Below are positions 1 through 33,552 of a stretch of DNA of 33,552 nt, one piece after another. The DNA is from an uncultured Flavobacteriales bacterium (lineage in GTDB: Bacteria > Bacteroidota > Bacteroidia > Flavobacteriales_C > GCA-002722245): the NCBI GenBank assembly GCA_905182585.1, contig CAJJCC010000007.1, positions 1-33,552 on the forward strand, read 5' to 3'. How positions within the stretch are numbered: position 1 is the stretch's first letter; each line of letters begins with the position of its first letter. The position numbers and the translations under genes are program-made. The notes under the pieces are model-generated. The model saw only the letters and a program-made list of their open reading frames with translations, was not told the DNA's origin and did no database searches.

Positions 1-1
1 C

Positions 2-58
2 AAAGAAATTAAACATTTGAAAAACAGTAATTTACAACTTTTATTGAATGAGAATTAA
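2..58 (+). CDS. 3' end of an upstream gene (partial, tentative)
   Basis: Frame 2 stays open from the window edge for 18 codons and stops with TAA at 56-58, while the other two forward frames stop within the first 20 bases. The visible tail (KEIKHLKNSNLQLLLNEN) is hydrophilic and carries no recognisable motif. It would be the gene before the polysaccharide operon, about 110 bp upstream of the first complete one. The open stretch is too short to exclude chance. Confidence 0.3.
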   Translation, partial: KEIKHLKNSNLQLLLNEN

Positions 59-168
59 TGAATTTACATTTAAGATTCTCTATTGTTAAAAACAAGGAAC
101 TGAACTCTTATCGTTTCATTTTATAAAATGGCTAAAACTAATGTATCAAAACACAAAAGGATATTAGT

Positions 169-894
169 ATGAATATATTTTGTTTAGTTACCGGTAGAGG
201 AAACAATACACTTAAGGATAAAAACATATTACCTGTTTTGAATCGTCCACTGGTAACCTATCCAGCGCTTGCAGCAAAAAAAGCAATTGATAACGATAAC
301 TTATATATAAGTAGTGATTGTGACAAGATTTTAGGTGCTGTTTCAGAATATAACTTTATCCCAATAAAAAGACCAAGCTCAATTTCTGGTCCCGACGCAA
401 AACATATTGATGCAATTACACATGGTCTTTCATTTATTGAAAACGATCGTAATTGTAAGGTTGACATTTTAGTGGTTCTACTTGCAAATTCTGCTACTGT
501 AAAGTCGGAATGGATTGAAGATGCGATTAACATGATAAAGAATGATAATTCTATCTCAGCAGTAGTTCCTGCATATAAAGAGCAAGATCATCATCCTTAT
601 AGAGCAAAAAAACTATCTCCTGAAGGAGATCTTGTCCCTTATTTTGATTTTGGAGATGAAAATATTTCTACTAACCGACAAGAATTAGATGATAATTATT
701 TTCTTTGTCACAATTTTTGGGTTTTAAATATTGCTCAATCAATTGATAAATTGGATGGCTTTAAACCGTGGGTTTTTCTTGGTAAAAAAGTAAAACCAAT
801 TATTGTTGAAGGGTGCTTTGATGTGCATACTGTAGAAGACCTTGAGAAAACTGAAGCTTGGGTAAAACAAAATATTATAAACACTGATGGTTAA
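169..894 (+). CDS. Acylneuraminate cytidylyltransferase-family protein (NeuA-like)
   Basis: A 241-residue protein of the CMP-sugar-acid synthetase family, which couples CTP to a 2-keto-3-deoxy sugar acid and releases pyrophosphate in the cytoplasm. The N-terminal nucleotide loop is LVTGRGNNTLKDKNILPVLN (R10, K18, N19), a variant of the usual PARGGSKxxxxKN. ISSDCDKIL matches the next conserved strand (normally STDDxEI). The usual QPTSPLR segment reads LLANSATV, which is atypical and could change substrate binding. The C-terminus (FDVHTVEDLEKTEAWV) resembles the family's DIDTxEDxxxAE end. It overlaps the next ORF if that gene starts at 887, but leaves a 10-bp gap if it starts at 905. The family is fairly secure; the sugar is unknown. 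Confidence 0.75.
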   Translation: MNIFCLVTGRGNNTLKDKNILPVLNRPLVTYPALAAKKAIDNDNLYISSDCDKILGAVSEYNFIPIKRPSSISGPDAKHIDAITHGLSFIENDRNCKVDILVVLLANSATVKSEWIEDAINMIKNDNSISAVVPAYKEQDHHPYRAKKLSPEGDLVPYFDFGDENISTNRQELDDNYFLCHNFWVLNIAQSIDKLDGFKPWVFLGKKVKPIIVEGCFDVHTVEDLEKTEAWVKQNIINTDG

Positions 895-904
895 GGAAAA
901 TATT

Positions 905-2302
905 ATGAATTTTGGTATTGTAATCCCAGCTCAGTTAGGAGGAAAAACGTACGAACGAAATCCCCTACAACCTTTTGGAAAAAAGGGAAAAACGCTTTTA
1001 GAATGGAAAATTAATCAAGTTAAAAAGGTTTTTTCTGAAAAGGATATTTTTGTAAATAGTGCCTCAGATGAAGTTTTAGAAATCGCAAAATCTTGTGGTG
1101 TAAATGCGTTAAAAAGAAACAACACAATTGATGTAGAATACAATGAATCTTGGGGAAATGTGATTCATGATATTGTTAAGGATATCGATAGAGAACATAT
1201 TGTATGGATTTCACCAACCCATCCATTTATGAACGAGATTGATTATAGTAAAGCGATCTCCATCTACGAAAACGGAATCAACGAATCAACATATGACTCG
1301 TTAATGTCTGTTTTTAAAATGGATGATTACATTTGGATAGGTGATAAAGCTGCAAATTATTCAGCTGATATAAACCAAGTAAGTAGAGAGGATCTTGCGC
1401 CAACATTTAAAGTTACTAATGGACTTTTTATAAGAGAGAAATCAAAAATACTAAACGACAAATATTACCTTGGCGACAACGTTTACAAGTTAGAAGTTGA
1501 CAAATTAGCCAGTCAAGATATCGATTCGAAGGATGACGTAATTATCGCAGAATCATTAATTACACATTACGAAAATGTTAAGCGATCTAATCAATCTATT
1601 ATATTCTTAGATTTTGATGGTGTAATTGTAGATTCTGCAAAAGAAGCATACGCAATGGCATTGCTTAGTACGGGAAGAATTAAAACGCTTTCGGAATTAG
1701 ATTTAGAAAGTGATCATGCAAAACGCTTTTTAAATCAAAGATGCCACATTGGACCAGCATGGAATTACTACTACCTTTTAAAGGCGATTGACGAAAATAA
1801 GGATGAATTATTTTCAGAGTTACTTCCAAATGGAGCTGGTAAAGAGGCCAAAAAATTTCAAGAACATTTCTTTGCTACTCGACAAGTAATTAGAAACCAT
1901 TTTTGGGATGAGTGGCTAGCACTAAATGAACTATATGAAGGTTCTCGTGCTTTTATCGATTTGATTAATCAAAACAATAATATTGTTATCGTTACAACAA
2001 AAGATGCTCCTTCGGTTAAGGCATTGCTTGGTAAATACGGTACCGATCGTGAGGTTACTATTTATGATGCAAAAGCTTATGAAGATTTTGGATGTAAATC
2101 GTTATTTATCGATGATTACATTAAATCCAATTGCATCAAAAAATCGTTGTTTATAGATGATTCTATGTCTCATCTTGAAAAATGTAATTGGGTTGAAAAC
2201 CTAAATACTATACAGGCTAAATGGGGTTATTTACCGCAAGAAGATTATAGTGACAATAAAGAAGAGGTTATTGATTTAATCGTATCAGTATTAAATGGAT
2301 AA
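905..2302 (+). CDS. Bifunctional cytidylyltransferase / HAD phosphatase fusion
   Basis: A 465-residue two-domain protein. Residues 1 to about 215 form a cytidylyltransferase domain: VIPAQLGGKTYERNPLQPFG is the nucleotide loop, ISPTHPF stands for the substrate loop, and DIDSKDDVIIAESL is the family's C-terminal signature. Residues from about 230 form a HAD phosphatase with motif I DFDGVIVDS (D236, D238), motif II VTTKDA and motif IV LFIDDSMSH. This resembles CMP-sugar synthetases joined to a phosphatase that dephosphorylates the ulosonate 9- or 8-phosphate before activation, but the phosphatase here is a capped HAD rather than KdsC-type. An in-frame ATG at 887 lies inside the upstream gene. 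The ATG at 905 follows an AAGGA-like site and starts directly at the conserved strand, so it is preferred. KSLFIDD occurs twice, 15 residues apart, near motif IV. Confidence 0.75.
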   Translation: MNFGIVIPAQLGGKTYERNPLQPFGKKGKTLLEWKINQVKKVFSEKDIFVNSASDEVLEIAKSCGVNALKRNNTIDVEYNESWGNVIHDIVKDIDREHIVWISPTHPFMNEIDYSKAISIYENGINESTYDSLMSVFKMDDYIWIGDKAANYSADINQVSREDLAPTFKVTNGLFIREKSKILNDKYYLGDNVYKLEVDKLASQDIDSKDDVIIAESLITHYENVKRSNQSIIFLDFDGVIVDSAKEAYAMALLSTGRIKTLSELDLESDHAKRFLNQRCHIGPAWNYYYLLKAIDENKDELFSELLPNGAGKEAKKFQEHFFATRQVIRNHFWDEWLALNELYEGSRAFIDLINQNNNIVIVTTKDAPSVKALLGKYGTDREVTIYDAKAYEDFGCKSLFIDDYIKSNCIKKSLFIDDSMSHLEKCNWVENLNTIQAKWGYLPQEDYSDNKEEVIDLIVSVLNG

Positions 2303-2843
2303 TATGGAGTATTTAAAAAACGAAGTTGTTGCCGTTCTGGTTATTAAAACACTAGAAGGTCTTGAAGCTAAAATCAAAAACTTAGTCGCAAAAGATTTCA
2401 AGGTAATTGAAGTTACTTTGAGAACTGAGTGTGCGTTGGACGCTATAAAGTTTATTAAGAAAACGTTCCCTCAATTAAAGGTTGGAGCTGGAACTATTTT
2501 AACAAAAGAACAGCTAAACATTTGTATTGAAAACAATGCAGATTTTGGAGTTGCTCCCGGACTTAATCAAGAAATAGTAAAATTAGCCCAACAGAATAAT
2601 TTTGATTTTATTCCTGGGATTGCAACTGCTAGTGAAATTGAAGCAGCCATGAGTTTAGGACTTAATTTGGTTAAAGTATTTCCAGCTAAAGTACTTGGAG
2701 GTGTTGACTTTATTAAGGCTGTAAGTGGACCATATCACATGATGAAATTTATGCCTACCGGTGGTGTTTCTGAAGCGGATTACAATGACTACTTATCGCT
2801 TCCTACTGTTTATTGTGTAGGTGGCACTTGGATGAATAAATAA
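2295..2843 (+). CDS. KDPG / 4-hydroxy-2-oxoglutarate aldolase family protein (short)
   Basis: A 182-residue class I aldolase of the Eda family, which reversibly joins pyruvate to an aldehyde through a Schiff base. The family residues are present: IEVTLRT (E39, R43), VGAGTI, the PGIATASE loop, the Schiff-base lysine in LVKVFPA (K127), PTGGV, and a final VGGTW. Bacterial Eda proteins are usually about 205-215 residues, and this one ends just after GGTW, so the C-terminal helix is missing. The start at 2295 overlaps the preceding gene by 8 bp; an alternative ATG lies at 2304. With no sugar-acid catabolic genes nearby, and cytidylyltransferases and a phosphatase upstream, it may make a 2-keto-3-deoxy acid for CMP activation rather than cleave KDPG. 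That role is inferred. Confidence 0.75.
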   Translation: MDNMEYLKNEVVAVLVIKTLEGLEAKIKNLVAKDFKVIEVTLRTECALDAIKFIKKTFPQLKVGAGTILTKEQLNICIENNADFGVAPGLNQEIVKLAQQNNFDFIPGIATASEIEAAMSLGLNLVKVFPAKVLGGVDFIKAVSGPYHMMKFMPTGGVSEADYNDYLSLPTVYCVGGTWMNK

Positions 2844-2903
2844 CCATTTTTATTCAGATCTTATTACAATACTAAGCAGCGATTAATTATTCAACACTTA
2901 TTT

Positions 2904-4292
2904 ATGAAAGTTACGTTTGTTTGTTCCGGAGTAAATTTTACATCATTTTCAGAATTTATCCCATTATCAAAATATTTAAATACCAATAACGTAGAAACAT
3001 CCTTTTTGATTGATAATAACGCCACTCAAAAAGTATTGGAAAGTTTAAAAAAAGAGAACAGAAACTTTTATTGTGAGGTTCAAAAAAAGGCTACTGTCAA
3101 AAGCTCTAATACCAAGGAAGTAACTCAGGCTCCATCAAAACTTAGTTTCATAAAAAACGCCTTCCCATTTAAAATTTTAAAACATTATTTTTCAGGTGTA
3201 CGAAGTTATTTAGCGGCTCTTAAAAACTTTAAGCATTATGAAGTTACTTCTTGTAATTTCTTATCAAATGAAAAACCCGATTGTTTAATCTTATATGGTG
3301 ACCGGAACCTAAGTATTGTTCCACCCTCAATTAAATACGCAAGAGAAAACAATATTCCAATAATTGTTCTGCAAGTCGCAGCCTCAATGAGATCTATTTT
3401 ATTACACGGAAGGCGATTGAGCATTGAGAACTCTCACTCCTTATTAATTAATAAAATTCTTAAAAAGAAATTCCCCAATCAATGGACGGCTGATCGGGAA
3501 AAGTCATACTCATTCTATTCATGGCATTTAACATTAGCACTATCAAAATTGAATATGCTACCTAAAAATCCATGGTACGATGGTGATAGTTGGGCTGACA
3601 GGCATTTATTGGTTAGTAAGCAAAATCTTATCGCTAAAAAGAAAGATGGAAGTTTATGTGAAAACGCTTCTATTGTAGGTCAGTACAGTCATGATTTATT
3701 GCACAAGAAATATGTGGACAGAGAAAAGACTCAAGTAGAAATGAACAATAAGTATTTTAATGGAAACGGAAAGCCGGCCATTATCTTTGCTTTCCCTCAG
3801 TTTTGGGAACATAACTTAATGAAAAAAGAGGATTCGTTTAAGGAGATTGCCCTTATCGTTGATGCTTTATCCAAAATTTCCAATTTTAACGTTTTGGTCT
3901 CTTTGCACCCTAAAATGTCATACGAAGATTACAAGATTTTTGAACTTAGTAGTCCTAACTTAAAAATTGCGAAAGACGAAAGGTTGAGCGATATTTTACC
4001 GTCGGGATCTATCTTTTTATCAACGTTCGAATCCACCATTAGTTGGGCTTTACTTTGTAAGGTAGTTCCTGTTTATCTAGATTTTTACGACTATGGCTTT
4101 TCGTTGAAAAACACGCCAGGCTGTGTTTCATTAAGCGATAAAAACAATTTGGAAACTGAGTTATTAGAAATTACAAATAACCTTACCAACTACGAAAACA
4201 AACTAGCAAGTCATGAAAACGAAACGCTACCTCCTTTTGATGGGAAAAGTGGCGAAAGAATTTTAAATGAAATAAAAGCATTAGTAAAATAG
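2904..4292 (+). CDS. GT-B-like glycosyltransferase, possibly CMP-sugar dependent
   Basis: A 462-residue soluble protein with two apparent Rossmann-like halves, as in GT-B glycosyltransferases. The N-terminal half begins VTFVCSGVNFTSFSEFIPLS and has PDCLILYGDRN near the middle. The C-terminal half contains SLHPKMSY (H335, P336) and LSTFESTISWAL (373-378). The pair resembles the HP and S-S/T motifs of bacterial sialyl- and polysialyltransferases and related CMP-sugar enzymes; the match is by eye only. There is no signal peptide or clear membrane span. It lies 60 bp after the aldolase gene and ahead of a flippase, so transfer of the sugar made by this cluster is a reasonable inference. Other GT-B families, including CDP-glycerol-type transferases, are not excluded. 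Confidence 0.5.
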   Translation: MKVTFVCSGVNFTSFSEFIPLSKYLNTNNVETSFLIDNNATQKVLESLKKENRNFYCEVQKKATVKSSNTKEVTQAPSKLSFIKNAFPFKILKHYFSGVRSYLAALKNFKHYEVTSCNFLSNEKPDCLILYGDRNLSIVPPSIKYARENNIPIIVLQVAASMRSILLHGRRLSIENSHSLLINKILKKKFPNQWTADREKSYSFYSWHLTLALSKLNMLPKNPWYDGDSWADRHLLVSKQNLIAKKKDGSLCENASIVGQYSHDLLHKKYVDREKTQVEMNNKYFNGNGKPAIIFAFPQFWEHNLMKKEDSFKEIALIVDALSKISNFNVLVSLHPKMSYEDYKIFELSSPNLKIAKDERLSDILPSGSIFLSTFESTISWALLCKVVPVYLDFYDYGFSLKNTPGCVSLSDKNNLETELLEITNNLTNYENKLASHENETLPPFDGKSGERILNEIKALVK

Positions 4293-4337
4293 CGCGCTTC
4301 TTTTTATTTCTGATTCTATTTTCAGCATCAAACAATC

Positions 4338-4345
4338 TATCTTTG
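4338..4345 (+). promoter_or_regulatory. Bacteroidota -7 box upstream of the flippase gene
   Basis: TATCTTTG followed by C matches the TAnnTTTG consensus exactly, 17 bp before the ATG at 4363. No clear TTG -33 box is seen at the usual distance. It would give the flippase gene a start of its own, separate from the genes upstream. Confidence 0.5.
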
Positions 4346-4362
4346 CACTTAAATTTTATTAA

Positions 4363-5817
4363 ATGAGTGGTAATAAACTGGTAAAAAACACTAGTTTTTA
4401 TTTGGCAGCAACCTACTTTCCTTATTTGGTTAGTTTTATAACGCTTCCAATCTACACTAGATATTTATCTACTGATGATTATGCTGTTTTAGCCCTAATC
4501 CAGTCATTTATTGCCTTTTTACCGATGTTAATGACGTTTCAGCTTCATACATCCATTTATAGGTTTTTTGTAGATTATGAAGGCAAAGAACTAAAGACTT
4601 TTATTTCGTCTATTATTCTTTTTCTTGTTATCACTTCCTTTACAGCTTCATACGTTTTAATGGATGCACTGCCTTCCATTTTAGACCTTGTTTTCCCCAG
4701 TATTCCTAGTACACAATACGATATTTTTAATTTAGCAATCATCATTGCTGTTCTTAATATATTCCAGGGAGTTAACATGGCCGTTGTGCGCATGAGAGAA
4801 GAGGCTAAAAAATTCATGGTCATTTCAATTAGCCTGTTAATCATATCTATTTTAATCACAATAGTGGAAGTGGTTCTTTTAGAGAAAGGTATAAATGGAA
4901 TGGTTGAAGCAATGCTAATCTCAGCAATTCTTTCCTTCATAACCTATACATTTTTTAATCGAAAATATTTTTCATTCTCTGTTAATTTGAAGTATGTAAA
5001 AGCTCCTTTACTCTTTTCACTTCCTTTGATTATTAATGCTTTATCTAGTTACATTTTCATGTATTCTGATAGGATTATACTTGAAAAATATGTTCCTACT
5101 TATCTTTCAATTGGAGCAATTGGACTTTACGCCCTAGCGGATAGAATCGCATTTTTATTCAAAGCCTTTGTAAACCAAGTTCAATCGGCCTTTCAACCTC
5201 ACTTTTATAAACTGTTTAAAGTAGATCCAGAAAAAGCCAAAATGGAGGCTTATAAAGCTTCCGAAATAGTAATGCTTATTGTAGCTATTGGAATCGTTTT
5301 AACAACTCTTTTTTCACGAGAGTTAGTCACACTAGTTTTTCCCGAAGAATACCATTCTGTTTGGCCGATGATTCCAGTTTTATCAACTTGTTTCTTCTTT
5401 AGGTCATTATACAGCTTTTCTAATCTTGGAATTTTCTTTCAAAAAAAGACGATTTATACTACCATCACCACCTTTATAGCTGCCGCTATTAACATATGTT
5501 TAAACTTGGTTCTTATTCCTATAATTGGTGTTTATGGAGCTGTGTTTTCAACTGTAGCATCATTTTTTGCTAGCTTTTTAATCATCAGAATTATCGCAAA
5601 TAAAATTGAGCCGATTCCTATGAACATAGCATTAGCTGTAAAATGTACACTTATTATGTTTGCAAGTATGGTAGGTGTTTGGCTTCTACACGAAAACGTT
5701 TCGAATAATTACATGATTCTTCTTTTAAAGTTTTCAACCTTAATTCTGGTTCTATTCTTTATTAAAAAAACGGGTATTATTTCAAAAGAGCAGGTAATTG
5801 GTGTATTAAAAAAGTAG
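4363..5817 (+). CDS. Oligosaccharide flippase family membrane protein (Wzx-like)
   Basis: A 484-residue, strongly hydrophobic protein with about 12-14 predicted membrane spans, the length and pattern of Wzx/PST exporters in the MOP superfamily. The start MSGNKLVKNTSFYLAATYFP is typical: a short cytoplasmic lead into span 1, then a proline-rich segment and ITLPIYTRYLSTDDYAVLAL. The family flips lipid-linked oligosaccharide repeat units across the inner membrane for capsule or O-antigen assembly. It closes the polysaccharide cluster and is followed by a strong terminator. Which glycan it carries cannot be read from the sequence. Confidence 0.88.
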   Translation: MSGNKLVKNTSFYLAATYFPYLVSFITLPIYTRYLSTDDYAVLALIQSFIAFLPMLMTFQLHTSIYRFFVDYEGKELKTFISSIILFLVITSFTASYVLMDALPSILDLVFPSIPSTQYDIFNLAIIIAVLNIFQGVNMAVVRMREEAKKFMVISISLLIISILITIVEVVLLEKGINGMVEAMLISAILSFITYTFFNRKYFSFSVNLKYVKAPLLFSLPLIINALSSYIFMYSDRIILEKYVPTYLSIGAIGLYALADRIAFLFKAFVNQVQSAFQPHFYKLFKVDPEKAKMEAYKASEIVMLIVAIGIVLTTLFSRELVTLVFPEEYHSVWPMIPVLSTCFFFRSLYSFSNLGIFFQKKTIYTTITTFIAAAINICLNLVLIPIIGVYGAVFSTVASFFASFLIIRIIANKIEPIPMNIALAVKCTLIMFASMVGVWLLHENVSNNYMILLLKFSTLILVLFFIKKTGIISKEQVIGVLKK

Positions 5818-5854
5818 GATTTACTTTTTGCTTGAGATCTCATTAAAAAATAAA

Positions 5855-5890
5855 GGGCGGTAATCACTCCGCCCTGTTATCTTTTTCTTT
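5855..5890 (+). terminator. Rho-independent terminator after the polysaccharide cluster
   Basis: GGGCGG and CCGCCC form a perfect 6-bp GC stem (5855-5860 with 5869-5874) around an 8-nt loop, followed by a T-rich tail. An A-run on the 5' side lengthens the stem. It closes transcription from the flippase gene. Confidence 0.8.
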
Positions 5891-6161
5891 CTAGTCTTCT
5901 GTCAGGAATAGTTTGAAAGAGTATTATTTTAATTAAGTACACTTGTGTAACCCCTAAAGTGCTCAATATGTTACAATTATCGGTAGAAAACCTATTTATT
6001 CCGATGAATAAAAACAGGGTTTAAAAGGTTAATTCTTCTCGAATCCCTTGCTATCACTAAAGAGTAGATTTAAATTTTAGTTCAGTTTTAATTTTAAATA
6101 ATTTCCTCACCTACACCAAAATCTTCAGGTAATTAAATGTTACCCTCTTTGAAGTTATTAG
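5891..6161. other. Noncoding gap upstream of leuS
   Basis: No gene is visible. The gap contains an AT-rich hairpin (TTTATTC 5995-6001 with GAATAAA 6006-6012, 4-nt loop) and a TACAC/GTGTA inverted repeat at 5938-5949. Neither resembles a T-box or another known aminoacyl-tRNA synthetase leader. Confidence 0.4.
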
Positions 6162-6169
6162 TACTTTTG
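6162..6169 (+). promoter_or_regulatory. Bacteroidota -7 box of leuS
   Basis: TACTTTTG followed by CA matches TAnnTTTG and lies 22 bp before the leuS ATG, implying a short leader. The region about 19-20 bp upstream has only a weak TTG-like match. Confidence 0.55.
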
Positions 6170-6191
6170 CAACTCAATTAAGTACGATATC

Positions 6192-9113
6192 ATGGATTAC
6201 AATTTTAACGAAGTAGAATCGAAGTGGAGAAAAGAGTGGGCGAACAACAAAACCTACAAAACTTCAAACGAATCGGACAAACCTAAATGTTATGTTTTAG
6301 ATATGTTTCCTTACCCATCTGGGGCTGGTTTGCATGTAGGACATCCACTTGGGTATATTGCATCTGATATTTATGCTCGATTTAAAAAGTTAAATGGATT
6401 CAATGTACTTCACCCAATGGGTTATGATGCTTTTGGATTGCCTGCTGAACAATATGCTATTCAAACTGGGCAACATCCTAAAGTAACTACCGATGCGAAT
6501 TTAACACGATACCGTGATCAATTGGATAAAATTGGATTTTCATTTGATTGGGATCGTGAGATTAAAACGTGTGAGCCAGAATATTACAAATGGACACAAT
6601 GGATTTTCGGTCAGTTATTCAAATCATGGTACAACAACCAAAGTCAGAAAGCTGAAAGCATCGAAAACTTAACATTAATCTTCGAAAACGAAGGAAATGC
6701 TACTGTTGACGCTGCATGCGAAGAAACACCTGTTTTTACAGCTGCTGAATGGAGTAAGAAAAACGAGAAAGAACAATCGGATATATTATTAAACTACCGA
6801 TTGGCTTATTTAAGCGATTCGATGGTAAACTGGTGTCCGGCATTGGGAACTGTTTTAGCCAACGATGAAGTTATTAATGGATTATCAGAAAGAGGTGGAC
6901 ATCCTGTTGAGCGTAAATTAATGCTTCAATGGAGTTTAAGAATCTCTGCTTATGCTGAGCGATTATTACAAGGTTTAGAAAATATAGATTGGACGGATTC
7001 TCTTAAGGAGATGCAACGTAATTGGATTGGGAAATCAACTGGTGCAAGTTTAACGTTCAAAGTAAACAACTCAAATTTAGATCTTGAAGTATTCACAACT
7101 CGTCCTGATACTGTTTATGGTGTTTCCTTTATGGTTATCGCGCCCGAACATGAGTATGTTGGACAATTAACTTCTGCTGATAAAAAAGACGATGTAGAAG
7201 CTTACGTTACGACATCGAAAAACAAAACGGAAAGAGAACGTATGGCTGACGTTAAAAACGTTACCGGAGTATTTACTGGATCTTATGCTGTTCATCCTTT
7301 CACTGGAAAAGAAATTCCTGTTTGGATTGGTGATTATGTTTTAGCAGGTTACGGAACTGGAGCTGTTATGGCTGTAGCTGCACATGATTCTCGTGATTAT
7401 GCTTTTGCTAAAAAATTCGATTTACCCATTCTTCCTGTTATTGAAGGAGGAAATATTGAAGAGGAAGCTTTTGAAGCGAAGACTGGAAAGATGATTAATT
7501 CTGATTTCTTGGATGGTTTAAAAGTGAAGCAGGCTATGAAGACTGCGATCTGGAAAATTGAAACTGAAGGGTTAGGAAAAGGAAAAACAAACTACCGATT
7601 GAGAGATGCGGTTTTTGGTAGACAAAGATATTGGGGTGAACCAATCCCAATGTATTTCGATAAAGGCATTCCAAAATTGGTAGAGGAATCAGAATACCCA
7701 TTAACACTTCCAGAGGTTGATGAATATTTACCAACTGAAGCCGGTGATCCACCATTAGGTAGAGCAAAAGATTGGAAGCCTGAAAATGGTGATAATTACG
7801 AGTTGAGTACAATGCCAGGTTGGGCAGGATCTTCTTGGTATTATTTACGATACATGGATCCTAATAATGATGGAACTTTTGCATCAAGAGAGGCGACAGA
7901 TTATTGGAATCAGGTTGATTTATACATTGGTGGAACTGAACATGCTACTGGGCATTTATTGTACTCTCGTTTTTGGTGTAAAGTATTATTCGATTTAGGA
8001 CATATTGGTTTTGAAGAGCCTTTTAAGAAGTTGATTAACCAAGGAATGATCTTGGGTACGTCAGCTTTAGCTTACAGAGTAGCTGGATATGGACAAGAAG
8101 TGAATAAAGATTCATTCTCCGGAGATATCTTTATTTCTAAAAATCTTATCCCTGCAGTTAAAAAACATTTTGTTGATCCTCAAAACTGTACAAGTGAAGA
8201 AAGAGCTATATATCGAAACGTACAAGAACAAATAGAATCTATTGAAAAGCAAGAAAACCTAGTACCTGGATCTACTTCAATTAATCCTGTATCACCAATA
8301 CATGTTGACGTAAGTATCGTTACTAATAATGAGTTAAATATTGAAAAATTTAAAGCATGGCGCCCAGAATTTTCAAACGCACAATTTGTACTTGAAAATG
8401 GGAAATATATTTGTGGCGAAGAAGTTGAAAAAATGTCAAAACGTTGGTTTAATGTTGTGAATCCAGATGACATCGTTAAAGAACACGGAGCTGATGTATT
8501 AAGATTATACGAAATGTTTCTCGGTCCATTAGAGCAAGCTAAACCTTGGAGTACTAAAGGAATTGATGGTGTGAGTAGATTCATTAGAAAGTTCTGGAAT
8601 TTATTTCACGACGCTGAAGGGGTTTTCTCTGTTTCGGGTGATCAACCATCTAAAGAAGAGTTAAAAGTATTGCATACGTTAATTAAAAAGGCTCAGGAGG
8701 ATATTGAGAACTTCTCATTTAATACTTCTGTAAGTGCTTTTATGGTTTGTGTAAATGAATTACAAAAGTTGAAATGTAATAAGAAAGCTGTTTTAAAAGA
8801 ATTAGCGATTACACTTTCACCATATGCTCCTTTTATTGCTGAAGAATTGTGGAGTAAGTTAGGTGAATCTGGAAGTATAACAGCTGCCACCTTCCCTGCA
8901 TTTAATCCAAGTTATTTAGTTGAAAGCGTTCATAAATATCCTGTTTCATTTAATGGGAAAATGAGGTTTATGCTTGAGCTTCCATTGGATTTGGATAAAG
9001 CCGAAATTGAAACGCAAGTTTTAGCACATGAAAACAGTCAGAAATGGTTGAATGGAAATGCTCCAAAAAAGGTAATTGTTGTTCCTAAAAAGATTGTGAA
9101 TATTGTAGTTTAA
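6192..9113 (+). CDS. leuS: Leucine--tRNA ligase
   Basis: A 973-residue class I aminoacyl-tRNA synthetase that charges tRNA-Leu with leucine at the expense of ATP. The HIGH motif is HVGH (48-51), the KMSKS motif is KMSKR (747-751), and the CP1 editing domain carries TTRPDT (302-307). The catalytic core is recognisable by [20 protein letters not shown] and by [14 protein letters not shown]. It is about 110 residues longer than the E. coli enzyme. Extra sequence lies at about residues 145-200 and before KMSKR (about 625-740), as I recall is usual for Bacteroidota LeuRS. It appears to be a single-gene transcript. Confidence 0.97.
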
Positions 9114-9131
9114 TACATTGAATTGTTATTG

Positions 9132-9163
9132 CTGGGGACCTCGGATCAAGTCCGGGGTGACAG
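9132..9163. repeat. GC-rich extragenic palindromic hairpin
   Basis: CCTCGGA (9139-9145) pairs with TCCGGGG (9151-9157) around a 5-nt loop, with outer CTG/CAG arms. The GC content is far above that of the surrounding DNA. It resembles a hairpin-forming intergenic element (core CCCCGGACTTGATCCGxGG) that I recall as dispersed in many bacterial genomes; its origin is unclear. It sits right after leuS and has no T-tract, so it is not a standard terminator. Confidence 0.65.
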
Positions 9164-9248
9164 TACTGCTGCAACTTTTACTTTTACTTTTAAACACACA
9201 TACTAGAACCTTACCATACTAGCATATATTTTAAAAAAAAAGTGCAAA

Positions 9249-9917
9249 ATGTCACTCAAGGGTATTAACAAACAGTATCATCTCGGACGTGATTCGGGAT
9301 CTCAAAAGTATAACAAATTGAACACTTCAAAAACATATTCTAACGCCATTTTAATTGGTTCAGTTTCGTTTATATGTTTTTACATTATTGCAGCAATTAT
9401 ATATCCCTACTCATTCAATCCGCTTAACAACTTTTTTTGTGATCTCACTCCAGCTTCCTTTGGATGTGAGAATACCTCTAACCCTGCCTTCTTCCCTTCC
9501 CTCCTTACAATATTAAGCATGTCTATTGTACTGGCCTTTTTCTTCTTTTCCTTTGCCAATCAATCTTCAGAGTCGCTATTGAGTAAAAGATTAATTAAGT
9601 TTTTCGGTTCAATCTCAAGTTTCTGCACCTTTTGTATTGGAATATATGATTTACATGATCAAGCGTTAATTCTAGCGATCGCCACAGGTATCATTCCAAT
9701 GGCAATTATTACATCCACTATCCTAAAAAACCGAAAGAGGTATTTTCCCATTTTAGGATTGATAACTTGCTCACTACTTACCTTTTATGTTTCTATCTTC
9801 TACCTTGAGTTTTCAGAACCTATTTGGCCAATCATGCAAAAAATAACGATTATTCTAAGTCTGATTTGGATTAACTTAATTGTATTAAAAAACAAATCTA
9901 CTTCTAGCTTATTCTAA
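9249..9917 (+). CDS. Multi-pass membrane protein, possibly DUF998-like
   Basis: A 222-residue protein with a hydrophilic N-terminus of about 30 residues, then about six hydrophobic spans. The segment after the first span (YPYSFNPLNNFFCDLTP) and the following span resemble DUF998/FRAG1-type proteins, whose function is unknown. The resemblance is weak and made by eye. The start at 9249 is the only early ATG. It lies upstream of a broken metalloprotease gene and has no clear functional partner. Its reading frame is intact and uninterrupted. Confidence 0.6.
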   Translation: MSLKGINKQYHLGRDSGSQKYNKLNTSKTYSNAILIGSVSFICFYIIAAIIYPYSFNPLNNFFCDLTPASFGCENTSNPAFFPSLLTILSMSIVLAFFFFSFANQSSESLLSKRLIKFFGSISSFCTFCIGIYDLHDQALILAIATGIIPMAIITSTILKNRKRYFPILGLITCSLLTFYVSIFYLEFSEPIWPIMQKITIILSLIWINLIVLKNKSTSSLF

Positions 9918-9989
9918 GTACTATTCACATTTTCTTTAAAAAATCTGGTTACCTTTTTCACTTTTCTGCATTACATATAAAAAGAACCT

Positions 9990-10900
9990 ATAAAGAAGCT
10001 TTTTATACTCCTATTAACAAGTATAACTATTTATGCTTGCCAGATAAATTACATTACAAACGCACCATATGATTTTGTTGCCCAATCGAAAGACCTAAAC
10101 GTTTGTAAACAACTTAAGGATTCTGCCGTTATTTACGCAATTTTTGTAGATGCGAATAACTTCCATCCATGGACAGAATACGCTGTAAACTCTACATTAG
10201 ATTCCTTAAAAAGAGCAACTGACTGGATTTCGAGTCAAGCAAAAAGGAATGGCCTTGATTTAAAAATTAAAACTGTGTATCATCTTGATGGATCCAAAAT
10301 TTATTTCCAAGAACGAAAAAAAGGGACTTACTTCAACCTGAATAAAAACCTAACCTATAGTAAATCAAAAAAATCGATAAAAAATTCCGTTCTAAACTGA
10401 ACCATCGGGCGGATCATGTTGCCAAATATGTTGGAAAACCCGTAAAACCGAACTCAACGAAAACAGGAACTCGTATTAAAGTAAAAACCACTGACAACTT
10501 AATACTTACGCTTCAAGACAAATATAAAACGGATAATATCTCTGTAATGATCTTCGTAAACGGCTTTTTCCATTCCCTTTCATCAGCTACATATCATGCT
10601 AATTATCATGGTTTAGGGCCTGAATACAGTATTCTAACCTGTAAAAACCCTGCTACAATTGCACATGAATTCTTGCATCTTTTTGGCGCTATTGATTTAT
10701 ATCCAAATCAAATGTACCCTAACTTTAATTTTAAAGAATTAGAAGAAATTTATCCAAATGAAATCATGCGGATAACGCATAAAAACATTGATAAACTGAT
10801 GCTCTCCCCCATTACCAAATATTATATTGGTTGGCAAGACGCACTGGATAAACCTAACACAAGATTGTTGTATCATAAAGCAAGAGTGGTTGAATACTAA
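9990..10900 (+). pseudogene. Degraded exported zinc metalloprotease gene (start lost, -1 frameshift)
   Basis: Two forward frames together encode one protein-like sequence. The first (frame of 9990) starts with KKLFILLLTSITIYAC, a signal-peptide or lipobox-like segment. It runs through DFVAQSKDLNVCKQLKDSAV and VIYAIFVDANNFHPWTEYAV and stops at 10398-10400. The second frame opens after TAA 10361-10363 and runs to 10900 with TIAHEFLHLFGAIDLYP, a HExxHxxGxxD zinc motif (HExxH at 10664-10678, D at 10694). The first frame has no ATG, GTG or TTG: ATA sits at 9990 where the initiator would be expected, just after an in-frame stop at 9978. The frames overlap across an A7 run at 10367-10373. The ATG at 10547 would give only a 117-residue fragment with the zinc site and no export signal. 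A sequencing error or -1 slippage at A-AAA-AAA could explain the frameshift but not the missing start. Confidence 0.7.
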
Positions 10901-10964
10901 AGAGTACCAAATACTATAGGAAATTCTTTTTATAGTTTTTAAGAAAAGAGCTACTTTTAAAGTC

Positions 10965-12026
10965 ATGACTACAGAACAAGTTTTGCATAAAATTTACCGT
11001 GAAGAATCTGGGAAAATAATTTCAGTTCTTACCAAAATTTTCGGTGCAACTAACTTAAACCTGTCGGAAGATGTTATGCAGGAAGCTTACATTGAAGCGC
11101 TTGAAAAATGGGGAAATAGAATTCCAAAGAATCCTACGGCTTGGATTTATTCTGTTGCTAGAAATAAAGCACTTAACATCGTAAATCAAAACAAATACAA
11201 GGAAGAACATCAAAATGAAGTAGCCCATTTATCAACATCAGACTGGACTGCTGATACATTATTAGATATGCTTTTTTCGGAAGAAGAAATGAAAGACGAC
11301 CAGCTTAAAATGATGTTCATTTGTTGTACACCAGAAATTTCTCCTGAAGCGCAAACTACCTTGATTTTAAAAACACTTTGTGGTTTTGGAATTCCCGAAA
11401 TAGCTAAAGCATTTTTAATTGCTCCGGATACGATTAACAAAAGATTAGTAAGAGCTCGTGAAATACTTAAAAATGTAAATGCGCTTTTCACATGGCCTGA
11501 GGAGGATGAAATTAACCAGAAAGTATCAAATGTGCTTCAAACGATATATTTACTGTTTAACGAAGGTTATAGTGCATCCCAAGGGGATTCTATTATACGA
11601 TATGAATTATGTTTAGAGTCGATACGATTGGTTCAGCTAATATTGGATTCAGATCAAGTAAAAAGTAAATCTGAAGCAAATGCTTTAATGGCATTAATGA
11701 AATTAAATGCAGCCCGATTCATATCCCGATTATCTGAAGATAATGAAGCCATCACCTTGAAAAATCAGGATCGTTCTAAATGGAATCAATCCTTAATCGG
11801 ATCAGGAATTCAAAACCTAAATAAATCCATGTATGAAAATCAAGTGAGTAAATACTTGATTATGGCTGCTATATCTGCCAACCATTGCGCTGCAAAAACT
11901 TATGCTGAAACCCAATGGGATCAAATTTTAATCTTATACGATCAATTAGTTAAAATTGAGGATTCACCAATCGTTCAACTTAACCGTTCGGTTGCCAAAA
12001 GTATGGTTAAAAAAATTCGAAAATAA
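10965..12026 (+). CDS. ECF42-type sigma factor, C-terminally shortened
   Basis: A 353-residue extracytoplasmic-function sigma factor of the large kind carrying a DUF6596 helical domain. Region 2 covers about residues 10-80 (DVMQEAYIEALEKWG, PTAWIYSVARNKALNIV). Region 4 covers about 115-170 (IPEIAKAFLIAPDTINKRLV). The C-terminal domain has YLLFNEGYSAS, ALMALMKLNAAR and the diagnostic NQDRSKWNQ. ECF42 proteins are usually about 400-420 residues and continue past SPIVQLNRSVA with a TPR-like end; here the frame becomes lysine-rich and stops. The stop lies one base from the stop of the convergent gene. ECF42 genes normally sit beside a DGPF (YCII-related) gene, and none is present. It may be partly functional or decaying. 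Confidence 0.85.
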   Translation: MTTEQVLHKIYREESGKIISVLTKIFGATNLNLSEDVMQEAYIEALEKWGNRIPKNPTAWIYSVARNKALNIVNQNKYKEEHQNEVAHLSTSDWTADTLLDMLFSEEEMKDDQLKMMFICCTPEISPEAQTTLILKTLCGFGIPEIAKAFLIAPDTINKRLVRAREILKNVNALFTWPEEDEINQKVSNVLQTIYLLFNEGYSASQGDSIIRYELCLESIRLVQLILDSDQVKSKSEANALMALMKLNAARFISRLSEDNEAITLKNQDRSKWNQSLIGSGIQNLNKSMYENQVSKYLIMAAISANHCAAKTYAETQWDQILILYDQLVKIEDSPIVQLNRSVAKSMVKKIRK

Positions 12027-12027
12027 A

Positions 12028-14049
12028 TTATTTCTTTTCAAAAACAAGGGTGATTTTGTTAAAGTCAGCCGCAGCGTTAATGACTGATCTAAACTCTTCG
12101 TAACGCGCCAAGGGAATTCTTATTTCATTGTAATACTCATTACAAGTAACGGTTAAAACATTATCATTCACCTCATATACACAGGTAAACTCCATTGTTT
12201 TTTTGTCTCCATTTTTAGAGAAAACATCCATATTTAAGTCTTCCAGGTTCGTAATTTGATATCCTTCTGGAATTGTAATATTTAAAACACGCTTATATCC
12301 ATGATTGTATGAATTTTCAACGTCAAACTGACGACTGGTATCTTGATACATTTCAACCTGACGGCCAATTACCATTCCCATTTTAAACAAATATTTATTC
12401 CCCGCTTTTTCAATTAAAGAACTTAATTCTGCATCACCTTCAAAAATGTAAGGTTTCTCCAACAGATACCCTACCATTTCTTCATTTTGTGAAGTAATGT
12501 TCGTGATTTCGGCATCTTCTGCAATGGATTTTAATCTTTCCTCCAACTCTTCTAGTCGCTTCTCTTCGGTTAAATATGGCATTCTTGGTCTTAAATAAAC
12601 GGAACTGTAACCACTTGCTTCATGTTTTAAATGGGCTTTTAGTTTTTCAAAATCTTCGGTGAATTCTATATCTGCTGTTAAATTGTCGAAATTTACATCA
12701 CTAGAAGTACCACCTATTTTTTTAATCTCAGGATACGCAGAAGAAACACCTCCTGCTTTTACTCTTTTTAAGAATAATCCCGTATTGTAAGCGTAATTAC
12801 TAGAGATTAGTCCAAATCTCATAAAGTCATTTGAAGGAGACATGAATTGATTATACTTAGGGAAGTACATTAAGAACCCGTCAATAAAACCATAAGTTTC
12901 AAAATCCTCGTCAAATGTTTTGTTATACCGGTCACTCGTAATAACAATATCGTGAGAGATGTTTAAATAGTCGAAGATTAAGGCAAACAATCTAGTAGCG
13001 TTTTTAGAACTATATATTTTACTTTTTATACATTCATGAATGTAATAAACACCAATATCATCTCTCTTAAACTCTCCTTTAACATAATGCTCAATAGCTA
13101 CAATTTGATCTCTTTGGTTATCGATTTTCTCCCACTTTTGTTCTTTAACAAGCTTTTTTATGGCCTTTGTTTCCTTTAATAACTCCTTTTCGTTATTTCC
13201 CGAATAAAACTTACGAGAGTATTTTGTAGCTGCTTCTGTCCAACTATAAAAATTTCTTTTCTTAGCATTCGCAAACAATTTAATTTCAATTCTTTGTTTT
13301 AAGGCATCTCCAAGAGAATAATCTTCCTCTTTAAATTTCTTAACCTCATCTAAACTAATTACGTATCTATTTAATTCATCTTTCAAATAAGATGTATCCT
13401 GTGTTAATTCAGCCAATCCATTATAACTTTTCATTTTAAAAACTAACGCCTCAGGCGACACTATTTCGTAGTGATATTTTCTTTTTGGATAAGTACTTTG
13501 AACATTCTCTGAAAAATAATAGGAAGAAGATGGTTCTCTTGTTGAATAAGTATATTCTATCTCACTTCCAACTTCAATTCCTTCCAATGCAAAAATGGTA
13601 AAGGGACCATAGTTTTCGTAGTTTTCAATTTCTTTCTTATTGCTATCATCAAACTCAATTATTTTTCCCTCCTTCGTAATAGCTCTAGCCCTAAGATTCG
13701 TAATTTTTCGTTCGTTACTGTTGGAAATATAAACCTTGTTAAAACTTTCAATAGCTTTATCATTGTTTAAACGAACACGTACATAATGAAGGTTTTCTTC
13801 CATTAGTTTGTCATCAATCCAACCACCTGTGTAGGGGTTTAAAAACGATCCATATTCGTAGGTTGTGATGTTTACATCAGCAATATAAACAGCATTACTT
13901 TTTTGCTCTTCTTCTGTTAGTTCAGATAGTACTGGTGTTTTAACCCAAAAATCTTCATTAAACTTATCAGCTACACCTTCAATTTGAGCGATAGTGTTAC
14001 AACTAATAAATACTGATAAAAACGCGACTATATAATTTTTCACTTTCAT
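12028..14049 (-). CDS. DUF3857 protein with inactive transglutaminase-like domain
   Basis: A 673-residue exported protein with a signal peptide (MKVKNYIVAFLSVFISCNTI, cleavage near AQ). An N-terminal DUF3857 beta domain (about 50-250) is followed by a degenerate transglutaminase-like domain (about 300-410) and a beta-rich C-terminus. Aligned by eye with its neighbour, the catalytic GDCKD becomes YSSKN (Cys to S348), the histidine position falls in FIDG (about D390), and the aspartate of LDxxG/LDPT becomes MSPS (S404). It is therefore a likely pseudoenzyme. Its ATG overlaps the stop of the upstream gene by one base (TAATG), so the two are probably translationally coupled. DUF3857 proteins are common in Bacteroidota but their function is unknown. 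No terminator is seen before the convergent sigma gene. Confidence 0.8.
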   Translation of the reverse strand: MKVKNYIVAFLSVFISCNTIAQIEGVADKFNEDFWVKTPVLSELTEEEQKSNAVYIADVNITTYEYGSFLNPYTGGWIDDKLMEENLHYVRVRLNNDKAIESFNKVYISNSNERKITNLRARAITKEGKIIEFDDSNKKEIENYENYGPFTIFALEGIEVGSEIEYTYSTREPSSSYYFSENVQSTYPKRKYHYEIVSPEALVFKMKSYNGLAELTQDTSYLKDELNRYVISLDEVKKFKEEDYSLGDALKQRIEIKLFANAKKRNFYSWTEAATKYSRKFYSGNNEKELLKETKAIKKLVKEQKWEKIDNQRDQIVAIEHYVKGEFKRDDIGVYYIHECIKSKIYSSKNATRLFALIFDYLNISHDIVITSDRYNKTFDEDFETYGFIDGFLMYFPKYNQFMSPSNDFMRFGLISSNYAYNTGLFLKRVKAGGVSSAYPEIKKIGGTSSDVNFDNLTADIEFTEDFEKLKAHLKHEASGYSSVYLRPRMPYLTEEKRLEELEERLKSIAEDAEITNITSQNEEMVGYLLEKPYIFEGDAELSSLIEKAGNKYLFKMGMVIGRQVEMYQDTSRQFDVENSYNHGYKRVLNITIPEGYQITNLEDLNMDVFSKNGDKKTMEFTCVYEVNDNVLTVTCNEYYNEIRIPLARYEEFRSVINAAADFNKITLVFEKK

Positions 14050-16001
14050 TACTTTTGATTAACGATTACTAATACTTCTTGATAAGCCTTATTTAGCTTT
14101 TTAATCATCTTATTCCATGCTTCAAATTGAGCTTCTTCAACCATTAACACATCAACATATATTTGCTTTTTTAAGATGATTTTTCCGTCTTCTTTTTCAT
14201 ACTTAATGGAAAAACCAAACTCCTCCTCTTGAACTTCAGAATTTGGCGGAATATAAGCAGCATGGGACTCTTTTGGGATTTCAAAAGCAACTTCATTATA
14301 ATCATTAAACTGATATTCAAACTCAACGCCAACGCCTTTTCGTTCTTCAATTTCTAACAAATCATTTTTAAAATCACGATCCAAATTCAAATTCACGTAC
14401 GTCTCGTCACCTACTGTTTTACTGTAATCCTCTAAATTGAATTTATAATTAATTATTAAAGAAGTATCCCGATTACTCACGCCATAAAATTGAGATTCCT
14501 CTATTCTGAATTTATTACTTCCTTTCTCTAATCTAGACTCTATGTATTCACGTTTATCTGCATCATTGGACATGTTAATTAACCTGTGAACGTAGCCAAT
14601 TTTAGCATAACCTCTTGTTTCAATTCTTCCTTCACCAACTAACTTTCCGTTTTTCAAACGCATTGATATATAATCATTTTCAGCATTTCTCTCCTTTTCT
14701 ACTGGCGGAATTCGATACACTTCATAATTACCTTCACCTTTCGAAATTAACACTTGTTTACCCTGAATGAATTCTGTTGGATAACCGTAAGGTGTATAGG
14801 TGCCTACTGCATCTAAAATCACTACTTCATTTTTCTCATTTCGATAAGAAGCAATCATATGATTATCAACCGCAGGAGTGGGAACTTCTGTGTAGTCGTA
14901 AGGCAGTGCTCTGCTGCCAACCCAAGTAATGTTTGCCTCTTCACCAGCATACTTCATCATATCGGTGATAATACTTGCCATATCCTTACAATCTCCGTAA
15001 CGATTGCGACAAACTCTTGATGCTGGACGAGGAATAAAACCACCCATTCCATCTTCAAATGCTATATACTTAATATTGTCCTGTACCCAATTAAAAATCA
15101 ATCGTGCTTTTTCATCTTTACTTTCAACATTTTTCACCAATGTTTCAGTAATCGCTTTTAAAGAAGAATCCTCTTTTACATTTACATCTTTTACTAACGA
15201 ATAATACCAATCATATAATCCCGCTAAATTTGGAAGTACTTTAACCGTACTATCTTGTAACTTAATAGTTTCGATATAAGCAATAATATGTGGAGCATAG
15301 TAACGAATACTTGGCGCTCCGCTAACGGACTCGTAAGGGTCTTGATTTTCAACGATCCAACTTAGTGTCGTGTAATCTCCTTTTACAACTTTAGTATGTT
15401 TAACATCAATATTTTCAACATTAAATAATTTGAAATTCACCTCCACATTACTTGGGAAAGTTATGTGATATTCTGACTTTAAAGTAGGTATAAAACTCAC
15501 CAAAAATGAGCTCCCCATGAACTTTGGATTTTTAACAACCTCCCTATACGAAAGCTTAATTTTTGTTCCTGGTTCAGTTCCGGGATAAGTAAATGCAATT
15601 TGTTTATTGTCATGGAAAAAATAACTTCCATCATAAACATCTTCCGTTTTAAAATCAGTTACTTTTTCCTTTCTAAGCTTTGTTGGATCGCCGGATTTAG
15701 GTAAATAAGCAACAGCTTTAATATCTTGAATTTCGGAGAATTTAGAGAAATTTATGCTTTGATTTCCGTAGCCTTTCGCCTTATCCGTCAAATACATCAT
15801 TTCCCAACTTACGTCATTATAAATTTCGTAATCGTTTCCGTTCGTTTTTATGTAAACATGTTCGGATTCTGACAAATAAATTGCATGCTCTTCCTTGTAT
15901 TTATTTTGGAGTTCTTCTAACGTAAACTCTTCTCCAGCGAAAATTAATCCTGAGGCTAGCGCTAGAAAAACTGTAAATAAAATACTTAGGTTACTCCTCA
16001 T
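14049..16001 (-). CDS. DUF3857 / transglutaminase-like superfamily protein
   Basis: A 650-residue exported protein. The signal peptide is about residues 1-22 (LFTVFLALASGLIFAGEE). DUF3857 spans about 45-240 and is followed by a transglutaminase-like papain-fold domain with an intact triad: GDCKD (C338), DNHMI (H381) and LDAVG (D397). The C-terminal part (about 430-640) is a beta domain of the DUF3858 kind. It acts in the periplasm or at the surface; such enzymes could cleave or cross-link peptides or proteins, but the substrate is unknown. It is the middle gene of a leftward set, 27 bp after the MORN-repeat gene and overlapping the next gene by one base. Its paralogue downstream has lost the triad. 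Confidence 0.88.
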   Translation of the reverse strand: MRSNLSILFTVFLALASGLIFAGEEFTLEELQNKYKEEHAIYLSESEHVYIKTNGNDYEIYNDVSWEMMYLTDKAKGYGNQSINFSKFSEIQDIKAVAYLPKSGDPTKLRKEKVTDFKTEDVYDGSYFFHDNKQIAFTYPGTEPGTKIKLSYREVVKNPKFMGSSFLVSFIPTLKSEYHITFPSNVEVNFKLFNVENIDVKHTKVVKGDYTTLSWIVENQDPYESVSGAPSIRYYAPHIIAYIETIKLQDSTVKVLPNLAGLYDWYYSLVKDVNVKEDSSLKAITETLVKNVESKDEKARLIFNWVQDNIKYIAFEDGMGGFIPRPASRVCRNRYGDCKDMASIITDMMKYAGEEANITWVGSRALPYDYTEVPTPAVDNHMIASYRNEKNEVVILDAVGTYTPYGYPTEFIQGKQVLISKGEGNYEVYRIPPVEKERNAENDYISMRLKNGKLVGEGRIETRGYAKIGYVHRLINMSNDADKREYIESRLEKGSNKFRIEESQFYGVSNRDTSLIINYKFNLEDYSKTVGDETYVNLNLDRDFKNDLLEIEERKGVGVEFEYQFNDYNEVAFEIPKESHAAYIPPNSEVQEEEFGFSIKYEKEDGKIILKKQIYVDVLMVEEAQFEAWNKMIKKLNKAYQEVLVIVNQK

Positions 16002-16028
16002 AAATACAACACAATTTTAAACTATTCA

Positions 16029-19000
16029 TTATTGTACTTTTACAACAACGTCATCTTTATACGTTAAAGTGTAAAGAAGTTTCCCTTTGATATCATAATA
16101 TTTTGCGACTCCTTCTTTTGTTCCTTGAACATAATTTACCTCGCTAATCAATTTTTCATTTTTATTATACTTAGTATAGGCTCCATTAAGTCTACCCATT
16201 TCATAATTTGCTTCATATCTTTTTTTACCAGTGGTATAATAAGAGGTGTATAAGCCATCACGTTCATCATGAATATATGTACCCGTTACCCAAAGGGCTC
16301 CATTACTGTGCATTCTTTTATAAACTCCTTCATATAAACTATTCTCTTCTGCATATTCTGTTCCAAATTTACCATTGTTATAAGTAGTTTTTAATTTACC
16401 TGTCCCATCAATAACAATAGGATCAACAAATTTACCATCTTTCATGTATCTATAGCTAACACAAATACCGCCCTTAAAAACTCTTGATATAACTGGCTCC
16501 TCAAAACCATCATTGTTCGTATACTCTCCATGAATAACGCCTGCTTCATAGGGAATAATACAGTTTACCGCACCTGAGGTATGATAGTACTTTTGCAAGG
16601 TTAATTCACCTTCTACATCGTAATAGTAAATCGATTCTAACTCTCCAGTTATATAATATGAAACTGATGAATCTCTAATTTCTCCCGCTTTATAAGTTGA
16701 TTTATTTGATATTTTACCGTTGTGATTGTATACAGTCCATTCTCCTTCTTTTAAATCATATTCATAATTACCAACCTCTTTCTTCGCTCCATTTGGATAA
16801 AACGATTGATATTTCCCATGTGTATCTCCGTTAAATATTTCTGATGTTTCTGATACTTTCCCATTTGGATAAAAGAATTCTTTTATCCCATTGTGTTTAC
16901 CTCCATGCATTGTTGACTTTAAATAGTCATGTCCAACAACACTTTTGTAATTATAATCTCCGTTTCCCTGTGGCGTTTTAACTCTAGAAACCAAAGAACC
17001 AGTAATGTCATAAGTCTCCGTGTGATATAAAATATTTTCTTTGTAGTAAAACTTATTCGTTAACTCTCCAGAAATAGCATACTCAGAAATATATCCAACT
17101 GAATTTCCATGCTGGAAGTATATTTCTTTTTTTAATTTTCCATTTGGATGATGGTATTTCCAAGCACCTACTTTATCTCCTTCAAAATAAGCACCTTCAG
17201 CATATATTTTACCATTGTCAAAATAAGACTTAAATGCTCCGTGTACTTTTCCTTCCTTGTAGTATTTCTCTACATTTACAGTTCCCCATTTATAGTATTC
17301 AGTGTAATCACCATCAAGAACACCTTTTTTGTAATTCTTTTTAACGTTTATTTGTCCATTGTTAAAGTAAACTAAATGTTTTCCATGGTACCCTTTTCCA
17401 GTTCGGGTTGCTTCATATTTTTTATACCCATAACGGTTATTTAAAACATATTCTTTTTTTCCAGAATTTAACAAACCACCTTGAAGGTCATAATTAAAAT
17501 ACTTTTTTAACTTTCCTGCTTTATAAATGTGCTTCCAAAGCATTTTATTATTAACGTAATCTTTATAATCCCCATGCAATTTACCTTCCTTATAAAAACA
17601 ATAAAGAACAGTATCTCCATTCGCAGAAAAATTTAAATAATCCCCATTGTACCAACCATTCTTATAGCTGTACTGAGCTTCTAATGTGCCATCATAATAA
17701 TAACGAGTCCAAGTACCCGTTCGATCACCTGCTTTATATTTTCCTTCAAGCGCAACTTTACCATTTTCATGATATTCAACAAAATCACCTTTGGCTTTCC
17801 CTTTTACAAATTCCTTTTTACTTAGCGTATCTCCGTTTGGATAAAACTTATAAAACATACCTTCATTTTCCTCATCTACTATGTTTACAAAAGAAGCTAG
17901 TTTTCCATTATAATAGTATTCTTGAAATAGACCGTCCAAATCGTTTTGCTTAAAATTCTTTATTGCTTTTAATAATCCATTTTCATAGTATAAGTTAATC
18001 GCACCATCCAATTTATTATCTACAAAGTTTCCTCCGTATTGTGCGCAACCATTTTTACGCGTAAAGTAACCTTCTCCATCAACTTTTCCATCGGTGTAAA
18101 AACCAGACTCTTTAATATAGCCTTCTTCAGCATACCAGGTGTTTTTACCTTTTAATTTACCATCAGCATTATAAGCTGTTTCTGCTGCAACTTTACCTGA
18201 CTCGTAAAAATAAATCCAGGACCCCTGTCTGTTATCATCATCATTCCTATTCCCAACAGCAATTAACTTCCCTTTGTCATCATTTACATAATCCTTATCG
18301 TATGTTTTACCATTAATAGGATATTTATAGTTTTGCAAATGAGCATGCCAATAATCATAAAGCTTTGTTTCAAACTTGTTAAAAACAGCTTTGTTTTTTT
18401 CAATAGCTCCATTAACAATGGAGTTATTGATTACACTCAAAACATAAAGTGTATATCCAATTTCTAACTCTTGCTTTTTAATCTCTCCAAAGAATTTCCC
18501 ATAGTATTCCATTGAGAAATTTCCTGTTCCCTTTTTATAATTAAATTGGTTAAAAATTAAATCACATACTTTATCCACCATGTAATTCAAGTTTAAAGCC
18601 GACTTATAACCCGGTTTTATTGCAAGTCCTGATTCGATCATATTATTAATCGATTTAAAATACTTGTTCTTTGCTTTTTCGTTTTTTATCTCAAAATTAT
18701 TTTGAATTACGTCTTCCATTCCAACGTAAGACTTTTGAAGAACAGTAGATGATCTGTTAATCATTATAGCCATTTGATAACCCAAAAGAGCCTCTAGCTT
18801 AGCACCTTCTTCAGCCATTAAATTGGCCAATTCATAATGAGATGCAGAATGTTCTGGATGTGTTAAAAGTATAGTTTGAAGTAACTTTTTTGCCTCTTCA
18901 TACTTCTTTTCCTCTAAGAGTAATTTAGCTTTCTCAAAATCATATTTAAAATACAATGGATACTTTTTCTTCCCTATTGCAATTATCTCATGTGCGTTGT

Positions 19001-19337
19001 CAAACTTTTGCAATTTAGTTAGTGACTTAATTTTCCATTCGTATGCAACCTCAAGTAAATCAAGGTCTCTATGAAGTAATTCATCACAGCTTTCAATTGC
19101 TCCTATAAAATCATTTAACGAAAATTGAGAAACTAGCTTACTCAATTGAGCAGAAGAATATAAAGAGTCACTTTCATTAATTTCTGAAAATACATCAATT
19201 GCTTTTTCAGTCTCCTCATTTCCTAAATAAGTATATGCTTCAACTAATAATTGTCCCGATGTTTTGTATGTAAAATCACTTTGCGCTTGAGATAAAGACC
19301 CTAAAATTAGGGATCCTACTAAAAATAAATACTTCAT
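16029..19337 (-). CDS. Large exported TPR and MORN-repeat protein
   Basis: An exported protein of about 1,100 residues. From the ATG at 19337 it begins with signal peptide MKYLFLVGSLILGSLSQAQ. An upstream in-frame ATG at 19358 overlaps a -7 box, so it is rejected. Residues of about 25-220 are helical with TPR-like pairs (AKLLLEEKKYEEAKKLLQTI, HSASHYELANLMAEEGAKLE). From about 350 to the end there are some two to three dozen repeats of about 23 residues with the MORN_2 pattern (YYENGLLKAIKNFKQNDLDG, YHENGKVALEGKYKAGDRTG). Family members are often named YwqK-like antitoxins, but nothing here supports that role; a long solenoid for binding is more likely. It is first in a run with two DUF3857 proteins and probably shares their promoter. 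Confidence 0.88.
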   Translation of the reverse strand: MKYLFLVGSLILGSLSQAQSDFTYKTSGQLLVEAYTYLGNEETEKAIDVFSEINESDSLYSSAQLSKLVSQFSLNDFIGAIESCDELLHRDLDLLEVAYEWKIKSLTKLQKFDNAHEIIAIGKKKYPLYFKYDFEKAKLLLEEKKYEEAKKLLQTILLTHPEHSASHYELANLMAEEGAKLEALLGYQMAIMINRSSTVLQKSYVGMEDVIQNNFEIKNEKAKNKYFKSINNMIESGLAIKPGYKSALNLNYMVDKVCDLIFNQFNYKKGTGNFSMEYYGKFFGEIKKQELEIGYTLYVLSVINNSIVNGAIEKNKAVFNKFETKLYDYWHAHLQNYKYPINGKTYDKDYVNDDKGKLIAVGNRNDDDNRQGSWIYFYESGKVAAETAYNADGKLKGKNTWYAEEGYIKESGFYTDGKVDGEGYFTRKNGCAQYGGNFVDNKLDGAINLYYENGLLKAIKNFKQNDLDGLFQEYYYNGKLASFVNIVDEENEGMFYKFYPNGDTLSKKEFVKGKAKGDFVEYHENGKVALEGKYKAGDRTGTWTRYYYDGTLEAQYSYKNGWYNGDYLNFSANGDTVLYCFYKEGKLHGDYKDYVNNKMLWKHIYKAGKLKKYFNYDLQGGLLNSGKKEYVLNNRYGYKKYEATRTGKGYHGKHLVYFNNGQINVKKNYKKGVLDGDYTEYYKWGTVNVEKYYKEGKVHGAFKSYFDNGKIYAEGAYFEGDKVGAWKYHHPNGKLKKEIYFQHGNSVGYISEYAISGELTNKFYYKENILYHTETYDITGSLVSRVKTPQGNGDYNYKSVVGHDYLKSTMHGGKHNGIKEFFYPNGKVSETSEIFNGDTHGKYQSFYPNGAKKEVGNYEYDLKEGEWTVYNHNGKISNKSTYKAGEIRDSSVSYYITGELESIYYYDVEGELTLQKYYHTSGAVNCIIPYEAGVIHGEYTNNDGFEEPVISRVFKGGICVSYRYMKDGKFVDPIVIDGTGKLKTTYNNGKFGTEYAEENSLYEGVYKRMHSNGALWVTGTYIHDERDGLYTSYYTTGKKRYEANYEMGRLNGAYTKYNKNEKLISEVNYVQGTKEGVAKYYDIKGKLLYTLTYKDDVVVKVQ

Positions 19338-19355
19338 TCGACTGGGTTTGAAATA

Positions 19356-19363
19356 CAAATTTA
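19356..19363 (-). promoter_or_regulatory. Bacteroidota -7 box of the MORN/DUF3857 operon
   Basis: On the minus strand TAAATTTG matches TAnnTTTG exactly, 18 bp before the ATG at 19337, implying a leader of about a dozen bases. It overlaps the alternative upstream ATG (19356-19358), which supports the shorter start. Confidence 0.55.
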
Positions 19364-19462
19364 CTTTAAAATATCGGATCTTTTAGTCGTATAAAAAAAA
19401 CTAAAAAATCATTATATATTAATTTACCCGACAAAATAATCCAATTACATTCTCAACTAAGT

Positions 19463-19828
19463 CTAATAAGCAGTAGAGCTAAAAGCATCTACAAAATGAT
19501 TCACCCATGACCGCTCCTCGTTTAAAACTACAGACACTATATCAAATCGGGCCTCAACTTCTAAACTTAACGTTTGTAAATAATAATGAGCCGCATTAAT
19601 TAAAGCATTTTCTTTGTGTTCGTCCACAGCCTCCTCTGGCATACCATATTCAATTGAAGACCTCGTTTTTACTTCAATAAAAACAAGTTCATTGTTATCT
19701 TCAGCAATAATATCTATCTCCAGATGACCTAACCTCCAATTCGTATGATAAATCAAATAACCTTTCTTTTTAAGAAATTTTACCGCTATTTTCTCGCCTT
19801 CTTCCCCTAATCGATTATGTTCTGCCAT
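19463..19828 (-). CDS. yraN: YraN family (UPF0102) endonuclease-like protein
   Basis: A 121-residue protein with the UPF0102 signature of a restriction-endonuclease-like fold: GEEGEKIAVKFLKKKGY near the start, then LGHLEIDIIAEDNNELVFIE followed by VKTR, giving the E-x-D ... E-x-K core. The length matches the family. The biological role is poorly defined; the family often sits near dprA or rsmI, as here (10 bp after dprA). It is probably co-transcribed with dprA. Confidence 0.92.
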   Translation of the reverse strand: MAEHNRLGEEGEKIAVKFLKKKGYLIYHTNWRLGHLEIDIIAEDNNELVFIEVKTRSSIEYGMPEEAVDEHKENALINAAHYYLQTLSLEVEARFDIVSVVLNEERSWVNHFVDAFSSTAY

Positions 19829-19838
19829 GCTATCTTCA

Positions 19839-20951
19839 TTAGGCTTTAATTTGAAAATTGTTCCCTGGTAATGCTTTTATAACACCATTTAATTCAAGGT
19901 TAAATAGCATCCCAGAAACGTGTTGTAGTTTCTGTTTTAATTGATGGGAAATTTGTTCTTTATTTGCAACACCTGTGTTTCGAATAATATCGATAATCTG
20001 CCTTTCATTATCGGATAGATTACCAAACAAATTAAGTTGCGCAGGTTTCTCAAACGTTTCTTCCTTCCAACCTAATGTTTTTAATACATCATCGCCAGAC
20101 TCCACTAAAGTCGCTCTGTTGGATTTGATTAAAGCGTTACAACCTGCAGAATAAGCGTCGATACTTCTTCCTGGAACAGCTAAAACCTCTCGCCCGTACG
20201 AATTAGAAATATTGGCAGTAATTAAAGCACCGCCTTTTGCAGCCGCTTCGATTAATATTGTAGCGTCAGCAATTCCCGAAACAATCCTATTACGCTTTGG
20301 GAAGTTCTCTCTATCTGGGTTTGTTCCACTCATAAACTCAGTTAATAAGCCACCGTTATCCAACATTTCTTTAGCGAGCATTCTATTTTTTGCAGGATAG
20401 AGTTTATCTAAACCATGTGCTAAAACACCTACTGTACTTAATTGGCTGGCTAGTGCATTTTTATGAGCATGAGAATCTATACCGTAAGCAAGACCACTCA
20501 CAATTAAAACGTCATGGTTTTTTAATTCACGTACAATTTTATCCGTCATATCAGCCCCATATCCAGTAGATTTTCGAGTACCAACAATAGATATTATTTT
20601 TTGCTTATTTAATACCGAAGCACCTTTATAATAGAGTAAAAAAGGAGAATCATAACATTCTTTTAATTTCACGGGGTAGTCATCAGCATCATACAATAAG
20701 ATTTGAATACGGTGTTTTTCAATAAACTTTAGTTCTGCTTCTGCCCTTCTTAAAACATCCGATTTAACTTTATTATCACAAAGCGTTGCCAGTAAAACCC
20801 GGCCCACTCCTGGGATTTCATTCAACTCTTTTTTAGATGCTTTAAAGATGTGCTTTGCTCCTTTAAAGTATTCCGTTAAAAGTTTAGCAAATAAATCCCC
20901 TATTCCCGGCAACTGAATTAATGCTATTCTGTATAAAATCTCTTGTTCCAT
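19839..20951 (-). CDS. dprA: DNA-processing protein DprA
   Basis: A 370-residue DprA/Smf protein, which protects incoming single-stranded DNA and loads RecA during natural transformation. An N-terminal helix-hairpin-helix region (LPGIGDLFAKLL, IPGVGRVLLATL) precedes the Rossmann-like core: SIVGTRKSTGYG, VSGLAYGIDSHAHKNAL, then FPKRNRIVSG and the GALITANISNSYGREVLAVP segment. A C-terminal winged helix (about 305-370) follows. It is cytoplasmic. It starts 120 bp downstream of thiL, beyond a leftward hairpin terminator, so it probably has its own promoter with yraN. All core motifs are intact. Confidence 0.96.
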   Translation of the reverse strand: MEQEILYRIALIQLPGIGDLFAKLLTEYFKGAKHIFKASKKELNEIPGVGRVLLATLCDNKVKSDVLRRAEAELKFIEKHRIQILLYDADDYPVKLKECYDSPFLLYYKGASVLNKQKIISIVGTRKSTGYGADMTDKIVRELKNHDVLIVSGLAYGIDSHAHKNALASQLSTVGVLAHGLDKLYPAKNRMLAKEMLDNGGLLTEFMSGTNPDRENFPKRNRIVSGIADATILIEAAAKGGALITANISNSYGREVLAVPGRSIDAYSAGCNALIKSNRATLVESGDDVLKTLGWKEETFEKPAQLNLFGNLSDNERQIIDIIRNTGVANKEQISHQLKQKLQHVSGMLFNLELNGVIKALPGNNFQIKA

Positions 20952-21011
20952 TCGCGTTAATTATAATCGCTTAAAACTAAATATTTCAACAAACACCTTG
21001 CTCCAAAAACA

Positions 21012-21041
21012 AAAAATCCTACTATAAATAGCAGGATTTTT
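21012..21041 (-). terminator. Leftward terminator after thiL
   Basis: AAAAATCCT (21012-21020) pairs perfectly with AGGATTTTT (21033-21041) around a 12-nt loop. Read on the minus strand the stem ends in TTTTTTG plus more T, 30 bp past the thiL stop, separating thiL from dprA. Confidence 0.75.
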
Positions 21042-21071
21042 AATTTTTGGTCAGTATTTAAACTAATCTAT

Positions 21072-22112
21072 TTATTCTTTTATAGGATTCCAACCTTGTG
21101 CTTCCAACGGATGATTAGATCCATCTTTAGCAGTTAAGCTGTAACCTTCGCTTTCTTCTACAAAATGCCCAACGATCGTAAACATTGGATGATGTTTAAT
21201 TTTGTCGTAATCTGCCAAATCAACGGCAAAAACCAATTCATAATCTTCACCCCCATTTAATGCACAAGTGGTGGGGTCTAAATGATTATCTCTCGCTCTA
21301 TCAAACGTTTGTTGGTCGATAGGTAATTTATCCTCATAAATACTTACACCAACTTTAGATGCTTTACACAAATGCATTACCTCTGAAGATAACCCATCGG
21401 AAATATCCATCATTGCCGTCGGAACAATTTCCAATGTTTCAAATTCTCTAATAATATCTAATCGAGCTTCTGGCTTTAATTGACGTTCTAAAATATAATC
21501 ACAATCCTCTAACTCAGGCTGAACTTTTGGACTTTCAGCATATATTTGCTTTTCTCTTTCCAAAATTTGAAGCCCCATATAAGCTCCTCCTAAATCTCCA
21601 GTAACTACTAAAAGATTAGATTCTTTAACACCATCACGGTAAGCTAATTTCTCTTTTTTTCCTTCACCAATTGCAGTAACGCTAATTGTTAATCCTGATA
21701 AAGATGTGGTCGTATCTCCTCCAATTAAATCAACATTATACATTTCACATGCTAAGCTTACTCCAGCATATAGCTCTTCAACGGCTTCAACTGGAAAACG
21801 GTTTGAAATAGATAATGAAAACGTAATTTGACGTGGAACTGCATTCATGGCAATAATATCTGAAATATTAACCATTACCGCTTTATAACCTAAATGCTTT
21901 AAAGGAACATACGCTAAATCAAAATGAACTCCCTCAACTAACATATCCGTAGAAATTACGGTTTCCGAATCAGCTTCGTATTTTATAACTGCTGCATCAT
22001 CCCCAATCCCTTTTAAGGAAGACTCGTTTCTAATCACAACACTTTTCTTAATTAAATCGATTAGTCCAAATTCTCCTAATTCAGATATTTCCGTTCTATT
22101 TTGATCACTCAT
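21072..22112 (-). CDS. thiL: Thiamine-monophosphate kinase
   Basis: A 346-residue ThiL, which phosphorylates thiamine monophosphate to the cofactor thiamine diphosphate with ATP. Motifs are typical of the PurM-like ATPase family: LGEFGLIDLI at the start, KGIGDDAAVI, STDMLVEGVHFDL, VNISDIIAMNA, LIGGDTTTS, MDISDGLSSE and NGGEDYELVFAV. The length fits the family. It begins 3 bp after the stop of a small secreted-protein gene, so the two are co-transcribed. No thiamine (TPP) riboswitch pattern is visible upstream. Confidence 0.96.
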   Translation of the reverse strand: MSDQNRTEISELGEFGLIDLIKKSVVIRNESSLKGIGDDAAVIKYEADSETVISTDMLVEGVHFDLAYVPLKHLGYKAVMVNISDIIAMNAVPRQITFSLSISNRFPVEAVEELYAGVSLACEMYNVDLIGGDTTTSLSGLTISVTAIGEGKKEKLAYRDGVKESNLLVVTGDLGGAYMGLQILEREKQIYAESPKVQPELEDCDYILERQLKPEARLDIIREFETLEIVPTAMMDISDGLSSEVMHLCKASKVGVSIYEDKLPIDQQTFDRARDNHLDPTTCALNGGEDYELVFAVDLADYDKIKHHPMFTIVGHFVEESEGYSLTAKDGSNHPLEAQGWNPIKE

Positions 22113-22115
22113 AAT

Positions 22116-22505
22116 TTATTTCTTTTGCTCCATCTTTTGAGCCGCTTTACTGGACTCTCTAAAAGCGCCCAAATTTTTAATAACTATACCGTATGACGGA
22201 CAAATTTTTAACAATTCATTTTCAACATTAATTAATAAACTACCCCCAATTCCGGCTTTTTCTTGGTCTGCTTCACTTCTTTGCTCTGTTTTGTAATTTT
22301 TAATTATTGCAGTTTCATTTTTCGAAAGGGCTTCACTAAAACATTGCATTTTTACAGCACTTGCATTTGAAACAATGTATACAGAATCCGCCTTGTTAAT
22401 GCAAGCACAAGCCGTATCTGCAATTTGTTCTTCAATTGTTAATTGTGCATTACTTGTGAAAAAAATTCCACAAAATAAAAATAATGTAAAAGCTAATTTT
22501 TTCAT
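22116..22505 (-). CDS. Small secreted protein of unknown function
   Basis: A 129-residue protein when started at the ATG at 22505, which gives a clean signal peptide (MKKLAFTLFLFCGIFFTSNA, then Q). An in-frame start 27 bp upstream would only add a basic lead. The mature part is mostly helical with cysteines in DTACACINKAD and QCFSEAL and a later ICPSYG, so disulphides are possible. I do not recognise a named family. It lies directly ahead of thiL, but nothing suggests a role in thiamine metabolism. Confidence 0.75.
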   Translation of the reverse strand: MKKLAFTLFLFCGIFFTSNAQLTIEEQIADTACACINKADSVYIVSNASAVKMQCFSEALSKNETAIIKNYKTEQRSEADQEKAGIGGSLLINVENELLKICPSYGIVIKNLGAFRESSKAAQKMEQKK

Positions 22506-22624
22506 AAAAGGTCTTTTTTTAATGATTAACATTTGATTTAAACCTAATCATAGGTGTGGTAAAGGTAAAGTTTTTTTTACTTTTAAGTCCCAACCCTATA
22601 TTGAGTCAATCCAAAGATAATTCC

Positions 22625-23248
22625 ATGAACAATATCAAAAATATCATTTTAGATTTAGGAGGTGTTTTAATCAATTTAGATTACCACAAAACAAATGATA
22701 AATTAGGTAAACTAGGAGTGCCCAATGGATTTACAAAAGCCAAACAAATCACAATTTTTGATGATTTAGAAGAAGGCAAAATATCAGATATTTCTTTTTA
22801 CGAAGCCATAAATAAACTAGCAGGATCAAACCATAGCCCTCAACTTATTATTGATGCTTGGAATGCCATTCTATTAGATTTCCCTAAAAAAAGATTGGAT
22901 TTGGTGCAGCAACTAAATGAGCGCTATCGCGTTTTCCTTTTTAGCAATACCAATGCTATTCATTTTAGAGAAGTACATAAAAACTTGCAGGAAGTCCATG
23001 GAATCCCGAATTTGGAAGCTCATTTCGAAAAAGTTTACTTATCCCATGAATTAGGGATTCGAAAACCCAAACTAGAAGGCTTCCAACATATACTTGACAT
23101 GCATCAACTTAATCCCACCGAAACACTTTTTGTAGACGATAGTCCACAACATATCCAAGGCGCCCTAAAAGTAGGAATAAAGGCAGAATGGTTGAATTTA
23201 GAGAAGGAAGATATTCATGGATTATTGAATCGCTTAAAATTAATTTAA
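22625..23248 (+). CDS. HAD-IA hydrolase, YihX-like
   Basis: A 207-residue HAD phosphatase from the ATG at 22625. The open frame extends to 22556, but the extra sequence is unlike the family. Motif I is ILDLGGVLINLD: the nucleophile Asp is present, but the second Asp of DxDG is Gly, as in YihX (DLGNV). Further motifs are LEEGKISDISFYEAI, LFSNTNAIH, YLSHELGIRKPK and LFVDDSPQHIQGA. YihX dephosphorylates alpha-glucose-1-phosphate, and similar sugar-phosphate substrates are likely here. It is followed 9 bp later by ispD and probably co-transcribed. Confidence 0.88.
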   Translation: MNNIKNIILDLGGVLINLDYHKTNDKLGKLGVPNGFTKAKQITIFDDLEEGKISDISFYEAINKLAGSNHSPQLIIDAWNAILLDFPKKRLDLVQQLNERYRVFLFSNTNAIHFREVHKNLQEVHGIPNLEAHFEKVYLSHELGIRKPKLEGFQHILDMHQLNPTETLFVDDSPQHIQGALKVGIKAEWLNLEKEDIHGLLNRLKLI

Positions 23249-23257
23249 TTTAGTTCA

Positions 23258-23923
23258 ATGAATTCAATTGTAATTGTAGCAGGTGGAAAAGGTTTAAGGA
23301 TGGGGAAAGACATTCCCAAACAATTCCTACTCTTAGAGGGTTTGCCAATTTTGATGCACACCATTCAAGCTTTTTATAATTGGGATGTCAATTGTGAAAT
23401 CGTATTGGTTTTGCCTGCTAGCCAGCACGATTACTGGAATGGATTAGTAACCCAATATAACTTTAAAACAAGCATTATAATAACTACCGGAGGAGAAACT
23501 CGTTTTCACTCTGTTAAAAATGGACTCTTAAAAACGACTGGTGAAGTTATTGGAATTCATGATGGCGTTCGCCCATTAGTATCTGTAAATACAATTGATA
23601 ACTGTTTTAACGAAGCTAAAAAAAACGGGAACGGTATTCCATGCATTCCTGTTGATGATTCACTTCGGGTAACCAGCGAAAACGGCGGAAATAAAATGAC
23701 GGATAGAAGTCAGTATTTTAGGATTCAAACTCCTCAGGTATTTAAGCGATCGATTATCCTAGCTGGATTTGAACAAGAATACGCTGATTATTTTACAGAT
23801 GATGCTTCTGTAATTGAAAAGGCAGGAGAATCAATAAATCTTGTTGAAGGCAATGAAGAAAACATCAAAATCACCAGACCAACTGATTTAAAAATTGCCG
23901 AAATATTAATTAAAGATTTATAA
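23258..23923 (+). CDS. ispD: 2-C-methyl-D-erythritol 4-phosphate cytidylyltransferase
   Basis: A 221-residue IspD, the third enzyme of the MEP isoprenoid pathway, joining MEP and CTP to CDP-methylerythritol. The nucleotide loop is VAGGKGLRMGKDIPKQFLLL with the conserved Arg and Lys. GIHDGVRPLV, CIPVDDSLR, RIQTPQVFKR and FTDDASVIEKAG follow as in the family. Length and domain order are standard. This is a separate family from the polysaccharide cytidylyltransferases at the start of the window. Confidence 0.95.
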   Translation: MNSIVIVAGGKGLRMGKDIPKQFLLLEGLPILMHTIQAFYNWDVNCEIVLVLPASQHDYWNGLVTQYNFKTSIIITTGGETRFHSVKNGLLKTTGEVIGIHDGVRPLVSVNTIDNCFNEAKKNGNGIPCIPVDDSLRVTSENGGNKMTDRSQYFRIQTPQVFKRSIILAGFEQEYADYFTDDASVIEKAGESINLVEGNEENIKITRPTDLKIAEILIKDL

Positions 23924-24002
23924 GGAACATTATAAATCTCGTAAAAGTTCCTGCCGTTATCGTTGTTATTTTAGCTTTACGATCATTGCACAACCGATCA
24001 CT

Positions 24003-24041
24003 TAAAAAAACAAAAAAGCCCTACCAAAATGGCAAGGCTTT
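24003..24041 (-). terminator. Terminator between convergent ispD and asd
   Basis: AAAGCC (24015-24020) pairs with GGCTTT (24036-24041), with an inner CC/GG pair. On the minus strand the stem runs into TTTTTTG and a second T-run, so it mainly serves asd, which ends 22 bp away. It may also stop ispD transcripts. Confidence 0.7.
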
Positions 24042-24062
24042 GAATATATTTAAATGGTTCGC

Positions 24063-25079
24063 TTACGCTCCTACCAATTCGTTTTCTACAATATACTCAG
24101 CAATTTGAACCGCATTTAAAGCAGCACCTTTTCTAATTTGATCACTAACCGACCAAAAAGTAATACCGTTTGGATTTGATAAATCTTCTCTAATTCTTCC
24201 AACATAAACATCATCCTTACCAGCTAAATCATAAGGCATTGGATAACCTAAGTTTGGTAAATCATCTACAACAGTAATTCCTTCAGTTGCTTCACAAACT
24301 TCTCTGAATTGTGCTGGAGTAACAGGCGATTCAGTTTCACACCAAATTGCTTCAGAATGCGCTCTCATTACAGGAACTCTAACACAAGTAGCACTTACAT
24401 CAATGTCTGAATTCATGATCTTTTTCGTTTCATGATACATTTTCATTTCCTCTTTAGTGTATCCATTTTCTTGGAAAACATCAATATGAGGAATAACGTT
24501 GAACAATAACTGATGTGCAAAAGCTTCAACACCTAACTCTTTGTTTTCTACAAATTGTTTTACCTGAGCTTCTAATTCAGCCATTCCGCTTGCCCCAGCT
24601 CCAGAAGCAGACTGGTAACTAGATACGTGAACTTTTTTGATGTGTGAAATACCTTCTAACGCTTTTAACGCAACAACCATTTGAATAGTTGTACAGTTAG
24701 GGTTTGCAATAATATTACGCGGTCTGTCTTTTGATGCTTCAGCATTCACTTCAGGAACAACTAAAGGAACATCCGCGTCCATGCGGAAAGCACTTGAATT
24801 ATCAATCATGATAGCTCCGTGTTTAGTTATAGTATCAGCGTATTCCTTAGAAATACTTCCACCTGCAGAAACTAAAGCGATATCGATGTCCTTAAAATCA
24901 TCATTATGTTTAAGTTCCTTAACAACTAAAGTTTTTCCATTTAAGTCATATTCTTTACCCGCACTTCTTGCCGATCCGAATAAAACTAACTCTTCCATAC
25001 CTTTTAAAGGTCTTTCAGATAGAATGCTTAAGAACTCTTGTCCTACAGCTCCACTTGCTCCTACTACTGCTACTTTCAT
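24063..25079 (-). CDS. asd: Aspartate-semialdehyde dehydrogenase
   Basis: A 338-residue Asd, which reduces aspartyl phosphate with NADPH for lysine/diaminopimelate, threonine and methionine synthesis. The NADP loop is [14 protein letters not shown], the catalytic cysteine lies in NPNCTTIQ (C129), and [13 protein letters not shown] and RAHSEAIW (active-site His) follow. An upstream in-frame TTG at 25109 falls inside a -7 box, and [10 protein letters not shown] is the usual start, so the ATG at 25077-25079 is chosen. It appears monocistronic, between a terminator and a divergent lamin-tail gene. Confidence 0.96.
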
Positions 25080-25114
25080 ACGTGCGTTATTAATTAATTT
25101 GCACGTCAAAAATA
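25080..25114 (-). promoter_or_regulatory. asd promoter region with inverted repeat
   Basis: On the minus strand TATTTTTG (25107-25114) matches TAnnTTTG. Between it and the asd ATG lies an ACGTGC/GCACGT inverted repeat (25080-25085 and 25101-25106) enclosing 15 AT-rich bases. The repeat could bind a regulator or fold in the leader. Confidence 0.5.
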
Positions 25115-25218
25115 AATCTTTTTATTCTGATTAACACAGTTTTAACCAACTTTTCGGAAATTATAATAATCGAGGCTATTAATTCTTTCTTTTTTACTCT
25201 AAATCCTTATTTATCAAG

Positions 25219-25233
25219 TTATTTGACAAATAA
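25219..25233. promoter_or_regulatory. Short palindrome upstream of the lamin-tail gene
   Basis: TTATTTG and CAAATAA flank a single base, 11 bp before the ATG at 25245. It is AT-rich and short; it could be an operator or chance. Confidence 0.25.
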
Positions 25234-25244
25234 ATCAATTTTAA

Positions 25245-26870
25245 ATGAAAACCATTCTTCTACTCCTTTTTGCATTTACTGGTACTAACCTCCTAAATGC
25301 CCAATTTGATTCTTTAGTGAAATATGATTTGCTCATCTCCGAAATCATGAGTGACCCAACACCTTCAGTTGGGTTTTTGGAGGAAGAGGAATACTTGGAA
25401 ATTGTTAATAATTCCAATATTAACATCAATCTTCAATCTGTTCAAATCAATATTGGAACCAAAAAATTCGAGCCAGATTCGTTTTGGCTTCAGCCCGATT
25501 CCTTTAAAGTGTTCTTTGATATTCCCACCTTAAAAAACAGTGGAGATGTAATTCAAATCACACAAAATAATCGCTTAATCCACGAAGTGATTTATCATCC
25601 TAATATGTTTTCTGACGGATTTAAAGAAAACGGAGGATGGAGTTTAGAATTAACTGATTTTTCTCAACCTTGTATTACAAATGGTAATTGGGTGGCATGC
25701 GAAAACTTACGCGGAGGAACTCCCGGTGTTGCCAATAGTATCAATCAAATTATAAATAGTGAACCCTTACAAATAAGTAATATTTACCCAATTGAGGATA
25801 CGGTTTTATTGGTTCAATTTAATCAACCACTCGTATCAATTAACCTCGAAGACATTCATATACCCCAACTTACTTTGCATGGTTTTACCATTCAACAAAG
25901 TGAATTAATTATTTCGATTTCAAAAATGGATACGAATAAAGTGTACGATTTCATGCTAAATGACGCTCAAAATTGCAATCAACACAATTTCAAACCTCAA
26001 CAACTGCAGTTGGGCTTACCAGATAATTACGCACCATCAAAAATTGTAATTAATGAAATTCTTTTTAATCCTGATCCTACGGGAAGTGACTTTGTAGAGT
26101 TGTTTAACTATGGAAACCGAATAATAGATATTAGCCATTTGCACTTTACCGACAGGGATGCCGAACAAAATTTAAATGCTTCCACTCCTATTTCCCTAAA
26201 ACCGCTACTCCTATTACCAAAAAGTTATTTAGTGATTACCGAAAATCAAGATTGGCTAAAATCTCAATTCAGCTCCGCACAAAATAGTACCGAAGCAAAG
26301 CTTCCCTCTTTAAATAATGGTGCCGATAATTTGATCTTAATTACTACAAACGGGACTATAATAGATGAGCTTTCTTACGATGAAAAATGGCATTACAACG
26401 AACTAAACTCAACCGAAAACGTTTCCCTTGAACGCATCAACCCTGCTCAACCAAACATCTCATCAAATTGGCATAGCGCATCCTCTATTGAAAACTTCGC
26501 TACACCAGGCTATCAAAATTCTAACCTAAGTCAACGTATTTCAACAAAAACAGGATTTGAACTTCCTTTTAATGTAGTAAGCCCTAATAATGACGGACAT
26601 CAGGATTTATTAGAAATAAATTACAAATTCAATTCAGTTGGTTGGACGGGGAAAATAGACGTTTTAAATTACGAAGGAATACCTATTCATACCCTTTCAA
26701 ATAACGACTTATTTGGGTTAACTGGAAGTATATATTGGAATGGTGAATTAGCAAACAATACCATCGTTAAAGCAGGAATTTATGCTTTAACGTTCTCTTG
26801 CTTTAACCTTAAAACTCAAGAAAAAAATATTCAAAAAATGACGTTTTATATTAACCGTTCACTACAATAA
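25245..26870 (+). CDS. Exported lamin-tail-domain protein with gliding-type C-terminus
   Basis: A 541-residue exported protein. The signal peptide is about residues 1-19 (MKTILLLLFAFTGTNLLNA). A first lamin-tail domain spans about 27-150 (LLISEIMSDPTP, EEYLEIVNNS). An Ig-like beta segment spans about 180-260, and a second lamin-tail domain about 268-420 (IVINEILFNPDPTGSDFVEL). The C-terminus (about 440-541) has VVSPNNDGHQDLLEINYKF and a FlgD-like fold, often annotated as a gliding-motility-associated domain. Such proteins are usually displayed at the cell surface in Bacteroidota. It stands alone, with a hairpin-rich gap downstream, and no partner reveals its job. Confidence 0.82.
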   Translation: MKTILLLLFAFTGTNLLNAQFDSLVKYDLLISEIMSDPTPSVGFLEEEEYLEIVNNSNININLQSVQINIGTKKFEPDSFWLQPDSFKVFFDIPTLKNSGDVIQITQNNRLIHEVIYHPNMFSDGFKENGGWSLELTDFSQPCITNGNWVACENLRGGTPGVANSINQIINSEPLQISNIYPIEDTVLLVQFNQPLVSINLEDIHIPQLTLHGFTIQQSELIISISKMDTNKVYDFMLNDAQNCNQHNFKPQQLQLGLPDNYAPSKIVINEILFNPDPTGSDFVELFNYGNRIIDISHLHFTDRDAEQNLNASTPISLKPLLLLPKSYLVITENQDWLKSQFSSAQNSTEAKLPSLNNGADNLILITTNGTIIDELSYDEKWHYNELNSTENVSLERINPAQPNISSNWHSASSIENFATPGYQNSNLSQRISTKTGFELPFNVVSPNNDGHQDLLEINYKFNSVGWTGKIDVLNYEGIPIHTLSNNDLFGLTGSIYWNGELANNTIVKAGIYALTFSCFNLKTQEKNIQKMTFYINRSLQ

Positions 26871-27015
26871 CAAAAAACTGAATTCATTTGAGTTAATGAT
26901 ACAGACATTTCAGTATTCGTTTAAAGCATTTTACCAATTTTGCATCGTAAATTCAAGATCAATGATTGTATATTCGTAACGGTAATAAGGTAGTTTCTTA
27001 TAGTTAAGGGTTTGA

Positions 27016-27050
27016 AAAGGTCTCGTCTCATACGAGGCCTTTCATTTTTT
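27016..27050 (+). terminator. Strong rightward terminator hairpin
   Basis: An 11-bp stem with one G-T pair (27016-27026 with 27032-27042) and a 5-nt loop is followed by CATTTTTT. It lies about 145 bp past the lamin-tail gene stop, so either the transcript has a long 3' end or a small RNA ends here. Confidence 0.75.
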
Positions 27051-27142
27051 ATAAACGGTTATACTCTCTCAAATTTTAATCATCAATCGTTTTACAACCA
27101 GCACATTTACGAATGTATATACTAATTTCTAATTGTATACAT

Positions 27143-27177
27143 GTTTAATAAATACTCTTTGAATGTATTTATTAAAC
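27143..27177. repeat. Perfect 13-bp AT-rich inverted repeat
   Basis: GTTTAATAAATAC (27143-27155) and GTATTTATTAAAC (27165-27177) are exact inverted copies around 9 bases. There is no GC-rich base or T-tract, so a protein-binding site or element end fits better than a terminator. Confidence 0.6.
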
Positions 27178-27179
27178 GA

Positions 27180-27210
27180 AAAAGCCCAATCAACTTTCGC
27201 CAATTGGGTT
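27180..27210 (-). terminator. Leftward terminator-like hairpin
   Basis: CCCAAT (27185-27190) pairs with ATTGGG (27203-27208), extended by a G-T and an A-T pair. Read leftward the stem ends in CTTTTTCGTTT. No leftward gene is recognised upstream of it. Confidence 0.5.
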
Positions 27211-27248
27211 GGGTAATATATAAAGAACGAATACAAAACTTATTAAAG

Positions 27249-27272
27249 AAAGGGTCGCCTAAACGGCCCTTT
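27249..27272. terminator. Hairpin, terminator-like
   Basis: AAAGGGTCG pairs with CGGCCCTTT (9 bp, one G-T) around a 6-nt loop. The leftward reading continues CTTTAATAA, giving a weak T-tail; the rightward tail is A-rich. It lies 4 bp past the stop of a possible 21-codon leftward ORF. Confidence 0.5.
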
Positions 27273-27276
27273 AAAA

Positions 27277-27342
27277 TTATGAAATAATCTCCTTAACATT
27301 CACAAATTTAAAACCTGAGTAACTATATACTTCAGCTAACAT
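27277..27342 (-). CDS. Possible small ORF or gene remnant
   Basis: A 21-codon ORF (MLAEVYSYSGFKFVNVKEI, then IS and a stop) that ends 4 bp before a terminator-like hairpin in the same direction. The same frame continues upstream past a TAA at 27352-27354 as an ATG-less open stretch (KAGLEVLNNWACPVIVCTLK). Composition alone does not prove coding, and chance is possible at this length. Confidence 0.2.
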   Translation of the reverse strand: MLAEVYSYSGFKFVNVKEIIS

Positions 27343-27528
27343 CACGACTACTTAAGGACATGACTGTTTTAAAGTGCAGACAATCACTGGACAAGCCCAA
27401 TTATTCAAAACCTCTAAACCTGCTTTAAAGTACCACTTAGTATACGTCTTAAAAGAAAATCAAGATGATTCCCGAATTAAAAGACAATTCAATTAGTTTC
27501 GTAAACCAATTGAAACCATTAACTTAAA

Positions 27529-27544
27529 GTGAATAATTATTCAC
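27529..27544. promoter_or_regulatory. Perfect 16-bp palindrome upstream of the regulator start
   Basis: GTGAATAATTATTCAC equals its own reverse complement with no spacer, and ends 2 bp before the ATG at 27547. A dimeric-protein operator is the simplest reading; a translational effect is also possible. Confidence 0.55.
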
Positions 27545-27546
27545 CT

Positions 27547-30345
27547 ATGATTATAAAAAAAGCCAGCCTCATCGTTCTATTCATTTTAATGGGACAATAT
27601 ATACAAGCCTCAGTTCCCGATGTAATTAATTTTACAACCAAGGAATATAAAGGACATTCCATCAATTATGATTTCGAGCAAGATTCAACAGGATTAATTT
27701 ATATAGCCAATGCTTACCGAGTTATTGAATACGATGGTAAATCATTTAGAAAAATTGCACTTGTTGCAGGTAAAAGTGCCGTTAGTTTAGCAAAAGATAA
27801 TAAAGGATGTATATATGTAGGTTCTTCATCGGAATTTGGATACCTCGATAAAGACAGCACCCAAAAAACATATTACAAATCACTTAAACACCTTATCCCA
27901 GGTAACCCTGAAATAAATGAAGTATTCCAAACAGTTTGGTTTGATAATGCCATTTACTTTGCTTGCTCAAAAGGTATTTATAGATTTAAAAACCAAGAAA
28001 TCAAACAAGTTAAAGGCTTCTCAGATTCTACTTTAATTGATGACATGTCGTTGGTAAACGGAGAATTATTATTTTGGGAAAACGCTGTTGGATTAGGGAG
28101 AGTTAAAGGATTAAATAAAGAGGTTTTTATTAAAGATGAAAAAACGCGTGCAGTAAGAGGAATCGAATTCATTAATAATAATTACGTCATTTTCGGAAAA
28201 TTTGGTATTAAAACCGTTCGCAACTCTACCCTATTTAACGCCCCTCAACTTAAGCTACAATACGCCAATATTTCTAAAGTTCTAAAAATAAACAACGATG
28301 AATTCTTAATTGGAACCGTTAACCAAGGAATTTATTTAATGAATGCTAAAGGAAATCCCGTTCGTCATTTTACAACCAAACATGGATTACAAGATAATTT
28401 TATCCGGAATCTTTTTAAAGATCAAGCAGGTAATATTTGGGTGGCATACAACAACGGAATAGGTATTTTCAAATGGGGATCTCCACTTCAGTACATTACT
28501 AATTCACAAGGGTTCGAAGGAATGGGTTATTCTGGAATTGTTTACGAAAACGCCCTTTACATTGGGACTTCTCTTGGTTTATACAAAATGGACGATTGGG
28601 AAAACGGATTAAATAAAGTTAATAATTTCCAAAAAATCGATGGAATTCCAAGTGGAACAATCATGTATTTATCCATTGCGAATGGAAAATTAATTATTTG
28701 TCATGCAGCCGAAACATATACCCTTCAAAACGGGAAAGCGGTAAGAATTTCCGACGGTGCATGGTATGGGTCATGGATTTGGAAAACGGCGGATCGATAT
28801 AAAAAAAACGAAGGCTTTGTAGGTACTTACGAAGGTGTGGAACGTTATCTGTTTCAAAATAACACTTGGGTTCACCAAACACACATCAAAGGGTTTAAAG
28901 AATCATCAAGAGTAATGGAAATTGATGAACGAGGAATTGTTTGGGCAATCCAAGGAAATAAAGGTTTGTACCGTGTTGAGTTAAACAATCAAAGAGACTC
29001 TGCAGTTTCAGTCATTAACTATTCCAATAAGCCTGGTTTTAACACGGATGATTTTAACGATATATTCTACCTAAACAACACCATTTATATTACTACTTTT
29101 CAAGGTGTCTACTACCTAAATGGTGATTCATTAATTAAGGATGAATCCTTTAATAATGTGTCTAAATATGTAGAAAGAGCAAGAATAAATGGTGAGAATA
29201 GTATTTATGGAATTTATAAGGATCAACCTTATCTCCTTAAAAAAATAAACGAAAAGTGGGAAATCAAACCATCTTCCGCGTCATTCTCTAGAAGTAACAT
29301 GGTTGGATCCGCAGAGTTTTTTCAACGCATTGCAAAAAATGCTTATTTAATTGGAACCCAAGAAGGCTTTACGCTTTATAAACCTCAGCAAGAACCAGCC
29401 CCTTCACAAACAAAATGTTTAATTCGAAACGTTGAAATTATTGGGGAAAAAAGTGATTCGATGCTGTTTTATGGTAAACCTAAATCAGTATTAGAGTTCC
29501 CATACGAAAACAACAATTTACGTTTCACGTTTTCTATCCCAGACTTTGGAGTAATGAATCAAATAATCTATCAAACCCAATTACTTCAAGGCAATAAAAA
29601 ATTAACCAATTGGCAAAATGTAAAAGAGGTGAATTACCGTGAATTCACCAACTTAAAAGAAGGTGATTACACCTTCATTGTTCGTGCCAAAAAAGGAGAC
29701 TCTGCCCTTGGGAAACAAACCTATCAATTTACAATTTTACCACCATGGTATCGAACCTCAGGAGCAAATGCTTTTTACTTTGTTTTAATAATCATGGGTG
29801 GAATGTTCATTCGAAAAAGATTTAAAAATCAGGCACAAAACCTTAAGGCTGAAAAAGAACTCGAGCTAGAAATTAAAGAGAAATTATTTAAAACTGAACG
29901 ACTTGAAACCGAACTAAAAACGAAGGAAAACGAGCTAGCCTACATGGCGCTTTCATATACCCAAAAAAAAGAAATGTTAGCTTCTGTAGAGTCCGAATTG
30001 GATCGTTTATCCAAAGGACTAGAACACGGAGAAAGAACAAAAGTTAATTCACTTAAAAGATCTATTTCATCTAGTATTGATGACGAAAGTAATTGGGAAA
30101 ACTTCCAAATTCATTTTGATCAAAAAAATGATAATTTCTTCCACAAATTAAACGGGGTTGATAATAAATTAAACGAATCTTACCTCCTTTTTTGTTCCTA
30201 CGTAAAAATGGGAAAATCAAACAAGGAAATTGCAGAATTACTCAATGTATCGGTTGCTGCAGTAGAAAAAAGAAAATACAGATTAAAGAAAAAATGGGGA
30301 TTAGATAACGACACAAGCTTCACCGATTACCTTAGGGAGTTATAA
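27547..30345 (+). CDS. Membrane-bound propeller/Y_Y_Y/LuxR-type transcriptional regulator
   Basis: A 932-residue one-component sensor. The signal peptide or anchor is MIIKKASLIVLFILMGQYIQ. A seven-bladed-type beta-propeller region with Reg_prop-like repeats (IRNLFKDQAGNIWVAYNNGI) covers about 25-630. A Y_Y_Y domain spans about 650-732 and a membrane span about 739-758. A charged coiled coil covers about 765-850, and a C-terminal LuxR-type helix-turn-helix about 875-932 (GKSNKEIAELLNVSVAAVEK). There is no histidine kinase or receiver domain, so a periplasmic signal would act directly on a cytoplasmic DNA-binding domain. A GTG at 27529 is also in frame but lies in a perfect palindrome; the ATG at 27547 gives a proper signal sequence. 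It precedes porZ by 92 bp. The ligand is unknown. Confidence 0.88.
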   Translation: MIIKKASLIVLFILMGQYIQASVPDVINFTTKEYKGHSINYDFEQDSTGLIYIANAYRVIEYDGKSFRKIALVAGKSAVSLAKDNKGCIYVGSSSEFGYLDKDSTQKTYYKSLKHLIPGNPEINEVFQTVWFDNAIYFACSKGIYRFKNQEIKQVKGFSDSTLIDDMSLVNGELLFWENAVGLGRVKGLNKEVFIKDEKTRAVRGIEFINNNYVIFGKFGIKTVRNSTLFNAPQLKLQYANISKVLKINNDEFLIGTVNQGIYLMNAKGNPVRHFTTKHGLQDNFIRNLFKDQAGNIWVAYNNGIGIFKWGSPLQYITNSQGFEGMGYSGIVYENALYIGTSLGLYKMDDWENGLNKVNNFQKIDGIPSGTIMYLSIANGKLIICHAAETYTLQNGKAVRISDGAWYGSWIWKTADRYKKNEGFVGTYEGVERYLFQNNTWVHQTHIKGFKESSRVMEIDERGIVWAIQGNKGLYRVELNNQRDSAVSVINYSNKPGFNTDDFNDIFYLNNTIYITTFQGVYYLNGDSLIKDESFNNVSKYVERARINGENSIYGIYKDQPYLLKKINEKWEIKPSSASFSRSNMVGSAEFFQRIAKNAYLIGTQEGFTLYKPQQEPAPSQTKCLIRNVEIIGEKSDSMLFYGKPKSVLEFPYENNNLRFTFSIPDFGVMNQIIYQTQLLQGNKKLTNWQNVKEVNYREFTNLKEGDYTFIVRAKKGDSALGKQTYQFTILPPWYRTSGANAFYFVLIIMGGMFIRKRFKNQAQNLKAEKELELEIKEKLFKTERLETELKTKENELAYMALSYTQKKEMLASVESELDRLSKGLEHGERTKVNSLKRSISSSIDDESNWENFQIHFDQKNDNFFHKLNGVDNKLNESYLLFCSYVKMGKSNKEIAELLNVSVAAVEKRKYRLKKKWGLDNDTSFTDYLREL

Positions 30346-30437
30346 TTTAAAATAAGAGAATAAAGTGACTCCTAATTCGTTTACGCAAGAGGATAAAAAA
30401 TATATTGTAAATTTATCCTTAGGATCCTTACTTAATT

Positions 30438-32777
30438 ATGAGATTATCATTTAAACATTGGTGTTGCGTACTAATCTGCCTTATAGCAGTTAATACCCTT
30501 AGGGCTCAATCGGTTGGGATTGGGAAGTTTACAGATCATTTACCCTACGGCACATGTAATACACTCTGTAAAGCAGGAAATAAAATCTACGTAGCCGCAG
30601 GCCCGGGATTATTTGTTTACGATACACAAGATGGCTCTGTTCAAACCATGAGTAAAATTAATACCTTGTCCGACCTTGGTGTTAATTCTATCGCTTATTC
30701 CGAAAAACATCAAACTGTTCTTATTGGTTATACAACTGGAAACATTGATGTAATTAGAAATAATAAAATCACCAATGTTCCCGATATTGCTACCGCTTCT
30801 ATTCAAGGTGTCAAGACTATCAATAATATCTTAGTTAAAGATGATTACGCTTATTTAAGTACAGGCTTTGGTATTGTAAAGTTTGACATTCAACGAATTG
30901 AAATAAAAGAAACCTACCTTATCGGCGATAATGCAACAAATATTCAAGTAAATGAAATTACCTTTTTTAACGATTCCATTTTTGCCGCAACAACCGAAGG
31001 TCTTTATGTGGCAAAAGAAAACACTGTAAATCTGGTTGATTTCCAAAATTGGTCAATTCTCCAAAAAATGGGTACAATGAACTATAGCGCAATTAATAGT
31101 AGTGATTCAATACTCGCTGTATGTTTAAAATCAACAGGTTCTCACTCAGATACAATTTTAACCTACAACAAATCGATTTGGGACTATTTTGATTTTCCAA
31201 ATAATAATTTTGAGGATATTGAGGATATTGAATACCAAAATGATGAATGGCTTATTGCTTACACCAAAGCAGCTTGGATTATAAGCGATAATTTATTTTC
31301 TGCGCAAAAAGTTTCCACCTATAACCTACCTGATTTAAAGGGAATTAAGCCAACTAAAATAATTCCAGGAACGGGTTCAGACTACTGGATTTCAGATAAT
31401 AAATTTGGACTAATTCACCGTAACTCCCCTGGGAGATTTGAATCTATTCTACCAAAAGGACCTTATTCTTATCAGTCTTGGGACTTAAATTATGCTAACG
31501 ACGAACTTTGGGTCGCGTCTGGTTCATTAACACCAAACAAAGGAAATACTTACCAAAAAAAGGGAATGTATAGGTACAAAAACAATACTTGGACTTCATT
31601 TTATAAAAAGGGCTTTGATACTATTAGTGATTTAACAAGTGTCACCCTAAGTAAATTCAGTCCCGGATTAGCATATATAGGAAGTTGGGGAAAGGGATTA
31701 ATAGAAGCTAAAGATGGTATTATTCAAAACGTATTCAATGCAACAAACTCAGCAATTTCATCAAATGTAATTTCCAACCATTACGCAATTGGAGGGTCGG
31801 CCTTCGATAAGTACAATAATCTTTGGGTTACCGTTTCTGGCTTACCTGGTGCAAATGTTCCTTTTCCATTAGTAGCTTATGATGGAACAGATTGGACTTC
31901 CTTTACCTTAGATAATAATTTAGTCACCAACACCGATATTGGCGATATTTTAGTTGATAATAACGGCTACAAATGGATGCTATCGCTCAATAACGGGATT
32001 TTCGTTTTTGATGATAATGGTACTGTATCCGACCAATCTGACGATCAACAACGTTTACTTGCTACAAGTGAAAGCAGCGGAAATTTACCGACAAAATTAA
32101 TTTACGCTATAGCCGAAGATGACGATGGTGAAATGTGGATAGGAACCGATGAAGGTTTAGTTATCATAAATAACACAGCACAAATATTTGAAGAAGGTGT
32201 AACTGTAACTGCTGAAAGAATTATTATTGAACAAGATGGGGGATTTTATTACCTATTAGAAACTGAAAAAATTACGGCAATAAAAGTAGATGGAGGTAAT
32301 CGAAAGTGGATTGGAACAGCTTCAGGGGGCGTTTATTTAATTAGTGCAGACGGACAAGAAACTATTCACCATTTTACGTCAGAAAACTCAGCCTTGTTCT
32401 CAGATAACATTTACGATATTGAAATATTTGGCTCAACAGGTGAAGTTTTCTTTGCTACAGATAAAGGACTTATATCATACATGGGTGATGCTACCGATGG
32501 TGATGCTTATAACGGACCTACCTATGCCTTTCCTAATCCTGTTCGTCCTGACTATACAGGATTAATTGGAATAAAGGGATTGGCTGAAAACGCTGAAGTT
32601 AAAATCACAGATATAACAGGAAACGTAGTTTACGAAACATTGTCCGAAGGAACTACAGCAACATGGGACGGGAATTCATTAAATGGAAAACGCGTTCAAA
32701 CAGGTGTTTACATGGTGTTTTCAAGCTCCAGTGATGGTGCACAAAAAGAAGTTGCTAAGATTTTGTTTATCAATTAA
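30438..32777 (+). CDS. porZ: Type IX secretion system protein PorZ-like
   Basis: A 779-residue exported protein. The signal peptide is about residues 1-23 (ending LRAQ). Propeller blades run from about 30 to 680, starting with FTDHLPYGTCNTLCKAGNKI and SVQTMSKINTLSDLGVNSIA. The C-terminal domain (about 695-779) has PNPVRPDYTGLIGIKG and TGVYMVFSSSSDGAQKEVAK, a type A sorting-domain pattern. Architecture and length match PorZ, the attachment-complex protein that in Porphyromonas gingivalis presents anionic LPS to the sortase PorU. This implies a type IX secretion system elsewhere in the genome. No other T9SS gene is in the window. Generic propeller proteins with a sorting domain are the main alternative. 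Confidence 0.85.
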   Translation: MRLSFKHWCCVLICLIAVNTLRAQSVGIGKFTDHLPYGTCNTLCKAGNKIYVAAGPGLFVYDTQDGSVQTMSKINTLSDLGVNSIAYSEKHQTVLIGYTTGNIDVIRNNKITNVPDIATASIQGVKTINNILVKDDYAYLSTGFGIVKFDIQRIEIKETYLIGDNATNIQVNEITFFNDSIFAATTEGLYVAKENTVNLVDFQNWSILQKMGTMNYSAINSSDSILAVCLKSTGSHSDTILTYNKSIWDYFDFPNNNFEDIEDIEYQNDEWLIAYTKAAWIISDNLFSAQKVSTYNLPDLKGIKPTKIIPGTGSDYWISDNKFGLIHRNSPGRFESILPKGPYSYQSWDLNYANDELWVASGSLTPNKGNTYQKKGMYRYKNNTWTSFYKKGFDTISDLTSVTLSKFSPGLAYIGSWGKGLIEAKDGIIQNVFNATNSAISSNVISNHYAIGGSAFDKYNNLWVTVSGLPGANVPFPLVAYDGTDWTSFTLDNNLVTNTDIGDILVDNNGYKWMLSLNNGIFVFDDNGTVSDQSDDQQRLLATSESSGNLPTKLIYAIAEDDDGEMWIGTDEGLVIINNTAQIFEEGVTVTAERIIIEQDGGFYYLLETEKITAIKVDGGNRKWIGTASGGVYLISADGQETIHHFTSENSALFSDNIYDIEIFGSTGEVFFATDKGLISYMGDATDGDAYNGPTYAFPNPVRPDYTGLIGIKGLAENAEVKITDITGNVVYETLSEGTTATWDGNSLNGKRVQTGVYMVFSSSSDGAQKEVAKILFIN

Positions 32778-32836
32778 CCATTTGTCTTTGCTATTTAGCC
32801 ATCAATAAAAATAATGGCAGAGAACAACAAATTAAG

Positions 32837-32866
32837 TTTGTACAAAATAAAATCTAACTATATTTA
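32837..32866 (+). promoter_or_regulatory. Putative promoter of tRNA-Arg
   Basis: TTTG at 32837-32840 and TATATTTA at 32859-32866 are separated by 18 bp, close to the Bacteroidota -33/-7 spacing. The -7 box has one mismatch. The tRNA begins 10 bp later. Confidence 0.45.
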
Positions 32867-32875
32867 CACCACAAT

Positions 32876-32949
32876 GGCTCTGTAGTTCAATTGGATAGAA
32901 TATCAGATTTCGGCTCTGACGGTTGAAGGTTCGAGTCCTTCCAGGGTCA
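32876..32949 (+). tRNA. tRNA-Arg (anticodon TCG)
   Basis: A full cloverleaf can be drawn: acceptor GGCTCTG with CAGGGTC (two G-T pairs), D stem GTTC/GAAT, anticodon stem TCAGA/TCTGA with loop TTTCGGC, and T stem GAAGG/CCTTC with loop TTCGAGT. Anticodon TCG reads arginine codon CGA. The 3' CCA is not encoded. It stands alone, with its own apparent promoter and terminator. Confidence 0.92.
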
Positions 32950-32959
32950 CAATATTATG

Positions 32960-32994
32960 AAAGCTTGCTGTTAGTTCAGTGAGCTTTTTTTGTG
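32960..32994 (+). terminator. Terminator of tRNA-Arg
   Basis: An 11-bp stem with two G-T pairs (32960-32970 with 32977-32987) is followed by a T-run, 10 bp past the tRNA end. Confidence 0.75.
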
Positions 32995-33027
32995 GGTTGG
33001 GAATTAGTGGGGTCATAGGTTGGGACA

Positions 33028-33060
33028 GAAAAAAGCCGTTAACATAAATGCAACGGCTTT
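33028..33060 (-). terminator. Terminator of the lipoprotein gene
   Basis: AAAGCCGTT (33032-33040) pairs perfectly with AACGGCTTT (33052-33060) around 11 bases. Read leftward it ends in TTTTTTCTG, 25 bp past the lipoprotein stop. Confidence 0.8.
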
Positions 33061-33085
33061 CACTAAAATAATAATCTATCTAATT

Positions 33086-33526
33086 TTAATTTGTCAATTC
33101 TGTGATACCACAAGTGTTTGCATTAAAGTTTGTAACAGTAGTCCAAATTGTCGTTCCATCTTGAGCCTTAATCTCAACACTCTGAGCTTGTGTAGTATTA
33201 CCACCAAGATCAAATGTTACCGTAACTGCTCCTGCATCATCAGTACAATTACTTGGAGGAGCAAGTCTATAGATAGAAGCAGCACAACTACCTACGATAT
33301 TTCCATTAATGTAAAACGTTAAAGTTGTTACATTGTTGTTAACTAGAAATTGAGCAACATCTTCACCATACCAATAAGTACGTGTTCCTTCATAAACACA
33401 TGTTCCATCATCGTTGTCGGCTTTAGAATCATAGTGAATTGCATCTGGGTCAGTACAACCTTCTGTTTGACAACTTGACAATAGAGTAATAATTCCGAAT
33501 AATGAAGCGTAAATAATCTTTTTCAT
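33086..33526 (-). CDS. Small lipoprotein with a CTDPxAxxY motif
   Basis: A 146-residue predicted lipoprotein. The signal MKKIIYASLFGIITLLSSC ends in a lipobox with Cys19. It is followed by GCTDPDAIHYDSKADNDDGT and C, a cysteine- and aspartate-rich motif common in exported Bacteroidota proteins and perhaps metal- or calcium-binding. The rest (about 45-146) is beta-rich with four more cysteines and no recognised domain. A -7 box precedes it and a terminator follows, so it is a single-gene transcript. Its function is unknown. Confidence 0.82.
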   Translation of the reverse strand: MKKIIYASLFGIITLLSSCQTEGCTDPDAIHYDSKADNDDGTCVYEGTRTYWYGEDVAQFLVNNNVTTLTFYINGNIVGSCAASIYRLAPPSNCTDDAGAVTVTFDLGGNTTQAQSVEIKAQDGTTIWTTVTNFNANTCGITELTN

Positions 33527-33539
33527 GATATTTTTTTTT

Positions 33540-33547
33540 CAAATGTA
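33540..33547 (-). promoter_or_regulatory. Bacteroidota -7 box of the lipoprotein gene
   Basis: TACATTTG on the minus strand matches TAnnTTTG exactly, 13 bp before the ATG at 33526. The -33 region lies beyond the window edge. Confidence 0.55.
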
Positions 33548-33552
33548 GTACT

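Follow-up and report, generated by a model that had tools for sequence, protein, structure and literature searches.

In textbook CMP-ulosonate pathways, NeuB or KdsA joins the carbon–carbon bond. Which enzyme would take this step in a locus that sets cytidylyltransferase and phosphatase domains beside a KDPG/KHG (Eda) aldolase, in an operon without NeuB? The locus stands at one end of the window, by which we mean the whole stretch of DNA analysed: the entire 33,552-bp contig C7 of a 1.52-Mb, 74%-complete Bacteroidota MAG. We lean towards reading the cluster as a surface-polysaccharide CMP-ulosonate module in which an Eda-family class I pyruvate aldolase replaces NeuB/KdsA.

Results

A rightward gene set at the contig edge

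Only 168 bp precede ORF1 on the contig, and the assembly lacks about a quarter of the genome. All that can be seen upstream is an open frame of 18 codons at positions 2–58 (+ strand), in which frame 2 reads KEIKHLKNSNLQLLLNEN and then a stop; it is possibly the 3′ end of a gene truncated by the contig edge. ORF1, ORF2, ORF3 and the polysaccharide flippase ORF5 (4363–5817, + strand; PF01943, E=1.5e-19; PF13440) all lie on the + strand, confirming the original prediction of a rightward gene set ahead of a flippase. Because ORF1 and ORF2 overlap by 8 bp, and ORF2 and ORF3 likewise by 8 bp, we read ORF1–ORF3 as operon-like. Inspection of the operon's gene content revealed no transporter, kinase or dehydratase, and its neighbours are activation and export genes.

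Between ORF3 and the flippase lies ORF4 (2904–4292, + strand), a candidate glycosyltransferase recognised by an LHPK motif only. It matched no Pfam or NCBIfam family and no PDB sequence, had no homologue but itself among the 297 genomes sampled from the phylum, and found no match among the viral contigs scanned. A fold predicted from the single sequence was unusable (pLDDT 33). The earlier assignment of this protein as a sialyltransferase-like glycosyltransferase thus gained no independent support.

One probable activating enzyme and a degraded partner

ORF1 (169–894, + strand) is a CTP1-clade cytidylyltransferase that matches CTP_transf_3 (PF02348, E=1.6e-5) and PseF-type models, with the PseF model giving 50 bits against a cut-off of 206. 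It is homologous to the CMP-NeuAc synthetases 6ifd and 9ftb. Of the nucleotide motif it retains Arg10 and Lys18-Asn19; also kept are the carboxylate pair Arg170-Gln171 and, within DVH, Asp218. In our tree, the CTP1 clade is compact (SH-aLRT 100), and ORF1 shares 45–54% identity with CTP1 proteins of Nitrospina, Smithella and Clostridia. The Arg-Gln pair, which matches the sialate-carboxylate site of NeuA, is invariant across the clade; Arg165 of meningococcal NeuA has been modelled as the Neu5Ac carboxylate binder (PMC2901514). Judged by these residues, ORF1 is a probable CMP-ulosonate synthetase.

Throughout the CTP1 clade, ORF1 included, the second metal Asp is replaced by His (DVH/DIH). The position is that of NeuA Asp211, the second metal-binding Asp, whose D211A substitution lowers kcat 15,000-fold (PMC2901514), and the His counts as a point against the pathway.

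ORF2 (887–2302, + strand) fuses a cytidylyltransferase-like CTP2 domain to a HAD phosphatase (CTP_transf_3, E=3.5e-5; HAD PF00702, E=1.6e-7). Its N-terminal half (887–1591, + strand; PF02348) reads PAQLGGKTYERN where PxREGSxRxKxK is expected, and so lacks the nucleotide-motif Arg by which we recognised CMP-ulosonate synthetases, while still carrying a DID triplet and an Arg at the carboxylate position. The prediction of two cytidylyltransferase domains is refined accordingly: both match CTP_transf_3, and given the degraded nucleotide motif of the ORF2 domain, ORF1 rather than that domain is probably the activating enzyme.

The CTP2 domain clusters with those of Nitrospina and Smithella (SH-aLRT 93), and its motif is degraded in all three of the closest loci that pair CTP1 with CTP2 (the window, Nitrospina L114 and Smithella L130), a pattern that would fit a partner or regulatory subunit better than a second activating enzyme. 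This bears on the idea that the locus makes two CMP-sugars, with ORF1 activating one ulosonate and the ORF2 domain, despite its motif, another. The retained DID triplet would agree with it, as would a genome in which the CTP1 and CTP2 types are found apart, each accompanied by an aldolase set of its own (L064 and L150); the shared degradation nevertheless makes it the least probable of the readings that we considered.

The C-terminal half of ORF2 (1592–2302, + strand; PF00702) carries a long cap insert between motifs I and II. It has the DxD, Thr/Lys and DD motifs of HAD phosphatases as DFDGV, VTTKD and DDS, in keeping with the predicted phosphatase, and all three are common to the HAD of the Smithella cluster, to which it is 34% identical over its full length. 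Searches of the order and phylum with whole ORF2 returned CTP-domain matches only and no second CTP–HAD fusion. With ORF2 alone as query, the genome contigs yielded zero close relatives; relatives there were recovered with a four-sequence alignment as query. No match to the CTP2 alignment was found in the viral contigs scanned.

An intact Eda aldolase without catabolic partners

ORF3 (2295–2843, + strand) is, as predicted, an Eda-family aldolase (PF01081, E=3.5e-59), an assignment borne out by alignment, motif table and tree. Residues 10–180 align with E. coli KDPG aldolase 1eua (E=2e-47), and the catalytic set is intact (Glu39, Arg43, Thr67 and the Schiff-base Lys127), with phosphate-site motifs also present; the profile match, the Schiff-base Lys and the Glu/Arg/Thr set together mark the family. 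Scans of viral contigs with ORF3 gave no match.

The protein stops after GGTWMNK, at 182 amino acids, whereas natural KDPG aldolases among the PDB matches have 205–232, and sits on a long branch of the Eda tree. The missing C-terminal segment and the long branch both weigh against the pathway.

The closest Bacteroidota Eda sequences are 37–47% identical to ORF3. Where context was readable, the nearest lie mostly beside UxaC-, KduI/KduD- and KdgK-like genes, hexuronate-type transporters and lyase-like genes. We dropped an assignment of ORF3's function from these mostly catabolic genes, as such identity is too distant for transfer. The link of close homologues to sugar-acid catabolism, named in the original prediction as a refuting outcome, thus holds mostly where context is readable, but at this distance only.

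Might ORF3 itself run in the breakdown direction, on KDPG or hydroxyglutarate, recycling the polysaccharide's own sugar acid? The homologues just described speak for this, as does a clostridial Eda found with a KDG kinase within a glycan cluster (L129). Against it stand an operon devoid of transporter, kinase and dehydratase, with activation and export genes for neighbours, and the content of the 74%-complete assembly, in which neither partner of a catabolic Eda was found: the search for Edd (6-phosphogluconate dehydratase) gave no match above cut-off, its single match being IlvD-like, and no KDG-kinase-like gene was present, the sole PfkB-family kinase being fructokinase-like. No second Eda was found there either. 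That ORF3 is the only Eda in the assembly, with no 6-phosphogluconate dehydratase above cut-off, argues against simple sugar-acid catabolism, and we regard the breakdown reading as improbable.

Related clusters place aldolases in the synthase slot

In several phyla, ORF1- and ORF2-type cytidylyltransferases recur beside pyruvate-type aldolases (HpcH/HpaI and HMGL) and not NeuB; a synthase slot occupied by an aldolase is thus a recurrent arrangement, not peculiar to this contig. Among 11 CTP1 loci, the neighbour is HpcH/HMGL in 6, Eda in 2 (the window and L129), NeuB in 1 and none of these in 2. The Smithella cluster runs HAD, HpcH-like, CTP2, CTP1, and three of its four proteins are relatives of the window's domains, with the aldolase alone differing (HpcH-like versus Eda). 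In Nitrospina, the end of the same HpcH-like protein is followed by CTP2 and CTP1; in a Nitrospinota locus (L172), an HpcH-like gene precedes CTP1. G112 carries two sets (HMGL, HpcH, CTP2, HAD and HMGL, HpcH, CTP1, HAD), and the order HMGL, HpcH, CTP2, in some cases followed by HAD, occurs in Methylovulum, Methyloprofundus, Psychroflexus, Flavivirga and others. HpcH and HMGL co-occur in many clusters, and either could be the bond-forming enzyme.

The HpcH-like protein of Smithella is a weak sequence match, below the Pfam cut-off; the best PDB matches of its fold model are HpaI class II pyruvate aldolases, at low confidence and from an alignment that contained HpcH sequences. Its Ilyobacter relatives have a catabolic setting, and of its plasmid relatives one lies in a carboxylic-acid catabolic cluster and one has no recognised cytidylyltransferase nearby.

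No second clear KDPG-aldolase case was found among the related clusters. The clostridial locus L129 holds CTP1, CTP2, Eda and a flippase; we rejected it as such a case because its Eda, of another subgroup, is paired with a KDG-kinase-like gene in a glycan cluster and is probably catabolic. On cluster conservation, then, sets of aldolase, HAD and cytidylyltransferase do recur, Bacteroidota included, but the KDPG-aldolase version is clear in the window alone.

The same loci bear on a further alternative, that the ulosonate is made by a PEP-dependent synthase of the NeuB/KdsA type, encoded upstream, beyond the contig edge, or in the quarter of the genome that is missing, with Eda a side reaction, pyruvate salvage or a passenger. 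NeuB or KdsA could sit just upstream of the edge or be unbinned, as the window starts at a contig end. At L151, CTP1 occurs with an IMPase-type phosphatase and NeuB, and there the textbook enzyme fills the slot; NeuB is also found in L172, about 5 kb downstream of CTP1, and in L110, about 4 kb downstream of the CTP2 set. Yet NeuB (PF03102) was not found anywhere in the 74%-complete assembly, aldolases and not NeuB neighbour most CTP1 loci, and an 8-bp overlap with ORF2 would be unusual for a passenger. We consider an upstream synthase unlikely, though the most credible of the alternatives.

A proposed route from pyruvate to CMP-ulosonate

The proposal that an aldolase stands in for NeuB draws on the finding of neither NeuB nor Edd in the 74%-complete assembly and on the cytidylyltransferases that recur beside aldolases; the mostly catabolic setting of close Eda relatives pulls the other way. 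Under the aldolase reading, ORF3 would join pyruvate to an aldehyde phosphate to give a 3-deoxy-2-ulosonate phosphate; glyceraldehyde 3-phosphate, for example, would yield KDPG. The HAD domain of ORF2 would strip the phosphate, pulling the reversible aldolase reaction forward, and ORF1 would then attach CMP to the free ulosonate, which may enter the polysaccharide through a transferase, for which ORF4 is a candidate, together with the flippase ORF5. Sequence comparison establishes the enzyme families, the intact aldolase and HAD motifs, the Arg-Gln pair of ORF1, the operon layout and the recurrence of aldolase, HAD and cytidylyltransferase elsewhere; we infer the aldolase's direction, substrate and product, and that all the enzymes share one molecule.

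Discussion

The window shares with NeuB–NeuA (CMP-sialic acid) and Pse/Leg systems a NeuA-family enzyme with the carboxylate Arg-Gln, a phosphatase and an adjoining flippase, but has a KDPG aldolase where those have NeuB, which is missing from operon and assembly alike; ORF1 also falls far short of the PseF cut-off. The proposed steps follow the sequence of KdsA–KdsC–KdsB (CMP-Kdo), from aldol-type joining through dephosphorylation to CMP activation; in the window, however, a class I lysine aldolase stands where that pathway has KdsA, a PEP-dependent enzyme, the HAD carries a long insert between motifs I and II, and the cytidylyltransferases are nearer NeuA than KdsB. ORF3 resembles Entner–Doudoroff and uronate Eda enzymes in family, catalytic Lys, Glu, Arg and Thr and phosphate-site motifs, and differs in its CMP-sugar and export context, undetected Edd and KDG kinase, and absent C-terminal segment.

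Most similar in logic are the HMGL, HpcH/HpaI, cytidylyltransferase, HAD clusters of Bacteroidota, Gammaproteobacteria and others, which combine a non-PEP aldolase, a HAD and a related cytidylyltransferase with no NeuB beside them. Their metal-dependent HpcH/HpaI and DRE-TIM aldolases belong to another reaction class than the window's lysine aldolase Eda. We found no published description of these clusters in the open literature searched, nor any there of a CMP-sugar cluster that includes a KDPG or HpcH aldolase, most subscription papers falling outside this coverage. More tentatively, and with less confidence than we place in the window's own pathway, we suggest that CMP-activated 3-deoxy-2-ulosonic acids include a widespread class, hitherto undescribed, in which reversible pyruvate aldolases of two to three families (KDPG/Eda, HpcH/HpaI and HMGL) replace NeuB/KdsA, with working and non-working cytidylyltransferase partners in some lineages; the window would be the KDPG-aldolase version.

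The three-enzyme pathway is directly testable. Reversible KDPG aldolase has long been employed in synthesis, and would gain a natural biosynthetic role if the proposal is true. The puzzling 'acylneuraminate cytidylyltransferase' genes without an adjacent NeuB would likewise be accounted for. If aldolases do replace NeuB/KdsA, NeuB-based surveys of sialic-acid-like sugars would overlook a family of surface sugars, of which some probably have fewer than nine carbons.

A five-gene set pairing cytidylyltransferases with an aldolase

The window comprises an entire contig (C7, 33,552 bp) of a 1.52-Mb assembly estimated to be 74% complete. As originally predicted, it carries a rightward set of five ORFs (169-5817). 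Family assignments identify ORF1 (169-894, +) as a cytidylyltransferase, ORF2 (887-2302, +) as a cytidylyltransferase joined to a HAD domain, ORF3 (2295-2843, +) as a KDPG/KHG (Eda) aldolase and ORF5 (4363-5817, +) as a flippase, with 8-bp overlaps at both ORF1/ORF2 and ORF2/ORF3. The reading of ORF4 (2904-4292) as a sialyltransferase-like glycosyltransferase was not confirmed: an LHPK motif was its sole support, and family searches assigned it to no family. At two other loci, L063:10312-11535 and L103:8872-10755, ORF2-type cytidylyltransferases adjoin a Capsule_synth and a GT99-type protein, respectively. Both families include Kdo transferases, and these proteins are candidates for the matching transferases.

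The original prediction had the aldolase replace a NeuB/KdsA synthase. NeuB (PF03102) was not found in the 74%-complete assembly, with positive results in 9 of 14 control genomes. With a quarter of the genome missing and a contig edge 168 bp upstream of ORF1, this absence is weak evidence; an 18-codon open frame at the contig start, with its stop at 58, may be the 3' tail of an upstream gene.

Related cytidylyltransferases often lie beside pyruvate-type aldolases

As a lone query, the ORF2 cytidylyltransferase domain (type CTP2) found few relatives. A four-sequence alignment built from its best relatives in the phylum retrieved 27 loci in public genomes, and we classed neighbouring genes at ~60 cytidylyltransferase loci. 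In Psychroflexus, Flavivirga, Methylovulum, Methyloprofundus, two further Bacteroidota MAGs and genome G112, genes for two pyruvate-type aldolase families, HMGL and then HpcH, precede CTP2, and a HAD gene usually comes next; a second set in G112 contains an ORF1-type (CTP1) enzyme (L150). CTP1 and CTP2 occur together with an HpcH-type neighbour in Smithella (L130), a Clostridia MAG (L131) and Nitrospina (L114), the last truncated at its contig start with the C-terminus of the same HpcH-type protein as in Smithella still present. Another Nitrospinota genome (L172) pairs an HpcH-like gene with CTP1. The Smithella set is the window's closest analogue: besides CTP2, it has a CTP1 50% identical to ORF1 and a HAD 34% identical to that of ORF2, with catalytic motifs common to both, and an HpcH-like protein in place of Eda.

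In a tree of 81 cytidylyltransferases, CTP1 forms one clade (SH-aLRT 100, 11 rows) spanning Bacteroidota, Nitrospinota, Thermodesulfobacteriota and Bacillota, and the window's CTP2 domain groups with those of Nitrospina and Smithella (SH-aLRT 93). An aldolase-type gene neighbours 8 of the 11 CTP1 members, counting the doubtful L129, and NeuB neighbours 1 of 11. With a handful of such aldolases per genome against thousands of genes in all, chance alone is not expected to place one within a few genes of CTP1 in most clade members, a rough argument rather than a formal probability. Locus L151, with CTP1, an IMPase-type phosphatase and NeuB, shows that the same slot is also filled in the usual way. 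The Clostridia locus L129 (CTP1, CTP2, Eda and flippase) was discounted as a second Eda case, its aldolase belonging to another Eda subgroup and directly preceding a KDG-kinase-like gene; that aldolase may be catabolic.

Several further loci carry related genes. A similar large protein with a VLFIYPNTFGMNMLPPAIALFSALLK-like start follows CTP1 at two Nitrospinota loci (L114:1907-3511 and L172:10617-12188). On a 180-kb viral contig (L156:8001-9784; IMGVR_UViG_3300030330_006573), a CTP1 56% identical to ORF1 has an HMGL-like lyase directly after it, and CTP1 stands alone on another viral contig (L157). E. coli and Enterobacter loci (L099, L100 and L102, two on annotated capsule-type plasmids) combine a cytidylyltransferase, an inositol-monophosphatase-type phosphatase and a long NeuB-family protein (~514 aa). 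Four loci (L152, L153, L154 and L173) pair a cytidylyltransferase with HAD and have no NeuB nearby; by eye, the last three also have a D-2-hydroxyacid-dehydrogenase-like gene close by, possibly pointing to a further CMP-acid pathway.

ORF1 is the probable active cytidylyltransferase

Aligned to solved CMP-NeuAc synthetases, the CTP1 clade keeps the nucleotide-motif Arg (Lys in Smithella), Lys-Asn, Arg-Gln and one metal Asp. Modelling of meningococcal NeuA placed the Arg from the Arg-Gln pair in a salt bridge with the sialic acid carboxylate (PMC2901514), and its retention in CTP1 fits a 2-keto acid substrate. Unlike NeuA, CTP1 has His throughout at the second metal Asp (Asp211), a real difference, since Ala there costs NeuA 15,000-fold in kcat (PMC2901514). 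The first motif of the ORF2 domain reads PAQLGGKTYERN, against PxREGSxRxKxK in its relatives, and is degraded further in Nitrospina and Smithella CTP2. From these motifs we infer that activity resides in ORF1, with the ORF2 domain serving as a partner or surviving as a relic.

ORF3 may be a recruited catabolic aldolase

The core of ORF3 aligns to E. coli KDPG aldolase, with the catalytic residues conserved, Schiff-base Lys127 among them. ORF3 ends directly after GGTWMNK, missing the C-terminal segment that other Eda proteins have; no obvious continuation was seen in the DNA past its stop. Among 396 genomes of the phylum, its closest Eda sequences share 37-47% identity, and in the Eda tree it forms a long branch with no close relatives. 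Where neighbours are recognisable, its nearest homologues mostly adjoin hexuronate/KDG degradation genes. ORF3 is the sole Eda gene in the 74%-complete assembly, in which 6-phosphogluconate dehydratase (Edd) was not found (the sole Edd-model match is IlvD-like, at 247 bits against a 708-bit cut-off) and a single PfkB-family kinase, closest to fructokinase, was detected. The partners that Eda usually has in catabolism were thus not found there. Recruitment of a catabolic aldolase is the simplest account of the origin of ORF3.

A possible aldolase route to a CMP-ulosonate

Searches of an open-access library yielded no published description of aldolase-linked cytidylyltransferase sets. KDPG aldolase is reversible and serves synthesis in vitro. 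In the most likely chain, ORF3 would join pyruvate to an aldehyde phosphate, the HAD domain would remove the phosphate, ORF1 would make the CMP-ulosonate, and a transferase and the flippase would use it. With glyceraldehyde 3-phosphate as acceptor, a six-carbon acid would result; short ulosonic acids are known in capsules, and that of E. coli K3, for example, contains a 4-deoxy-2-hexulosonic acid (Dengler 1988, as cited in PMC10433991).
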